64,000 nucleotides of DNA from Polyangiaceae bacterium (GCA_009781005.1 WQYX01000002.1:1-64000), one strand, 5' to 3'. Positions 1 to 64,000 are shown, counted from the first letter of the stretch. Numbers and translations: made by a program. The notes: generated by a model from the sequence alone, not told the origin.

Positions 1-121
1 ACCGCTTTCGATTTGGCGCGATCCCTTCGTTGGGGCCTGCGGTGCGGTCCTCAAAGCCCACCAAGGCTGTTCCGGTCCGCTCCTCGGCCCCGCCTCGGCC
101 TCGCGCCAACTTGAAAGCGGT
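1..121. repeat. Palindromic element family A, copy 1 (121 bp)
   Basis: Imperfect foldback repeat that begins ACCGCTTTCGA and ends TTGAAAGCGGT. The inner part also pairs with itself (GGGGCC/GGCCCC and GCGG..CC arms). Other full copies lie at 24618-24739 and 30807-30927 in the opposite orientation, a REPIN-bearing copy at 23474-23605 and a half copy at 389-424. It abuts the stop codon of the minus-strand rluB gene (122-124). The left end coincides with the window edge, so the element could extend further. Confidence 0.85.
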
Positions 122-1213
122 CTAAGTTTGCTTGGAGCGGCGGCCTTTCACGCGCTCTTCGACGGGACCGCTTGCGCCGATGCCGCCGCCAGTGCCCGTG
201 GTGCGGGTGCGAGCAAGGCGACCTCCGCCCAGATCAGCGCGCTCGCGTCCACCATGATCACGCCACGACGCGCGATCGGGATCGTTCGGATAGCGACCGC
301 CGCTTGCTCCTCGGCGCGCGCCGCCGCCCCAATCCTCGCTCACGTCGTAACTCCGGCGACCCGGCGAGCCACCGCCGTAACGTGGCAAACCGCTTTCGAT
401 TTGACGCGATCTCTTCGTTGGGGCGGACTTCGGACGCGCTCCGCGACCGCGGCTTTCGCCTTTTGCTCCCGCAGCCACTCCCGCCGCAACGGAGCGCGGC
501 ACACCGTAGGTCTTTTTCAGCGCAATGAGCTCGTCGCGCGTCAGGCGGCGAAACTGACCCGGCTTTAGCCCCTCCGCGTTGATATCCGCGAAAGAGAGTC
601 GTGCGAGACGCATCACCGGGAATCCGGTTGCTTCGCCCATGCGCCGAATCTGCTGATTTCTGCCTTCGCGAAGGGTCAACTCAATCCACGTCTTGTCACC
701 TTCATAGCGATCGAGGCGTACCTCGGCAGGCAACGTCACTCCGTCCTCGAGGTGCACGCCTTTGCGAAAGTGATCGAGATCGGCCTCCGTCATCACACCC
801 TTGACTTTGATCACGTACGTCTTCGGTACCGCGCGCTTTGGGTGCAAAAGTGCGTCGGCGAACTCGCCGTCGTTCGTCACGAGCAATACGCCGCTCGTGG
901 CGAAGTCGAGGCGCCCCACCGGGTAGACGCGCGCGCCGAGACTCGTGAGCAGTTCGCGCACAGTGGGTCGTCCTTCCGGATCGCTCATCGTCGAGACGAC
1001 GCCGCGCGGCTTGTGCAGCACCGCGTAGATGAAGTCCTCGGCGACGACGCGCTTGCCGTCGACTTCGATGCGATCACGGCGCGCGTCGGCCTTGGCGCCA
1101 AGTTCGGTGATCACGCGCCCGTTGATCCGGACGCGGCCCTCGGTGATGAACGTTTCGGCGGCGCGACGCGACGCGATTCCCCCGCGTGCAAGGATCTTCT
1201 GGATGCGTTCCAT
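122..1213 (-). CDS. rluB: Ribosomal large-subunit pseudouridine synthase B-like (RsuA/RluB family)
   Basis: Isomerises a specific uridine of 23S rRNA to pseudouridine (family knowledge). The 363-residue product has an N-terminal S4 RNA-binding domain (about residues 1-60) and the catalytic motif GRLDFATSGV with Asp103. The ATG at 1213 (MERIQKILARGG) matches family starts; the reading frame stays open to 1390 but that extension looks non-family. The C-terminal third (from about residue 230) is a Gly/Arg/Ser-rich tail unlike the enzyme core, and codons 389-424 of the window are half of the family A palindromic repeat translated in frame. The stop codon touches the full repeat at 1-121. Choice of RluB rather than RsuA or RluE is inferred. 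Confidence 0.85.
   Translation of the reverse strand: MERIQKILARGGIASRRAAETFITEGRVRINGRVITELGAKADARRDRIEVDGKRVVAEDFIYAVLHKPRGVVSTMSDPEGRPTVRELLTSLGARVYPVGRLDFATSGVLLVTNDGEFADALLHPKRAVPKTYVIKVKGVMTEADLDHFRKGVHLEDGVTLPAEVRLDRYEGDKTWIELTLREGRNQQIRRMGEATGFPVMRLARLSFADINAEGLKPGQFRRLTRDELIALKKTYGVPRSVAAGVAAGAKGESRGRGARPKSAPTKRSRQIESGLPRYGGGSPGRRSYDVSEDWGGGARRGASGGRYPNDPDRASWRDHGGRERADLGGGRLARTRTTGTGGGIGASGPVEERVKGRRSKQT
389..424. repeat. Family A half-element inside rluB
   Basis: Thirty-six bases match one end of the 121-bp element at 1-121 with about two mismatches, and are read in frame in the basic tail of RluB. The matching end is the GCTTTCGATTTG side; the other half is absent. Confidence 0.7.
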
Positions 1214-1563
1214 GATGCGCGAACCTGCGGCGCGCGCCCCACCATAAACGGCCGGCACGCGGGACCGCAAGATGAGGCCTGAAACCTCTACCTTGCTTGG
1301 AAGATAACTTGTTGAATTTATTGATGTTATTTCGGAAGCTTCTCGCCACTCAAGGAAGTTGTTCCGGAGTTCAAGGTCGCCCTTGACCATCAGGTATGTT
1401 CACGTAGTGTATATCCACGAAGTGAACATCCACCGCGTTCTCATCGTCCCCGAATTCGGGAAAAGAAGGAGCGACCGAGCACGTTCCGAAGCGTGCTAAC
1501 TGGTAGGCACGTCTCAGGCTCCGTCGGGCCTTAATGCGTCAATAACAGGAAGCTTTCCGATTC
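1214..1563. promoter_or_regulatory. Intergenic region with an 8+8 palindromic operator candidate
   Basis: This 350-bp divergent gap separates rluB from the ribbon-helix-helix gene. It holds a perfect inverted repeat, ATGTTCAC (1396-1403) and GTGAACAT (1422-1429), separated by 18 bases that are themselves partly symmetric around an AT-rich TATAT centre. The shape is that of a dimeric regulator site; whether the adjacent small DNA-binding protein uses it is inference. No other gene was seen in the gap. Confidence 0.55.
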
Positions 1564-1848
1564 ATGCGGAAGAAGATCTCGACCACCATCTACGTGACGC
1601 TGGAGCAGGCTGACAAGCTGAAGCTCCTGCACGAGCGCACGAAGGTGCCCGTCTCGGTCTACATCCGCGAGGGAATCGACCTGGTGCTTCGTCACTACGC
1701 GCACCTTCTGCCTGGCCAGCTCACGCTCGTTGACGCCGAACCAAGCGCGAATGCGTCGCCAACGCCGCCGGATGTTTCCGAGGACCGCACAACGCCAACG
1801 AGCACCGACGCCCCTCCTGCCGTGGCCGCTGCCGCCGCCCAGAAGTAA
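1564..1848 (+). CDS. Ribbon-helix-helix (CopG/MetJ-fold) small protein
   Basis: A 94-residue protein whose first 55 residues read as a ribbon-helix-helix DNA-binding domain: a basic start, beta strand STTIYVTL, then two helices through VSVYIREGIDLVLRHY. The last 40 residues are Ala/Pro/Thr-rich and probably disordered. Such proteins bind operators as dimers and usually autoregulate; a strong palindrome lies 135 bp upstream (1396-1429). A weak AGGAAG sits about 11 bases before the ATG. No toxin partner is adjacent, so an antitoxin role is not supported. lepA follows after 57 bp. Confidence 0.7.
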   Translation: MRKKISTTIYVTLEQADKLKLLHERTKVPVSVYIREGIDLVLRHYAHLLPGQLTLVDAEPSANASPTPPDVSEDRTTPTSTDAPPAVAAAAAQK

Positions 1849-1905
1849 ACGCGCCCCGCGAATTCAGACGAGGACCGTGCGTTTCGACTAGGGTGCGCCC
1901 GTCCT

Positions 1906-3732
1906 GTGCCATTTCCTCAATCCAAGATTCGCAATTTTTCGATTATCGCCCACATCGATCACGGCAAATCCACGCTCGCCGATCGAATTCTCGAGATCAC
2001 GGGGGCGCTCACGCAGCGCGAGGCGCGCGAGCAGTTCCTCGACAAGATGGACATCGAGCGAGAGCGCGGCATCACGATCAAGGCGCAGAACGTCCGACTC
2101 CGATACACCGCGAAAGACGGCGAAATCTACCAGCTAAACCTCATCGACACGCCGGGCCACGTCGATTTCAATTACGAAGTCTCGCGAAGCCTCTCGGCGT
2201 GTGAGGGTGCGATCCTCGTCGTTGATTCCACTCAAGGGGTGGAAGCGCAAACGCTTGCGAACGTGTATCTGGCGATCGACCAGGGCCTCGAGATCCTCCC
2301 GGTCCTCAACAAAGTGGACCTTCCTTCGAGCGATCTCGACAAGACCAGGCAGGAGATCGAGCAGATTATCGGCCTCGATACGTTGGACGCCGTGCCGTGC
2401 AGCGGCAAGACGGGCGTGGGTGTGCCCGATATCTTGGAACAGATTGTACGGAAGGTGCCGCCGCCAAAGGGCAACGGAGATGGCCCCCTCCGCGCGCTCA
2501 TCTTCGATTCCTGGTACGACAGCTACCGCGGCGCGATGATCATGTTTCGCGTCGTCGACGGCACGATCCGCCGGGGTGACAAGGTCCGCTTCATGGCGAC
2601 CAAACGCGAATACGAAGTCACCGAGCTCGGAACCTTCACGCCGCACGCCGCGACGCTCGAGGAAATCGGTCCGGGCGAGGTCGGTTTTCTCGCGGGAAAT
2701 ATCAAGAGCGTTCACGATACGAAAGTTGGCGACACCATCACGCACGCGCCAAGCCAAACTCACAAGCCTGCAACCCTACCGTTGCCTGGCTTCAAAGAAG
2801 TAAAGCCCATGGTCTTTGCGGGCATCTTCCCAACGGACAGCACCGACTATCCGGCCTTGCGCGACGCGCTCGAGAAGCTGCAAATGAACGACGCGGCCTT
2901 CAGCTTCGAGGCCGATTCCTCAGAGGCACTCGGGTTCGGCTACCGCTGCGGATTTCTCGGCTTGCTTCATATGGAGATTATCCAAGAGCGGCTCGATCGC
3001 GAATTCAATCTCGATCTCATCACGACGGCGCCGAGCGTCGTCTACCACGTAGTTACGACCGCGGAATCGACGGAAAACATGATCATCGTCGACAACCCGA
3101 CGAAGCTTCCGCCGCCGCAGAACATCGACCGCATCGAAGAGCCCTTCGTGAAACTCACGGTGCATGTCCCGCAGGAATACGTCGGCGCAGTCCTCACCCT
3201 CTGCCAAGACAAACGCGGCACGCAGCTCGACATGACGTGCCCGAGCGCGGATCGTTACATCATTGTTTACGAAATTCCGTTTGCCGAGGTTCTCTTCGAC
3301 TTTCACGATAAACTGAAAAGTATTTCGCGCGGATATGCGTCCATGGATTACGAGCTTACCGGCTACAAGCCCGGGAATCTCGTGAAGGTCGATATGCTCG
3401 TCAACGGGGATCCGCTCGACGCACTCAGCATCATCGTACACCGCGATCGAGCTTACAACCGCGGGCGCGCCCTGGCGGAGAAGCTAAAAGAATTCGTGCC
3501 CCAGCAGCAATACGAAGTTGCCATTCAAGCCGCCATCGGAGGCAAAATCATCGCGCGCGAGACCGTGCGTGCGCTGCGCAAAGACGTCACCGCGAAATGC
3601 TATGGCGGCGATATCTCAAGAAAGCGCAAGCTCCTCGAAAAACAGAAAGAGGGCAAGAAGCGCATGAAGCAGGTCGGCAACGTCGAGATCCCACAAAAGG
3701 CGTTTTTGGCAATCCTCAAGGTAGATCAATAA
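1906..3732 (+). CDS. lepA: Elongation factor 4 (LepA), ribosome back-translocase GTPase
   Basis: Translational GTPase that binds stalled or misregistered ribosomes (family knowledge). The 608-residue length is typical. The G1 loop AHIDHGKS lies at residues 15-22, G3 DTPGH at 81-85 and G4 NKVD at 135-138. The LepA-type C-terminus ends in a basic [17 protein letters not shown] stretch. The start is a GTG at 1906 with only a weak ribosome-binding site. The TAA stop overlaps by one base the ATG of the following M16 peptidase gene, so the two are probably cotranscribed and coupled. Confidence 0.95.
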
Positions 3733-5138
3733 TGTCCGCCAAAATCGCGGCTCTCACCGCACGCATCAACGCCGAACAGCCGGACGACGAGCACGCAGGC
3801 AACGGCCGGTGGACCTACGAAGGCTCCGTCCCGTTCGCCGATCTCGGCGCGGCGGCTTTGGATGCCAAGGTCCCGCACGTGCATCGTTTCAGGCTCGGAA
3901 ACGGCCTGCGCCTGCTCCTCCTCGTCGACAAGAGCGCACCCGTCGTCAGCTACTTCACGTGGTTTCGCGTTGGATCGCGCCATGAGAAACCCGGCAAAAC
4001 CGGTCTCGCACATCTGTTCGAGCATCTCATGTTCAATGAGACCGACAACCTCGAGGCGGGGGAGTTCGATCGCAAGCTCGAAGAAAACGGCGCCGAGTCG
4101 AACGCCGCCACGTGGCTCGACTGGACTTACTATTACGAGTCCTTACCGAAAGATCGGCTCTCGCTCGCCGTGAGGCTCGAGAGCGAACGGATGGCTCATC
4201 TCGTTCTGCGTGAGCCGCAGGTCGTCAGCGAAAAAGAGGTCGTGGCAAACGAGCGCCGCATGCGCGTCGACGACGACGTGGAGGGCGCCGCGAACGAGAT
4301 GCTCTACAAGATGGCGTTCACGAAGCACCCGTACCATTGGCCAACGATCGGCTGGATGCAGGACATCGAAAACTTCACGCCTGCCGACTGCACGACCTTC
4401 TACAAGACCTATTACGCGCCGAACAACGCCACGATCGTCGTGGTTGGCGACGTACGCGAGGCCGAAGTCCTCCAAAAGATCCGCGACGGTTACCGTACGA
4501 TTTCATCTTCCGTTTTGCCTGACGAAGACACGTTCCCCGAGCCGCCGCAGCTCGAGACGTGTGAGCTCACGTTGAAGAAGCCGACGGCGAGCGAGAAGAT
4601 GCTCATCGGCTACCGCGGACCCGCACTCGGTGACGCCGACCACGCGACCTTGTCCGTCTTGAACGAGGTGCTCTTTGGCGGACGCGCGGCGCGGATGTAT
4701 CGCGAGCTCGTCGTCGACAAAGAGCTCTGCACCGATCTGCGCGGCTGGGTATCGACGTTCCGGGATCCCGGTCTTTACGAAATCTATTTCACCGCGCGCC
4801 CTGGCGTCGCCATCGGCGACGTGATGAAGGTCGCGGACGGCGAGCTTGCGAAGGCGCGAGAGTCGCTCGTGACCGACGAAGAGCTCGCGCGCGCCAAAGC
4901 CAGACTCGAGCTCGGGCTGCTTCAATCGCTCGAGACGATCGGCGGCAAGGCCGAGCAACTCGGCTTTTACGACACGGTGCTCGGCGATCCAACGGCGGCA
5001 TTCCGCAGGCTCGAGGCCTACCGCCGCGCAACCGCGGGAGAGTTGCGGACCGCGGCGCGGCGCTACTTCAACGATCAGACGCGGACGATGATCCGCGTCG
5101 TGCCCGAGTCGACGCCGACCGAGGAGAACGCAGAGTGA
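3732..5138 (+). CDS. M16 family zinc metallopeptidase (catalytic partner)
   Basis: A 468-residue pitrilysin/processing-peptidase homologue. The inverted zinc motif HLFEH (His94, Glu97, His98) is present and the distal Glu of the motif is expected in the [10 protein letters not shown] segment about 75 residues on. There is no clear signal peptide, so it may act in the cytoplasm or be exported atypically. It overlaps lepA by one base and the next M16 gene by four bases (GTGA). The pair resembles bacterial two-subunit M16 proteases in which one subunit is active and the other binds substrate; that pairing is inferred from the tandem arrangement. Confidence 0.9.
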
Positions 5139-6475
5139 CGCGCAAGATTTCCAGCTCTCGTGACTCAAGCACGGTGCGCTTCGATCTCGGGGGCGGCGCG
5201 ATGGGCTTCGTGGAGAGCTCGCCGTCGGTGCCGCTCGTGTCGATCGTCGTCGCACTCCGAACCGGATCGGTTGCCGATCCCGAAGGCAAAGACGGCTTGC
5301 TTCGCCTGACGGCGCGCATGCTGCGCCGCGGCTCTCTCGGCATGTCCTCCATCCAGATCGAAAACGCGATCGATCGACTTGGCGCGGAGTTCGGCGCGGA
5401 AGTCGCACCGTCGACGATGAGCCTGCACGGCCAGGTGATCCGGCGGAACCTGCATGCATTCTGCAAGCTTTTCGTATCCATCCTTGGTCATCCGACGTTC
5501 GCCGAGGACGAGCTGTCGCGCCTTCGCCGTGAGAGCATTGCCGAGATCCAAGACGCACGTGACAACGATCGCGTGCTCGCAAGCCTTGCGCTGCGCCGCT
5601 CGCTCTTCGCCGATCATCTCTACGCACGGAGCGCGGTCGGACGAGCGTCGTCCATCGAGAAGCTGACACGAGACGACGTCGTCTCCGCCTACGAGCGCCA
5701 TTTCGTGCGCGCCCATGCCGTCATCGGTTTCGCCGGCGCGATCACGGAACAGGAAGCGCGCGAGCTCGGCGCGCTCATCGCGTCCGCGCTACGCGAGGGA
5801 GCGCCCTCCCCCGCCGACGTGCCCGAACCGACGGCGCCCGCCGGTCGCTCACTCGTCTTCGTCGACAAGCCAGAGCGCACGCAGACCCAGATCCTCATCG
5901 GCACGCTCGGCACGTTTCCGCACGACGACGATCACTTTCCACTCGTGTGTGCCACGGCGGTCCTCGGCGGCACGTTCACTTCGCGTATGATGCGCGAGAT
6001 CCGGAGCAAGCGCGGTTGGTCCTACGGTACAAGCGCGCGTTTGACGATCGAGCGAAGGCGCCACGCGTTCGTCATGTCGGCCGCTCCAGCATCGAATGAT
6101 TGTCCGCCATGCATCTCGCTCGAACTGTCCATGCTGGAAGAGTTCGTCGAGCACGGCGTCGCGTCGCGCGAGATCGCGTTCATCAAGAACTACATCGTTC
6201 GTTCGCACGCGTTCGAGATCGACACGGCCGCAAAGCGACTCGGCCAAGCGCTCGACAACGAGCTTCTCGCGCTGCCCGAGGACTACCACACGCGTTACCT
6301 CGATCACGTGCGCGCCGTCACACCCGCGGCCGCGAGCGCATCGATCAAAGCGCGGATCTCGCCGGACAATCTCGTCGTCATCGTCGTTGGAACAGCGAAC
6401 GACATTCTCGATAAAGTGACCGCGTCGATCCCGCGGCTCGCGCGTCACGAGGTCGTTCCCTTCGACCGGGAGTAA
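5135..6475 (+). CDS. M16 family peptidase-like protein lacking the zinc motif (non-catalytic partner)
   Basis: A 446-residue M16 homologue starting at GTG 5135, inside the stop of the preceding gene. At the place where HxxEH is expected it reads GLLRLTARML, so zinc binding is lost. The C-terminal half keeps the family RSKRGWSYG motif used in substrate handling. The arrangement is that of an active/inactive M16 heterodimer (family knowledge; physical pairing here inferred). A 2-hydroxyacid dehydrogenase gene follows after 5 bp. Confidence 0.88.
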   Translation: MTRKISSSRDSSTVRFDLGGGAMGFVESSPSVPLVSIVVALRTGSVADPEGKDGLLRLTARMLRRGSLGMSSIQIENAIDRLGAEFGAEVAPSTMSLHGQVIRRNLHAFCKLFVSILGHPTFAEDELSRLRRESIAEIQDARDNDRVLASLALRRSLFADHLYARSAVGRASSIEKLTRDDVVSAYERHFVRAHAVIGFAGAITEQEARELGALIASALREGAPSPADVPEPTAPAGRSLVFVDKPERTQTQILIGTLGTFPHDDDHFPLVCATAVLGGTFTSRMMREIRSKRGWSYGTSARLTIERRRHAFVMSAAPASNDCPPCISLELSMLEEFVEHGVASREIAFIKNYIVRSHAFEIDTAAKRLGQALDNELLALPEDYHTRYLDHVRAVTPAAASASIKARISPDNLVVIVVGTANDILDKVTASIPRLARHEVVPFDRE

Positions 6476-6480
6476 GAGCC

Positions 6481-7452
6481 ATGAACCCGCAGCCATTGGT
6501 CTTCGTGAGCGGAACCTTACCCGGCAATTCCGTTGAGCAACTTTTTGGTTGCTTCAACGTCGTCAGGGGTGAGAGCGGCATCCGCTCGGCGGAGTTCGCC
6601 GCATGCCGCGAACGCGTCGAGGCGCTCGTCGCGCTCGTCACCGATCGCATCGACGAGGCTTTGCTGGCGACGTTGCCGCGGCTTCGCATCGTGGCCAACG
6701 TCGCGGTCGGCGTCGACAACATCGATCTCGCCGCGTGCGCGCGGCGCGGCATCGTCGTCACCAACACGCCCGACGTGCTCACCGAAGCAACGGCCGATCT
6801 CGCCTTCGGCCTCCTCTTGTCGGCAGCACGGCGCATCGCCGAGGGCGACCGGCTCATGCGCGCCGGAGGATTTTCGGGGTGGACACCCACCTTCATGCTC
6901 GGCACGCGCGTGCACGGCATGACGCTCGGCATCCTTGGCTTGGGACGCATCGGTCAGGCCGTCGCACGGCGCGCCCGCGGTTTCGGAATGCATGTGCTCT
7001 ACACGCAACGAACACGACTCTCCGAGGAGATGGAGCGTGCGCTCGGTGCCGCGTTCGTTCCCGCACTCGACGAGATGCTCGCGCGTGCAGACGCCGTGAG
7101 CATCCACTGCCCGCTCACCCAAGAGACGCGTCACCTGTTCTCGCGCGAGCGGCTCGCGCGCATGAAACCGGGCTCGGTGCTCGTCAACACCGCGCGCGGC
7201 CCCATCGTCGACGAAGCCGCCCTCGCCGATGCGCTCGCAAAAGGTCCGCTCGCAGCCGCGGGGCTCGACGTTTACGAAGAAGAGCCGCGCGTGCACCCGG
7301 CGCTGCTCACACGGGAGAACGTCGTGCTCGCACCCCACATCGGAAGCGCCGATCGCGCCTCGCGCGAAGCGATGGCCGGTATGGCCATCGCGAACGTGAT
7401 GCGTTTTCTTTCCGGCGAGCCGCCTGTTTCACAAGTAACGATGGGTCGTTGA
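6481..7452 (+). CDS. D-isomer-specific 2-hydroxyacid dehydrogenase (NAD(P)-dependent)
   Basis: Reduces a 2-keto acid to a D-2-hydroxy acid or the reverse (family knowledge). The 323 residues carry the Rossmann loop GLGRIGQA near residue 155, the catalytic Arg in VNTARGPIVD, a Glu in YEEEPRVH and the catalytic His in LAPHIGSA. Overall it resembles glyoxylate/hydroxypyruvate reductases, but the substrate cannot be read from sequence. A GGGAG ribosome-binding site sits 9-10 bases before the ATG. It is the last gene of the lepA-M16-M16 run and converges with the CRISPR operon. Confidence 0.88.
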   Translation: MNPQPLVFVSGTLPGNSVEQLFGCFNVVRGESGIRSAEFAACRERVEALVALVTDRIDEALLATLPRLRIVANVAVGVDNIDLAACARRGIVVTNTPDVLTEATADLAFGLLLSAARRIAEGDRLMRAGGFSGWTPTFMLGTRVHGMTLGILGLGRIGQAVARRARGFGMHVLYTQRTRLSEEMERALGAAFVPALDEMLARADAVSIHCPLTQETRHLFSRERLARMKPGSVLVNTARGPIVDEAALADALAKGPLAAAGLDVYEEEPRVHPALLTRENVVLAPHIGSADRASREAMAGMAIANVMRFLSGEPPVSQVTMGR

Positions 7453-7471
7453 ACGCAGGAGGGCATGGTGG

Positions 7472-9673
7472 TCACGGCTGGTCTGGCTTCTCGACGGGAC
7501 GGAAGAGTCCTCCACCCAGATAGCGCATCCTTCCGAGCAACAAGGGACCCGAGACAGCCTGCTTGAAGGTCAGTCGTACGTCTCCCGTGAGCCCAATCCC
7601 CTGAACACCGCACACGTTGCACGGCGCAACCATCGGCTCCGCAAGCCCGAGCCGGCGGCACTCGGCGCGCACATCGGCAGCGAGCGCCTCTGCAGCACTT
7701 ACTTCCTTGGCGTGATGCGTGACGACGTATGGCGTGACGCTCTCCCAGACGTGCGAAGGCTGCGCGAGCGAAGCATCCGCGTCGTCATTGAAGGTGCTGG
7801 GCAAAAGCGTCAGCAGGCCAGCACCCCCCGCACGCAGTTCGCGAAAGCCATGGAGCGCAACATCCAACGTGCGGAGATGCTCGCTCTCCTGCTTGGTCGG
7901 CGAACGCCGCTCGAGCAGATGGGGCGCGAGGATGAGTAGTCGTCGTGAAGTTGGGTCGAACGCGAACGCCAGGTGGGAAGAGTTGGCTCGACGGAGCGGA
8001 GCACCATCTGCCTCGTGTCCGCAAAAGAACGGGGGAAGCTTCTTGTCCTCGCTATCCTCGCGAATCGTGGACTGAACCCGCGCCATGACAGCGCGTCGGA
8101 GGGCTCGCGCAAGATCAACGGCCCGTGGCTCGCCGACAAGGCCATCCACGACGGCGAATGCATGCACGCCCGGAACGATGTCTGGCGCCGGAGCCATGAG
8201 ACCAAGGCCCAGAAAGCGACCATCGCCGATCAGCAGCGGCCCCTCTACGGGTGCGCTGAACGCGACCTCGACGTGCCAGAGGCGCTCCTTCGCGAACCGA
8301 GTTCCTTTGGCAAAGGACCCGACGCGAGCCCCCGCTGCGTCGAATGGCTCCCTCTGCACGCGAATCTCCTCGACGGTGGTGCATACATCTGCATGGCGGA
8401 GTGCTTGGATCACGGCGGCCCGAGCTCCTGCGATCTCGACCACACGATCCATGCCGCCCTTGGCTTCGGCGAGTCGACGAGCTGGTTCGATGCGACGGCG
8501 CTTAGCTTCCTCCGGCACCGCAACTGGAGTCACCGTGCGGAAGACGCGCGCCTTCGACCCGATGCCGTAGTGGCGAAGCATGTCGTCGTCATCCGTCGGC
8601 ACCAGGACGACGTTCTTCAACTCACCAGTCTCTGGATCGAACAGCTCCGCCCCTGAGAACCCCCAACGAATGTCATCGCTGCGCAGTGGGCACGCTGCAG
8701 GCACCTCGACAAGCAGTCGCCGAATGCCGCGGTCGGCGTAGTGCATGCCGATCGAAGGGATCGGGATGATACGCACACGGCTCTCCACAGGCGCTGCATT
8801 CGACCCATCGGCCTTGCGGCCGACGAGATGGCGTTCGACCTCGTCGGTCCGGTTTGGCATCGCAGCATTCAGACGCTCCTTGGCCGCATCGCGCGCAGCG
8901 ACGACCAGCAACGAAGCACCAGCCAGCGGCCATGCGACGCGAAGCTCGGAGTCGGAAGTGGAGCGGAGCTCGAAGAGATGCCGAGTCGGCGGGCTCTCAT
9001 ACGCAAACAGTCGATAGCTGGGATTGGGTGGCTGAACGAACACACGCCTGCCACCTTCGCTTCGAAATCGCCGTGCGGAGTAGCGTCGCTTGAGGCTCTC
9101 GAGTGAGCCAGCATGAGGACAAGCGAGTCGGAGGCCAGCCCCCGCGCTCGGGCGCCGCACCACGCCGTCGTACTCAGCGAGCCGCGCCTCCAGCGTCGGT
9201 TCGTCGAGCAGCTCACCCCACGCCCAGGCCATGTCGACACCCCGACCAAGCTGGTAGAGCTTCTCGGAGAGCGCGCAGACTGCGATGGCGTGTGATTCAT
9301 CGGCTTCGTTGAAAGGCCACGCGTAGATCCAGGGCACCCTCGCATCGAAGATCCGGGGCCTCCATATTTTCGTTGCCAAGCGAATCTCGCTGATGCGCCG
9401 CACGTCACCGCCCTTGGCGTCGAGATCGTTGTTTGGCATGTACATCAGGACAGACTCACCACGCACCGTGCGCGGCATGGCGATGATGGGCGCATCGTGG
9501 AGTCCTTCGAGCCACACGAGAGCGCCCCTTGTCTGTTCATCGAGGGGCCCGCTAATTCCCGCGCCCGCAACGAGGGCCTGAAACAAGCGAAATGGCGACG
9601 GCGAATCGTCACCGTTTCCGTGGTAGCGCCCCTCATGAGCGCGTACGTGAATAGCCAGGTAACGCGTCATCAT
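7472..9673 (-). CDS. csb2: Type I-G (I-U) CRISPR protein Csb2, Cas5-Cas6 type RAMP
   Basis: The 733-residue product begins MMTRYLAIHVRAHEGRYHG, the characteristic Csb2/GSU0054-family opening. It ends with a glycine-rich RMRYLGGGLFRPV stretch of the RAMP/Cas6 type. In type I-G systems this fused protein caps and processes crRNA in the Cascade complex (family knowledge). The start ATG at 9673 overlaps the csb1 stop (ATGATGA); ATG 9670 is the alternative. The open frame continues upstream of 9673 through csb1 and is not used. It is the last cas gene of the operon: downstream, where cas4-cas1 and cas2 would be expected, a convergent dehydrogenase begins after 19 bp. Confidence 0.88.
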   Translation of the reverse strand: MMTRYLAIHVRAHEGRYHGNGDDSPSPFRLFQALVAGAGISGPLDEQTRGALVWLEGLHDAPIIAMPRTVRGESVLMYMPNNDLDAKGGDVRRISEIRLATKIWRPRIFDARVPWIYAWPFNEADESHAIAVCALSEKLYQLGRGVDMAWAWGELLDEPTLEARLAEYDGVVRRPSAGAGLRLACPHAGSLESLKRRYSARRFRSEGGRRVFVQPPNPSYRLFAYESPPTRHLFELRSTSDSELRVAWPLAGASLLVVAARDAAKERLNAAMPNRTDEVERHLVGRKADGSNAAPVESRVRIIPIPSIGMHYADRGIRRLLVEVPAACPLRSDDIRWGFSGAELFDPETGELKNVVLVPTDDDDMLRHYGIGSKARVFRTVTPVAVPEEAKRRRIEPARRLAEAKGGMDRVVEIAGARAAVIQALRHADVCTTVEEIRVQREPFDAAGARVGSFAKGTRFAKERLWHVEVAFSAPVEGPLLIGDGRFLGLGLMAPAPDIVPGVHAFAVVDGLVGEPRAVDLARALRRAVMARVQSTIREDSEDKKLPPFFCGHEADGAPLRRANSSHLAFAFDPTSRRLLILAPHLLERRSPTKQESEHLRTLDVALHGFRELRAGGAGLLTLLPSTFNDDADASLAQPSHVWESVTPYVVTHHAKEVSAAEALAADVRAECRRLGLAEPMVAPCNVCGVQGIGLTGDVRLTFKQAVSGPLLLGRMRYLGGGLFRPVEKPDQP

Positions 9674-10947
9674 GGGTTGCTCGCCGGAGCGGCCTCTCCC
9701 TTCTTCGAGAGCAGTTTCTTGGCTTCCGCCAAGTCGAACTTGTGCTCGAGTGTTCCGGACCAATTTTTCTCGAACGGTGCGGCAGCATTCCTTGCGAAGG
9801 CTACGAGTTGGTCACTTCCGGGAAGAGAGACAGGCGCCGGCTCACCGCGCCTGGGAACTTCCGTCCACACGTCCTTTTCATCTGCATGTCGAAGCAGGCA
9901 ACCCTCGCGCAGAAAGAGCTCGAGGTCGGCGGTGGCAGCGAGCAATGCAAGACTCAACACGTACTGCTGAACCTGCTCTGTTTCTTCGACATCCTTTCCT
10001 CGCAAGCCACGTAGCGCGACGAGGTTGATCGTGACGTCGCGCTCGATCGGTCCCTTTGCGAGCACACCACCGAGCACGCGCGCTTCTGGGTTTGGAGCGC
10101 CACCGATAAACTGCTGGATCTTGTCGGTACGGCGGAAAGTAGCAGGTGCATCGGCAAATCCCACGACAGACAACTCCAGCTTGCCCTTCTTCTTCTCCTC
10201 GTCCTTGAGATCTTTCTGCTGCTGTTCACTCAGTGCTTTCCACACCGAATTGAACTGGGCTGCGCTGTGGAGAACTTCGACATCCCACGCGCGGATGATC
10301 GAGCGAACCAGCCTGGGACGCTTCTCGCCAGAGCCACCGCGCGAGTCCCAGACGCCAAACACCAGCGACGTCGGCGCGATGGTGCAGAGCGGCGCGGCGT
10401 TGCCCTTGTTACGCAGGGCCTCGAATGCCTTCGCAATCTCTCCGGCAAGCGTAGGGCTCGCGAGCACGACAGCGTCAGCGCTGCGGTGCGCGAGATCGAG
10501 AAGCGAGCGCTTCTCGATGTGCTGCTCGGCGTTGTCGTCGCCGTCCTGAACCTTGGCCTGCTTGTCCTTCCCCTTCTTCGCTGCCCCATTGTGCAGCACG
10601 ATCTCGATCTGGGGAACGAGATTCGCGAGAGGGTTCAGTTCCTCGCCCTTGTCGTTCTTGCCAGTGGACTTGAAGATCGGCTCGAGACGATTTGCTTGCG
10701 AACCAACCGAGTCGATCGTCGCAACGCGTGCTCCGTCTGCGAGCGTGTCGATGTTGTAGCCAATGTCCGCGTAGGTCGGGGGAAAGATAATGCCACGACC
10801 GCTCTCGTCGGCCTCGACGGGGAGGAGCCGCTGACGGAGCCGGAGTGCGACCGGGCCGCTTTTGGCGTCGAGACACTTGCTAAAAAACTCGGTGGTTGCA
10901 TCGCTTGGTCGCGACGAGGGGGTAGGTTCTGCGGTCTGAGATGTCAT
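9670..10947 (-). CDS. csb1: Type I-G CRISPR protein Csb1 (Cas7 backbone subunit)
   Basis: A 425-residue GSU0053/Csb1-type Cas7. In the family it polymerises along the crRNA spacer in Cascade. The sequence contains the expected landmarks: an N-terminal RQRLLPVE strand, RSIIRAWDVEVLHSAAQFN, and the ELSVVGFADAPA segment before the C-terminal RAMP-like half. The ATG at 10947 overlaps the cas8u stop (ATGA), and its own stop overlaps the csb2 start. Assignment rests on neighbours plus family resemblance; domain details were not checked by search. Confidence 0.87.
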   Translation of the reverse strand: MTSQTAEPTPSSRPSDATTEFFSKCLDAKSGPVALRLRQRLLPVEADESGRGIIFPPTYADIGYNIDTLADGARVATIDSVGSQANRLEPIFKSTGKNDKGEELNPLANLVPQIEIVLHNGAAKKGKDKQAKVQDGDDNAEQHIEKRSLLDLAHRSADAVVLASPTLAGEIAKAFEALRNKGNAAPLCTIAPTSLVFGVWDSRGGSGEKRPRLVRSIIRAWDVEVLHSAAQFNSVWKALSEQQQKDLKDEEKKKGKLELSVVGFADAPATFRRTDKIQQFIGGAPNPEARVLGGVLAKGPIERDVTINLVALRGLRGKDVEETEQVQQYVLSLALLAATADLELFLREGCLLRHADEKDVWTEVPRRGEPAPVSLPGSDQLVAFARNAAAPFEKNWSGTLEHKFDLAEAKKLLSKKGEAAPASNP

Positions 10948-11939
10948 TGTTGGGTCTCCTCTTGTGCGAACGTCGTGACTTTGTTTTTGCCGGAGAGGGC
11001 GAGCTCGAACTCGAACCGACGCGTCGGCATTTTCAGATCGGCTCCTGATAGCGCCGCGCGTGCGAGCATTGGTGGCAACGAGTACCCCCAGACCGCGTAG
11101 CGAACCTTGCGTGTCTCGTCCTTCTCGTACTCATCGGGTCGCGCGTGCTCGAGCCCGATCGCCGCGAGCATCTGCACAAGGGGCGACGCGGCGATGTCAT
11201 CTTTCTGCGTGTTCGGCGAGTAACCCGCGTCGATTGCGGTCCATGCACCTCGTGGATCGAAGTTGAAGCTGCCGCCCATCGGGGTGACCACGTCGAATGG
11301 CGCCTCGATCAGTGCGTCCCGTTTCTCTTGCCAGAGCTGTTGAACTCCACGGCTCTTGATGTCACCCGTCGATTGGTTCTTCTTAGACTTCGCTCGAACG
11401 CCGTGAAGCATTTGTGCGGCGATGCGATTCGCGGAGCGATTTCCCGAGTAGAGCTTGAAGTCCTTGCGCGACGAGCCATCGGCCCAATGGCTCACGGTGA
11501 TGCGCCGATCATCGGCCACAAGCTGAATGGGAAGTGCGTTGCGGTCGCCTTCGGCGCATGGGAACGCTGGGGACTCCATACGCCCCTCATTGCTGGCCTC
11601 GGCGTCGAGAGCGTCCGAATCAGCATCATCGCTTCCGTCGTCCGCAGGCGAGGGAGCGGTCTCGTCATCATCATCGTCGCCATCGGCCGCGCCGCCTTCG
11701 ACGTAGCCAATGGGGGTCAGTTCGACGATCCTCGCGTTTGCGAGAAATGCAAGGACGACCTCGAAGGGGTTCTTGTCACCGTCAGCAGCGAGGACGAACC
11801 TCCCAGGCGATTCGTTCCACTCGAAGTAAGCCTCGGCGCCCCCGAGGAGCACATCGGCGGCTTCAAGGAACCCTAAGCAGGCGAACACCTGTCCTGGATT
11901 CTTGAGATCGACCGGAATGGATGCGGACATGCAAGCCAT
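10944..11939 (-). CDS. Cas8u-like large-subunit candidate of the type I-G effector
   Basis: A 331-residue protein between cas3 and csb1, the position taken by GSU0052-type Cas8u in Geobacter-like I-G operons. The N-terminus (PVDLKNPGQVFACLGFLEAA) fits that family. A low-complexity acidic stretch near residues 90-125 (runs of Asp) is probably a linker. The ATG at 11939 overlaps the cas3 stop (ATGA); MSAS at 11930 is an alternative start. It should help PAM recognition and Cas3 recruitment if the family assignment holds; the sequence alone does not prove it. Confidence 0.75.
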   Translation of the reverse strand: MACMSASIPVDLKNPGQVFACLGFLEAADVLLGGAEAYFEWNESPGRFVLAADGDKNPFEVVLAFLANARIVELTPIGYVEGGAADGDDDDDETAPSPADDGSDDADSDALDAEASNEGRMESPAFPCAEGDRNALPIQLVADDRRITVSHWADGSSRKDFKLYSGNRSANRIAAQMLHGVRAKSKKNQSTGDIKSRGVQQLWQEKRDALIEAPFDVVTPMGGSFNFDPRGAWTAIDAGYSPNTQKDDIAASPLVQMLAAIGLEHARPDEYEKDETRKVRYAVWGYSLPPMLARAALSGADLKMPTRRFEFELALSGKNKVTTFAQEETQQ

Positions 11940-14900
11940 CACCTCTGCTCCCTCTGGTTTCGTCGTGACGTGATCTGATCTGCCGCACGAAGCAGCGCCT
12001 CCAACCATGCAAGTCCCCACGGACCCCAACGCCGAGAGAGGCGCGCGAATCGAAGTGCAACCTCCCGCGCTCGTTCATCGACAACCGACGGTGGCGCGTC
12101 GTCGCAGCCGCTCGTGCCGATCACGGGACGTGCGTAGCCGTGATGTGCTGCGATGAGATGCAGGACGAGATCTTGATCTTCCTGGGGGAGTGCAATGAAT
12201 CCCTCGCTCTTTGCGACATACGGCAGCGACCCCAGCTCGTGGCGATATCCGTCGAGGATGTCGAAGTCGATCGGCCCTTTGGTCTTCGCATAGGGACGTC
12301 CATCCATGGGTGCTTTGAACGCGCGCTGCCAAAGTACTGAGCGCTTTCCTTCGTCATGGAAACTGGCGGCAAGTGCAACGATGTCCTGGTAGTACGCATC
12401 GAGCCCGATTCGCTTCGCGATGGCTCGGGCACACTCTTCCTCCCAACTCTGGTGCTCATCGAGCGTTTGCGGACGGTCGGCCTCGGCGCGTTCGTCCTCC
12501 ATTGCGGCGTCGCCAACCCACCCGTCGATTGCCAATGCCGCCAACGGTTCACCATCCGCCACTTTCGTGACGAACAAATATCGCCGCACCCACCCACCGC
12601 CTGGAGTGGTGCGCCACGATGCAACATCCTGCTCGCTGGCGTCTAGCGGATGAACACGGAATCCTGTGATGGGCACGTCGTTGGCGTCCGGACGAACGAG
12701 CCACGTCGTGGTGGTGTCGTCAGCGGCTTCGGCGGTCGCCTGGGCTTTGTCATCCAAGAGACCGTTGGTAAGACCGCCAAGCCGCGCGTCGACAATGAGC
12801 GTCGCACCGGTAAGTAGATCGTCGAGCTGCTCGCGAGCCTTCTTGGCTTCTTTGCTCTCCTCGCCCTTCTTACCCCTACCCTTCGCGGCTGCGAGTTGTT
12901 CGAGCGTCCGCCATCCCTTCACCTCACCGCGAGGCGTGAGGGCGATAGTGACGACCTGCTTTCTGGGAGGGAGTCGCGCCTCATCGTCCTGCGTCTTGTA
13001 GACGGCCTCGGCGCGCTTGATGAGCCAATCGCGTACGAATTGAGTCTCCGTTTCGAGCTGTTCGCTCGTGTGCGGTGGCGCAGCCTTGAAGAAGCGCTTC
13101 GCCGCCTTGGCGTCCCTGGCGTTGAAGAGGCATTCGTTCCGCACCGGCAGGTGTTGCCGCCAGACAACCGTTGTTCGCGGATCGTTTGGATGGAAACCAC
13201 GAAGCCATGGGTCGATCTCAGGTCGCCCAGGGTGTTCTTCGAGCGACGTCATCGACCAGGCGTCGACGAGTGCGCGTGTGAGCTCGGGGCGAAGCGGCTC
13301 GACCGTCGTCGCCTTGCGCACAGCATCGGCTTGTCGTTGTCGGAGCTGGAGCAGCGCATCCGGGCTGAGGCTGCCTCCTTCGCCGACCGTCTCGAGCAAT
13401 CTGCGAAGAGCACGATGTTTCACAACCTCGGCCTCGTACTCAGCCACGATCTTAGCGTCGGCGTCCTTGAACGCCTTGATGTGCTTCTGAAACGCGGAGA
13501 TCGACTTTTTCAGCTCCTTCTCGGCTTGCTTGCGTTTCTCGTCGGCAGCCTTCTCGTCGCTTGTCCTTTTCCGGCCCTTGCGGATGGACGTCTTCTCGCC
13601 TTGTAGTGCGCTCAAATTCTTCGTCAGCTTCTCGATCTCCAAACGGGCGGCCTTCCACGCATCACGCTTCTCGATCGCCTTCTTTGTTCCATCCGAAGCA
13701 GCGGGTTCGTCTTTGACTACAACGACAACCTTGGCGTCTCCGTCACCACGCCGGTTCACGCGGCCGAGACGCTGGACCATTCGCTCCCACGCGACGAGGT
13801 CGCAAACCATGTGATCCGCATCGAGATCCACCCCAACTTCTCCAGCGGACGTCGCGAGGAGGAAGGCCGAGCGCTCAAGGCTTACATTGGAACCCGCCAG
13901 GAATCCGAGTTGCGCAAGCGCATCGCGCGCCTGGACGCGCTCACGCACGCGGCGCCCGCCCACGAAGAGTTCAATGGTGGGTTCAGCTCCGTCCTTCTTC
14001 GCAAGGCTACGCAGCTCTGTGGCGACATCTTCGGCATCTTCACGCTTGTCGCAGAACACGAGGCAGCGGATGCGGTCAGTTCCCTGCGTTGTCAGGTCCC
14101 ATGCCTGCTTCGCGAGTACACTGGCGAGTCTCGGTCCCTTGCCCTTCTTGTCGGCCTTCGCCTCGTCGCTTTCGTCCTCGCCCCCCTCGCTCGCTGCGTC
14201 GCTCGCATCCCGGACGAGCCGTACGGTGGTCAGCGTCTTCTTCGCGCTCAGGCGCTTCGAGACGACGGAGTTGGCGCGATCTGCCTCGGTGAGCGTCAGT
14301 GGCGTCGAGCCAGCTTCTCGTCCCGTCGCCGAAAGCGAAAGCAATCGAAACTTGGGAAGCAGGTTGCAAAGTGCCGGATCCTTCGGCCCGAACACCTCGA
14401 TACCGCCTTCGATCTGACGCAGCAAATCTTCAAAGGCCGGAACGAGGTGCGCCTCGTCGAGCACGATGAGCGTGTCCGTACCAAGCAGCCCCGCGTGGTA
14501 GGGACGCATCTTCGACGACACGCCATAGCCGGAGAACAGGAGGCGTGAACCCACCATGTCGACAGTGCCCACCACAATGGCGGGTGCGCTTGGATCTTCG
14601 AGCCACTCACGGTTGTCGACGTGCTGCCCGCGAAGGGTTGAGATGGGCAAGGGTCGATTACCAAGGCCCAGCGCGTCGGAGACCGAACGCTCCTCTTGCA
14701 CCCAGTTTCGAAGCTTCTCTGCGACCTCGGTAGCCTGATCGACGACAGCGCGACGATCGACGACGTAGACGAGCCGACGAGGCAATGGCGCACCGAGCGC
14801 TCGTGCGACGAGCCAGACTACTATCGTCGCGGTCTTCCCGAGGCCAGTCGGAATATCAAGCGTAGAAACAGCTTCTCCTTGCCTGAACCGGCGGAATAGC

Positions 14901-15082
14901 TCGAGCTGCCAAGGGAAGGGGGTCTGCCCCTCCTCGAGGCCGAGAGCCCCCATGAGCCACTGCAAGCCGAGGTCATGGTCACCATGGTTGGGCATGAATT
15001 CCAATGCCTGTGGTGCTCCACCCATGAACACCCCCTCATGGCCTTCACGGTCTGCTCGACCAGAACCATCATCGGACTCCAT
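11939..15082 (-). CDS. cas3: CRISPR-associated helicase-nuclease Cas3 (helicase-HD order)
   Basis: A 1047-residue Cas3 with the domain order reversed from most type I systems. The superfamily 2 helicase comes first (Walker A PTGLGKT ending at residue 84, DEAH near 208, motif VI QRLGRVNRRG near 436) and the HD nuclease lies at the C-terminus (HDEGKR near 909, then HHGYARP). This order is typical of type I-G. A highly charged Lys/Glu/Ala segment (about 465-555) predicts a long coiled coil between the helicase and the rest. ATG 15082 is preferred over 15118 because AAGGAG lies six bases before it. It degrades target DNA after Cascade binding (family knowledge). It heads the effector operon, 65 bp downstream of the WYL regulator. 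Confidence 0.92.
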   Translation of the reverse strand: MESDDGSGRADREGHEGVFMGGAPQALEFMPNHGDHDLGLQWLMGALGLEEGQTPFPWQLELFRRFRQGEAVSTLDIPTGLGKTATIVVWLVARALGAPLPRRLVYVVDRRAVVDQATEVAEKLRNWVQEERSVSDALGLGNRPLPISTLRGQHVDNREWLEDPSAPAIVVGTVDMVGSRLLFSGYGVSSKMRPYHAGLLGTDTLIVLDEAHLVPAFEDLLRQIEGGIEVFGPKDPALCNLLPKFRLLSLSATGREAGSTPLTLTEADRANSVVSKRLSAKKTLTTVRLVRDASDAASEGGEDESDEAKADKKGKGPRLASVLAKQAWDLTTQGTDRIRCLVFCDKREDAEDVATELRSLAKKDGAEPTIELFVGGRRVRERVQARDALAQLGFLAGSNVSLERSAFLLATSAGEVGVDLDADHMVCDLVAWERMVQRLGRVNRRGDGDAKVVVVVKDEPAASDGTKKAIEKRDAWKAARLEIEKLTKNLSALQGEKTSIRKGRKRTSDEKAADEKRKQAEKELKKSISAFQKHIKAFKDADAKIVAEYEAEVVKHRALRRLLETVGEGGSLSPDALLQLRQRQADAVRKATTVEPLRPELTRALVDAWSMTSLEEHPGRPEIDPWLRGFHPNDPRTTVVWRQHLPVRNECLFNARDAKAAKRFFKAAPPHTSEQLETETQFVRDWLIKRAEAVYKTQDDEARLPPRKQVVTIALTPRGEVKGWRTLEQLAAAKGRGKKGEESKEAKKAREQLDDLLTGATLIVDARLGGLTNGLLDDKAQATAEAADDTTTTWLVRPDANDVPITGFRVHPLDASEQDVASWRTTPGGGWVRRYLFVTKVADGEPLAALAIDGWVGDAAMEDERAEADRPQTLDEHQSWEEECARAIAKRIGLDAYYQDIVALAASFHDEGKRSVLWQRAFKAPMDGRPYAKTKGPIDFDILDGYRHELGSLPYVAKSEGFIALPQEDQDLVLHLIAAHHGYARPVIGTSGCDDAPPSVVDERAREVALRFARLSRRWGPWGLAWLEALLRAADQITSRRNQREQR

Positions 15083-15147
15083 CAACCTCTCCTTCCAATT
15101 CCCGGTTTCATGAAACACACCCTACAACCCGTATGCGACAAGGACGG

Positions 15148-16140
15148 TCACAGCCTCTCCGATTTTTTCTGAGCGGCCTCCGCTGCACGGCGATGCTCCT
15201 TGCGCACGCGATCGGCGAGCGCCTTCGGTTGCAGCACGGAGACTTCGGCCCCAAAGCTTAGAAACCAGGCGACGAGGGGCGGGCCCACGGGGATCTCGAG
15301 TTCGACGCCGAGCGTCCCATCCTCCCCTCTGTCGAGCCGCTGGCTGGGATGGATCTTCTTTTCAGCGACGAAGGGGGCGGCTTGCGCCGAGAACCGAAGG
15401 TGGACTCGCTCGTTGTGCCCCGACCACGGGCCAAAGCTTCCCTGAAGCATGGGTGACGCCGAGAAATGCTCCCGCGGAGTGAAGAACTGGCCGGTCTTCT
15501 CGACGGATACCGCCCGATTCACCAGGAAGGTTCGTACTTGGCGGCGTTTGTGGCAGAAGCCAATGAGATAGAGCGCGCCAGCCTGGACGTGCAGGTGATA
15601 CGGGTTGACCAGCCGGCGTGAGGGATGCTGCTGGCGAGGCTTGCGATAAACGAGTTCGACCGTCTCACGCCGCTCGAGCGCCGAAAGCAGCTTCTCGATC
15701 ACGGCGTGAGAGCGACGATGGTCGTGACTGGCCCCTGATAATGCGCTGATCTGGCGTGTGGCAGCTGCGGCGCGCTGGGAAATCTCCTTCGGCACGGCAG
15801 ACCGAATCTTCTCCAGCGCGGAGATGGCGGCTTCGTGAAAGACGGTGCCAGCGAGCCCTGCGAGCAGGTCTCGGCCCGTCGACAGCGCGAGCATCTCGGC
15901 AAAGGTGAGAGTCAGCGAGAGCCGTCTCTTGTGCCCCTCCATGATGCGCCATCGTTTTTGGGCATCGTCCGGGTCTTGATAGAGTGGCACTCCCGTGCTC
16001 TCGAGCACCGCGAGATCCCGATAGATGGTGCGGGTGGTGCAGCCAAGTTCCCTGGCGGCCTCACCAACTGCCAACTCTCGCCGCTCCTCCAGGAGCTGAG
16101 TCAGCCTGTGCTGCCGTCGGAATGAGTCTCCACGCCCCAT
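15148..16140 (-). CDS. WYL-domain transcriptional regulator of the cas operon (DeoR/HTH-WYL)
   Basis: A 330-residue protein with an N-terminal winged helix-turn-helix (GEAARELGCTTRTIYRDL, about residues 25-45), a central WYL ligand-binding domain (YHLHVQAGALYLIGFCHKRR) and a C-terminal WCX-like extension. WYL regulators repress or activate CRISPR and other defence operons (established for several systems). It precedes cas3 in the same direction by 65 bp, so autoregulation plus cas control is a reasonable inference. An inverted repeat GAGTGCGT-N13-ACGCACTC lies at 16208-16236 upstream of the ATG. The open frame beyond 16140 is not family-like. Confidence 0.85.
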   Translation of the reverse strand: MGRGDSFRRQHRLTQLLEERRELAVGEAARELGCTTRTIYRDLAVLESTGVPLYQDPDDAQKRWRIMEGHKRRLSLTLTFAEMLALSTGRDLLAGLAGTVFHEAAISALEKIRSAVPKEISQRAAAATRQISALSGASHDHRRSHAVIEKLLSALERRETVELVYRKPRQQHPSRRLVNPYHLHVQAGALYLIGFCHKRRQVRTFLVNRAVSVEKTGQFFTPREHFSASPMLQGSFGPWSGHNERVHLRFSAQAAPFVAEKKIHPSQRLDRGEDGTLGVELEIPVGPPLVAWFLSFGAEVSVLQPKALADRVRKEHRRAAEAAQKKSERL

Positions 16141-16149
16141 AAGCGCGGC

Positions 16150-16236
16150 ACTATACACCTTTAGGGCTGCGCGGCGATGCCTCAGTTGTAGGTGCGAGCC
16201 TTCCCCCGAGTGCGTGTGCGAGTAGCATACGCACTC
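16150..16236 (-). promoter_or_regulatory. Putative promoter/operator of the WYL-cas operon
   Basis: On the minus strand a TATAGT -10-like hexamer (16150-16155) lies just before the WYL start. About 55 bp upstream is a perfect 8-bp inverted repeat, GAGTGCGT (16208-16215) and ACGCACTC (16229-16236), with a 13-base spacer. The geometry suits a dimeric helix-turn-helix regulator. The -10 assignment is tentative because it would leave a very short leader. Confidence 0.4.
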
Positions 16237-16253
16237 AGCGTCGCACGTCTCCG

Positions 16254-16371
16254 CTAGCCCGGATAATTCACGACGACTCCGCGTAGAAGAGCCGATCCCT
16301 TTGCGGCGTGCGCCCTTCTCGCTTCGGTCTCGGCCGTCTGCAGAAATCGCGTCATGAATGATCCGGGCTAG
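16254..16371. mobile_element. MITE-like element with 22-bp terminal inverted repeats
   Basis: The outer 22 bases at each end (16254-16275 and 16350-16371) are inverted copies with 20 of 22 matching, starting CTAGCCCGGAT. The 118-bp element has no coding capacity. It looks like a non-autonomous derivative of an insertion sequence whose transposase is not in the window. Confidence 0.65.
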
Positions 16372-16446
16372 AGGGAGCACAATCGGAGGCGCAGGAGGTG
16401 CTCCAAGGGGCAGTGGCAGTCCTGGTTTTCCAGAAATCCCCGGCAA

Positions 16447-16530
16447 TGGCCTGCCCCTACAACCAACAAGGGGCGCACCGCGGGGCAGCACGGGGCAATC
16501 GTAGGGGCGGCCCTTGTAGCCGCCCTTATG
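16447..16530. repeat. REPIN-like doublet 1
   Basis: Two inverted REP-like units face each other: one ends GCCCCTAC, the other starts GTAGGGGCGGCC and folds on GGGCGGC/GCCGCCC. The GTAG head followed by a hairpin is the signature of REP sequences mobilised by RAYT transposases (established knowledge). Sister copies: 23505-23576 and 52850-52924; a half copy is at 16919-16954. Confidence 0.65.
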
Positions 16531-16536
16531 AAGTCC

Positions 16537-16819
16537 TCAACCGCAAGATCCCCCGGTCGCAAATGGCATCGGAGCTCCCTCAACCGCAAGACCCCCCAGT
16601 CGCGAGGGGCATCGGAGATCTCTTAACCGCAGGATCCCCCGGTCGCGACCTCCCTTGCCTGCGGTTCGAATTCGCTGAAGACCCCCTCGCGACCCCCTTG
16701 CCTGCGGTTCGAGTTCGCGGAGGACCCCCTCGCGACTCCCCTTACCTGCGGTTCGAGTTCGCTGAAGACTCCCTCGCGACCCCCCTTACCTGCGGTTCGA
16801 GTTCGCGGAGGACCCGGTC
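16537..16819. repeat. 43/44-bp tandem repeat array in two opposing blocks
   Basis: The right block has four units starting at 16645, 16689, 16732 and 16776 (44, 43, 44 and 44 bases) with core CTGCGGTTCGAGTTCGC. Odd and even units differ in a matching way (CTGAAG versus CGGAGG), suggesting an 87-bp dimer duplicated. The left block has three units 43 bases apart (from 16537, 16580 and 16623) whose reverse complement shares GCGAC..TTGCGGTT with the right block. There are no variable spacers, so it is not a CRISPR array. The last unit runs on into an open frame ending at 16905 (SELFDSLLRESMRRLGATAPA), which may be the 3' remnant of a lost gene. Confidence 0.75.
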
Positions 16820-16967
16820 GAGAGCGCCTACGCGGTGATTTCGGAGCTATTCGACAGCCTGCTGCGCGAATCGATGCGTCGGCTGGGCGCTACGGCGCCT
16901 GCGTAATCACAGGGCATTCGTAGGGGCGGCCCTTAAGGCGCACCTTGTGCGCCCATTTCCCCACCAC
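16820..16967. other. Gene remnant tail and half REP (16919-16954)
   Basis: The first 86 bases read as the C-terminus of an unidentified protein, ending at TAA 16903-16905 and continuous in frame only with the last tandem unit. The REP half GTAGGGGCGGCCC follows, with a GGCGCAC/GTGCGCC hairpin, up to the stop of the transporter gene. No intact gene was seen. Confidence 0.5.
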
Positions 16968-18845
16968 TCAATACGGCCACAACAACGGAAGCACCACTAC
17001 CATCACAATGCCGAAGAGCACTTGCAAGGGCAGGCCCACTTTTACGTAATCCATGAACGTATACTGCCCCGCAGACATCACCAGCGCGTTGGGTGGCGTG
17101 GAAAAGGGGCTCGCAAAGCACATGCTGGCCGCCACTGTAACGGCAAACAGGAAAGGATACGGGCTGACACCTATTTCATGGGCAGAATGCATCGCAACAG
17201 GAGTAAAAAGCACCGCCGTCGCGGTATTGCTGATGAAAAGCGTGAGCAGCGAGGTGGCAAAATAGATCCCCGCCATCAAAGCCGTGGGACCAAAACCTCC
17301 CAACCCTTCCACCAATCCTCTGGAGATGGATGCGGCGGCGCCGGTTTTTTCGATCGCCAACGACATGGGCAACATGGCGCCAATCAATACGACGCTCTCC
17401 CAGTTGATGGTTTTGTAGGCTTCTTCGACATTGCGAAAACACCCCGTGAGGACCATTCCCACGGCCGCCATCAACACGGCGGCAACGGCAGGCACCACGT
17501 TGAAGGCCATCAACATCACCATGCCGATCATGATGGCCGCCGCGAGAGGAGCTTTATGATCGAGCGTGATCTTCGACGCCTCCGCAAGCGGTTGCCCGAT
17601 GACCACCCACTCCGACGATTCCTCGCTGAGCCGCGCGATGTCGCTCCATTCGCCCTGAACCAAGAGCACGTCTCCCGACTGCAATTTTTCGTGTTTCAGG
17701 TTTTGCAAGATGTGCTCTTGCTTGCGTTGGATGCCCAGGATATTGATCTTGTATTTTTCGCGGAAACCCGAATTTCGAACCGGCTGATTCACCAGTCTCG
17801 AGTTGGAAAATACCACGACCTCCGCGATCCCAATCTCGTCGAACCGGAGCTTGCCCGCAAAAGCGGGTGCTTCCTCTTCCGATTCGTGCATATCGATCAT
17901 GTCGACCTTATGTTCGACCGCAAATCGCCGTACCTGCTCGAAGGAACCGGAAAGATACAGGACGTCGTTCTCTACGATCACAGTTTCGGGACCGGCCAAT
18001 CTCTGATTGATGGTTTTCAGGAATTTTTGATTGATGGTCTTCAGGAACAGGCTACGACCATGGGCCCGGCGCCTTATTTCTAATACATTGATATTGTACC
18101 GCTTGGGTATGTTCAATTCCTGCAATGTCTTGCCCGTCAACGACGATCCGGGGATCGACCGCACGCGGAACAGGTTCTGCGAAAGCTGGTACTCATTGGC
18201 CAAATCTTTGAGCGATTTCGGTTTTTTTTCATCCCCCGCGTCCTTGTCTTTCGTGAGAAAAATTTTGCTGAGGGGACCAAGAGCAACAATCCCCAGCGAG
18301 ACGCAAATCATGCCGACGGGCAGGAATGAAAAGAACGAGAGGCCCTCGAGACCCGCATCCCTGAGCGCGCCGTCGATGACCAAGTTTGGCGGCGTTCCGA
18401 TGAGAGTCATCATTCCGCCCATGCTGCTCGCAAAAGCCAGCGGCATCAGGAAACGGCTCGGACTGGTGTCGGCTGCAACGGCCAGGCTCACGACGATCGG
18501 GAGCATCAGAGCGACCGTGCCGGTGTTGCTCACGAAACCCCCAATCACCGCCGTCACCATCATCACCATCACAAACAGTCTCGTCTGACGATGGCCAGAC
18601 AAGGTCAGTATTTTTCTGCTGATGACGTTGGCCAGTCCGGTACGTAAAATGCCGCCTCCCACGACGAACAGCCCGATCATCATGATAATCACGGGACTCG
18701 AAAACCCCGCGAGTGCCTCGCCGGGCGTCAGTATCTTGAACAACATCAAGAGGATGAGCGCGCACAACGCCACGAGGTCCGAACGAATTGTGCCAGTTAC
18801 GAAGAAGACGATGGCGAGAACCAATATGGCAAACGTGATGAACAT
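16968..18845 (-). CDS. SLC13/DASS-type anion transporter with two TrkA-C (RCK_C) domains
   Basis: A 625-residue membrane protein. Hydrophobic segments fill residues 1-190 and 400-625. Between them is a cytoplasmic region with two RCK_C/TrkA-C-like domains (about 205-290 and 300-385). This architecture belongs to the divalent anion/Na+ symporter family (sulfate, dicarboxylate and similar); the substrate is unknown. The repeated motifs SNTGTVALMLP and SNTATAVLFTP are the family's duplicated substrate-site loops. It starts 18 bp after accC on the same strand. Codon use and local GC look lower than in neighbours, which suggests horizontal origin, although it sits at the end of the mutasome-accC run. 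Confidence 0.85.
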   Translation of the reverse strand: MFITFAILVLAIVFFVTGTIRSDLVALCALILLMLFKILTPGEALAGFSSPVIIMMIGLFVVGGGILRTGLANVISRKILTLSGHRQTRLFVMVMMVTAVIGGFVSNTGTVALMLPIVVSLAVAADTSPSRFLMPLAFASSMGGMMTLIGTPPNLVIDGALRDAGLEGLSFFSFLPVGMICVSLGIVALGPLSKIFLTKDKDAGDEKKPKSLKDLANEYQLSQNLFRVRSIPGSSLTGKTLQELNIPKRYNINVLEIRRRAHGRSLFLKTINQKFLKTINQRLAGPETVIVENDVLYLSGSFEQVRRFAVEHKVDMIDMHESEEEAPAFAGKLRFDEIGIAEVVVFSNSRLVNQPVRNSGFREKYKINILGIQRKQEHILQNLKHEKLQSGDVLLVQGEWSDIARLSEESSEWVVIGQPLAEASKITLDHKAPLAAAIMIGMVMLMAFNVVPAVAAVLMAAVGMVLTGCFRNVEEAYKTINWESVVLIGAMLPMSLAIEKTGAAASISRGLVEGLGGFGPTALMAGIYFATSLLTLFISNTATAVLFTPVAMHSAHEIGVSPYPFLFAVTVAASMCFASPFSTPPNALVMSAGQYTFMDYVKVGLPLQVLFGIVMVVVLPLLWPY

Positions 18846-18863
18846 GGTCGGTATGCCGCGCAG

Positions 18864-20276
18864 CTACGAGCGTTTTGCGAGGATTTCGGCAAATTTCGTG
18901 TCGTAGCGCGCGGCCCTGAATTCTTCGGATGCGAGGAGCTTGCGCACGAACGCGATGTTCGTCGTAAGAGGAGCGATGACCGTGCCGGCAAGCGCGCGAT
19001 CGAGTTCGGCAATGGCAAGGTCGCGCGTCTTCCCCCACGCGACGACTTTGGCAATCATGGGATCGTAATAAGGAGTGACTTTCGAACCCGCACGGACCCC
19101 CGATTCAACGCGCAGCGAGGGAGACTGCACGTCACCCGCGCCGCCCGCCCAGCGGAGTTCGTCGACGGCTCCGGGCTTGGGGATGAAGCCCTTCTTCGGA
19201 TCTTCGGCGTAGATGCGTGCCTCGATGCTATGGCCGTTTTTTCGAATCTCGGACAGATCCGGAAGCTTTTGTCCCGCGGCCACACGAAGTTGAAGCTCGA
19301 CGAGATCGAGCCCCGTCACCATTTCAGTGACCGGATGCTCGACTTGAAGGCGCGCATTGACTTCGAGGAAAAAGAGATTGCCGGCGTCGTCGGCAATGAA
19401 CTCGCACGTGCCTGCACCGACATAGCCAACCTTCTTCACCACGCGGAGCGCGGCATCATAAAGAGCCTGCCGGCGCTTCTCCCCCGCGTCACCCGCGAAG
19501 AATGCAGCCGCCGAAGGTGACTCCTCGACAATCTTTTGGTGTCGGCGTTGCACACTGCACTCACGCTCGCCAAGGGCAAAGGCCTGACCGTGCGCGTCGC
19601 AGAGAACCTGAACCTCGACGTGACGAGGCTCTTTGACATAGCGTTCGAGGTAGACGCGCGCGTCTGCGAAGCTGGCCTTGCCGCGATCGGAACATGACTT
19701 GAGAGCTCGCTCGAGGCCGGATTCATCCATGACGACCTGCATGCCAATGCCACCACCCCCGCCCACGGCCTTGACGACAATGGGATATCCAACTTTCGCG
19801 GCGACATTCTTTGCATCTTGCACACCTTCCGGCGCGTCAATGGCAATGGGTTCGTCCGTGCCGGGAACGGGACTCGTGCCGACCGAAAGCGCAACGTGGC
19901 GCGCCTTCATCTTGTCGCCAAACGCATCCAGCACGCTCGGCGGAGGTCCAATGAAAACTGTGCCCACCTCGGCAACGGCGCGCGCGAAAGCAGACTTCTC
20001 GCTGAGAAAACCGTAGCCCGGATGAACGGCGTTCGCGCCAGTGCTCTTCAGCGCAGCGACAATGGCATCGATGTGGAGATAAGAGTCCTTTGCCGGCGCC
20101 GGACCGACAAGTACGGCTTCGTCCGCATCTCTGACGTGCGGCGCGTCCGCATCTGCTTCGGAGTAAATTGCCACGGTGCGAATGCCTAGTCGCTTGCACG
20201 TACGGATCACGCGGCGAGCAATCTCTCCGCGATTCGCGATGAGGACTTTGTCGAACATAGCCTCTTTATTTAGCAT
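18864..20276 (-). CDS. accC: Biotin carboxylase (acetyl-CoA or related carboxylase subunit)
   Basis: ATP-dependent carboxylation of biotin on a carrier protein, the first half-reaction of acetyl/propionyl-CoA carboxylases (family knowledge). The 470 residues contain the N-terminal KVLIANRGEIARRVIRTCK, the ATP-grasp glycine-rich loop VKAVGGGGGIGM, EFIADDAGNLFFLEVNARLQVEHPVTE and the C-terminal domain. ATG 20276 lies three bases after the dnaE2 stop, which suggests coupling; ATG 20258 (MFDKVLIANR) is the family-like alternative. No carrier gene (accB) is adjacent. Its place directly behind dnaE2 is unusual and may put it under SOS read-through. Confidence 0.93.
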   Translation of the reverse strand: MLNKEAMFDKVLIANRGEIARRVIRTCKRLGIRTVAIYSEADADAPHVRDADEAVLVGPAPAKDSYLHIDAIVAALKSTGANAVHPGYGFLSEKSAFARAVAEVGTVFIGPPPSVLDAFGDKMKARHVALSVGTSPVPGTDEPIAIDAPEGVQDAKNVAAKVGYPIVVKAVGGGGGIGMQVVMDESGLERALKSCSDRGKASFADARVYLERYVKEPRHVEVQVLCDAHGQAFALGERECSVQRRHQKIVEESPSAAAFFAGDAGEKRRQALYDAALRVVKKVGYVGAGTCEFIADDAGNLFFLEVNARLQVEHPVTEMVTGLDLVELQLRVAAGQKLPDLSEIRKNGHSIEARIYAEDPKKGFIPKPGAVDELRWAGGAGDVQSPSLRVESGVRAGSKVTPYYDPMIAKVVAWGKTRDLAIAELDRALAGTVIAPLTTNIAFVRKLLASEEFRAARYDTKFAEILAKRS

Positions 20277-20279
20277 ACG

Positions 20280-23200
20280 TCAGTGGAAGTCTCGACTTGT
20301 CGCGACCATGTCAGGTAAGTGCATATCGAGTGACTCCACACGTTCGGCGACGACGTAAATAACCGACGACGGTACGGCGCGGTCTACAAGCTTCGGCAAG
20401 GATGGGTTCCCCTTGTCGCTCCGCTCGATCTTTCCGTGCACCATGAGAAGGCGCGCCGTCATCGCGACGTGACGGTATTTTTCGAAGACGCGCGACCAGA
20501 GCACGAGATTCAAAAATCCGAATTCGTCCTCCATGGTCACGAATACGACGCCGCTCGCCGTGCCCGGACGCTGCCTGCAGATGACGAGCCCCGCCACGCT
20601 GACGCGCATGCCCTCCCGAAGCGAGAGACAATCACGCGATGACTTGATCCGCTTCGAAAGCCGCGGTCGGACGAGTTTCATGGGATGGTCGGTTACCGAG
20701 ATACCTGTGCGCTCGTAATCGAGAACGAGTTGCTCCGCGCGTGACATGGGTGCGAACGACGCACACGGCTCGATGGACTCGACGTGGCTCCACATGCCAC
20801 CCATCCGCGGGCGTGCGACCTTCCAGATCGCTTCACGCCGCCCGCCCGAGAGATCATCGAGCGCACCCGATTCCGCCAATACAAAGAGCGCTTTTTTGTC
20901 GAGGCGCGCGCGCGTGGTGAGATCTTCGATGCTCGTGAAGAGATGATCTTTGCGAACGCTCTCGATACGCTGACACACTTCTTCGCTGAGGCCGCGAACC
21001 AAACGCAAACCAAGACGGATCTCCATCTTCGACGGGCACGCGCAGTCCCAGCCGCTCGCGTTCACGTCGAAGGGCAAGAGCCGAACACCATGGCGCTTGG
21101 CATCTTGAAGCAACGTGGACGGCGAATAAAACCCCATGGGCTGGCTGTTGATGATCGCCGCCGCGAATGCCGCAGGGTGATGCACCTTGAGCCATGCGCT
21201 TGCGTAAACGAGGAGCGCAAAGCTCGCTGCATGGCTTTCGGGAAATCCGTATTCGGCGAAACCTTGAATCTGCTGATAAAGACGCTCCCCGAACGCTTCC
21301 GGGATGCCGCGTTCGCGAAAGCCTGAAAGCAAGCGCTCCCGGTGAATCTCGAGATTGCCTGTTTTGCGCCATGCAGCCATGTCGCGACGTAGTCTGTCGG
21401 CTTCGCGGCCGCCGTAACCTGCGCCTACAATGGCAATCTGCATGACTTGCTCTTGAAAGAGCGGCACACCGAGCGTTCGCTCGAGGATGGGCGCTAAAAG
21501 CGGATGCGGAGGTTCGGCCTTTTCTTCACCCGCGCGGCGGCGCAAGTACGGATGCACCATTCCACCCTGGATGGGCCCCGGACGTACGATCGCGACCTCG
21601 ATGACGAGATCATAGAACTTCTGCGGACGGAGGCGCGGCAGCATGGCCATCTGCGCACGGCTCTCGATCTGAAAGACGCCGACGCTATCGGCTTTGCAAA
21701 GTGCATCATACACGGATGGATCTTCGGCCGGGATCGCCGCGAGCCTGTCCGTGACGGGCCCTCGTGCCGCAACGTCTTTGACGAGATCGAGGCATCTGCG
21801 AATGGCCGTCAGCATCCCGAGACCGAGCACGTCGATCTTGAAGAAGCCGAGCGTATCGATGTCGTCCTTGTCCCAAGGGATGATCGTGCGACCCGCCATG
21901 GTCGCAGGCTCGATGGGCGCAACCGCCGAGAGCGGCGCGGCCGAGAGCACGAAGCCTCCCACGTGAATCGACAGATGCCGCGGAAAGCCCTGAATTTTAT
22001 GCGCGAATGCGAGCGTCTGGCGCACGCGCGGATCTTCGGAGCTCAGACCCATGGCTTTGAGGCGCGACTCGCTCACGGCCGACATGCCGTCCCACCACGT
22101 GACGACGCTCGAGAGCGCACCCACTTGCTCGAGCGACAAACCGAACGTCTTGCCCACATCGCGCAGCGCGCTCTTCGATCGGTACGAGATGACTTCGCTC
22201 ACCATCGCAGCGCGATCGCGCCCGTAAACTTCGTAAATCTCCTGGATGATCTCTTCGCGACGTTCGTGCTCGAAGTCGACGTCGATGTCCGGCGGCTCGC
22301 GCCGCTCATTCGACAGAAAGCGCTCGAAGAGCAAATTCGAGCGCGCGGGATCGACCGCGGTGATACCGAGGCAATAACAGACCGCGCTGTTCGCGGCGCT
22401 TCCCCTACCCTGGCAGAGAATGTCGCGACGGCGCGCCATGTCCACGATGGCGCGCACGGACAGGAAATACGGCGCGACTTCGAGCTTCGTGATGAGAGCA
22501 AGCTCCTTTTCGATCTGTAGAGCGACGGACGCGGGCACGCCTTGATAGCCACGTCGATGGCTATATCGCTGCCCTGCACCGTCGTACGTCAAGCGGCGAA
22601 GTGCTTCGTCGGCCGTTTCCGCCGGACTGCCGCCACGAAAATCGCGGTGCACGAGATCCGTGAGTTCGTACGGGAAACGGTACGAAAGCTCTTTGATCGA
22701 AAAAAGACAGCGATCGGCAATGAAACGAGATCGCCCGATCCATGCGGGATGCACAGAAAAGAGGCGTTCGATTTGCTCTTCGCTTTTGAGATGCGCTTCG
22801 GCATTCGGCAACAGATCGCGCCCCGCATCGCCCAGCGTCTTGCCCTCGCGAATGCAATGAAGAACGTCGAAGACAGGCTTGTCTTCGGGACGCGCAAACA
22901 ACACGCGACCGACTGCGCAAACGGCAACTCCGTAGTTGCGCTGCGCCTCGAGCGTGCGGGTGACGCGCACGCGATCTTCACCGTCCTTGTGCAAATAGAC
23001 GGCGATGGAAAGACGATGACCGAAGGCGCGCTTCAAGTCGCCGATGGGAAGCGTGGCATCCGCGAGCGCCCAGAGTCCCGCAGCCTTCGCGCATACCCGA
23101 GAGAGCGGAATGCCCGTAAAGGGCGACTCGGGATGGCGCGCATGGCTCTCCGTGAGGATCTCGCAGAGATTCGTGTATCCTGCATGATTTTCGACGAGCA

Positions 23201-23465
23201 CCGTGAGGGTCGTGGCTTTGCCGGGCACCTCGTCGTGATCGCCTTCGTTTTCGAGCGTGAGCTCGCAGCCCAAGATGATGCGGATGCCATGCTTCTCTGC
23301 TGCTTCGTGCGCGCGCACGATGCCGTAGAGGCCATCGCGATCGGTGATGGCGATGGCGTCGTAGCCGATCCTTGCCGCGCGCTCGACCATGCTCTCGGGC
23401 GAAGACGCGCCAGCGAGAAAGCTGAAATTCGTACGCGCCGTAAGCTCGACGTAGCGTGATCCCAT
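20280..23465 (-). CDS. dnaE2: Error-prone DNA polymerase DnaE2 (ImuC)
   Basis: Second-type DnaE polymerase of the ImuA-ImuB-DnaE2 mutasome, which performs damage-induced mutagenic bypass (family knowledge). The 1061 residues begin with the PHP domain (YVELTARTNFSFLAGASSPE). The catalytic acidic motif DIDVDFEHERR lies near residue 395, and the finger and OB-fold regions follow, ending with EDEFGFLNLVLWSRVFEKY. The start is ATG 23465. It lies 141 bp downstream of imuB, the gap being filled by a repeat (23474-23605). accC starts three bases after its stop. Confidence 0.96.
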   Translation of the reverse strand: MGSRYVELTARTNFSFLAGASSPESMVERAARIGYDAIAITDRDGLYGIVRAHEAAEKHGIRIILGCELTLENEGDHDEVPGKATTLTVLVENHAGYTNLCEILTESHARHPESPFTGIPLSRVCAKAAGLWALADATLPIGDLKRAFGHRLSIAVYLHKDGEDRVRVTRTLEAQRNYGVAVCAVGRVLFARPEDKPVFDVLHCIREGKTLGDAGRDLLPNAEAHLKSEEQIERLFSVHPAWIGRSRFIADRCLFSIKELSYRFPYELTDLVHRDFRGGSPAETADEALRRLTYDGAGQRYSHRRGYQGVPASVALQIEKELALITKLEVAPYFLSVRAIVDMARRRDILCQGRGSAANSAVCYCLGITAVDPARSNLLFERFLSNERREPPDIDVDFEHERREEIIQEIYEVYGRDRAAMVSEVISYRSKSALRDVGKTFGLSLEQVGALSSVVTWWDGMSAVSESRLKAMGLSSEDPRVRQTLAFAHKIQGFPRHLSIHVGGFVLSAAPLSAVAPIEPATMAGRTIIPWDKDDIDTLGFFKIDVLGLGMLTAIRRCLDLVKDVAARGPVTDRLAAIPAEDPSVYDALCKADSVGVFQIESRAQMAMLPRLRPQKFYDLVIEVAIVRPGPIQGGMVHPYLRRRAGEEKAEPPHPLLAPILERTLGVPLFQEQVMQIAIVGAGYGGREADRLRRDMAAWRKTGNLEIHRERLLSGFRERGIPEAFGERLYQQIQGFAEYGFPESHAASFALLVYASAWLKVHHPAAFAAAIINSQPMGFYSPSTLLQDAKRHGVRLLPFDVNASGWDCACPSKMEIRLGLRLVRGLSEEVCQRIESVRKDHLFTSIEDLTTRARLDKKALFVLAESGALDDLSGGRREAIWKVARPRMGGMWSHVESIEPCASFAPMSRAEQLVLDYERTGISVTDHPMKLVRPRLSKRIKSSRDCLSLREGMRVSVAGLVICRQRPGTASGVVFVTMEDEFGFLNLVLWSRVFEKYRHVAMTARLLMVHGKIERSDKGNPSLPKLVDRAVPSSVIYVVAERVESLDMHLPDMVATSRDFH

Positions 23466-23473
23466 CTTACTGA

Positions 23474-23605
23474 ACCGCTTTCAAGTTGACGCGAGGTCGA
23501 GGCGGGGCAGACACGGGGGTCTGCCCCTACAAGCAACCAAACGCATATTCGTAGGGGCGGCCCCCTGTGGCCGCCCTCGTCGCGATCGCGGCAACTCGAA
23601 GTGGT
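23474..23605. repeat. Family A element with a REPIN nested in its centre
   Basis: The left 35 bases (23474-23508) match one end of family A and the right 20-odd bases (about 23583-23605) match the other end with a few changes. The usual middle is replaced by a REPIN-like doublet (23505-23576: GGGCAGAC..GTCTGCCCCTAC then GTAGGGGCGGCC..GGCCGCCC). It fills the imuB-dnaE2 gap and abuts the imuB stop codon (23607-23609). Confidence 0.7.
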
Positions 23606-23606
23606 C

Positions 23607-25088
23607 TCAATCGAACCACCCGCGCACGCGTGAGAGCCCGCTTGCGCAATCGATTTCGACCCACGCATGCGCCTCCTCTATCCATGCTTCCACGTAGTCG
23701 CACGTGCGTTGCGCGCGCTTCCACCAGTCGACGGATTCGAGGCGCGCGAGCCGGCGGACGATGCGCACACGCTCGCGCGGCACGACGATGGGCTCCTCGA
23801 CGATGCGCGTTGGCTCGGGAATGCTCGAGAGCAGGCGCTTGCGAGGAGGCGCAGGCGGCTCGCCGATGCGGACGAAGCGCGATCGATCCTCGGGCTGCCA
23901 TGCATCACCGAGTGCGAGCTTTCCAACCGCGAGATCACCGAGATCGGCCGCGAGCTCGGCGACCAGACGCGGCAAGACGGTATCCGCTTTGGGAAGCGGA
24001 TCGAAGAGCGAGAGCATCGTTTGAGGCTTGTGCACGAGCAGCGGCGCACGAAGCTTGGCCGACAGCACGGGCGCGCACAGAGCGAGCCGTTCGATCCTCG
24101 GCCGCAGCGCCGAGAGAAGATCTTGCGCGCGCGACAGCGGCGAAGGCAAATCGAACACAATGATCTCTTCGTGTTTCGAAGCGTCCTCGAGGAGCGCGCG
24201 GTCGAGCGAGAGTACGAGCTCGAGGCGCGACGTGGCGACCGCGCGAGCTGCGAGACGTGATGCGAGGCGATCGGTCAGTGTCTTGGTGACGAAGACGAGG
24301 GCTTCGGTGCCAGTGACACCGTACTCGAGCGACACTTCTTCTTCCGGGATGGATGGCGGAAGATACGGCGTGAGCGGCGCACGATCATCACCGTGGGCAA
24401 GCGCGAGGACGACGGGAGCGAGCGCACCGAGCCGCGACGCGAGCGATGCGCGAGGCAGCGACGTGAGATCCATCACACTTCGCACGCCGAGCTTCGTGAG
24501 CCAGCGCACGTCGCTCTCCGGCAAAGGCAGCGCAGAGATCTCGAGTTCCGCCATCGCCGCCGCGTTCTTTCCGGGCGAGACAACGCGAGTCGCGCACACC
24601 GCGCGCTGTAACTCACGCCCGCTTTCAAGTTGACGCGAGGTCGAGGCGGGGCCGAGGAGCGGACCGGAACAGCCTTGTATGGGCTTTGAGGACCGCACCG
24701 CAGGCCCCAACGATGAGATCGCGTCAAATCGAAAGCGGGCGCGCGCGAGGATGGCCGAGACGCGTGGCCCATCCGCGCAAACGACGGCACACGCGTGCCC
24801 CTGATCGACCATGGCACTTGCAAGACGCGCGACGAGCACCTGCTCTCCCTGCTCTTGATTGGGGCCATGAAGATGCGCGCACCCCGTGATGTCGACCCAA
24901 ACGACATCGCCAAAGCAGCCGACGAGATCATCGCGCGCACGCTTCGCACGCGCAGACGATGCTTGTTCGAATGCCACGGTGGCACCGAAAGCAAGCGCGA
25001 TCTCCGCGAGCCGCGCGAGCTCCCCGCAGACATCCTCGGGCCTCACCTCGACACGCAACTCCGGCAAATGGATCGCGCAAATTCTCAT
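23607..25088 (-). CDS. imuB: ImuB, Y-family polymerase-like mutasome adaptor, with an inserted repeat
   Basis: Catalytically dead Y-family homologue that links DnaE2 to the sliding clamp (family knowledge). The 493 residues start MRICAIHLPELRVE at ATG 25088, overlapping the imuA stop by four bases. The marker VDITGCAHLHG lies in the palm region. A full 122-bp family A palindrome (24618-24739) is translated in frame at about residues 117-157, between VSAILARA and the RELQRAVCATRVV segment, adding roughly 40 foreign residues to a palm-side loop. The frame is otherwise intact, so the protein may still function. The C-terminal half (LPLPESDVRWLTKLG onward) is family-like. Confidence 0.88.
   Translation of the reverse strand: MRICAIHLPELRVEVRPEDVCGELARLAEIALAFGATVAFEQASSARAKRARDDLVGCFGDVVWVDITGCAHLHGPNQEQGEQVLVARLASAMVDQGHACAVVCADGPRVSAILARARFRFDAISSLGPAVRSSKPIQGCSGPLLGPASTSRQLESGRELQRAVCATRVVSPGKNAAAMAELEISALPLPESDVRWLTKLGVRSVMDLTSLPRASLASRLGALAPVVLALAHGDDRAPLTPYLPPSIPEEEVSLEYGVTGTEALVFVTKTLTDRLASRLAARAVATSRLELVLSLDRALLEDASKHEEIIVFDLPSPLSRAQDLLSALRPRIERLALCAPVLSAKLRAPLLVHKPQTMLSLFDPLPKADTVLPRLVAELAADLGDLAVGKLALGDAWQPEDRSRFVRIGEPPAPPRKRLLSSIPEPTRIVEEPIVVPRERVRIVRRLARLESVDWWKRAQRTCDYVEAWIEEAHAWVEIDCASGLSRVRGWFD
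24618..24739. repeat. Family A palindromic element inside imuB, in frame
   Basis: A 122-bp copy of the element seen at 1-121 and 30807-30927, one base longer in its central loop. Ends CCCGCTTTC and GAAAGCGGG pair with each other and with the flanking GC. Coding through it gives the peptide segment RFRFDAISSLGPAV continuing to STSRQLESG, and no stop is introduced. Confidence 0.88.
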
Positions 25089-25741
25089 CTGCGAGGAAGG
25101 GACACCCGCAACGCGACGGGCCAGGGCAAGGGTCGCGAGGTGGATGCGTTCGTCAAGAGGAGGAATCGTGTGCCGCTCTCTTCCGATGCGAGTGCGAGCT
25201 TGCGCACGACGACCGAGCCGTCGACGCGCGGACGACGGTGACTGCCAACCGCGAGGTTGCCAGACAGGCCTGAGAGCGCGTCGACGATGACGAGATCGAA
25301 CGCGCCGGAGATTGCAATTCTCACGACGGTGCGCGCGAGCGACACCGGATCGGGCCGGACGATGAGAAGCCGATCGAGATCGATCCCGGCTTGAGCAACC
25401 GAAGGCGCGTAAAGCGACGGCGCGTTGGTTGGATTCACCCACGCGCACCACGCGCGCGCATTGCCTTCGTGCACCGTGCGCGCCGCCGCGAGAGCGATGG
25501 TGGTTGCGCCGCCGCGCATGGCCCCTGCCATGCCTTTCGTGCCGCCCACGGGCGCGGCGAGCTCGACGACGCCAGGAGGCAAACCGTGATCAGGCAGGAC
25601 GTGATCGAGCTCGGGCCCGAGATGCAGTACGGACTTCGGCTTCGACAGCGACGCGATCCCCTGCACGACGCCGAGCCGAGCGAATTCTAAGGCATTGAAA
25701 TCACGCAGGTTTGAGCCGAGAACAGCACTTATACTGAACAT
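25085..25741 (-). CDS. imuA: ImuA, RecA-like mutasome protein
   Basis: RecA/SulA-like partner of ImuB and DnaE2 (family knowledge). The 218-residue frame runs from ATG 25741 to a stop overlapping imuB. Landmarks are LPPGVVELAAPVGGTKGMAG, a degenerate P-loop region, and DLVIVDALSGLSG. The LexA-box-like palindrome 25731-25752 covers this ATG, so the true start is probably downstream; GTG 25666 (193 residues) is the next in-frame candidate. It is the first gene of imuA-imuB-dnaE2-accC-transporter. The ATGA overlap with imuB fits coupled translation. Confidence 0.85.
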   Translation of the reverse strand: MFSISAVLGSNLRDFNALEFARLGVVQGIASLSKPKSVLHLGPELDHVLPDHGLPPGVVELAAPVGGTKGMAGAMRGGATTIALAAARTVHEGNARAWCAWVNPTNAPSLYAPSVAQAGIDLDRLLIVRPDPVSLARTVVRIAISGAFDLVIVDALSGLSGNLAVGSHRRPRVDGSVVVRKLALASEESGTRFLLLTNASTSRPLPWPVALRVSLPRR

Positions 25742-25752
25742 AATAACAGTAT
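25731..25752 (-). promoter_or_regulatory. LexA (SOS) box-like operator of the imu operon
   Basis: A perfect palindrome ATACTG-N10-CAGTAT, matching the TACTG-N10-CAGTA core of the classical gammaproteobacterial SOS box. On the minus strand a TATAAG -10-like hexamer follows at about 25724-25729. The site sits on the first possible imuA start codon and 52 bp from larE on the other strand. LexA control of imu cassettes is established in other bacteria; binding here is inferred. Confidence 0.75.
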
Positions 25753-25804
25753 CTTATGGTGGCGCAAGAGTGCCCGGAGAGTGCGTGCTAAAGGTAGCGA
25801 CCTG

Positions 25805-26713
25805 ATGACGGAGGCACTCTCTAAGGATGTCGGCGCGCAGAGCTTGCCTGACGATCCCGCGCTCGCTCGCCTCGCCGCCATTTTGCAGGGCATGGGCTCG
25901 GTCCTCGTTTGCTACTCGGGCGGCATCGACAGCGCTTTCGTGCTCGCGGTCGCGCATCGCGTGCTCGGCGACGAGTGCGTCGGCATGACCGCCGTGAGCC
26001 CGAGCCTCGCGTCGTTCGAGCGTGAAGAAGCAGCACGGGTTGCTCGCCAGATCGGCGCGCGCCACGAGCTCGTCGAGTCGGGCGAAATCGATCATGAGAA
26101 TTACGCGAAGAATGATATTGACCGGTGCTTCCACTGCAAGAGCGAGCTTTATCGCCTGAGCGCAAAAAAGAAGATGGATTGGGACTTGGCCGAAGTCGTC
26201 AATGGTACCAATACCGACGATCTCGGCGATTATCGTCCGGGCCTCGAAGCCGCGAAAGAAGCGGGGGCGCGCAGCCCTCTCGTCGAAGCCGGGCTCGGCA
26301 AATCCGAAGTGCGCCGGCTCGCGCAGCTTCTCGGAATGTCCATTTGGGACAAGCCCGCCGCTGCATGCTTGTCGAGCCGTTTGCCATATGGAACTCGGGT
26401 GACGCGCGAGCGACTCACTCAGATTGATGCGCTCGAAAAAGCAATTCACGATCTTGGGATTCGTCAAGCGCGCGTGCGCTGGCATAAATTAGAATCGACA
26501 GGCAACACGGTCGAGAGCGCGATGGCACGCATCGAAGTCGCGCACACCGAAATGGCAAAAGCGTTCGAGGTGCGCGAGGAGATCGTGGAAGCCGGAAAGC
26601 GCCTTGGATTCGCGTACATCACGCTCGATCTCTCCGGCTACCGCACCGGCAGCCACAACGAAGTGCTCAAGGGGCGGTCGCTAAGGGTGATAAGCGACCC
26701 CGATGCTCGGTAA
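25805..26713 (+). CDS. larE: LarE-type ATP-dependent sacrificial sulfurtransferase
   Basis: Member of the PP-loop family that adds sulfur to the pyridinium biscarboxylic acid precursor of the nickel-pincer cofactor (family knowledge). The 302 residues have the PP-loop SGGIDS at 38-43, a conserved RCFHCKSELY cysteine pair and the AAACLSSRLPYG cysteine. ATG 25805 is preferred; GTG 25781 is possible. The last 155 bases before the final codons (26537-26691) are duplicated at 28234-28388. The native end is probably that of the copy (LRVI then stop), so the tail SDPDAR here comes from inserted DNA. larB and larC are not in the window. Confidence 0.88.
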   Translation: MTEALSKDVGAQSLPDDPALARLAAILQGMGSVLVCYSGGIDSAFVLAVAHRVLGDECVGMTAVSPSLASFEREEAARVARQIGARHELVESGEIDHENYAKNDIDRCFHCKSELYRLSAKKKMDWDLAEVVNGTNTDDLGDYRPGLEAAKEAGARSPLVEAGLGKSEVRRLAQLLGMSIWDKPAAACLSSRLPYGTRVTRERLTQIDALEKAIHDLGIRQARVRWHKLESTGNTVESAMARIEVAHTEMAKAFEVREEIVEAGKRLGFAYITLDLSGYRTGSHNEVLKGRSLRVISDPDAR

Positions 26714-26880
26714 TCAGATGCCGACGTAACTACCACACACAGAAACCTCCCGACGGCCCGGGTTCCACACCAACTTCCAATCTGAAGGCGTCAGGCTCCC
26801 AAGGGAAGGTAAATGTCGACTACGAAGATTACGTGTTAAAGGTGGCATCAAGAGAGGCTGATGCACAAAGGAGAAAACTG

Positions 26881-27816
26881 ATGAACAAATCGGCAATATA
26901 TTTTACCCGCGCCGCACCTGCTGCGCGTGAGGGCGCGGTTATTCTCTCTGGCCACATGATTGACCAAGAGGCCGATCCAAGTTTTACGCGACCAATGAAC
27001 ATTTTTGTTGATCAATCGTGGGGGCATTCAGGCGATGTGCGCAATGATGTGGTTTACGGTTTGGCGACGAGGCCGTCAACTGCAGTACCTGGCCTGACTG
27101 AGATCTACGCGTTGGGCCGGGACGCAACCTTGTGGATCAAGCGACCTCGGCAAGACCCTGTGGAAGTCAAGGTGCCGGTCCGGGAACCCTGGATGTATCT
27201 GGAAAACGTGTGCCTCGCCTCGACTGGCATCTACGTCTGCGGCGGTCAGCGGCAGGTGTATCGGTACTCGGATGGACAGTGGTCGGCCCAGGACGACGGG
27301 ATTTACATTCCTTCAACCAACGGGGAGCCGGGCCCGACCTTGTTTTCGATTATTGAGTTGAAAGATATGTCGCTGCTGGTCGTCGGCTCAGGAGGATTCA
27401 TTGCCACGCGGCCTGCCGGTGGGGCTTGGACGATCCTCGATTGCCCAACCAACATGGACTTGCTTTGTGCATTACCGGACGATCAAGGGATATGGATTTC
27501 GGGCCGTGCGGGTACATTGCTGTACCTGTCCGCCGATATGGCAACGTGGTCCGATCATTCGGACGAGAACGTCAGTACCGCTAACTTTGATTGCCTGGCG
27601 CACCATGGTAAACGCGTCTACATCACTGCCAGGAACGATCTTCTTGTGACTACAAAAGAAGGGGGAATCGCCGTTGTGCAGGCACCATTCAAGCCGGACA
27701 GTGAATTTCACAGCGTCTGCACTTCTGGCGATTATCTTTTTGTCACAGGTGACGAGCATGTGTATCGGCTTGGACCCGATGGCTGGGTGTATCTTCAATG
27801 CCCAGACAATACCTAG
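26881..27816 (+). CDS. Cargo protein of insert 1, probable beta-propeller (BNR/WD-like), function unknown
   Basis: A 311-residue protein. ATG 26881 has an AGGAG site seven bases upstream; ATG 26833 lacks one. Repeating short strands with GxY/GxW turns (GQWSAQDDGIYIPS, GAWTILDCPTNMD, IWISGRAGTLLYLSADMATWSDHSD, DGWVYLQCPDNT) suggest a bladed propeller. There is no signal peptide, membrane segment or catalytic motif. Codon use is less GC-biased than in flanking genes. Position inside a larE duplication marks it as imported. An immunity or decoy role, as for propeller proteins in toxin-immunity loci, is only a guess. Confidence 0.7.
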   Translation: MNKSAIYFTRAAPAAREGAVILSGHMIDQEADPSFTRPMNIFVDQSWGHSGDVRNDVVYGLATRPSTAVPGLTEIYALGRDATLWIKRPRQDPVEVKVPVREPWMYLENVCLASTGIYVCGGQRQVYRYSDGQWSAQDDGIYIPSTNGEPGPTLFSIIELKDMSLLVVGSGGFIATRPAGGAWTILDCPTNMDLLCALPDDQGIWISGRAGTLLYLSADMATWSDHSDENVSTANFDCLAHHGKRVYITARNDLLVTTKEGGIAVVQAPFKPDSEFHSVCTSGDYLFVTGDEHVYRLGPDGWVYLQCPDNT

Positions 27817-28123
27817 CCAGTGTTGCGGTGATCGGATACCCCCGGCCCAGTCGTTTCCGATCCCCATCGTCCCCCAGCAGCACGTCGAGAAGGCCGCCCA
27901 CCTGCGCCACATGTGCCTGATGAATCTGGGGTGTCTGGACAAGCGTATCGCATCTGGATAGCATTGCGAGAGCGGGCAGCCACGGCAGCTGTTGCCGGCA
28001 GGCGCTGGAATCGCCACGGTGGGGGCACTGCAAACACGCGACATGGCGCGGCCGGCCGTACTGCTGGACTTGGCCGGCTCCTCGCCGGACGCCCGCGGCG
28101 TGCAAACCCAAGCGGCGTCAATT
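27817..28123. other. Non-coding part of insert 1
   Basis: Between the cargo gene and the family D element. Short open frames exist on both strands but none has family features, and no strong hairpin or terminator was seen. It may contain decayed coding sequence. Confidence 0.4.
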
Positions 28124-28233
28124 GCGGGCCTTCCCCGTCCGTGCGCAGGAAGGCGCGCTTCGCGCCTGACGAGCACGTGACAAGGGGAAGGCGGCGCAGC
28201 TCGCGTAGCGAGCGCGCGGTTGGGGCTCATTAA
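28124..28233 (+). repeat. Family D structured element, copy 1
   Basis: A 110-bp element closed by GGGCCTTCCCC pairing with GGGGAAGGC. Inside is a CGCGCTTCGCGC-type hairpin and a CGTGC/GCACG stem; after the closing stem comes a GC-rich hairpin (CTCGC-GTA-GCGAG), then TGGGGCTCATTAA. Copies: 42211-42323 (very close), 28741-28910 and 34188-34312 (diverged but with GACGAGCAC or GCGAGCAC, CAAGGG and GAGCGNAGCGA in the same order). The conserved folding with changing sequence suggests a structured RNA or a protein-recognised end. Confidence 0.75.
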
Positions 28234-28392
28234 GTCGCGCACACCGAAATGGCAAAAGCGTTCGAGGTGCGCGAGGAGATCGTGGAAGCCGGAAAGCGCT
28301 TCGGTTTCGCGTACGTCACGCTCGATCTCGCCGGCTACCGCACCGGCAGCCACAACGAAGTGCTCAAGGGGCGGTCGCTAAGGGTGATTTGA
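28234..28392 (+). pseudogene. Duplicated 3' end of larE
   Basis: 155 bases match 26537-26691 of larE with five substitutions. The frame runs VAHTEMAKAFEVREEI.. to LRVI and TGA at 28390-28392. It has no start codon. This end probably is the original larE terminus, displaced by insert 1. Confidence 0.85.
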
Positions 28393-28455
28393 TATCCCTA
28401 TCCGCGCGACAAATCCCCGCCCTCTGCTCCGTCTGATACCCTCGACGCAAACTGC

Positions 28456-28572
28456 ATGCGTCACAAGATAAAGGCCCTTCTCGTCATCGGTGCCGTCGGG
28501 CTGACAAGCTGGTCTCTCGCGGGGTTGCCAGCAGGAAAAACAGTACGGCCTTGGTCCCACGCTTTGCAGTGA
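28456..28572 (+). pseudogene. Short signal-peptide frame, probably a truncated secreted protein
   Basis: Thirty-eight codons begin MRHKIKALLVIGAVGLTSW, a typical export signal (basic start, hydrophobic core, AGLPAGK end), then stop at TGA 28570-28572. The stop lies within a 9-bp inverted repeat (GTGATGGGA 28569-28577, TCCCATCAC 28610-28618). It looks like the beginning of an exported protein cut off by rearrangement; a genuine micro-protein is the alternative. Confidence 0.35.
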
Positions 28573-28740
28573 TGGGACGGTCTCCGGCTCCTCAGGTCGC
28601 GGGACGTGCTCCCATCACGGTGGAATCGCGGGAGGCCGCCACCGCGGTCGGCGATAAGTGGTTGGGAACGGAAAGGGGTCTGCGAATCAGGCAGCCGGGT
28701 TATACTTTTCATACTTGCCTCAGCGCAAACGATGCACCAT
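28573..28740. other. Gap between truncated frame and family D copy 3
   Basis: Contains the right arm of the 9-bp inverted repeat (28610-28618). No gene is recognisable. Confidence 0.35.
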
Positions 28741-28910
28741 AAGGCTGGCAATCTCGGCGCAACGGGCTCCCCTGGCGGCGCGCAGGAAGGCGCGCCCCGA
28801 GGTCTCGCCGCAGGCGGGCCGAAGACGCGAAAGCAGAGGCGCGCCTGACGAGCACCGCCCAAGGGGGAGCACGCGCGGTGAGCGGAGCGAGACGCGCGGT
28901 GGGGTCCCAC
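28741..28910 (+). repeat. Family D structured element, copy 3 (at the norD stop)
   Basis: A diverged, longer copy: GGAAGGCGCGC..GAGGCGCGCCTGACGAGCAC, then CCCAAGGGGGAGCACGCG, the GAGCGGAGCGAG hairpin and GCGGTGGGGTCC. It ends immediately before the norD stop codon (28911-28913). Confidence 0.6.
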
Positions 28911-30800
28911 TCAACACAGTCGTTCGTAGGTCATCGTGAGGGCGGAGACGAGCTCGTCGACTTTCAAGAGCGGGTGGTAGCGGCCGGGGCCCAGCATGGC
29001 GGGCATCATTTCACCTGCGCGCGGATCGATGGTGAGGGCGTGAATGCGCACGCCGACGCGATCGGCCTCGCGGACGGCTTGACGCACATCGAGGATGCCG
29101 TGTTTGCCTTCGTATCGATCGTAGTCCGTGGGCTTGCCGTCGCCGATCATGAGAAGAAGCTTGTGGCGCTCGGGCCGGCGAGCAAGCAGGCTCGTTGCGT
29201 GACGGAGCGCGGGCCCGATGCGCGTGTAACCTTGCGGTTGCATGGCTCCGAGATGCGCGCGCCCAACGGGCCACGGCGTGCCGTGCCCCATGATCTCGAA
29301 GACGCGACACGCCGTCCTCGTGTGCGAAGCGAACGCGAAGATCTGAATCGTGTCACCGAGCGTGCTCGTCACTTCACCGAGGACGAGAACGGCCTCGCGC
29401 GCGACGTCGAGCACGCGCCGATCGGAGACCCACGCGTCGCTCGATAGCGAAACGTCGAGGAGCACGAGCAGCGCGACGTCTCGCTCCTTTCTGCGCCGTT
29501 GCACGTAAAGGCGCGGCGCCCCGCAGTCGTCCGCGCGCAGCGAAGAGAGGTGACGGACGACCGCGTCGAGATCGATGGCCTCGCCATCGCGCTGCCGTCG
29601 TTCGACGGCGCGACGAGTGCGCGCAACCTCGATGCACTTGCGAAGCTCGTCGATCTTTCGCCGATGCCGCACGAGGGGTTCTTGGTGCCAGACCAAGTCC
29701 ACGGCGCTCACTTGCGTTGGGTAAACCGTGCACCATGCACGCAAATAATCGTGGCGTTTCGCGTCCCATTCGTCGTACGGAATGCCGCGCTCGTGAGCGA
29801 GCACGGTCTCGACGTCAGGGATGTCGGCCGAGGCCGAGACGTCGGCAGAGAGAACGGCGTGAACGCGATCATCGGAGCGAATGATCTTGCCCAGATCGAG
29901 CTCCTCGAGAGCTTCAGCGTGCTCGTCGAGCTGGTCGGAGCCGTCCAGATCGCGCGCACCGCCGTGGTAGTCCTCCGCGGTGTCGACCTTTTCGAATGCA
30001 TGCTGGACGACGTTTTCCTCGAGCTCCTTCGGATCGATCTCAACGAGCTCGATGGTCTCGATGGCTTTGACCTTGCGCTGTCGCGCGTCGCGCTCCGGCG
30101 GGCTCCCCACGTCTCTCGCGGCGTCGTCGCCGCGTGCCACGTCGTCCGGACGCATGCTGCCCCAGAGCACGACGGGCGGCGAACGCCGATCTCTGGGTGC
30201 TCGGGCGAACGCCGTCGAATCGAAACGTGCACCTTGCACGAGGATCTCGCGGCGCAGTTCCTCCACCTCCGCTTCGCCGTGCGCGAGCTCTCGAGGATCG
30301 GGCCTCTCGGCAAGTGCCGCTCTGCACGCCGGCTCCCATCGCTCGAAAAATCCAGGCCACGACTCCAAAAGCGCCTCGAGTGCGGCGCGCACCGCCATGA
30401 CCTCGCTGCGAACGTCGTCGAGACGATGGCGCGGGACGAATCGAGCATGCTGAACGTAGAGCATGCTCGAGAGCGCGGTCCGCACGACGTACGCGTCGAC
30501 GTTGCCCGCAGGCGACTCGGAGATCGATATCGTCGCCGGCAGAAACAGCACGCGCCCAACGATGCCCCCTTCCGCTTTCGCGGATCGAACGCGCACGTCA
30601 TCTCCGGCGACGATGCGCGCGAGCACCGTCAGTCGCGGCTCGAGGAGAGCGAGATGCGCGGCGTAAGGCGGAATCGCTTTTTCTGAGCCACGACCAAACG
30701 CCCGCGCAATCCGGCGAATTGCTTGATACGCGGAAAGTTGCCAATCCCAATCGAGCGACGGCCCGCGCGATGAATCGACAGGCTTATCTTCTGGAGACAT
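28911..30800 (-). CDS. norD: NorD, von Willebrand factor A protein for NO reductase assembly
   Basis: A 629-residue protein with a C-terminal vWA domain. The MIDAS motif DVSLSSD lies near residue 445, with later Thr/Asp segments GYTRIGPALRH and GDGKPTDYDRYEG. NorD works with the AAA+ ATPase NorQ to insert the non-haem iron into cytochrome-c-type NO reductase (family knowledge). The middle region is acidic and probably flexible. Its ATG (30800) lies six bases from a family A repeat that separates it from norQ, so the native leader has been replaced and no ribosome-binding site is evident. The stop abuts a family D element. Confidence 0.88.
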   Translation of the reverse strand: MSPEDKPVDSSRGPSLDWDWQLSAYQAIRRIARAFGRGSEKAIPPYAAHLALLEPRLTVLARIVAGDDVRVRSAKAEGGIVGRVLFLPATISISESPAGNVDAYVVRTALSSMLYVQHARFVPRHRLDDVRSEVMAVRAALEALLESWPGFFERWEPACRAALAERPDPRELAHGEAEVEELRREILVQGARFDSTAFARAPRDRRSPPVVLWGSMRPDDVARGDDAARDVGSPPERDARQRKVKAIETIELVEIDPKELEENVVQHAFEKVDTAEDYHGGARDLDGSDQLDEHAEALEELDLGKIIRSDDRVHAVLSADVSASADIPDVETVLAHERGIPYDEWDAKRHDYLRAWCTVYPTQVSAVDLVWHQEPLVRHRRKIDELRKCIEVARTRRAVERRQRDGEAIDLDAVVRHLSSLRADDCGAPRLYVQRRRKERDVALLVLLDVSLSSDAWVSDRRVLDVAREAVLVLGEVTSTLGDTIQIFAFASHTRTACRVFEIMGHGTPWPVGRAHLGAMQPQGYTRIGPALRHATSLLARRPERHKLLLMIGDGKPTDYDRYEGKHGILDVRQAVREADRVGVRIHALTIDPRAGEMMPAMLGPGRYHPLLKVDELVSALTMTYERLC

Positions 30801-30806
30801 GATTAA

Positions 30807-30927
30807 ACCGCTTTCAAGTTGCCGCGAGGTCGAGGCGGGGCCGAGGAGCGGACCGGAACAGCCTGCTTCGGCTTTGAGGACCGCACCGCAGGCCCCAACG
30901 ACGAGATCGCGGCAAATCGAAAGCGGT
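30807..30927. repeat. Family A palindromic element between norQ and norD
   Basis: A 121-bp copy oriented like the imuB copy. Its last base is the first base (plus strand) of the norQ stop codon 30927-30929, so the stop TGA is formed at the junction. It fills the whole 120-bp gap between the two genes. Confidence 0.88.
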
Positions 30928-31706
30928 CAAAACGCGAGTGCAACTGCTTCATTGAGGCCGTCGCGCACGTCCGGATCGTCGGTGAGGGACTCGACGATTG
31001 CCACCTGACAAGCACGACGCGGAGCGAGCCCCGCCTGAACGAGCTTTGCCGCATCGACGAGCAGACGCGTCGAGGGCCGCTCCGCGAGCCCCAGATGATC
31101 GAGCTTTCGAACCTTCTGCGCAAGCAGACTGAGCCGCCGCGCGACTTTCCTGTCCACACCGGTTTCACCGACCAGGATGTCGACTTCGACGTCGACATCG
31201 GGATAATCGAATGCGAGCGACACGAACCGCTGACGCGTGGATGCTTTCAATTCCTTGAGGCCGCGCTGATATCCGGGGTTGAAACTCACCACCAAGTGAA
31301 ACCCATCGGCCGCGGCAAGCACCTCGTCGCGCTGTTCAATGTAGAGTACACGCCTGTGATCGCTGAGAGGATGAAGCACGACGATGACGTCGGGACGCGC
31401 CTCCGCAATCTCGTCGAGGTACAGAATGGCTCCTGCGCGAACAGCCCGGGTGACCGGGCCATCTTGCCATTGCGTTTCACCGCCGCGAATCAAATATCGT
31501 CCGACGAGATCAACCGCGCTCGTTTCGTCGTGACACGCAACCGTGACGAGCGGGCGTCCGAGCCGCTCCGCCATGGCTTCGACGAAACGGCTCTTGCCCG
31601 TGCCCGTGGGTCCCTTCAAGCAAAGCGGGAGTTTTTGCGCGAAGGCATATTGAAAAATGGCGCACTCATCCGTAATCGGTCGATAAAACGTAGAGGGTTG
31701 AGGCAC
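30927..31706 (-). CDS. norQ: NorQ/CbbQ-type MoxR AAA+ ATPase
   Basis: A 259-residue MoxR-family ATPase. Walker A GPTGTGKS lies at residues 32-39, Walker B ILYLDE near 95-100, and the sensor and Arg finger are in the ELKASTRQRFVSL segment. With NorD it remodels the NorBC complex to load iron (family knowledge). Three bases separate it from norB. The family A repeat begins at its stop codon. Confidence 0.92.
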   Translation of the reverse strand: MPQPSTFYRPITDECAIFQYAFAQKLPLCLKGPTGTGKSRFVEAMAERLGRPLVTVACHDETSAVDLVGRYLIRGGETQWQDGPVTRAVRAGAILYLDEIAEARPDVIVVLHPLSDHRRVLYIEQRDEVLAAADGFHLVVSFNPGYQRGLKELKASTRQRFVSLAFDYPDVDVEVDILVGETGVDRKVARRLSLLAQKVRKLDHLGLAERPSTRLLVDAAKLVQAGLAPRRACQVAIVESLTDDPDVRDGLNEAVALAF

Positions 31707-31709
31707 GCG

Positions 31710-33086
31710 TTACTCCGCCGCGGAGGACTCCGCCACTGGATCGACACCTGCGTCGGAAGCCCCCTCCACACTCACCTGCGGCAATCCATACATCGTGAAA
31801 TTCCAGATGTAGAGGATGATCCCTGTGGTGAACACGAGCGCGGCGAGAACGAGTCCCACGAAGTGGACCTCGATGGCCTTTTGCACCGCAAGGAAATCCA
31901 TTCCCGACTTTCGCTCGAGATAGACTTGCGAAATACCAGCCACCGCAAAAGCCCCCGTCATGCCGAGCATGCCTACATTGGATACCCAGAATGCCCACGT
32001 GCTACTCCAATGCTTGTACGCCGTCCGTCCCGTCATGCCCGGCATGGCATAGGCGATGACGCCGAGAACGATGGTTGCGTACGCGCCCCAGAACGCGAGG
32101 TGCCCGTGCATGGCGGTCACGAGCGTCCCGTGCGTCCACAAATTGACCTGCGGAATGGTATGGGCGAATCCAAGGAAGCCCGCACCAACGAAGCTCATGA
32201 TGCCGCAGCCCACGGTCCAGAAGAGGGCATTCTTGTTTGGGTGCCGGCGCCCTCCTCGCAGCATCATGGTGACCGCATAGGCAGCCATGCCAAGGAATGC
32301 CAGCGGCTCGAGGGCCGAGAAGATACCACCAACGGCAAGCCAGTAACGGGGAGTACCAATGTAATAGTAGTGGTGTCCCGTCCCGAGAATTCCGGAGAGG
32401 AACGTCAGACCCACGATGACGTAGAGCCATTTTTCGATGACTTCGCGGTCAACGCCCGTCAGCTTGATGAGGAGGAACGATAGAATCGCTCCCATGATGA
32501 GCTCCCAGACCCCCTCCACCCAGAGATGGACGACCCACCACCGGAAATACGAATCGTGCACCTGGTTTTGGAACGTGTACATTCCGGGCAGGTAGAGCAG
32601 TGCTGCGGAAAGGAGCCCGCCGAAGAGAACCGCACCGGTGGTGCTGAGGCGGCGCGCCTTCCATGCGGTCATGCCGATATTGAAGAGAAACGCGAGGACG
32701 TCGACGACCACGAGGTAGTCGAGCGGACGCGGGATCTCGAGGAACTTTCGGCCTTCCCACCAATCGAGGTGAAAACCAACGATGGCAATGACGCCCACGA
32801 CGACGAGAGCCGCCCACTGCACGACCGCAAGCTTCGGACTAAAGAGCTCGCGGTCGGATTCCTCCGGGATGATGTAATAGGCGGCGCCCATGAATCCCGA
32901 CAGAAGCCACACGACCAGAAGGTTGGTGTGCGTGGCGCGAGCCGCATTGAATGGGATGACGGAGTGAAGAACGTCGAAACCCAGGTGCGCGAACCCCATG
33001 ATGAACCCGTAGAGGATCTGCAGCGAAAGCAGCAGCATCGACGTCGCAAAGAACAAGTACGCGACGCGCTGGCTCTTGAACTTCAT
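31710..33086 (-). CDS. norB: Nitric oxide reductase subunit B (cNorB)
   Basis: Haem-copper-oxidase-superfamily membrane subunit that reduces 2 NO to N2O (family knowledge). 458 residues with about twelve hydrophobic segments. Key ligands are visible: ATHTNLLVVWLL near residue 50, HLWVEGVWE (active-site His and Glu), GTGHHYYYIG (double His) and TAMHGHLAFWG (haem ligand pair). The ATG overlaps the norC stop (ATGA). The short 458-residue form with a separate norC identifies the cytochrome-c-dependent class. Confidence 0.95.
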   Translation of the reverse strand: MKFKSQRVAYLFFATSMLLLSLQILYGFIMGFAHLGFDVLHSVIPFNAARATHTNLLVVWLLSGFMGAAYYIIPEESDRELFSPKLAVVQWAALVVVGVIAIVGFHLDWWEGRKFLEIPRPLDYLVVVDVLAFLFNIGMTAWKARRLSTTGAVLFGGLLSAALLYLPGMYTFQNQVHDSYFRWWVVHLWVEGVWELIMGAILSFLLIKLTGVDREVIEKWLYVIVGLTFLSGILGTGHHYYYIGTPRYWLAVGGIFSALEPLAFLGMAAYAVTMMLRGGRRHPNKNALFWTVGCGIMSFVGAGFLGFAHTIPQVNLWTHGTLVTAMHGHLAFWGAYATIVLGVIAYAMPGMTGRTAYKHWSSTWAFWVSNVGMLGMTGAFAVAGISQVYLERKSGMDFLAVQKAIEVHFVGLVLAALVFTTGIILYIWNFTMYGLPQVSVEGASDAGVDPVAESSAAE

Positions 33087-33808
33087 CGTGCGCCTCCATT
33101 CGAAAGAAGGAACGAGGCGAGCTCTTTGCGCACCTCCGGCGAAAGGCTAAAATTGGGCATCGCCGTTCCGGGCTTCACCGAATTAGGATTGGAAACCCAT
33201 TTGTCGAAGGCTTCCGGGGTGTACCTCGCAGAAAGGTTGTCGAGAGCAGGCCCCACGGCTGCGCCCTGACCTTCGAGAGAGTGGCACCCCATGCATAGCT
33301 CCTTGAAGATGGCAGGCGCCGAGGCGAGCTTCCCGCTGGCCGCACCATTCGCAGGCGCCACAGCAACATTCGACGGAGGCTTGGCAGCAAGATCGGGCTT
33401 CGCAGGGAATCCGTTCGTATCGACGTGCCCAATCCAGTCGAGGAACGCAACGAGATCGTCGATTTGTTCTGGATGCTGGTCGAAGTGGTAATTGACCATT
33501 TTTCGCTCATTCGGAAACATGGCTTCCGGATTACGCAAAAACATCCGGATCCAATCTTTGCCGCGGCGTTCCACGACTTTCGTGAGCTCCGGTGCGTAAT
33601 AAGCACCTTCCCCCAAGATCGTGTGACACCCCATGCAATTGTGTTTATCCCAAATGAGACGGCCGCTAAGGACATGGGCGTCCAACTTATCTTCGTGGGA
33701 GCGGGCGGGCACCCGCATGAGGGTATCCACCGTCAGCCAAAGAAAGATGGCTGAGAATCCTACTGTCCCGCCGAGGAAAAACTTTTTTGCGTGAGACTTC
33801 GAGAGCAT
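33083..33808 (-). CDS. norC: NorC cytochrome c subunit with a second haem domain
   Basis: A 241-residue membrane-anchored cytochrome. A single transmembrane anchor lies at about residues 9-30. The first haem site CMGCH (58-62) is followed by the NorC-type TILGEGAYYAPELTKV. A second c-type domain has CMGCH at 172-176 and a likely axial Met in GTAMPNF (217), joined by an Ala/Pro linker (130-165). Standard NorC has one haem, so this is a di-haem fusion. ATG 33808 has AAGGAA upstream. It is the first gene of norC-norB-norQ-norD. Confidence 0.93.
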   Translation of the reverse strand: MLSKSHAKKFFLGGTVGFSAIFLWLTVDTLMRVPARSHEDKLDAHVLSGRLIWDKHNCMGCHTILGEGAYYAPELTKVVERRGKDWIRMFLRNPEAMFPNERKMVNYHFDQHPEQIDDLVAFLDWIGHVDTNGFPAKPDLAAKPPSNVAVAPANGAASGKLASAPAIFKELCMGCHSLEGQGAAVGPALDNLSARYTPEAFDKWVSNPNSVKPGTAMPNFSLSPEVRKELASFLLSNGGAR

Positions 33809-33990
33809 GCCATTCCTTCCGGGCCAAGCCCTAGCCCGCACCACGGGCGTTGCGTTGCGAAGGTTTTATGGAACGCCCGCGAGGCCCAGGTGCTGACTAC
33901 GGAACAACGATTGAATCTGCGAGCGATCAAGAATTGAACGCTGCGCGACTCTTCAATGCTCTACTGCTGTGCAAGGGGTATGCCTTGTTC
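33809..33990. other. Upstream region of norC
   Basis: No convincing FNR/NNR-type box (TTGAT-N4-ATCAA) was found; the nearest resemblance is TTGAA..GATCAA around 33911-33932, with wrong spacing. No gene seen. Confidence 0.35.
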
Positions 33991-34090
33991 GTTTTCATCC
34001 CGAAACTTGAGGCCGCCCTCGAAATACTCCGAGTATTCCTGGGCCGGCCTCCCTAGCTTTGCGTCGCTCACGACGTTTCCGGATGAGAAC
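33991..34090. repeat. Palindromic element family C, copy 1
   Basis: A 100-bp element with terminal inverted repeats GTTTTCATCC..GGATGAGAAC and a central perfect palindrome AATACTC-C-GAGTATT. It shares GGCCTCCCTAG and TTGCGTCGCTC with the copy at 56271-56393. Confidence 0.75.
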
Positions 34091-34187
34091 TATCAAATTC
34101 GCAAATGACGATTCATAAAGAAGCGCACTGTTTGCGAGTTTTGCGCAAGACATGCACCGTAAAATTTCCCAAAAATGAGAGTTATAG
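34091..34187. other. Short AT-richer spacer
   Basis: Unusually AT-rich for the region; no gene or clear structure. It separates the family C and family D elements. Confidence 0.35.
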
Positions 34188-34312
34188 GCCCTCCCGGCCG
34201 CGCGCAGCCGGCCCGCAAAGATGGGGCGGACGTGATCTTCTGCGGCGAGCACGGCCAAGGGAGGGGCAAGCGCGGTGGAGCGAAGCGACACCGCGCGGGG
34301 GTGGGCCTCCTA
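34188..34312 (+). repeat. Family D structured element, copy 4 (at a lipoprotein stop)
   Basis: Diverged copy: GGCCCTCCCGG closing with CCAAGGGAGGGGC, GCGAGCACGG in the middle, then a perfect GCGCGGTG/CACCGCGC hairpin with loop GAGCGAAGCGA and final GGGGGTGGGCC. It ends at the stop codon of the lipoprotein gene (34313-34315). Compensating changes against copies 1 and 2 preserve the stems. Confidence 0.6.
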
Positions 34313-34966
34313 CTACTTCTTCGGAGCGACCTTCTTGTCTGCGTGATGTCCCGCAGCCTTGGCGGCAGGCGGCCTCGCTGCTTCGTGATGCGTGCGAAGG
34401 GCGAGCACCACGAGTGCCGCGGTCTTCTTCGAGCCCGTGGCGCTATCGAACTTGCCAAAGGCCTCCGACTTCTTGCCGTGCGTCATCGTTGCCGTGCCGT
34501 CGTCTCCAATGGAGATTTTCTCGTTGTCACCAACGATGTCATCGCCGCTGAACTTGAGGCTGTTTTTGAAATCACCCATGAGCGCGCCGTCGGCACCAAC
34601 GGTGACGAGCGTCCTGCCGCTTGCATCCTCGATGTGGTCGCCATCAATCTTCAACAAGGTCTTGCCGTCGGCACTTGCGACAGTGCCATCGCCCTTGATC
34701 TCGAAGCTCTTGGCCTTGGCCCATTTCTTCGACGGCGTGAACTTCATTGCAGCGATATCAATCTTCTGCACGGCAGGGGCGACCGGCGTCGTGTCCGCGG
34801 GAGGAGTGGTTTCCGTTGCAGCAGTGGCAGCGGGCGGAGGAATATCCGTCGGGGCGGCCGTGGCAACAGGCTCCGTGTCCGGGGACTTGGGGGGCGGTTC
34901 AGATCCACCGCATGCAGCGGCGAGGAGGAGTGCGGGAATAGCGAACAGTAGCTTTGAGCGGAACAT
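34313..34966 (-). CDS. Predicted lipoprotein, function unknown
   Basis: A 217-residue protein. ATG 34966 gives a signal MFRSKLLFAIPALLLAAACGG with a lipobox ending at Cys19; an upstream ATG (35062) would bury this signal. A Pro/Ala/Thr-rich linker (20-75) leads to a repetitive domain of short beta strands with D/G turns (GDGTVASADGKTLLKIDGDH, GADGALMGDF). The end is Ala/His/Lys-rich. No family recognised. It lies downstream of atpG, 92 bp away on the same strand, where atpD would be expected. Confidence 0.7.
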   Translation of the reverse strand: MFRSKLLFAIPALLLAAACGGSEPPPKSPDTEPVATAAPTDIPPPAATAATETTPPADTTPVAPAVQKIDIAAMKFTPSKKWAKAKSFEIKGDGTVASADGKTLLKIDGDHIEDASGRTLVTVGADGALMGDFKNSLKFSGDDIVGDNEKISIGDDGTATMTHGKKSEAFGKFDSATGSKKTAALVVLALRTHHEAARPPAAKAAGHHADKKVAPKK

Positions 34967-35058
34967 GGCGGCGCACGGTAGTCGAAGGCGCGAATCACCA
35001 CAAGGCGCAACAAAGCGCAATTCCAAAATACGACGGACCGAGTCGCAATCCTGAGACG

Positions 35059-35967
35059 TCACTCTTTGAGAGCTTCAGCACCACCAATAATTTCCATCAG
35101 CTCTTTGGTGATCGCGGCCTGGCGCGCGCGGTTGTACGCGAGCGTCAAGCGGGCAATCATGTCCTTTGCGTTACGCGTGGCCGAGTCCATGGCGGTCATG
35201 CGAGCGCCATACTCACTTGCTTGGCTCTCCAGCATGGCGCGATAAAGCGAGACTTCGACGTACATCGGCATAAGGCGCTCGAGAACAGTGCGCTCGTTGG
35301 GTTCGAAGAGGTACTCCGTGGGGGCAAGCGCTCCGTCGGCCGGTGCCTCGGGCTCAGGAAGCGGGAGGAGCTGCTCCACCACCGTCTTCTGCGTCATGGC
35401 GCTCTTGAATTCGTTGTAGACTACATATACCGCGTCGATCTCGCCCTTCTGATAACTGCCCATGACCCAGTCGGCCACGATGCTTGCTTTTGCGAGATCG
35501 AGACCCTCGTACATCTTGGGGAAGTCGCGCGCGACCGTACCGCGGCGGCGAACGAGGTAGTCGCGCGCCTTTTTGCCGATGGTGCCAAAGACAACGTCGA
35601 TGTCCTCTTGCTTCTTTGCGCGCCACGTGCGTTCCGCGGCTTTGCTCGCGTTGACGTTGAACGCGCCGCAGAGTCCGCGATCACCCGACATCACGACGAC
35701 GAGCACCTTGCGTTCCGGTCTGCGCTGAAGGAGCGGGTGAACGGCGGCGTTCGAATCCGGCGACGCGTTCTCGTCGACCTGCTTGCCCATCGCGCCGGCC
35801 ACGCCATGGAGAACTTCCTGCGTCTTCAGCGCGTACGGACGAAGCTGCGTGATGCGCTGCTGCGCGCGGTTGAGGCGCGCGCCCGCCACCATCTTCATGG
35901 CGCGCGTGATCTTCTGCGTTGCTTTGACGCTCGTGATCCTTTTGCGAATCGTCTTCAAGGAAGGCAT
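35059..35967 (-). CDS. atpG: ATP synthase F1 gamma subunit
   Basis: Central rotor stalk of F1. 302 residues; the N-terminal IRKRITSVKATQKITRAMKMVAGARL and C-terminal ARMTAMDSATRNAKDMIARLTLAYNRARQAAITKELMEIIGGA are the hallmark helices of the coiled-coil stalk. The length, and the insertion LPEPEAPADGALAPTEY near residue 210, are slightly above average. It lies 12 bp downstream of atpA and is the last atp gene in this run. Confidence 0.97.
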   Translation of the reverse strand: MPSLKTIRKRITSVKATQKITRAMKMVAGARLNRAQQRITQLRPYALKTQEVLHGVAGAMGKQVDENASPDSNAAVHPLLQRRPERKVLVVVMSGDRGLCGAFNVNASKAAERTWRAKKQEDIDVVFGTIGKKARDYLVRRRGTVARDFPKMYEGLDLAKASIVADWVMGSYQKGEIDAVYVVYNEFKSAMTQKTVVEQLLPLPEPEAPADGALAPTEYLFEPNERTVLERLMPMYVEVSLYRAMLESQASEYGARMTAMDSATRNAKDMIARLTLAYNRARQAAITKELMEIIGGAEALKE

Positions 35968-35979
35968 GAGTTCGCCCTC

Positions 35980-37626
<1,647 letters not shown>

Positions 37627-37703
37627 GGCGTTCTCTTCTTCGTCTTTGGTTACGTGGACACGCTGTGAAAATCGTAAAATCGGCTGATCCAAACCAACAC
37701 GAG

Positions 37704-38246
37704 TCAGTTCGGGATCATGGCCTCTTTCATCTGGTGGAGGCGCGCAACGAGCGAGCCATCGAACACCGTGTCGCCGACGCGAACGACGACGCCACAGAGA
37801 AGCGACGGATCGATCTTGCGGTCGAGCGCGATACGGCGTCCAGTGACGCGTTCGAGTTCGCGCTGCAATCGCACGAAATAATCTTCCGAAAGCGGCATGG
37901 CTGCCAAGACTTCGGCGCGAACGATGCCGCGTTTCTGATCGGCGAGCTCGCGCAGGCGAACGGCGATGGCCGGCAGCGCCCTCACGCGACGGCGATCGAC
38001 GAGAAGAGCGAGCGCGTTCTTCGCCGTGACGCCGAGGCCGAGCCGGTCGCTCACCTCGTGCATGATCGCTTTTTTCGCGGACGCCGAGAGGAGCGGATCT
38101 TCGAAAGCGCTGCGCAGCTCACGACTGGACTCGTAGGCCTCGGCAGCGCGCCCCAGCTCGTCGACGAGCGCGTCGAGCTGCCCCGCCTCGCTTCCGAGTT
38201 CGAGCAAGGCGGCTGCGTAACGCTTTGCGATGACGCCAGGAATCAC
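37704..38246 (-). CDS. atpH: ATP synthase F1 delta subunit
   Basis: Peripheral-stalk connector between F1 and the b subunits. 180 residues, with the N-terminal [18 protein letters not shown] helix bundle and the C-terminal [23 protein letters not shown] typical of OSCP/delta. The ATG overlaps the atpF stop by four bases. Confidence 0.93.
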
Positions 38247-38950
38247 GATGCACCTCCCGTGGAACTTGCAGCGGCAGGACGGCGCGACAGCTCGGCGAGC
38301 AAGTCGTTGGCGAAGCGAGCGTGATCGTCCGAGGTGATCGACCGCGCAAGGATCTTCGAAGCTTCTTCGACGGCGAGATCGATGGTCTCGAGATGGATCT
38401 CGTGCCGGAGCTGGTGGCGCTCCTGCTCGACGAGGCGATCGGCGTCGCGCTTCATGCGCTCGGCGGATTCGTTCGCATCGTTGAGGATTCTGTCCGCGTC
38501 GCCCATGCCGGCCGCAATGAGCGAATCACGCGCAGTTCTGGCGTGCTCATCGGCGTGGGCAAGATCGCCCTGATACTGCTTCGCGCGCTCCTTCGCCTCC
38601 GCGAGGAACTTCTGCGCATCCTCGATCTCTTTGCCGATGGTGATGCGGCGTTGCTTGAGACCTTCGGCAACCGGCTTCTTGCCCAACGTGTAATAGAGAG
38701 CCGCAAGAAGACCGAAGTTTATGACGAGCGCGAGGATCGCGGGCTTCTTCTTGTCGAAGACATCGAACCAGTTGATGGACTCCGGACCGTGGTGACCCTC
38801 GCCGTGCTCGGCACTCTCCTGCGCACCATGCTCGCCATGCGCACCGTGCTCGGCAGGCACCGCATGTTCTTGCGCCACGGCAAGGGCCGTGACGAGAGCA
38901 AAGGCTGACGCGAGCAGTCCTACGAGGATTCGTCTGAAACGCGTTCTCAC
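38243..38950 (-). CDS. atpF: ATP synthase F0 b subunit with a signal-like, His-rich N-terminal extension
   Basis: Peripheral-stalk membrane subunit. 235 residues from GTG 38950, overlapping the b' gene stop (GTGA). Unusually, the usual membrane anchor (AILALVINFGLLAALYYTLG, about 69-88) is preceded by a cleavable-looking signal (ILVGLLASAFALVTALAVAQ) and a His/Gly/Glu-rich stretch (about 31-56, ten or so His). The rest is a long charged coiled coil. The extension would lie outside the membrane and might bind metal; that is inference. Confidence 0.9.
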   Translation of the reverse strand: MRTRFRRILVGLLASAFALVTALAVAQEHAVPAEHGAHGEHGAQESAEHGEGHHGPESINWFDVFDKKKPAILALVINFGLLAALYYTLGKKPVAEGLKQRRITIGKEIEDAQKFLAEAKERAKQYQGDLAHADEHARTARDSLIAAGMGDADRILNDANESAERMKRDADRLVEQERHQLRHEIHLETIDLAVEEASKILARSITSDDHARFANDLLAELSRRPAAASSTGGAS

Positions 38951-39441
38951 GACGACACCTCCCGGCCGAGAACGCGACCGGCGATCTGGCGGCCGAGCGC
39001 GGTAGCTTCCGTGCGGAGCTGCTTGCGCGCCGCGTCCGCCTCAGTGGTGATGTTTGCGCGACCATGCTGAAGGGTGGCCGCCGCTTTTTCGCGAACGCCA
39101 GCCATGAGCTCGGCTTCCTTGCGAACGCTTTCGGCGCGAAGAGCGTCGCGCTGGGCGGCGCCGGCAGCACGTGCCTTGGCAAGGATGGCCTCGTACTCGG
39201 CAAGAGCCTTGGATGAGCGCTCATCTTCCTTGCTCGCCTCGCGACGCGTGCCTTCAATGCGTTTTTCGCGCGCCTCGAAGAGACGCATCATCGGGTCGAA
39301 CAGCATCGGCTTGAGCACGATGATGAGGGCGACGAAGATGATGACTTGAACGAAAAGACTTAGGTCGAAGTCGACGGTAACGCCGCCCTCGGCCAAGATT
39401 TGTCGGGACGCTGTGAGGGTGCTCACGCTGAGCAGCGACAT
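38947..39441 (-). CDS. atpF': ATP synthase F0 b' subunit
   Basis: Second b-type stalk subunit. 164 residues from ATG 39441 (MSLLSVSTLTASRQ). One membrane span (about 24-43, LFVQVIIFVALIIVL) is followed by a charged coiled coil. It pairs with the b subunit encoded next. It is the first gene of the run b'-b-delta-alpha-gamma; c and a subunit genes and beta/epsilon are not in the window. Confidence 0.88.
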   Translation of the reverse strand: MSLLSVSTLTASRQILAEGGVTVDFDLSLFVQVIIFVALIIVLKPMLFDPMMRLFEAREKRIEGTRREASKEDERSSKALAEYEAILAKARAAGAAQRDALRAESVRKEAELMAGVREKAAATLQHGRANITTEADAARKQLRTEATALGRQIAGRVLGREVSS

Positions 39442-39641
39442 GGGGCCTCGTAAGCTCGCTCGACGAACCACTTCTCCCGAAGGGACGCCGAGCGTCGGAC
39501 GGGTCGCGAGCTACCACTACCGGCTCCACGTGTCCACGTTAAGTTGCCCAGTCCGCGCTGTTAAAGTTGCGCGCGAGCTGTCTCGCGCGTCCAGATGCCA
39601 AACCGGGCTCGTTTGGGCATGTGGCGTGCACCCGTCGTCGC
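39442..39641. other. Spacer upstream of the atp run and of the small lipoprotein
   Basis: Divergent region that must hold the promoter for the atp genes on the minus strand. No clear -10/-35 pair could be chosen. A GCGCGCGAG/CTCGCGCG inverted repeat lies near 39570-39590. Confidence 0.35.
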
Positions 39642-39881
39642 ATGCCTCGATGGAGATGGGCAAGCGCGGTCGCCATCCTCGTCATCAGTGCATGCGCGCA
39701 CACTGAGCCGAGCGCCCCGCCGAAGATGGGAACCACAACGACAACGAGCGCCGCGATTCCCGCGGCTCCCACGGCCGGCAGTGAGCTCGGGCACGGCGCC
39801 GATCCGCGCCCCATCTCCGCCCCAAGATACACCGCGGCGCTACGCGTCGATTGCCACGAGTCCTTGTTGTGTGCGCCGTGA
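39642..39881 (+). CDS. Small predicted lipoprotein
   Basis: 79 residues from ATG 39642. The start MPRWRWASAVAILVISAC gives a signal with lipobox Cys18. The remainder is Pro/Thr/Ala-rich and ends ALRVDCHESLLCAP, where two Cys could bond. No family recognised. It converges with the hydrolase gene; a 14-bp perfect palindrome CCGTGAGCTCACGG (39876-39889) covers the junction. Confidence 0.5.
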   Translation: MPRWRWASAVAILVISACAHTEPSAPPKMGTTTTTSAAIPAAPTAGSELGHGADPRPISAPRYTAALRVDCHESLLCAP

Positions 39882-39890
39882 GCTCACGGC

Positions 39891-40688
39891 TCACAGACCA
39901 AGGACGAACGCGCGCACGGCTTCGCGGAACGCCTTCGGTACTTCGAGGTTGGGTAGGTGCGCGGCGTCGTCCAGCACGGCGAGCTTCGCGTTTGGAATCG
40001 CGCGCGCGAGTGTCTCGGCAACAGGCAGGGGTACGAGGACGTCTTCGCGCCCGGACACGACGAGGGTCGGCACACGGATCGACGCGAGATCAGCCGTCCT
40101 GTCCGCACGATCGCGGATGGCTTCGAGCGCTGAAGCAATGGCGCCTGCCGACGATTGCATCCCGAGAGCGCGCACCTGACCGACGACCTCCGGCTTGACG
40201 TTCACCGTGGTCTTCGAGAGCAAGCGCGCGATGAGTTCTTCGACGACGGCACCTTCTTCCCCTGCCCTTACGCGTGCGATGTTCCGATTCCGTGTGGCGC
40301 GCGCCGCCTCCGGTTCGGCCTCCGCGCGCGTGTCGATGAGCATGAGGCCGCGCATGCGCGAAGCATGTCGGTGCGCGAACGAGAGCGCGACGTAGCCTCC
40401 CATCGAAATGCCTCCAATGACCACGCGCTCGCGAATGCCGAGGGCATCGAGCAACGACGCGACGTCGTCGGCCATCGCGTCGATCGACGGCGGCTGCAAC
40501 GCGTCGAACGGCGTCGTCGTGCCAAAGCCGCGCATGCTCGGAGCAATGACGCGCATCGCGTCCGACAAGAGATCCGCATCCGCGCGAAACACCTCTGCGG
40601 AGAGCGGGAACGGATGCAAAAGAACGACGGTCGTGCCTTTGCCCTCATCAATGAACGACATGCGAAGCCGCGCGGTATCGATCTCCAT
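39891..40688 (-). CDS. Alpha/beta hydrolase
   Basis: 265 residues from ATG 40688. HPFPLSAEVFR supplies the oxyanion region, GISMGGY the nucleophile elbow Ser (about residue 95), a late Asp lies in VSGREDVLVPL and a His in LDDAAHLPNLE. It resembles the 3-oxoadipate enol-lactonase group but the substrate is unknown. The first 267 coding bases plus upstream sequence (40422-40766) are repeated at 42324-42668 with 3.2% divergence, bracketing a 1557-bp insert. This left copy is the intact gene. Confidence 0.88.
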   Translation of the reverse strand: MEIDTARLRMSFIDEGKGTTVVLLHPFPLSAEVFRADADLLSDAMRVIAPSMRGFGTTTPFDALQPPSIDAMADDVASLLDALGIRERVVIGGISMGGYVALSFAHRHASRMRGLMLIDTRAEAEPEAARATRNRNIARVRAGEEGAVVEELIARLLSKTTVNVKPEVVGQVRALGMQSSAGAIASALEAIRDRADRTADLASIRVPTLVVSGREDVLVPLPVAETLARAIPNAKLAVLDDAAHLPNLEVPKAFREAVRAFVLGL

Positions 40689-40805
40689 GGCAGCGCGAAC
40701 GCTAGCCGGACGAGGCGAGCTCTGCGAGCGCGCGACTTGTCGCACGCGAGGCATCTTGCGACACCCCGTTGGAACCCTTCCGCGCTTTTCGCATCCGGAG
40801 GTGCT

Positions 40806-42032
40806 TCAGCGACAACCCCCGAGTTCAATCGAGCCTTCAATCTTCTTGAAATCTTCGTTGAACCAGATCGCTTTCACGCCGACGTCTGCATCCGCGAGAA
40901 ACTCTTGCGACTCTTGAGAAGGCCTCGTCGGAAACAGCACGGCGAGGTCGATGGCCACTCGATTGCTTTGCCGTCTGCGATAGTCGAGAAGCTGGCCCAC
41001 GGCCATTCTGCACATTGGCATCGCATCATTGGTTTTCACCTCCACCAGCAGGTGCCGACCATTCCGGTATTCAAGGATCAGAGCGTCGAACCGACAAGTC
41101 CGCTCTGATCCTTCCTGGACGATGAGACCGGCCTGCTTGCAGATTGCGCGAAACGCGTTCGTCATGGTGTTGTGCGTCCGACGCATCGTCACCATATCCA
41201 TCGAGCGCAGGTACTCCACGTCCTCGTCGTTGCGCTCTCCCAATTCCTTTGGCGGATTTGCAATTTGTTCCTCATCGATCACATCGAGATCGAGGGCGTC
41301 GTCGATACCTGCCTGCCCAATCCGCTCCAAAAGGTCGTCATGGAGGTCGTCATGTTGGATGACGGCATCGAGATCGAAGGCGTCGTCGATACCTGCCTGC
41401 CCGATCAGGTTCACGAGACCGTCATATTGCGCTCCAAGGGTCAGTGATGCGGGGTCGAGGCGCCTCAGAAACTGGCGCGTTCGAGCATTGATGATTGGTG
41501 CGCGACTGCGCGGATCGAGACACGCGAGAAGCGGGGTCAGGAGGTTCGACGGCTTACCATCTCCTGCGCGCGGGCGAGACAGAAGCGGGAGGGATTCGAT
41601 CTTGCGATAAGCCGCGTTCGCAGCGCCATCGTCGACCGCACTGGCTACGGAGTCGACAATCTTCCGGACAGCGTCACGATGATCACACAGCCACTCGCGA
41701 GCGATTCTGCGAAAACCGTTGTAATAGGCCACTATCCCGAGCTCTCCAATGGCATCCGGAGCGCCGTTGGTCTGAAACCCCTTCATTAAGGCTAAGCCGG
41801 CCTTTGGATCAAAGCCAAGGTCCGAGAGTGCCTCTACGACTGCCCCAGTGTTATCAGTGATCTCACGATGTCTGTTTTTTGTGATCCAGGTAAGCCTGCA
41901 TAATGCATGCAGTTCATCGGCCGACAGTGCGCCCCTTGAGGCGCAGATGTCGTAACAAGCTCGTACGAGTCGTGCTGTCCTTCGCTCGCGATTGGCCCAT
42001 TCCTGAATTTCGCCATCAGCCCAGTCCAACAT
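40806..42032 (-). CDS. Cargo protein of insert 2 with a C-terminal PD-(D/E)XK nuclease-like domain
   Basis: 408 residues. The C-terminal 110 have the pattern of a PD-(D/E)XK fold: RFDALILEY (acidic residue), HLLVEVKTND (E-x-K) and VGQLLDYRRR (downstream Gln helix), as in restriction-like and defence nucleases. The first 300 residues are helical and unrecognised; they contain a direct repeat IGQAGIDDA(F/L)DLD separated by about 28 residues. There is no signal peptide. Codon use is less GC-rich than in neighbours. Location inside a host-gene duplication marks it as imported. A defence or DNA-processing role is inferred from the fold only. Confidence 0.72.
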   Translation of the reverse strand: MLDWADGEIQEWANRERRTARLVRACYDICASRGALSADELHALCRLTWITKNRHREITDNTGAVVEALSDLGFDPKAGLALMKGFQTNGAPDAIGELGIVAYYNGFRRIAREWLCDHRDAVRKIVDSVASAVDDGAANAAYRKIESLPLLSRPRAGDGKPSNLLTPLLACLDPRSRAPIINARTRQFLRRLDPASLTLGAQYDGLVNLIGQAGIDDAFDLDAVIQHDDLHDDLLERIGQAGIDDALDLDVIDEEQIANPPKELGERNDEDVEYLRSMDMVTMRRTHNTMTNAFRAICKQAGLIVQEGSERTCRFDALILEYRNGRHLLVEVKTNDAMPMCRMAVGQLLDYRRRQSNRVAIDLAVLFPTRPSQESQEFLADADVGVKAIWFNEDFKKIEGSIELGGCR

Positions 42033-42210
42033 GATCCCATCAAAGTATCACCGCAGTCGATGCGAGTGCGCGGACAGTCCCTCGTCGCTGAGCGACGAAG
42101 GCCGGCTTGAGCGAGAAACTCACGGCGTGTCACGAACCCTTTGGGGTTCCGAAATCGAGATGATGTCTGTTGTTCTGATAAACCCTTGGAGATCGACGAT
42201 GCAGCAATGA
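42033..42210. other. Spacer between cargo 2 and family D element
   Basis: Upstream region of the cargo gene. A GTCGCTGAGCGAC-type hairpin lies near 42087-42099. No gene seen. Confidence 0.35.
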
Positions 42211-42323
42211 CGGGCCTTCCCCGTTCGTGCGCAGGAAGGCGGGCGCTTCGCCCGCCTGACGAGCACGTGACAAGGGGAAGGCGGCGCGGCGAGCGCAGCG
42301 AGCGCGCGGATGGGGCCGCTTAA
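42211..42323 (+). repeat. Family D structured element, copy 2
   Basis: 113 bp, nearly identical in plan to 28124-28233: GGGCCTTCCCC/GGGGAAGGC closing stem, CGGGCG-CTTC-GCCCG hairpin (one pair longer than copy 1, with compensating change), GACGAGCACGTGACAA, the GAGCGCAGCGAGC region and TGGGGCCGCTTAA. It is flanked on the right by the duplicated hydrolase segment. Confidence 0.78.
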
Positions 42324-42590
42324 CACGCGCTCGCGAATGCCGAGTGCATCGAGCAACGACGCGACGTCGTCGGCCATCGCGTCGATCGACGGCGGCTGCA
42401 ACGTGTCGAACGGCGTCGTCGTGCCAAAGCCGCGCATGCTCGGAGCAATGACGCGCATCGCGTCCGACAACAGATCGGCGTCCGCGCGAAACACCTCGGC
42501 GGAGAGCGGGAACGGATGCAAAAGAACGACGGTCGTGCCTCTGCCTTCGTCAATGAACGACATGCGAAGCCGTGCGGTGTCGATCTCCAT
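42324..42590 (-). pseudogene. Duplicated 5' fragment of the alpha/beta hydrolase
   Basis: Starts at ATG 42590 (MEIDTARLRMSFIDEG) and matches the first 89 codons of the gene at 39891-40688, then runs into the family D element, losing the nucleophile Ser. The homology continues upstream to 42668. The frame stays open through the repeat to 42120 but that part is not hydrolase. Confidence 0.85.
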
Positions 42591-42745
42591 GGCAGCGCGA
42601 ACGCTAGCCGGACGAGGCGAGCTCTGCGAGCGCGCGACTTGTCGCACGCGAGGCATCTTGCGACACCCGCTTCATGCAGCCGAGGCCAAGCAAGACGCAG
42701 ATCTGCAGGTCGGCTTGAGGAACGCGCGTTGCACGATTCTGCGGC

Positions 42746-43183
42746 GTGCGAGAGCGTGCTTTGAGTGAAGACCTGACGATCCGCGACAGGATGTACGAGA
42801 GCTTCGGCCAGCAAGGGTTTGCCATGCCCACCTACCTTTCCGAACCGCACGAACGCGACGGCAGCCCGCTCACGGTCGGAATCGCTTGGGACGAAGCAGA
42901 AGAGTCCGCTTTGGCCGAAGGTTACGTCGATCGCATGAGCGCGAGTTCCATCGGGTCGCATACCGAACGCGACGAGCGCATTCACGATGCGGTGCTCGAC
43001 CGGCTGACAGGCGACGGATCGATCGACATGTCCGAGGTCGAAATCATCCTTCACGAGGGCGAGGTCACACTCAGTGGAAGCGTTCCAACGGCTGTCGATC
43101 GCGCACGTGCCGAGATCCTCACCGAGCGCGTTCTGGGTGTCGTCGGAGTCGTCAATCGACTCAGCGTCGTGCCGCACTTTTAA
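42746..43183 (+). CDS. BON-domain protein
   Basis: 145 residues from GTG 42746. The C-terminal 70 (ERIHDAVLDRLTGDG to VVGVVNRLSVVPHF) form one BON domain, a lipid- or envelope-associated fold found in OsmY-like and porin-associated proteins. No signal peptide is evident, so it may be cytoplasmic or start elsewhere. It follows the second hydrolase copy and is followed by the hairpin cluster. Confidence 0.75.
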   Translation: MRERALSEDLTIRDRMYESFGQQGFAMPTYLSEPHERDGSPLTVGIAWDEAEESALAEGYVDRMSASSIGSHTERDERIHDAVLDRLTGDGSIDMSEVEIILHEGEVTLSGSVPTAVDRARAEILTERVLGVVGVVNRLSVVPHF

Positions 43184-43190
43184 CGCTACT

Positions 43191-43527
43191 GCCGGAACTT
43201 CGTTCCGGGCTACGCGTTTCCGCTACGCGGAAACCAGTCGTGTTCCCTTGTCTCAAGGGGGCGCGGCGCCCCCTCTTGCCCGCTTTCGCGGGCAATTCAC
43301 CCCTCCGAAAAGCCGCTCCCGCGGCTTTGCTCACTCCTGCCGGAATACTTCCGGCAGGAGTGTTAAATGCGGCATGTATCAGAGCGTGCTCGACAGCCGT
43401 CGCGAGCGAATCGAGGCTAGGGCGGAGCGCGAGGAGCCCGCGTAAACGTGACTTGTCGTACGTGCGCAGGCACCGCAGCGCCCACCTGAGGTCCCGCCGT
43501 AGGCGGGCCGACAGCGCCGAAGGCGCC
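43191..43527. repeat. Cluster of eight short-loop perfect hairpins
   Basis: Perfect stems with short loops, in order: 43192-43208 (7 bp, TTC), 43216-43234 (8 bp, TAC), 43256-43274 (7 bp, 5-base loop), 43276-43295 (8 bp, TTTC), 43309-43328 (8 bp, TCCC), 43332-43362 (14 bp, TAC), 43493-43507 (6 bp, GTA) and 43514-43526 (5 bp, GAA). Each stem has a different sequence, so this is not one repeat copied. It lies between the BON gene and the FGE lipoprotein. The first stem begins 8 bases after the BON stop and could terminate transcription, but there is no U-tract. Confidence 0.75.
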
Positions 43528-43656
43528 ATCGAAGCGTATCGATTCGCGCAGCAGGCTGGCGAACTCGCTCTCAGTGAGTCATGTGCGCCCATGAGGCGAC
43601 AGCATTGACCGATTGCCGTCGTCGCGCGAAATATGTCCATCCTAAGGACAGTGACG

Positions 43657-45255
43657 ATGCGCCTCTTTCACGGAACTCTTGCAAGCCTTTTGAGTCTTCT
43701 CGTTCTTGTTCCTGCGTGTTCGGGTGGCGGAGGTGGCGGACAAGATAGCGTGCCCTCGTCCGACCTGAATTCCTCGCAGCAGGCTTCATGCAACGACGAC
43801 GCGGATTGTGCCAGGGGTGAGCGATGTGTCGAGAATTCTTGCATACCCACTTCTTGTACCGACGGCGTGCAAGACGGCGATGAAACGGACGTCGATTGCG
43901 GTGGGTCGTGCGAGCGTTGCGACGCTGGGAAGGCATGCCAGGTTGGCGACGATTGCGACAGCCGTTTCTGCACGGACAGCGTATGCGAACCTCGAGAACA
44001 AGGGCGCAAAGACGGCGATGAAACGGACGTCGATTGCGGCGGCAAGGTGTCACCACCGTGCGGTTGGGATCTCGCGTGTGTGGTGAACGAAGACTGTGCG
44101 TCGAACGCGTGCAGCGCCACCACGAAGAGATGCGTTCCACCGAGCTGCACGGTCCAAGATGGCGGGAAAACGTGCGGTCTCGACGGCGCCTCGGATTGTT
44201 GCCGCTCCTTGCCCGTGACGGGTTACCAAACGATCAACGGCAAGACGGTCTATCTCGATAAATACGAAATTACGGCCGGGCGCATGCGCGCATTCGTGCA
44301 AGCCGTGACGGCCAGCCAAGGTGGCGTAGCGGATATCAAAGGCTACATGGACGCGCATCGCCCCGCGCGCTGGAATGACGCATGGGGAGCCGTACTTCCT
44401 TCGGCGTTCCAGGATGGCCAACCCGAAATCACATATCAAATTTCGAATCCAACACCGAAGGTTTACGAGCCTTTGCGCGGTTATTTTTATCCAGGGCAAG
44501 ACATCGTAGCCCCCACCGGCGCACTGTCTGCGGTTTCAAATGGTTCGTATTCAATCTGGCCAAGCATCGTCAACACCTTCGGTGAACTTCACTTTTTTGA
44601 CGAGTACTCGTCGACTGCAGCGAACCACAATCTCAATTGTTCCAACACGAGCGGCTCGTACGGCCGCGGCACCTACTGGCTTCCTCCGGGCGGGAACATC
44701 AATAGGCAGTTCGATCAAGCCACGATGGACAGGCGAGCCCTCAACTGCACGACCAACGCGATGTTCGCGGCGTTCTGTGCATGGGACGGCGCCGAGCTCG
44801 TGACGGAAGACGTGATGCAGTACGTGGTGGGCGGTTCGCTCAGCACGAGTGGCCATATTGGCAATTGTGCCGGGTGCCGCATTGGCGCAGCCCCCACCGC
44901 AGCCTCCGGAAGCTGCACGCGGGGCCTCAACATCACCTACGACAGCGGCGGCAGCTACAGTGCTTGCCCCAACCTCCCAGGTTATGATCCAGGCCCGAAT
45001 GAAGGCATGGATGCTTCGGGACGTATCTTTGCGCCTGGCATTGTCGCAGACGACGTCATTCGGGTCGTAGCAACGGACGAAGGCTGGTACGATCTCATTG
45101 GGAATCTGATGGAGATTGTCGTCTCCTCAGACGATCTGTTTTTTTATAATGGCTATGGCCTTGGAACCATGAGCGTCACGTATCACCGCGCCCAAATCAA
45201 GACAGCTCGCTACAAGAGCGGATCCATGGGGGCGCGGTGCATGCGCCTCAAGTGA
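43657..45255 (+). CDS. Lipoprotein with Cys-rich repeats and a formylglycine-generating-enzyme (SUMF1)-like domain
   Basis: 532 residues from ATG 43657. The signal MRLFHGTLASLLSLLVLVPAC has lipobox Cys21. Residues 45-175 hold Cys-rich repeats of the DGDETDVDCGG type (two clear copies plus two diverged DC..GxxC units), common in myxobacterial surface proteins. The C-terminal 340 residues read as a C-type-lectin-like FGE-sulfatase fold: TVYLDKYEITAGRMRAFV, ATWL-equivalent ATMDRRALNCTTNAMFAAFCAWDGAELVTE-like core, ending SMGARCMRLK. Most such lipoproteins are not sulfatase activators, so catalysis is uncertain. It converges with the HPF-CSD gene, 13 bp apart. Confidence 0.8.
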   Translation: MRLFHGTLASLLSLLVLVPACSGGGGGGQDSVPSSDLNSSQQASCNDDADCARGERCVENSCIPTSCTDGVQDGDETDVDCGGSCERCDAGKACQVGDDCDSRFCTDSVCEPREQGRKDGDETDVDCGGKVSPPCGWDLACVVNEDCASNACSATTKRCVPPSCTVQDGGKTCGLDGASDCCRSLPVTGYQTINGKTVYLDKYEITAGRMRAFVQAVTASQGGVADIKGYMDAHRPARWNDAWGAVLPSAFQDGQPEITYQISNPTPKVYEPLRGYFYPGQDIVAPTGALSAVSNGSYSIWPSIVNTFGELHFFDEYSSTAANHNLNCSNTSGSYGRGTYWLPPGGNINRQFDQATMDRRALNCTTNAMFAAFCAWDGAELVTEDVMQYVVGGSLSTSGHIGNCAGCRIGAAPTAASGSCTRGLNITYDSGGSYSACPNLPGYDPGPNEGMDASGRIFAPGIVADDVIRVVATDEGWYDLIGNLMEIVVSSDDLFFYNGYGLGTMSVTYHRAQIKTARYKSGSMGARCMRLK

Positions 45256-45268
45256 GGACCGCTGCGGT

Positions 45269-45814
45269 CTATTCTACAACGTGCACCGTGCTGGCTTGAG
45301 GCCCCTTGTCCCCATCTTCTTCGGCGAAGCGCACCTTCGTACCAACGGAGAGCTTGTCGAAGCTGTTGCCGACGATGCTGTTGCGATGAAAGTAAATCTC
45401 GCGGCCATCGGGATCTTCGATGAAGCCATAACCGCGATCGCCGAAAAGCTTCGAGATGATTCCGTGCGGCGGCCTCTGATGCGAGACCTTCACGCCGAGC
45501 TTCAACTTCTGTGAATACTCTTCCAGCACGCGCTCGGCGTCTCCAAAGGCGCTATCGAGGGTGGCGTGCAAGTCCTCCTTGTCGCCGTCCAGGTTGCGAG
45601 AGACGACGAGCTCTTGCCCAGGCACTCGCATGTTGATGCACACTTGATAGCGCTTGCCTTGCTTGTGGTGTCTGTGCGGTGCCGCCACGACGACGTGGCA
45701 TTTGACCATCCGATCGAAAAACGTTTCGAGCTTTGCAGCGCGCCTCTCCACGTGCGACGCAACGGATTCGGACTGCGGGATATCGCGAAAAGTAACTTGA
45801 ACGAGTGCGGCCAT
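45269..45814 (-). CDS. HPF/RaiA-like ribosome-binding domain fused to a cold-shock domain
   Basis: 181 residues from ATG 45814, chosen because the AAAGGAG site is eight bases upstream; the other ATG (45820) is too close to it. Residues 1-105 resemble the S30AE/HPF fold (VQVTFRDIPQSESVASHVERRAAKLE). Residues 110-181 form a cold-shock domain with the RNA-binding pattern GDRGYGFIEDPDGREIYFHRNSI. This combination suggests a ribosome- or RNA-associated stress factor; function not known. A classical hpf lies at 53237. Confidence 0.85.
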   Translation of the reverse strand: MAALVQVTFRDIPQSESVASHVERRAAKLETFFDRMVKCHVVVAAPHRHHKQGKRYQVCINMRVPGQELVVSRNLDGDKEDLHATLDSAFGDAERVLEEYSQKLKLGVKVSHQRPPHGIISKLFGDRGYGFIEDPDGREIYFHRNSIVGNSFDKLSVGTKVRFAEEDGDKGPQASTVHVVE

Positions 45815-45879
45815 TCGCATGGCTCCTTTGTTTTCTAGACCACTTCAATATCCATGCCGTAGGGTCGCGATCTCGGCCG

Positions 45880-47229
45880 ATGAACGAGCCACCCAGCGCG
45901 ATTGTCCAAGAAGCCAGCGCGGCCGAACGCGTGGTCGTCCTCAAAGTGCGCGCGCCCGGTCGAACATCGTGGGTCATCGTCGGCGTAGCCGGAACCACGG
46001 CGAGCACCGGGCTCCTGCCACCGGAAGCACGCAAAGAGCGCTGGGGTGGACGCTTGCCGCCTGGCTCTCGTCGTCAGCGCAGTCGCGAAGACGCGCTCGT
46101 CGGCGCACACGTCCTCGGCATTGGAAAAAACGAGATCCGCATCGACCAACGCGGTCAGATCCGCAGCGTGCGCGCATTGTCGGGCCGCATCGTCGTCACC
46201 GACGTGATGGACCCCGACGCGCCCCCGGCGTTCACGCTTCTCGATGAAGAGTCTCGCGCACGGCTCGAAGCCGCAGGGATCGCGCTCGTCGATGCCCTCG
46301 CAACCTCTGCGATCGACGTCGTTCGCAGCGAGATCACGCGATCGCTCGACAAGGCGCGCACGAAGATCTCGCGGCGAAGAGAGGCCGTCCGCGGTGACTT
46401 GCAGAAGATCGCCGAAGCGAACGACATCGCGTCGCGCGCGAGTTGGTTCATTGCGGAAGCGAAACGCGCATCGCGCGGTGCAAACAAACTCGTCGTCACG
46501 GACTGGTCGACAGGCGAGCCTTTGCCGATCGAAATCGCGCTCGATCCCGCGAAGAGCGCGAGCGAGCAAGTCGAGGCCATGTTCAAGCGGGCCAAGCGTC
46601 TCCGGCTCGGGGCCCAGATCGCGGAGAGCCGCCTCGCGCAAACCGAGGCGCAGCTCGCCGCCGTCACGGAAGCCATCGCGCACGTTGCCGAAGCGACCAG
46701 CCTGCCCGCGATGCGTGAAGCTGCGCATCAGGCGAAGAAGGCCGCACCGCGCGACGTTGCGCTGCCCGACGCACAAACCACCGAAGACGGCCGCACGCGC
46801 GCAGCGAAAAAACAGTCGACGTCGGGGCGGCGAACGCCTTACCGCACGTTCTTCGCGCGGAGTGGTCGCAAGCTCTTGGTCGGCAAGGGCGCGGCCGACA
46901 ACGACACGCTGACACTCAAGGTATCGCGCCCGCACGATCTCTGGCTCCACGCAAAGGACCGCGTAGGCGCTCACGTCATCGCGCCGCTCGACAAAGGGCA
47001 GACGTGCTCCTCCGAAGATCTCGTCGACGCCGCGCACCTCGCGGCACACTTCTCCGATGCGCGTGACGAGAAGAATGTGGATGTGCAGTACACGCATCGA
47101 AAATACGTCCGCAAACCGAAGGGCTCCGGCCCGGGCTTCGTCCTTGTCGATCGCGAGAAGGTGCTCGTGCTCCGCATCGATCCCGGCCTTCTCCGTGATC
47201 TGCTTTCGCGCGAGGACGAGACGCTATAA
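45880..47229 (+). CDS. NFACT-family protein (RqcH/fibronectin-binding-like), shortened N-terminus
   Basis: 449 residues from ATG 45880. The C-terminal NFACT-R domain is clear (RTPYRTFFARSGRKLLVGKGA, DLWLHAKDRVGAHVI, DVQYTHRKYVRKPKGSGPG). The middle (about 140-290) is a charged coiled coil. The N-terminal domain is shorter than in RqcH and the helix-hairpin-helix part is not recognisable. RqcH proteins tag stalled nascent chains on 50S subunits; whether this short form does so is open. It is divergent from the HPF-CSD gene and nine bases ahead of the GTPase gene. Confidence 0.82.
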   Translation: MNEPPSAIVQEASAAERVVVLKVRAPGRTSWVIVGVAGTTASTGLLPPEARKERWGGRLPPGSRRQRSREDALVGAHVLGIGKNEIRIDQRGQIRSVRALSGRIVVTDVMDPDAPPAFTLLDEESRARLEAAGIALVDALATSAIDVVRSEITRSLDKARTKISRRREAVRGDLQKIAEANDIASRASWFIAEAKRASRGANKLVVTDWSTGEPLPIEIALDPAKSASEQVEAMFKRAKRLRLGAQIAESRLAQTEAQLAAVTEAIAHVAEATSLPAMREAAHQAKKAAPRDVALPDAQTTEDGRTRAAKKQSTSGRRTPYRTFFARSGRKLLVGKGAADNDTLTLKVSRPHDLWLHAKDRVGAHVIAPLDKGQTCSSEDLVDAAHLAAHFSDARDEKNVDVQYTHRKYVRKPKGSGPGFVLVDREKVLVLRIDPGLLRDLLSREDETL

Positions 47230-47238
47230 GTCTCGGTC

Positions 47239-49764
47239 ATGCGTCTGGCAGAGACGATTGCTGCGTGGTTCGGGCGCGTCGAAGTCGTGCTCGCAGGCGT
47301 CGAAGGTCACTTGCGCGACGGCGAGGAGGCTCTCGCGCGCGGCGATGCGATGCGTGCGCGCAGAGATGCCAACGTGATCCTCGCGCGCGTGCCGCATTCG
47401 CCCGTCGGTCTCGCGCTCCTCGCCGACGCGTGCGAGGCCGGTCACCTCGACGCCGAGCTGGCGCAGACGCTCGAAGAGCTCGCCAGTCGCGTGGCTTCGC
47501 GCGCCGAAATCTGGGTGCGCCTCGGGCGCGCACGCGAGCGCGTCAAGAGCCCCATCGAAGAGACGCGCGATGCTTTTCTCCGTGCGCTCGCCGTAGCCGA
47601 AGCGGGCAGCGATGCGAGACGCGAGACGTTGCTCTGGCTCGCGGATCTGGATCTCTCGAACGGCGATGGATCACGCGCCGAGCTCTGGCTCGAACGACTC
47701 GCAGATCGCAACGATTCGCAAGTTGCGCTCCGGCGTGCCGAGGCCCGCCTTCTCGAGAACGATGCCGCCGGCGCGCGCGAAGCGCTCGATCACCAGGAGC
47801 TCGATCCCACCGACGGGCGCGCTGCCCTCCTACGCGGGCGTACGCTCCTCGCCACCGGCGATGAAGGCACATTTCCGCTTCTGCTCCGCGCCACCGTGCT
47901 CGACACACCGGGAGCGAGCGAAGCTTTGGCGTCGGCGCTCGCGCGAATGCCGACCGACGACAACATGCGCGCAAAGATCCGCACGATTGCCGAGGCACGC
48001 GGAGAGATGGATCTTGCGAGGTGGAAGGCAGCCTTCGCGCGCGCCGAAGGCCGGCGCGACGAAGCGCGCGCCGCGCTCGTTGCTGCGGTGCGCGCGGGTG
48101 ACGTCTCGGCCGCGCGCCCCCTGTTCGACACCGCTCTCGAAGACCAAGACCACGCATCGCTCGTCGTCGCACTCTCGGCGCTCGGTCACGAAGATGCTGC
48201 CGTGGACGATGCGCGCAAGCTTCCGTCGCCTGCTCGCCTGCGTGATCCCGGAGAGGCCGCGGAGATCCTCGATGCTCTTGCGACCGTGCACTCGGCGCGC
48301 GTCGAGCCGTGGGCGAGCGGCACGCGAAAAGTCGCCGTCGAGACCTGGATCCCGGCGTCCGGCGCGCCCAGTCGCTGGACCGAGCTGCTCACGCGGCTCG
48401 ATCGGCACGCGCGCGCACTGCATGCCATCGATGGCCTCGCGAAGATCGCCGAGCTCGCCGTCGAACGCTCTCGCCCCGTACGCCTCGCCATCGTCGGCGA
48501 GTTCAACGCAGGCAAGAGCACCTTCATCAACGCGGTCATGGGCGCCGACGTCGCGCCAACGGGCGTTCTGCCAACGACGGCAACACTCCATCACTTGCGC
48601 TACGCACCCAATCCGTTCGCGCGCATCAAGTTCCACGACGCCGGCGCGGACACCCGCGAGCGCATCGTGCCGTCGAGTGAGCTTCGCACCACGCTCAAAG
48701 CCATCGATACTGCCACGGTCGAGCGCGTCGAAATCTTGATGCCGATCGCGTCGCTCACGCGCGTCGAGATCCTCGACACTCCGGGCTTCAACGCACCCGA
48801 TCCAAAGCACACCGAAGCTGCGCGCTCCGCGTTCGAACAAGCCGACGCCCTCGTGTGGCTCTTCGACGCCGCGCAGCCGCTCAAACAAACCGAGCGCCTC
48901 ATCCTCGAAGAAGCCAAGGCGCAGAATCTCCCGGTGCAGATCCTCGTGAACAAGGCCGATCGACTGGGCCGCGACGATCTCGCACGCGTGATGCGCTCCG
49001 TCTCCGAGTCACTCGACGACGTCGGCCTGCGCTCTTGGTCGCCGCCCATCGCTCTCAGCGCGCGCCTCGCGCTCGCGGGCAAGCTCGGAGACGCAAACGC
49101 GCTTGCAGAAAGCGGGTGGGCCGCGGTGCAGACGCTGCTCGACGAACAGATCGTCGGACGCAGCGACGAACTCAAAGAGCGCGGGCAACGGCGTCGAGCC
49201 GCGCGCGTGACGCGCGAACTCAGGCATCGCGCACAGAACATCGCCGAGACGGAACGCAGCGCCATCGACGCGTCGAAGCGCCTCGCCCATGATCTCGCGC
49301 AGCGCGCAGGCGAGCTCGAACGGGAATCGGAACAAGTCGCGCAAAGGATCGCGGGCGCGATGGCCGCTGCCGCGAACGAATGGAAGAGCGATCTCGACGT
49401 GGTCGTGACCGGTCGCGATCGAGCGCAGGCCGAAAGCGATCCCATCCTCGTTCGCTACCAGGTCGAGCGCGCCGTCACGCGTATCGCGAAACCGCTCGCG
49501 AGCGTGCTCGCGTCCGTGGCGTGCAGAGGAGCTACGGAAGTGGCAGGTGCATCCGAGGTCGATCTCCTGCCGCTCAGCCGTGCGATCGTGAGAACCTTCG
49601 CGGCCGCGGGCGGACAGCCCGAAACCATCGGATCGCTCGGACGGAGCGCCGCTCTATCCCTGAGCGAGCATCTGCTCGATCTTGCAGCGGCACCTCCCGC
49701 AGAGGGCAGCGCAGAAGGCCGCGTCGCCGAACTCTCGGCCATTGAAGAAAGCCTCGAACGATGA
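47239..49764 (+). CDS. Dynamin-like GTPase with a TPR-type N-terminal half
   Basis: 841 residues. The first 380 are Ala/Arg/Leu-rich helices with TPR-like periodicity. The GTPase domain follows: G1 GEFNAGKST near residue 417, the G2 Thr in PTGVLPTTATLHHL, G3 DTPGF near 512 and G4 NKAD near 570. The remaining 250 residues are helical and coiled-coil-like, as in bacterial dynamin-like proteins that remodel membranes. There is no signal peptide. The stop overlaps the lptA ATG by four bases, which ties it to envelope transport genes. Confidence 0.82.
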   Translation: MRLAETIAAWFGRVEVVLAGVEGHLRDGEEALARGDAMRARRDANVILARVPHSPVGLALLADACEAGHLDAELAQTLEELASRVASRAEIWVRLGRARERVKSPIEETRDAFLRALAVAEAGSDARRETLLWLADLDLSNGDGSRAELWLERLADRNDSQVALRRAEARLLENDAAGAREALDHQELDPTDGRAALLRGRTLLATGDEGTFPLLLRATVLDTPGASEALASALARMPTDDNMRAKIRTIAEARGEMDLARWKAAFARAEGRRDEARAALVAAVRAGDVSAARPLFDTALEDQDHASLVVALSALGHEDAAVDDARKLPSPARLRDPGEAAEILDALATVHSARVEPWASGTRKVAVETWIPASGAPSRWTELLTRLDRHARALHAIDGLAKIAELAVERSRPVRLAIVGEFNAGKSTFINAVMGADVAPTGVLPTTATLHHLRYAPNPFARIKFHDAGADTRERIVPSSELRTTLKAIDTATVERVEILMPIASLTRVEILDTPGFNAPDPKHTEAARSAFEQADALVWLFDAAQPLKQTERLILEEAKAQNLPVQILVNKADRLGRDDLARVMRSVSESLDDVGLRSWSPPIALSARLALAGKLGDANALAESGWAAVQTLLDEQIVGRSDELKERGQRRRAARVTRELRHRAQNIAETERSAIDASKRLAHDLAQRAGELERESEQVAQRIAGAMAAAANEWKSDLDVVVTGRDRAQAESDPILVRYQVERAVTRIAKPLASVLASVACRGATEVAGASEVDLLPLSRAIVRTFAAAGGQPETIGSLGRSAALSLSEHLLDLAAAPPAEGSAEGRVAELSAIEESLER

Positions 49765-50237
49765 AACGGATGGCGCTTTTTACCCTTGCAGTCCTCGTTC
49801 TCTCATCGGCGTCGTTCGCCCCGCACGAAGCGGCCGCCGATCCGCTGCTCGACGTGGGCAAAGGCGACGTCAACGTGCAGGCCGAAAAACTCGAAGTCGA
49901 CGTCGCTGCGGGCAGCGCGGTCCTCACCGGGCAGGTGGTCCTGCAGAAGGGCGATCTTTCGGTGCATTGCCCGCGCGTCGAGTTGAAGTTCGACGCTTCT
50001 CCTCACCTCCATTGGGCAAAGGGCTCCGGCGGCGTGGTCGCGGACGTGCGCGGGGTGCACGGCGAAGCGCCGGAGGTCGAACTCGATCTGAAGAAGCAGG
50101 TGCTCGAGCTGCGCGGCGGCGTGAGACTCTCGCGAGGCCAAGGTTGGATTCAAGCCGACAAGGCCACCATCGAACTTGCCACGGCACGCGTGACGGCAAC
50201 GCAGGTGAAAGGCACGATCCCCGTCCCCAAGCCATGA
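49761..50237 (+). CDS. lptA: LptA/OstA-like periplasmic LPS transport protein
   Basis: 158 residues with a signal peptide (MKRMALFTLAVLVLSSASF, cleavage near AAA) and an OstA-type repeat domain: VQAEKLEVDVAAGSAVLTGQV, VELDLKKQVLELRGGV, WIQADKATIELATARVTA. In the Lpt pathway it bridges LPS across the periplasm (family knowledge). It overlaps the upstream GTPase and the downstream lptB by four bases each. Confidence 0.85.
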   Translation: MKRMALFTLAVLVLSSASFAPHEAAADPLLDVGKGDVNVQAEKLEVDVAAGSAVLTGQVVLQKGDLSVHCPRVELKFDASPHLHWAKGSGGVVADVRGVHGEAPEVELDLKKQVLELRGGVRLSRGQGWIQADKATIELATARVTATQVKGTIPVPKP

Positions 50238-50998
50238 GCACGGCGATCGAGGCGAACGAGCTGCGCGTCATGCTCGGCGATGAGACCGTCCTACGCGGCG
50301 TGACCGTGCGGGCGGAGGCCGGTGAAGTGCTCGGTGTTCTCGGTCCGTCGGGCGCAGGCAAGTCGACGTTGTTTCGTGCGATGGTCGGCGAGATCCCCGC
50401 CCAATCCGGAGAGATTCTTCTCTTCGGCGAGCCTGTGACGCGCTTGCCGTTGTGGGAGCGTGCGCGCCGCGGCGTCGCCTACCTTCCCCAGACACCGAGC
50501 GTGCTCTGGGATCTGTCCGTGCGCGACAATCTCCGGACGTATCGCCGGATCGTCTACAGGGGAAGTTGGTTCACTCGCAGAAGCGAGTCTTCGCACGACG
50601 AGGACCGGGCCATCGCGATCCTTGCCGAACGCGTAGCGCTTGCAGACAAGATGGACGTGAAAGCCGGCGAGCTGTCGGGCGGAGAGCGCCGGAGGCTCGA
50701 ACTCGCGCGGGCGCTCACACGTCCGCCAAAGGTGCTCGTCTGCGACGAGCCATTCGCCGGCATCGATCCGCAGCAAGCAAGCCGACTCGGCGACATGCTG
50801 CGATCGTTGGCAAAGGATAGCGGAGTCGCAGTCTTGCTCGCAGATCATCATGTCGCCGAGGCTCTCTCGGTCTGCACGCGCGCGCTGCTCCTGCTCGACG
50901 GCCAAATCGCGATGGAAGGCTCGCCAGACGCATTTCGACGGCACCCCATCGTCGTCGGCCGGTACCTCGGGAACTGGACCCGGCCGCCGCCAGAATGA
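50234..50998 (+). CDS. lptB: LptB-like ABC transporter ATPase
   Basis: 254 residues from ATG 50234. Walker A GPSGAGKST near residue 36, Q-loop YLPQTPSVLWDLSV, signature LSGGERRRLELARAL, Walker B VLVCDEPFAGIDP and H-loop ADHH are all present. Adjacency to lptA and rpoN matches the conserved lptA-lptB-rpoN order of proteobacteria. Compared with classical LptB there is an extra SWFTRRSESSHDEDR insertion near residue 110. The stop TGA is the first half of a 14-bp palindrome that begins the array at 50996. Confidence 0.88.
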   Translation: MSTAIEANELRVMLGDETVLRGVTVRAEAGEVLGVLGPSGAGKSTLFRAMVGEIPAQSGEILLFGEPVTRLPLWERARRGVAYLPQTPSVLWDLSVRDNLRTYRRIVYRGSWFTRRSESSHDEDRAIAILAERVALADKMDVKAGELSGGERRRLELARALTRPPKVLVCDEPFAGIDPQQASRLGDMLRSLAKDSGVAVLLADHHVAEALSVCTRALLLLDGQIAMEGSPDAFRRHPIVVGRYLGNWTRPPPE

Positions 50999-51219
50999 CC
51001 GATCGGTCAACAGGAAAGCCGCCAACCACCTCCAAATTGATCAAACGGTCATCGGGAAGGCGAGCAAGCACCTCCAAGTTGACCAAACGGTCAACCGGAA
51101 GGCCACGAGCCACCTCCCCAACGCTCTCGAGAGCATTTGGACGGCCACAAACCACCCTCGAATTGACCCAATGGTCATCCGGAAGGTTGTCGACGGCCTC
51201 CTTATTGACCCAATGGTCA
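50996..51219. promoter_or_regulatory. Six palindromes phased exactly 42 bp apart upstream of rpoN
   Basis: Fourteen-base sites start at 50996, 51038, 51080, 51122, 51164 and 51206. Five follow TGAYC-N4-GGTCA; the first is a perfect palindrome. The fourth has a different sequence but is still palindromic (GCTCTCGAGAGC) on the same centre. Intervening 28-base spacers are also related (CCGGAAGGC..CCACCTCC). A spacing of 42 bp is four helical turns, so all sites face one side of the DNA. Interpretation as an operator array is inferred; a 14-codon protein repeat on the other strand is the alternative. rpoN starts 105 bp downstream. Confidence 0.7.
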
Positions 51220-51324
51220 TGAGCGGCGCGCATCGCGCCGCGCGAGGCTAATTGTCCCGCTGGCATCCTTTTCGCTTCCGAGACCCGCCCACCGGTGTAA
51301 GCTTGTCTTGGCGGGACTTTACCG
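51220..51324. promoter_or_regulatory. rpoN leader region
   Basis: Short segment between the palindrome array and the rpoN start. It includes GGCGCGC/GCGCGCC-type symmetry near 51226-51246; the GCTTGTCTTGGCGGGAC sequence precedes the ATG. No promoter could be assigned with confidence. Confidence 0.3.
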
Positions 51325-52848
51325 ATGGAAATAAAGCAGCAGCTAAAGCTCTCCCAGCAGCTCGTGATGACGCCGCAGCTCCAGCAGGCGATTCGCTTGC
51401 TGCAGCTCTCCCGGCTCGAACTTATCGAAGAAATTCGTAAAGAATGCGACGCAAACCCGGTTTTGGCGGACGAGGAGTTCGAACCGCGCCCCCGGACGAA
51501 CACGGACTCCTCGGGGGCGGAGGTCATTGGAACGGCGCCGGAGCAGGGCGAAGCCAGGATGGAACGCCTCGACGAACGCAGGCGTACGGAAACGGGCAGC
51601 TCCGAGAAGACGGATACCAAACAAGTCAATGAGATTGATTGGGAGCAGTTTCTCGAAAATCGCACCCTTCAGCAGCCTCTGCCCGCCAGCCGCGGTGGCT
51701 TCGAGGAGCTGCCGCCCATCGAACAGAACCTTACGAAGGCGGCGTCGCTCGTCGATCATTTGCGATGGCAACTGCAAATGAGCGATTTCACGGAAGCCGA
51801 AAAGGGCTTTGCGGAGCTCGTGCTCGGCAACCTCGATGACAATGGTTTTCTCGATCTCAAAGGGGTCGAACGCCCAGACGGAACCCGCACGCCGGATTTG
51901 ACGATCGAAGAACTCGCCCACGAAGCTGGGCTCGATCCCGAGGACGCGCCGGAGGTCCTACGCATCATGCAAGAGTGGGATCCTGTGGGCGTTTGCTCAC
52001 GAGACCTGCGCGAGTGTCTGCTCGTGCAGGCCGAGGTTTTCGGCTCGCTCGATCTCGATGTGACCATCATCGATAAGCACCTACACAACCTCGAAAAACA
52101 CAACTACCAGGCCATCGCACGCGATCTGAAGGTACCGGTCGAAGAGGTTTACGAGTCGGTCAAGGAGATTCAGAAGCTCGAAAGCCGCCCGGCGCGTAAT
52201 TTCAGCGAGACGGACGACAAGCAAATTGCCATTACGCCGGACGTTTACGTCGTCAAAGATTCGGACAAGTGGGTCGTCACGGACAACGATCGCGGCGTAC
52301 AGCGCCTCTACATCAACGAGGCGCTCACCAAACAGCTCCTCAAAGATCCGAGTGCAAAGGAGTTCATCGGCGAAAAGCTTCGCAATGCGCAGTGGCTGAT
52401 CCGTGCGATCGAACAGCGGCGTAAGACGATCATCCGCGTCACCGAGTGCATCGTCGATAAGCAGCGGGAGTTTTTCGAGCGCGGTGTCGCCTTTCTCAAG
52501 CCTATGATCTTGCGCGACGTTGCAGAGGCCGTGGGCATGCACGAGTCAACCATCTCGCGCGTGACAACGAACAAGTACGTTCACACGCCGCAGGGGCTCT
52601 TCGAGCTTAAATACTTCTTTAACTCATCGATCCGCCGCGTCGCCGAGGAAGACATTGCGTCCGAGAGCGTCAAGCAGGCCATCAAAAAGATCATCGAAGG
52701 CGAGGACAAACAAAACCCGCTGAGTGATCAAGCCATTGTCGAGATTCTCGCCAAGCACGACGGCATCCAGATCGCCCGCCGCACAGTCGCAAAATATCGG
52801 GAAATGCTCGGGATTTTGGCCTCCAGCAAACGCAAGAAGCTGTTCTGA
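51325..52848 (+). CDS. rpoN: RNA polymerase sigma-54 factor
   Basis: 507 residues. Region I Gln/Leu-rich start (MEIKQQLKLSQQLVMTPQLQQAIRLLQ is the classic opening), an acidic region II (about 55-110), the core-binding domain, helix-turn-helix MHESTISRVTTNKYV near residue 410 and the RpoN box ARRTVAKYRE at 484-493. It directs enhancer-dependent transcription (family knowledge). It lies between lptB and the hpf-ptsN genes, as in many proteobacteria. Confidence 0.97.
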   Translation: MEIKQQLKLSQQLVMTPQLQQAIRLLQLSRLELIEEIRKECDANPVLADEEFEPRPRTNTDSSGAEVIGTAPEQGEARMERLDERRRTETGSSEKTDTKQVNEIDWEQFLENRTLQQPLPASRGGFEELPPIEQNLTKAASLVDHLRWQLQMSDFTEAEKGFAELVLGNLDDNGFLDLKGVERPDGTRTPDLTIEELAHEAGLDPEDAPEVLRIMQEWDPVGVCSRDLRECLLVQAEVFGSLDLDVTIIDKHLHNLEKHNYQAIARDLKVPVEEVYESVKEIQKLESRPARNFSETDDKQIAITPDVYVVKDSDKWVVTDNDRGVQRLYINEALTKQLLKDPSAKEFIGEKLRNAQWLIRAIEQRRKTIIRVTECIVDKQREFFERGVAFLKPMILRDVAEAVGMHESTISRVTTNKYVHTPQGLFELKYFFNSSIRRVAEEDIASESVKQAIKKIIEGEDKQNPLSDQAIVEILAKHDGIQIARRTVAKYREMLGILASSKRKKLF

Positions 52849-52849
52849 G

Positions 52850-52924
52850 GGCAGGCACGGGGGCCTGCCCCTACACCTGACCGATACCGCGTGCGTGTAG
52901 GGGCGGCCCCCCGTGGCCGCCCCG
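52850..52924. repeat. REPIN-like doublet 3
   Basis: GGGCAGGC..GCCTGCCCCTAC and, after 23 bases, GTAGGGGCGGCC..GGCCGCCCC: two REP-like hairpins in inverted orientation with GTAG heads facing inward. It starts one base after the rpoN stop and could also end transcription. Confidence 0.7.
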
Positions 52925-53236
52925 CATTCGGTGCGGCACCTCCTTCGGGCTAGCCATAAGATAGTGGCTCGCGCTACGCTGAGTGCAGGTGCCCCGATCG
53001 CGCGTCGTTTTGCCGAGGACATCCGCGAATGCCAACGTCGATGACGCTGGTGTTCGATTGGGGTGCTGTGGTGTGTTGCGCAGAAGGGAGGGCAGCGTGA
53101 CCGCACGCGCGGTCGCCGAGTTTTCTTCGACACGGCCCTTCTCGAAGGAAGAGAATCGGCGAAAAACGGTTTGGCTGAACGAGTTTCTCATCCAGAAGAA
53201 ACGAACGAGACGTGAACGACACCGAGGAGTCACGGA
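52925..53236. other. Region upstream of hpf
   Basis: About 310 bp. A GTG-initiated open frame (52983-53240, 85 codons) overlaps the hpf start but shows no family features. The hpf promoter must lie here or in rpoN; no sigma-54 -24/-12 element was convincing. Confidence 0.35.
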
Positions 53237-53572
53237 ATGAATATCTCCATCACCTTCCGACACATGGATGGTTCGGATGCCGTCAAGGCCTATGCAACGG
53301 AAAAGGTTGGCAAGCTTCAAAAGTTTTTGAGGCAGCCACTTCATGGGCAAGTGACGGTGAGCTGCCAAAAGACGCTGCATCTCGCTGAGATCGATATCCA
53401 CGCGGGCAGTCAGCATTTCCACGCGCGCGAAGAGTCGGAAGACATGTACGCCTCGATCGACAAGGTCATCGACAAGCTCGAACGTCAGATTCGCGGCGCT
53501 CACGGTGCGGCGAAGAAGAAAGGTGCTGATCGCGCGTCGGAACACCTTCTGCCGGACGAACCCGAGGAGTAG
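53237..53572 (+). CDS. hpf: Ribosome hibernation-promoting factor (HPF/YfiA family)
   Basis: 111 residues of the short S30AE type: MNISITFRHMDGSDAVKAYATEK start, HFHAREESEDMYASIDKVIDKLERQI helix. It binds the 30S decoding region in stationary phase (family knowledge). Standing between rpoN and ptsN it is the gene historically called sigma-54 modulation protein. The C-terminus is Lys/Glu-rich. Confidence 0.92.
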   Translation: MNISITFRHMDGSDAVKAYATEKVGKLQKFLRQPLHGQVTVSCQKTLHLAEIDIHAGSQHFHAREESEDMYASIDKVIDKLERQIRGAHGAAKKKGADRASEHLLPDEPEE

Positions 53573-53659
53573 GGTGCGCGTGCAAACCTGCTGCGCGCCG
53601 GTTTGCGCGCACACCCTAGTACCGGCGCTTTTGCCGTTGGCCCACGAGCATTCTTTACC

Positions 53660-54142
53660 ATGCGTCTCACGGACCTACTCTCGCCGGAGCGCGTCGATAT
53701 CAAGCGCAACACGGCAAACGATCCATTCGACAAAGAGCACGCGATCGGTCTTTTGGCGTTGATGCTCGGCGAGCACGACGGCGTCACGACGGCGGAGATC
53801 GAGCACATTTTGCTCGAGCGCGAAGCTCTACAATCTACAGGCATAGGCGAAGGCGTGGCGATCCCTCACGGAGCTCTGCCACAGCTTAACGAACAGGTGG
53901 CGGCTCTGCTCATCGTTCCCGATGGGGTCGAGTTTCAAGCCATCGACGATGCCCCGGTGTCGATTCTCTTCGGCGTCATCGGCCCAAAGCGCGCCACGGG
54001 CGAGCATCTGAAGACGCTCGCCCGGGTGTCTAGGCTCTTGCGCAGCAAGGATTTCCGCACACGCCTCGTCAACGCGGAGACTTCGCAAAAAGCCTTCGCG
54101 CTCATCGACGCGGAGGAAACGGAAAAGAAGGGGGGCCTGTGA
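53660..54142 (+). CDS. ptsN: PTS-Ntr IIA component
   Basis: 160 residues from ATG 53660. The IIA-Ntr active-site His70 lies in GEGVAIPHG. The domain runs from RLTDLLSPERV to the C-terminal helix. It receives phosphate from HPr in the nitrogen PTS and regulates potassium and stress functions in other bacteria (family knowledge). hprK begins 28 bp later. Confidence 0.93.
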   Translation: MRLTDLLSPERVDIKRNTANDPFDKEHAIGLLALMLGEHDGVTTAEIEHILLEREALQSTGIGEGVAIPHGALPQLNEQVAALLIVPDGVEFQAIDDAPVSILFGVIGPKRATGEHLKTLARVSRLLRSKDFRTRLVNAETSQKAFALIDAEETEKKGGL

Positions 54143-54170
54143 GAACGCGTTCTGGCGGCAGGACGCGATC

Positions 54171-55256
54171 ATGACGTCGGTATTTCCCGTTCCTCCATTG
54201 GCGGAGATCACGGTTGCCGATCTCGTGGCCGATCCGCGCTTCGGCGGGACACTGAAGCGGCTCGCGGGTGAAAGCGGTCTCGACCGCCCCATCCGTCATC
54301 CGCGCGTACAAAAAAACGGGCTCGCGCTCGCGGGCCACTACTACGGCGTCGTTCCTACGCGCGTGCAGGTGCTCGGCGAAACCGAGATTTCGTACCTCGA
54401 TTCGCTCGACGCCGACGCGCGAGGAAGAGCGGCACGGGGCCTGTTCTCACTCGGCTTGTCGTGCGTCGTGCTCACGCGCCGCGGCGATGCCCCGCGCGTC
54501 CTCCGAGAAGCCGCGGAAGCGACGGGCACACCGCTTTTTGCGAGTGGCGCGCGGTCGAGCCGCACGATCAACGAACTGCACGCGCTGCTCGACGAGAAGC
54601 TCGCGCCAACGACCACGTTGCACGGCGTGCTCGTCGACGTCTTCGGCATCGGGCTTCTCTTGCTCGGAAAAAGTGGCATCGGCAAGAGCGAGTGCGCCGT
54701 CGAACTCGTGCTCCGCGGGCATCGGCTCGTTGCCGACGATGTCGTCAAATGCGAGTGGCGACCGCCGGGAATGGTCTTTGGCGCAGCGGCCGACATCCTC
54801 CGCCATCACGTCGAGGTGCGCGGGCTGGGCGTGCTCAACATCCAAGACTTGTTCGGCGTAACGGCCGTGCGCGAACGCAAGCGCATCGACATGATTGTCC
54901 AGCTCGACGAGTGGAACGAGAAGACCGAGTACGACCGACTCGGCATCGACGATCGCTTTCTCGAAGTCCTGAGCACTCCCATCCGGCTCCTCACCGTCCC
55001 CGTGCGCCCGGGCCGAGACATGGGCACCATGCTCGAGATGGCTGCGCGCAACGAGCTATTACGGCGTGCGGGAAAGCACAGTGCACGCGCGTTGGTCGCA
55101 CGGCTCGAAGAAAATGCAGGCCTCGGGCGCAATGCTCGCGACGACACGGCGGACGATCTTCCGGAGAGCGTGGTGCGAGCGCCCACCCCTCCGCCTCCAC
55201 TGTCGTTCAACGAGAGCTCGGCCTGGATCCCTGCCCGCCCGAAGGACGACGAGTGA
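54171..55256 (+). CDS. hprK: HPr kinase/phosphorylase
   Basis: 361 residues. N-terminal regulatory domain 1-140 (starting near ITVADLVADPRFGG), Walker A GKSGIGKS at 166-173 and the HprK signature segment VRGLGVLNIQDLFG near residue 222. It phosphorylates and dephosphorylates HPr on Ser (family knowledge). The last 40 residues are a Pro-rich extension. The stop overlaps rapZ by one base (TGATG). Confidence 0.95.
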   Translation: MTSVFPVPPLAEITVADLVADPRFGGTLKRLAGESGLDRPIRHPRVQKNGLALAGHYYGVVPTRVQVLGETEISYLDSLDADARGRAARGLFSLGLSCVVLTRRGDAPRVLREAAEATGTPLFASGARSSRTINELHALLDEKLAPTTTLHGVLVDVFGIGLLLLGKSGIGKSECAVELVLRGHRLVADDVVKCEWRPPGMVFGAAADILRHHVEVRGLGVLNIQDLFGVTAVRERKRIDMIVQLDEWNEKTEYDRLGIDDRFLEVLSTPIRLLTVPVRPGRDMGTMLEMAARNELLRRAGKHSARALVARLEENAGLGRNARDDTADDLPESVVRAPTPPPPLSFNESSAWIPARPKDDE

Positions 55257-56269
55257 TGCAAGGCGCGGAGAACCAGGCCGGTGGCGGCACCCCCATCCGA
55301 AGGCCGATGGTGGTCGTCGTGACCGGGCTCTCTGGCGCGGGGCGAACGACGTCGCTGCACGCGCTCGAAGATCTCGACTTCTTTTGCATCGACAACTTGC
55401 CCACGGCGCTCGCGCCCGATGCGGTCGCGCTCTGCGAAAAAGGCGGCATGACACGAGTCGCCCTCGGAATCGACGTGCGGGTTCGCGTGTTTCTCGGGGG
55501 CGTCGATCGCGTTCTGTCGCTGCTCGACGACGCCGGGCGGCGAGACCTGCACGTGCTGTTTCTCGACGCGTCGGACGAAACGCTCCTGCGCCGTTTCAGC
55601 GAGACGCGGCGCCCGCACGCGCTTGCCATGTCTGGAACCGTCGGCCACGCAGCCTCGGTCCTCGAAGGCGTGGCTCTCGAACGCGAGCGTCTCGCCCCGC
55701 TGCGTGCACGTGCCACGCGCGTGCTCGACACCACGAATCTTAGCGTTCACGAACTTCGCCGCGCGATTCTGGGTCAGTTCGGCCCTGCCTCGGGAACCGC
55801 AGAACGCATGGCCGTCCGCGTGATCTCGTTCGGATACAAATACGGCATACCGGCAGACGCCGATCTCGTGTTCGACGTGCGCTTTTTGAAAAACCCGTAT
55901 TTCGTGCCCGAACTCAAGGACCTGAAAGGCACCGATCCGCGCGTGGTCGACTACGTCCTCGGCCTGCCCGAAACCTCGGAGCTCGTAGATAAGACGCTCA
56001 AATTACTTACCTATGTCATTCCGAAATACGAACGCGAAGGGAAAAGCTATTTGACTATCGCATTCGGATGCACGGGCGGCATGCATCGAAGCGTCGCGGT
56101 GGCGGCATTCGTGGCGGCGTTGCTCGAACAAACGTTGCGCGAGGCGTCTTCGGCAGCCTCGCACATCGACATCACGCTCTCGCATCGCGATATCCGGCGC
56201 CGCGAGGCGGCGCACGGAGGTGCGTTGACGACGTCCGCGGACCCGAGCGAAAAGCGAGGTCCATCATGA
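55256..56269 (+). CDS. rapZ: RapZ/YvcJ family nucleotide-binding regulator
   Basis: 337 residues from ATG 55256. Walker A is GLSGAGRT (24-31) with Arg in place of Lys, a variant also known in actinobacterial homologues. DFFCIDNLP, FLDASDETLLRRFSETRRPHAL and the C-terminal GCTGGMHRSVAVAAF are family signatures. In enterobacteria RapZ controls GlmZ RNA decay and cell-envelope precursor supply; the role here is inferred only from family. The stop lies in ATGAG, which is repeated before ptsH on the far side of a family C element. Confidence 0.92.
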   Translation: MQGAENQAGGGTPIRRPMVVVVTGLSGAGRTTSLHALEDLDFFCIDNLPTALAPDAVALCEKGGMTRVALGIDVRVRVFLGGVDRVLSLLDDAGRRDLHVLFLDASDETLLRRFSETRRPHALAMSGTVGHAASVLEGVALERERLAPLRARATRVLDTTNLSVHELRRAILGQFGPASGTAERMAVRVISFGYKYGIPADADLVFDVRFLKNPYFVPELKDLKGTDPRVVDYVLGLPETSELVDKTLKLLTYVIPKYEREGKSYLTIAFGCTGGMHRSVAVAAFVAALLEQTLREASSAASHIDITLSHRDIRRREAAHGGALTTSADPSEKRGPS

Positions 56270-56270
56270 G

Positions 56271-56393
56271 TTCCCATCCGAGAAACTGCTGCGCGCCGCA
56301 AATCGTCGGTCGGCCTCCCTCAAAATACTCCGAGTATTCCTCGGTCGGCCTCCCTAGCCTTGCGTCGCTCGCGACGTTTTCGGATGGGAACTC
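56271..56393. mobile_element. Palindromic element family C, copy 2, between rapZ and ptsH
   Basis: 123 bp with inverted ends TTCCCATCCGAG..and..TTCGGATGGGAACTC, two GTCGGCCTCCCT motifs and the central AATACTC-C-GAGTATT palindrome. It is flanked by ATGAG at 56266-56270 and 56394-56398. Without one copy, rapZ and ptsH would overlap by ATGA as their neighbours do, which suggests insertion with a 5-bp target duplication that preserved both genes. Confidence 0.75.
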
Positions 56394-56672
56394 ATGAGCG
56401 CTCAAGCCTCCAACAAGTTTAAGATCATCAACGATCTCGGGCTTCATGCGCGCGCCGCAACGAAGCTCGTGCAGCTTGCATCTAAATTTCCGTGCGACGT
56501 CCAGCTCGCCTACCAGGGGCAGACGGCGAACGCGAAGAGCGTGATGGGGGTCCTGCTTCTCTGCGGGTCGAAGGGCACGGTCGTGGAGGTTATCGCCTCT
56601 GGCCCGAACGCATCGGAGTGCGTCCAAGCGATCGGCGAGCTTATCGCGAGTCGATTCGGAGAGCCGAGCTGA
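56394..56672 (+). CDS. ptsH: HPr-like phosphocarrier protein of PTS-Ntr
   Basis: 92 residues. Active-site His18 is in GLHARAATK, and the regulatory Ser49 region is AKSVMGVLLL, so both EI-dependent and HprK-dependent phosphorylation sites are kept. It carries phosphate from EI to IIA-Ntr (family knowledge). The ATG lies directly after the family C element; the stop overlaps ptsI by one base. Confidence 0.95.
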   Translation: MSAQASNKFKIINDLGLHARAATKLVQLASKFPCDVQLAYQGQTANAKSVMGVLLLCGSKGTVVEVIASGPNASECVQAIGELIASRFGEPS

Positions 56673-58537
56673 TGGCCGACCGCACGAAAGGCGCAACGAG
56701 CCAAGTCGGTGCGCGTCCGCCATCGTTGGGGGACGTCAGTGCACCTCCGAGCTCGTTCGACCTCGAGCCGCGCGAGGCGATCATCCTCAAGGGCATCGCC
56801 GGATCGCCTGGCGTTGCCGTGGGGCCCGCGCTGGTCCTCGGCGACGTGCGATCGTCGTTCATCCGCAGGCACGTGCGGTCGTCGCAGATCCCCGCTGAGT
56901 TCGAACGCATCAAGAACGCCGTCAGCACGGCGCAAAGAACGCTGCGCGAGGTCGGCGCACGCATGCCGTCGGCGATGCGCGAGGCGTCCGCCATCCTCGA
57001 CGCCTACCAATTGATGCTCGAGGATCCAACGCTCCACGAGCGCATTCACTACAAGCTAAAAATCGAGAGAAAGTGCGCTGAGTGGGCCGTGTCCGAAGCC
57101 GGCGAAGAGATCGTCGCTCTCTTCGACGGCGCAGCTGAGCGCGACGTCTATATCCTCGAGCGGCGCCACGACATCGAGTTCGTTTGCGACCGCCTCCTGC
57201 GTGCGCTCGTCGGCGAAGACAGGTCGCGTGCGGTCCGCCTCGAAGAACCCATGATCATCGTCGCGCGCGATCTCTCTCCGGCCGACACGGCAAGTATGGT
57301 GCGCGAGCCGGCGCTGGCCTTCGTCACGTGCGTCGGCACGCGTACGAGCCACACGTCGATCATGGCGCGCGCTCTCGAGATCCCCGCCGTCGTCGGCGTC
57401 GCGGACGCCATCGATCAGATCCGCACCGGCAACACGCTCGTCGTCGACGGGCTCACCGGCGAGGTCTTCATTCACCCGAGCGAGGAGATGATCCGCGACG
57501 CGCGTCAGCGCTCCGAGCAACATCTCGCCTTTGCGCGGCGGCTCTTGTCGGCTCGCCACAAGCCGTGCATCACCGCGGACGGCGTCCCAATCGAACTCAA
57601 GGCGAACGTGGAGCTCCCGGCCGAGGCGATCCTCGCCGTCGATCACGGCGCGCAAGGCATCGGTCTTTATCGCACCGAGTTCCTCTACATCGATCGGACA
57701 ACGCAGCCGGGCGAGGACGAGCAATACGAAGTTTATCGCGCCATCGTCGAGGCAGTAAGCCCTCAGCCCGTCACTCTGCGCACCTTCGACATTGGCGGCG
57801 ACAAGTTCGCGAGCACCTTCCAGTTGCCCGCCGAGATGAATCCAGCGCTCGGACTGCGAGCCGTACGCCTCGCACTCAAGCAGCCGGAAGTCTTCCTCGT
57901 GCAGCTTCGCGCCATGGTCCGCGCGAGCGCCCACGGGGACGTGCGAATCATGGTCCCCATGGTCACGAGCGTGCACGAGATGCGCGAGGTCCGCCGCCTG
58001 CTCGGCCAAGCGATCGAGCAAGTCAGAGCGCGCGGGCAGGCGTACGAGGAGCACATCCCTCTCGGCATGATGATCGAGGTGCCCGCCGCCGCCATCATGG
58101 CGGACGTCTTTGCGCGCGAGGCGGAGTTCTTCAGTCTCGGCACGAACGATCTCGTGCAATATGCACTCGCGATCGATCGGGCGAGCCAGCCGCTTGCCGC
58201 GCAGGCGTCGCCCTTCGATCCGGCGATCCTCCGGCTCATCAAATTCGTCACCAACGCGGGCAACGAACATGGGTGTCCTGTCTCGCTCTGCGGAGCCATG
58301 GCCTCCGACCCCCTCGCCGCTTGTCTGCTCGTTGGTCTTGGCCTGCGCGAGCTGTCCATGGAGGCCGCCGCCATTCCGGAGATCAAGGAAGCGGTCCGCA
58401 GACTCACCCTCCAGGAAGCCGAAAGCATTGCGCAGCGTGCGCTCGCATGCGACAGCGCCGACGCCGTCGAAGAACTTCTTGCTCGCGAGCTCGCACCCCG
58501 CCTCATCGATCTTCTCGCGGGTCTTGCGGACGCGTAG
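56672..58537 (+). CDS. ptsI: Phosphoenolpyruvate-protein phosphotransferase (enzyme I)
   Basis: 621 residues from ATG 56672. A 45-residue N-terminal extension precedes the EI domain ([19 protein letters not shown]). Phospho-His is about residue 227 in [12 protein letters not shown]; the PEP-binding barrel has [17 protein letters not shown] and [16 protein letters not shown]. It transfers phosphate from PEP to HPr. The extension is Ser/Pro-rich without the GAF domain of PtsP-type EI-Ntr. Confidence 0.95.
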
Positions 58538-58676
58538 GCCTCCGCCTACACTGCGCGCGCCGCGAAGCGGCTTTCCACGTCAACAAAAGTTTTCAACGAG
58601 GGTCTTTCCGGGCGGTCAACGAATCGTGTGGCTGTTCCGTCCTGGGGGATACCTTCAGCTCTGGAGTTTCCAAGAG
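58538..58676. other. rpsO leader region
   Basis: 139 bp with no gene. GAG just before the ATG is a weak ribosome-binding site. In enterobacteria rpsO is autoregulated through its leader, but the pseudoknot could not be recognised here. Confidence 0.3.
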
Positions 58677-58946
58677 ATGCCTCTTCACACCGAAAAGAAA
58701 GCGGAACTCATCGTTAAGTTCCGTACGCACGAGTCCGACACGGGCTCTCCCGAGGTTCAGATCGCCCTCCTTACGGAGCGCATCTCGTATCTCACCGAGC
58801 ATTTCAAGACGCATGCGAAGGACCATCACTCGCGCCGTGGCCTTCTCAAACTCGTCTCCAAGCGACGAAGACTTCTCAATTACCTAAAGAAGTCGAGCCT
58901 CGACCGATATCGCAAAACGGTTTCGGCCCTAAACCTCCGCAAATAA
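58677..58946 (+). CDS. rpsO: 30S ribosomal protein S15
   Basis: 89 residues, full family length, with the rRNA-binding [20 protein letters not shown] and [15 protein letters not shown] segments. It binds the central domain of 16S rRNA. pnp follows, the order conserved across proteobacteria, with a terminator between them. Confidence 0.97.
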
Positions 58947-58955
58947 GCGCTTTCC

Positions 58956-58998
58956 AGAAGGGGGCGGCATCGTTGCCGTCCCCTTCTCGTTTTATCTT
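58956..58998 (+). terminator. Rho-independent terminator after rpsO
   Basis: A strong hairpin, AGAAGGGG-G-CGGCA stem with its complement TGCCG-TCCCCTTCT, followed by a T-rich run GTTTTATCTTTTT. In other bacteria rpsO-pnp read-through past such a site is processed by RNase III. Confidence 0.85.
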
Positions 58999-59158
58999 TT
59001 TATCTATTGACCCACCGGAACTGACCCACTCCGCCTTGCTCTTCGATTCATCTGCACGAGCGTACGTTCGCGAAGATGAACCGAGGATCTAAGGCGCCGA
59101 ACGGTCCGGCCGGCGTTTCGCCGCACGCACGCGGCAAATCGCAACAGGAGCAGTTTTC

Positions 59159-61429
59159 ATGTCCTTTGTCCGTGAATCCGTGATGATTAACGGTCGCCCG
59201 CTCACGCTCGAGACGGGTCGCCTCGCCAAACAGGCGAACGGCGCGATCCTCATTTCTTACGGCGAAAGCATCGTGCTCGTCACGGCCGTCAGCGGTGAAG
59301 AGCGTCCCGGTCTCGATTTTTTCCCTCTCACCTGCGAATACGTCGAAAAAACATTCGCCGCAGGCAAAATCCCAGGTGGTTTCTTCAAGCGTGAAGGCCG
59401 CCAGCGCGACGAGGAAATCCTCACCAGTCGCCTCATCGATCGTCCGTGTCGCCCGCTCTTCCCGGAGGGATTCAAGAACGACACGCAGATCATTGCGACC
59501 GTCATGTCGTCGGACAAGATCAATCCGACCGACGTTCTCGCGCTCACCGGCGCGAGCGCCGCTCTCTACATCTCGGATATCCCGTGGGATGGCCCCTTGT
59601 CCGGCATGCGCGTCGCGCGCGTCAACGGCGAGTTCGTCGTCTTTCCAACGTTCGAGCAGCAGGCCCAAGCCGACATCGACATGGTTGTCGCATGCAGCAA
59701 AGACGCGATCGTCATGGTGGAAGGCGGCGCCGCCGAAGCAAGCGAGAAGGACGTCATCGACGCCCTGATGTTCGCGCACTCGGAGGCACAACCGATCCTC
59801 GCTCTCATCGAAAAGATCCGCAGCGCCGTTGGAAAGCCAAAGCGCCCGTTCGAGCCAAAGAAGCTCCCGGCGGAGATCGCCGAGAAGATCCCAAGCATCG
59901 TTGACAAAGCGATCCTCGAATCGTCGCTCATCAAAGACAAGAAGAAGCGCTACGACGCCTACAGGGTCGCGAAGAACGCGATGGTAGAAGCGCTCACGAA
60001 GGACCTCGGCCCGGAGAAGTTTGCCGAGCACGAGAAACTCATCAAAGCCGAATTCGACGAGCGCAAATACCATGTTGTCCGCGAGTACGTGCTCAGCGAG
60101 AACAAGCGCATCGACGGCCGCGACATGACGACGATCCGGCCGATTGCGACGGAGGTAAGCCTGCTACCTCGCGTGCACGGCTCGGCGATGTTTCAGCGCG
60201 GCGAAACACAGGCGATGGTCACCACGACGCTCGGCACGAGCGCCGACGAGCAGAAGATCGATGCGCTCATTGGCGAACGCTGGAAGCGCTTCATGCTCCA
60301 TTACAATTTTCCGCCGTTCTCTACTGGGGAAACCAAACCGATGCGCGGCCCGGGCCGTCGTGAGATCGGCCATGGCGCACTCGCGGAGCGCGCCCTCGCC
60401 CGCATGGTGCCGGATCCAGAGAAGTTCCCGTACACCATAAGAATCGTCAGCGAGACGCTCGAGTCGAACGGCTCGTCGTCGATGGCGGCGGTCTGCGGCG
60501 GCACGCTTTCCTTGATGGACGCAGGCGTTCCCATGAAGGCGCCTGTTGCGGGCATTGCCATGGGCCTCATCTCCGACGGCAAACGCACGGCGATCCTGAG
60601 CGATATCCTCGGCGATGAAGACCACCTCGGTGACATGGACTTCAAGGTCTGTGGAACCTCGAAAGGCATCACCGCCATCCAGATGGACATCAAGATCTCT
60701 GGGTTGTCGCGCGCCATCCTTACCAAGGCACTCGATCAGGCGCGCGACGGTCGCGTCTTCATCCTCGGCAAGATGCTAGAGACCTTGAATGCGCCGCGCA
60801 CGGAGCTCTCGAAGTACGCACCGCGCATCACGACCATCAAGGTCAAACCAGATCAGATTCGCCTCATCATCGGGCCAGGTGGCAAGACCATCAAAGGGAT
60901 CATCGACCAGACGGGTGTCGCTATCGACGTCGAGGACGACGGCACGGTCAACATCGCTTCGAGCGACTCGGTTGCGGTCCGAAAGGCCCTCGACATCATC
61001 AAAGGCATCACGGCCGAACCGGAAGTCGGTGCAGTTTACAAAGGTACGGTTCAGCGCGTGACGGACTTCGGCGCCTTCGTTGAAATCCTCCCGGGCACTG
61101 ACGGCCTGCTCCACATCTCCGAGATGGCTCACACGCGCGTCGAGCGCGTCACCGACGTGATGAACGAAGGCGACGAAGTCGAAGTGAAAGTCATCGAGGT
61201 GGGGCGTGACGGAAAAATCAGGCTGTCGCGCCGTGAGCTCCTCCCCTTGCCCGAAGGTCCCGACGGCGAAGCGGCCAAAGCTCGCATGATGGCCGCGCGT
61301 GACGGCGGCACCCCGCCATCGCGCGATCGCGGGGGTCCACGCGGAGATCACGGTCCACGCGGCGGCCCGCGCGGCGATCGCGGTGACCGTGGCGGCCCGC
61401 GCGGCGATCGCGGCCCGCGCAGCAGGTAG
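59159..61429 (+). CDS. pnp: Polyribonucleotide nucleotidyltransferase (PNPase)
   Basis: 756 residues. Two RNase PH domains (PGLDFFPLTCEY.. and the second with SETLESNGSSSMAAVCGG), a KH domain (IRLIIGPGGKTIKGI) and an S1 domain (GAVYKGTVQRVTDFGAFVEILPGTDGLLHISE). The last 32 residues are a repeated Gly-Gly-Pro-Arg-Gly-Asp tail, an RGG-like RNA-binding extension not found in enterobacterial PNPase. It phosphorolytically degrades RNA from 3' ends. An AGGAG site precedes the ATG. Confidence 0.97.
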   Translation: MSFVRESVMINGRPLTLETGRLAKQANGAILISYGESIVLVTAVSGEERPGLDFFPLTCEYVEKTFAAGKIPGGFFKREGRQRDEEILTSRLIDRPCRPLFPEGFKNDTQIIATVMSSDKINPTDVLALTGASAALYISDIPWDGPLSGMRVARVNGEFVVFPTFEQQAQADIDMVVACSKDAIVMVEGGAAEASEKDVIDALMFAHSEAQPILALIEKIRSAVGKPKRPFEPKKLPAEIAEKIPSIVDKAILESSLIKDKKKRYDAYRVAKNAMVEALTKDLGPEKFAEHEKLIKAEFDERKYHVVREYVLSENKRIDGRDMTTIRPIATEVSLLPRVHGSAMFQRGETQAMVTTTLGTSADEQKIDALIGERWKRFMLHYNFPPFSTGETKPMRGPGRREIGHGALAERALARMVPDPEKFPYTIRIVSETLESNGSSSMAAVCGGTLSLMDAGVPMKAPVAGIAMGLISDGKRTAILSDILGDEDHLGDMDFKVCGTSKGITAIQMDIKISGLSRAILTKALDQARDGRVFILGKMLETLNAPRTELSKYAPRITTIKVKPDQIRLIIGPGGKTIKGIIDQTGVAIDVEDDGTVNIASSDSVAVRKALDIIKGITAEPEVGAVYKGTVQRVTDFGAFVEILPGTDGLLHISEMAHTRVERVTDVMNEGDEVEVKVIEVGRDGKIRLSRRELLPLPEGPDGEAAKARMMAARDGGTPPSRDRGGPRGDHGPRGGPRGDRGDRGGPRGDRGPRSR

Positions 61430-61457
61430 AAGCAACCAAAAGTTGTATCCCTCATGC

Positions 61458-61492
61458 AAAACGGCGTTCAGAGATCTCTCTGGACGCCGTTT
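61458..61492. terminator. Bidirectional terminator between pnp and icd
   Basis: A long symmetric hairpin: AAACGGCGTTCAGAGA pairs with TCTCTGGACGCCGTTT. A/T runs lie at both ends, as expected between two convergent genes. Confidence 0.75.
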
Positions 61493-61507
61493 GCGGCATC
61501 AGCTTCT

Positions 61508-62791
61508 TTACATGTGGGAGATGATATTGTCCCCGAAGGCGCTGCACTTGATCTCTGTTGCGCCGTCCATGAGACGCGCGAAGTCGTACGTGACCTTCTT
61601 GCTCGCGATCGCGCCGTCCATTCCCTTGATGATGAGATCGGCTGCCTCTATCCACCCCATGTGACGGAGCATCATCTCGCCGGAGAGGACCACCGAGCCC
61701 GGATTGACCCTGTCGAGATCGGCATACTTCGGCGCCGTGCCATGCGTCGCTTCGAAGATGGCGTGGCCCGACACGTAATTAATATTGCCGCCTGGCGCAA
61801 TGCCAATACCGCCGACCTGCGCAGCAAGCGCATCCGAGAGATAATCACCATTGAGGTTTAGCGTGGCAATGATGTCAAATTCTTTGGCGCGCGTGAGCAC
61901 CTGTTGGAGTGTAATGTCCGCAATGGCATCTTTGATGAGGATCTTGCCCTTCGCGAGTTCGGCCTTCTGCTCCGCATTGGCGGCGTCTTCGCCTTTCGCG
62001 GCTTTGGTTTTTTCCCATTGGCCCCACGTGTAAACGGAGTCGCCGAACTCCATTCCCGCCAGCTCGTATCCCCACCTCATGAAAGCACCTTCGGTGAATT
62101 TCATGATGTTTCCCTTGTGAACGAACGTGACGCTCTTGCGCTTATTGGCAATTGCATATTTGATGGCCGCGCGAACGAGGCGGTCGGTGCCCTCGTGGCT
62201 GACGGGTTTGACGCCCACGCCCGCAGAGTGCGGAAATCGAATTTTCTTATAGTCCTTCGGAAATTCTTTTTCGATGAAGGAGAGAACCTTTTCGGCCTCC
62301 GGGCTCCCGCTCTCCCACTCGATCCCCGCGTAGATATCCTCCGTATTCTCACGAAAGATCACCATGTCGACATCCTCGGGGCGACGTACGGGGCTTGGTA
62401 CGCCTTTGAACCAGCGTACCGGGCGCAGGCATACGTAGAGATCGAGAAGCTGGCGGAGTGCAACGTTCAAGGAACGAATGCCGCCACCAATGGGCGTGGT
62501 GAGGGGTCCTTTGATCCCAACGAGGTATTTGCGAAATGCCTCGACCGTCTCGTCGGGCAACCAGTTCCCCGTCGCCTTGAATGCCTTTTCGCCAGCGAGA
62601 ACTTCGAACCAGTCGACCTTACGCTTGCCGCCATAAGCTTTTTCGACTGCGGCATCGAACACGCGCACGCTGGCGCGCCAGATGTCGCGCCCGGTGCCGT
62701 CACCCTCGATGAAAGGGACGATCGGGTGATCTGGAACGTTTAGCTTATTTCCTGAACCCATCGTGATTGGCATACCTGTAGGCGTAGACAT
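61508..62791 (-). CDS. icd: NADP-dependent isocitrate dehydrogenase
   Basis: 427 residues from ATG 62791, chosen because GGAGG lies six bases upstream; the frame is open to 62854. It has [14 protein letters not shown] at the start, the [20 protein letters not shown] substrate site, the [18 protein letters not shown] catalytic region and [15 protein letters not shown]. It oxidises isocitrate to 2-oxoglutarate in the TCA cycle (family knowledge). It converges with pnp. Confidence 0.97.
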
Positions 62792-62897
62792 CGGAAACCT
62801 CCGGGGGAAATGCCGATGGCGTAACACGGTCTCGGGCCTCGGCGAAAGAGGCACGCGTCAACCCAGCCAGCATAAAGCCGACTACAGTGTCTCGCGC

Positions 62898-64000
62898 ATG
62901 AGAGTTCGAAAAGCGGCGGCGTCCGTTCGGCGGATGTCCAAGCTTGTCATCCTGCTCGGAATTGCCGCAGCCCTGTCCGTACTCACACCGGCGAGAGCGG
63001 GCAGCGGTGCGACCGTCGCGCGCGCAGCATCCACCCAGCGCTTCACCGCCGAAACACCCGACGCGATCATCGACGCACATCGTCAACGCGTCCTCTCCGC
63101 GAAGAATGAAGAGGATGCGATCTCGTCACTTTCCGTCATCGCGTGGGTGATGAGTCGTGCGAGTGCAGGTGTCGCCGAGCGCGCTATCGCGGATATCGCG
63201 AATGCTTCGACCGTACCGGCAGAAATTCGAAGCGAAGCCGCGATGCTCGCGCGTGCACTCGCGGACGACGAGAGAACGATCGCGGGGATCGATAAAGCGC
63301 GCGCCCTTGGCATCGTCACCGACGTTGCCGTGCTCGGTCCATTCCGCGACACGGGCGGCGGCCTCGATTCGCGCGATGGACCGGAACGCACGCCGGGCGC
63401 GGCAGGCGCAGCGACGTTCACCGATCTGCGCGCGCCGTATTCGTGGGGCAGCGTGGAGGTTGGCTGGCGAGCGATCCCTCACGTCTTCGCGCAAGCGCGA
63501 GGCATACCGCTCGATTTGTTCGTCCACCCGCGACGCGAGAGCTGCTCGTTCGTTGCCTCGAAGATTCACCTCGATGCGCCGAAGTCGATCATCGTTCGGC
63601 TCGCCGCGTCGGGGCAGGCGCGCCTCGCATTCGACGGCGTCGACGTTGGCAAGAGCGACGACGTCCATGCTCTCGGCCGCTTCGATCGCCTCGCCGCGCG
63701 CATCGATGCAACGGCGGGCAGTCACATCGTCTACGCGAAGATCTGCGCGGGTGCACTCGAAGACTCGGGGCTCGTGCGCTTACGCATCACCGATGCGAAC
63801 CACGCGCCGCTGCGTCTCGTAGCATCGGCCGACCTGGCGCTCCACGACGGCGAAATCATCCCGTGGGAAAAAGCAAAGGTTCAGAAGATGACGACGCCCC
63901 TCGCGCGCGTCCTCGCACCGACGAGAGACTCTGCGGATGCCCTGCTCGACGCGGCCATCGTCCGGACGATGGCCGGCGCGGACGACCTGAAGAGCCCGCG
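62898..64000 (+). CDS. Large exported protein, 5' part only (runs off the window)
   Basis: An open frame of 367 codons from ATG 62898 continues past the edge. A signal peptide (about 1-35: basic start, KLVILLGIAAALSVLTPARA) leads into helical repeats. A VLGPFRDTGGGL segment and a beta-rich domain (VHPRRESCSFVASKIHLDA) follow. The pattern resembles large myxobacterial exported TPR/transglutaminase-type (DUF3857-like) proteins, but the diagnostic domains would lie outside the window, so this is tentative. A second ATG at 62934 is possible. Confidence 0.7.
   Translation, partial: MRVRKAAASVRRMSKLVILLGIAAALSVLTPARAGSGATVARAASTQRFTAETPDAIIDAHRQRVLSAKNEEDAISSLSVIAWVMSRASAGVAERAIADIANASTVPAEIRSEAAMLARALADDERTIAGIDKARALGIVTDVAVLGPFRDTGGGLDSRDGPERTPGAAGAATFTDLRAPYSWGSVEVGWRAIPHVFAQARGIPLDLFVHPRRESCSFVASKIHLDAPKSIIVRLAASGQARLAFDGVDVGKSDDVHALGRFDRLAARIDATAGSHIVYAKICAGALEDSGLVRLRITDANHAPLRLVASADLALHDGEIIPWEKAKVQKMTTPLARVLAPTRDSADALLDAAIVRTMAGADDLKSP

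Follow-up and report, generated by a model that had tools for sequence, protein, structure and literature searches.

We report a recurrent insertion process in the genome of a Polyangiaceae bacterium, a relative of the myxobacteria. The process is real and repeated, usually leaves the host gene usable and sometimes brings a defence-like gene with it. The inserted DNA ends in a folded repeat element, here called D, whose 3' end lies against one of two direct copies of a host stretch. The anatomy of these insertions, their recurrence, the motif at their target sites and the presence of empty sites in relatives are all shown below. The window, i.e. the whole stretch of DNA analysed, is 64,000 nt long (GCA_009781005.1 WQYX01000002.1:1-64000) and belongs to a MAG, G000, of 4.77 Mb in 199 contigs, 100% complete by tool estimate.

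Two insertions in the window

At the alpha/beta hydrolase locus (Table 1) the two direct repeats are 345 bp long and differ at exactly 11 positions, with 0 gaps (E = 7e-165). Thanks to the left copy the hydrolase, whose ORF matches Pfam Abhydrolase_1 (E = 8e-25), is whole on the left, and only a 5' fragment of it is present on the right. The insert between the copies has, with D left out, a GC content of 56.8%, versus 64.5% in the left flank and 62% in the genome sample, and the terminal TTAA of its D element abuts the second copy. In the nearest relative, G002 (the Polyangiaceae MAG WQZB01, Polyangiaceae bacterium Emb289P4bin44), which is 75% identical at this locus, the hydrolase ortholog directly adjoins the BON-domain gene and the site is thus empty; since the two genes are direct neighbours there, we considered the hydrolase locus of G000 to be an insertion.

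In the second case, at larE, the copies differ at 5 positions over 157 bp, and the insert is missing from the larE loci of all six relatives examined. The right copy keeps the native 3' end of the gene (VI*), as in the larE of G002, and the left copy has gained a foreign tail (ISDPDAR). No duplication is detectable at the third D copy in the window.

A first-pass annotation, made from the sequence alone, had described the hydrolase case as a 1557-bp insert, with one cargo gene and D touching the second copy, between 345-bp repeats that differ at 11 positions, and all these values held exactly, as did an intact hydrolase on the left with a fragment on the right. Its account of the larE case held too (1540 bp for the insert by our boundaries, 1542 bp in the annotation).

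As separate observations, the hydrolase locus is bordered on its left by genes that, judged by sequence, encode the alpha, delta and b-type subunits of ATP synthase, and Cys-rich secreted proteins in which the motif DGDETDVDCGG is repeated are encoded elsewhere in the window and at contig C7, where two are in tandem.

Table 1. Positions of the features discussed. Positions without a contig name are counted from the first base of the window; contigs belong to G000 unless another genome is named.
Feature	Position	Strand	Remarks
Alpha/beta hydrolase, host gene	39891-40754	-	full 287-aa ORF
Target site, D-side junction	40417-40423	+	ATGAC^CA
Hydrolase left copy, target duplication	40422-40766		345 bp
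Hydrolase insert	40767-42323	+	1557 bp
Cargo ORF, orphan	40806-42032	-	408 aa
Direct repeat inside the 408-aa cargo gene	41282-41341 / 41366-41425		60 bp, 84-bp period
Family D element, hydrolase case	42196-42323	+	core 42214-42321; conserved upstream stretch starts at 42196; terminal TTAA 42320-42323
Hydrolase right copy	42324-42668		hydrolase 5' fragment; continues into native right flank
BON-domain gene	42746-43183	+	native right neighbour
larE left copy	26535-26691	+	157 bp, inside larE (25781-26713)
larE insert	26692-28231	+	1540 bp
larE cargo ORF	26833-27816		327 aa, within larE insert
Family D element, larE case	28128-28231	+	end of larE insert
larE right copy	28232-28388	+	157 bp
Third D copy in the window	28766-28911	+
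ATP synthase genes	35980-39471	-
Secreted Cys-rich proteins	43633-45255; L107:6259-9235		two in tandem at C7
Double-ended inserts	C77:13737-14964; C89:6743-7653; C136:7250-8493
Family E copies	43181-43372 (window); C7:51491-51678; C8:51355-51543		others in G000; many in G002
Composite-family sites	C24:32539; C54:13014; C71:23796; C80:158; C19:59967; C26:142
Cas12/TnpB-like gene	C7:49353-51431 (L107:9353-11431)	-	692 aa
IS200-like TnpA	C187:2092-2448 (L138)		short contig
D relatives downstream of rpoC	G001 C42 ~302-308 kb (L316); G006 C79 ~51-56 kb (L314)

Recurrence in the genome

We examined a sample of 2.2 of the 4.77 Mb of G000. An unbiased search for direct repeats (> = 38 bp in length, > = 85% identity, copies 60-3500 bp apart) produced 60 pairs, and a D profile found 70 copies of D with an intact 3' end in the same sample. 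We considered a D copy as lying at a repeat edge if no more than 12 bp separated its 3' end from the inner edge, the element was inside the insert and the 3' end faced the copy. By this rule the 3' end coincided exactly with a host direct repeat's inner edge for 15 of the 70 copies, against a random expectation of 0.05 (at most 1 in any of 300 trials); the 5' ends of D, taken as a control, gave 1. Three further pairs end in variants of D, at C7 (169 bp, a D tail), at C89 (289 bp, 98.6% identity, a divergent D) and at C136 (132 bp, a doubled tail). The doubled tail, CTGCTTAACAATGGGG, resembles the product of slipped re-priming at the D end.

Across the sample the duplications are 40-457 bp long with 90-100% identity, and the inserts are 106-2294 bp long with varied cargo. 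The shortest insert consists of D only (106 bp); it is flanked by a 40-bp duplication that is 100% identical and shows a 6-nt microhomology, ACGGGC, at the 5' joint. Identical duplicates occur at unrelated sites (C108, 76 bp, 100%; C71, 40 bp, 100%). Most D copies (about 52-55 of the 70) have no detectable duplication, and these may be old, may belong to longer inserts or may have another origin.

In three inserts, on C77, C89 and C136, an inverted D or D-like tail is also present at the left end, so that the two ends face outward, and the duplications are long. Hence, given these three inserts, one-endedness is not universal.

Another repeat family of this genome, E, gave no long target duplication at any of the 6 full copies tested. 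Family E elements are about 190 bp long and MITE-like, with imperfect inverted ends TAACACTACTGCC...GGCAGGAGTGYTAA. We also observed a composite family, in which D is embedded at an identical place within another repeat (..ATACTCGGTCCGCAACCTGCTCGGGG..D..ACTGACCGCASCGCAGGCCCCAACGATGAGATCGCG..) and more than 200 bp upstream of D are common to four copies.

The first-pass annotation had proposed that the two cases in the window reflect one shared integration process, that a genome-wide search finding many such repeat pairs with varied cargo would support it, and that it would be refuted if these were the only two cases in many related genomes or if D were common enough to sit there by chance. The shared process held, the search being positive in the 2.2 Mb sample and the cargo being varied. 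Neither refutation succeeded: 15 D copies plus 3 variants lie at host repeats, with more in three other genomes (G003, G006 and G092, see below), and 70 intact 3' ends would yield only the 0.05 coincidences given above; family E shows no duplications. The annotation had also taken the matching size (1540 and 1557 bp by our boundaries) and divergence (3.2% in both cases) of the two insertions as evidence. This part failed, and the match is a coincidence, because the inserts of the sample span the whole range of lengths and the duplications the whole range of identities reported above. Its term gene capture held only in part, because many inserts are gene-free (106-316 bp); it is D that moves, with a gene as an optional passenger.

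Structure of D and its target site

The D element is about 105 nt long. Its outer stem is formed by CCTTCCCC and GGGGAAGG, its inner hairpin surrounds the nearly invariant GYGCGCAGGA...GACGAGCAC, and its 3' part consists of a second GC-rich hairpin followed by GGATGGGGCC and by a terminal TTAA, AACT or TCTA. The stems covary, with two-sided compensation at 10 of the 23 predicted pairs, and Rfam gave no match at E < = 1 for six D loci. Homology upstream of D extends for about 6, 13, 25-30, 50 or 70 nt depending on the copies compared (often 25-30), and in the gene-bearing cases for only about 8-30 nt. The 3' ends of the inserts are shared; the 5' joints all differ and have nothing in common.

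To compile the target sites, the element end was fixed by hand at TTAA, AACT, TCTA or the equivalent. From 18 sites (17 in G000 and 1 in G003) we obtained the consensus T-Y-G-A-N^S-A, with G at -3 in 16 of the 18 (p = 6e-7) and A at -2 and at +2 in 14 each (p = 1e-7 for each). The string YGANSA was matched by 9 of the 18 sites versus 0.9% of positions. These p-values are somewhat generous, because the rule for the boundaries was chosen manually and coding DNA contains many of the sites. The hydrolase-locus site agrees with the consensus at 5 of its 6 defined positions. Since the 3' end is fixed, the 5' end is random, the motif is on the 3' side only and the duplications are long and variable, we infer a specific reaction at one end and repair or copying at the other.

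A reading without any dedicated enzyme is template switching, in which replication stalls at the D hairpins and jumps to the target and back. The variable duplications, the microhomology at one joint at least and the repeat-rich genome speak for it. Against it, the 3' joint is base-precise or nearly so at the D end and the targets share TYGAN^SA; moreover, none of six copies of family E, which is rich in hairpins, has a duplication, and chance jumps predict deletions as frequent as duplications. We considered this explanation very unlikely.

Relatives of D in other genomes

With a covariance model run on 98 genomes of the family, strong D elements were restricted to G000 and G002, and weaker relatives that keep the invariant core were found in G001, G003 and G006 and, in another genus, in G092 and G110. 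G003 and G006 share the genus of G000, and G092 belongs to another one. In G003 a 218-bp duplication (98.6% identity) lies against the D end of a 165-bp insert, at the target GAT^GAGCG, and a 5'-shortened copy is its neighbour. In G006, duplications of 42 bp and about 700 bp lie against D ends beside rpoC, which is left whole, and in G092 the duplication against the D end is 88 bp long (87.5% identity). Outside these genomes, an exact 26-mer of the D core had zero matches in IMG/VR contigs, no D element was found in PLSDB plasmids, and a degenerate D pattern gave mostly chance matches across GTDB genomes.

As an observation in its own right, D relatives are clustered just downstream of rpoC, together with additional rpoC 3' ends, in G001 and G006 (Table 1), so this region may be an insertion hot spot in these two genomes.

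The results from these relatives bear on the possibility of an assembly chimera, in which the short-read MAG would have fused strains through the D repeat. In its favour, G000 is in 199 contigs, several of which terminate in D, and the divergence of the copies could reflect a mixture of strains. Against it, the matching anatomy recurs in G003, G006 and G092; because these are independent assemblies, misassembly is unlikely on this ground alone. Furthermore, misassembly should not yield a target motif or precise ends, and family E produces no such structures. Taken together, these points leave almost no room for a chimera.

Cargo genes

Four large inserts hold one complete lower-GC gene each, and the GC content of gene-bearing inserts is 56-57% versus 62% in the genome sample. 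The cargo at C74 is a 562-aa kinase that matches the PADLOC candidate PDC-S65 (3e-44) as well as kinase defence models, and the 404-aa protein at C20 has similarity to PDC-S11 (4e-8). Two of the four gene cargoes thus resemble candidate anti-phage genes, their defence function being inferred from models only. The 327-aa cargo at larE has at best a weak beta-propeller match.

The 408-aa cargo at the hydrolase locus had no convincing match in Pfam, PADLOC, NCBIfam, PDB, GTDB, IMG/VR or plasmids, and no convincing relative across 58 related genomes. Its C-terminus (CRFDALIL...HLLVEVKT...AVGQLLDYRR) is possibly like a PD-(D/E)XK nuclease core, a motif read by eye and unconfirmed. A single-sequence AlphaFold2 prediction had a mean pLDDT of 42 and gave an unusable model, of which only the C-terminal strand-strand-helix-strand order agrees with PD-(D/E)XK. 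Separately, an internal 60-bp direct repeat in this gene results in a repeated IGQAGIDDA[FL]DLD in the protein.

Divergence between the copies

The mismatches between duplicates are mostly at third codon positions, about 63 of 93 when the true hydrolase frame is used (55 of 93 by automatic ORF choice), and 9 of the 11 in the hydrolase duplication in its true frame. The larE duplication departs from this pattern, most changes in each of its copies altering amino acids. By our own estimate, the third-codon bias exceeds what the decay of a dead fragment predicts. It is therefore likely that alleles of other strains entered the copies, either by recombination in the population or because strains are mixed in the MAG. 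Because of the same bias we rejected the 3.2% divergence as a clock for the age of the insertions.

Homologous exchange with related strains could also be proposed as the origin of the insertions, by Campbell-type circle integration or homology-facilitated illegitimate recombination, if the incoming DNA happened to hold cargo and D beside an allele of the host gene. The third-codon-biased divergence, which suggests two functional alleles, is in its favour. It fails to explain D at the joints in many unrelated genes, the target motif and the 106-bp insert of D alone with identical copies, it is countered by the identical duplicates at C108 and C71, and it only moves existing insertions among strains. 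As an origin we therefore regard it as very improbable.

Proposed mechanism

We lean, by a limited margin, towards non-autonomous elements that insert from one end, 3' end first, with the far end made by copying or joining and the target duplicated in the process. The order of the steps, the use of a DNA rather than an RNA intermediate with one-end chemistry of the HUH or IS200/IS605 kind, and the role of selection are inferred. Precisely, a family of non-autonomous mobile elements would have D as its 3' terminus and as its sole defined end. An unidentified enzyme would join the precise D 3' end (TTAA, AACT or TCTA) to a target cut at TYGAN^SA. The free 3' end of the target would then be extended by 40 to several hundred bases, displacing the D-bearing strand, and microhomology or template switching would probably link the extended end to any available 5' end of the inserting strand, the far end being formed without a defined terminus. 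Two copies of the target would flank an insert whose 3' end is fixed and whose 5' end is random. Where the duplicated stretch reaches the end of a gene, one whole copy of the gene would remain, and insertions in or near needed genes would survive. Extra DNA upstream of D may sometimes be carried along, and a useful gene, possibly a defence gene, may be retained as cargo. Against this reading stand the lack of an identified enzyme, the majority of D copies without a detectable duplication, the third-codon bias of the mismatches and the three inserts in which inverted D sequence occupies both ends.

The main competitor is target-primed reverse transcription, in which D would be the structured 3' end of an RNA, used by a reverse transcriptase acting in trans in the manner of LINEs and SINEs, and which would yield variable 5' truncation and long variable duplications. 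It is supported by the shared structured 3' end with covarying stems, by the varied extents of upstream homology and the 5'-shortened neighbour copy in G003, and by the variable duplications and the tandem-tail slippage. A search for RVT_1 had zero matches in G000, G002 and G003, which does not exclude a divergent or unbinned reverse transcriptase, and RVT_1 is present in 8 of the 12 members of the genus. Against this competitor are also the cargo gene in the window, which is whole and antisense to D, and some inserts containing upstream hairpin stretches that are seemingly outside a transcript. We considered it unlikely, and favoured a DNA intermediate because RVT_1 is absent from the three genomes and the window cargo holds a whole gene antisense to D.

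As for the enzyme that one-ended DNA insertion would need, none was found among the Y1 transposase and TnpB/Cas12-like candidates in G000. The sole Y1_Tnp match is an unrelated IS200-like gene on C187, without D, and the single TnpB/Cas12-like gene, at C7, has no D nearby; both were rejected. The latter encodes a lone protein with PF07282 just above the cut-off, a RuvC-like VAIHIGWR and a CxxC...CxxC zinc ribbon, and a family E copy lies directly upstream of its gene.

Discussion

The nearest known phenomenon is the insertion with long target duplication described for restriction-modification genes in Helicobacter pylori and others (Nobusato et al. 2000, via PMC1643837 and PMC3031569). The two have in common single accessory genes, often nuclease- or defence-like, a long and variable direct target duplication, and recognition against an empty relative, here G002 for the hydrolase and six relatives for larE. 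The duplication feature is met by the 40-457 bp of G000 and the up to about 700 bp of G006. As to restriction-type cargo, we found two PADLOC candidate defence matches and one protein that is PD-(D/E)XK-like by motif only, and many inserts are gene-free. The relevant passages of the two citing papers mention neither a terminal element common to the insertions nor a target motif, whereas D insertions have a structured 3' element and a cut-site consensus and include inserts without a gene.

Other systems are similar in part. Non-LTR retrotransposons and SINEs have a conserved structured 3' end, a random 5' end, variable duplications and a weak target motif. D insertions resemble them in the conserved 3' end, the variable 5' end, the variable duplications and the weak target motif, but the host is bacterial, there is no reverse transcriptase in the three D-carrying genomes searched, and the duplications, at 40 to about 700 bp, far exceed the usual length. 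IS200/IS605 elements insert 3' of a short motif such as TTGAT, have a subterminal hairpin at the right end and ends such as TTAA or TCAA, and make no target duplication. Like these elements and their short non-autonomous derivatives, D is inserted beside a short motif (the degenerate TYGAN^SA) and has a hairpin and similar end sequences; D inserts differ in having no left end, no linked TnpA or TnpB and a long target duplication.

The Rep HUH nuclease of AAV nicks its target, and strand displacement and template switching then duplicate part of the target gene, which can remain functional. The likeness, which by analogy may include a GAGC-rich repeat near the cut, is limited by AAV being viral and its host eukaryotic. 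Integron gene cassettes consist of a cargo gene and then a folded 3' element, an order shared by gene-bearing D insertions, from which they differ in that D insertions have scattered sites, either orientation of the cargo and long target duplications. The scattered sites and long duplications speak against insertion at attI by an integron integrase.

In conclusion, D insertions match no bacterial transposon mechanism that we could identify. They belong to a known but unexplained kind of insertion, to which they add a shared terminal element and a cut-site motif, and there is a real chance that they represent a new class of element. A bolder reading, which in our judgement could equally well prove right or wrong, is that of a new class of transposable element with one defined end, in which a folded 3' terminus, about 105 nt long, would be joined to a nick at TYGAN^SA and the far end would be made by copying host DNA, so that each insertion would duplicate tens to hundreds of bases, keep the host gene usable and be able to bring single anti-phage genes.

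If the process is one-ended, it would add a mode of transposition that, to our knowledge, is not known in bacteria. The shared folded end and the cut-site motif make an old puzzle testable, the task being to identify the enzyme acting on D. The process would also illustrate how single genes, possibly related to defence, can come to lie beside conserved genes such as larE and rpoC, leaving these unbroken.
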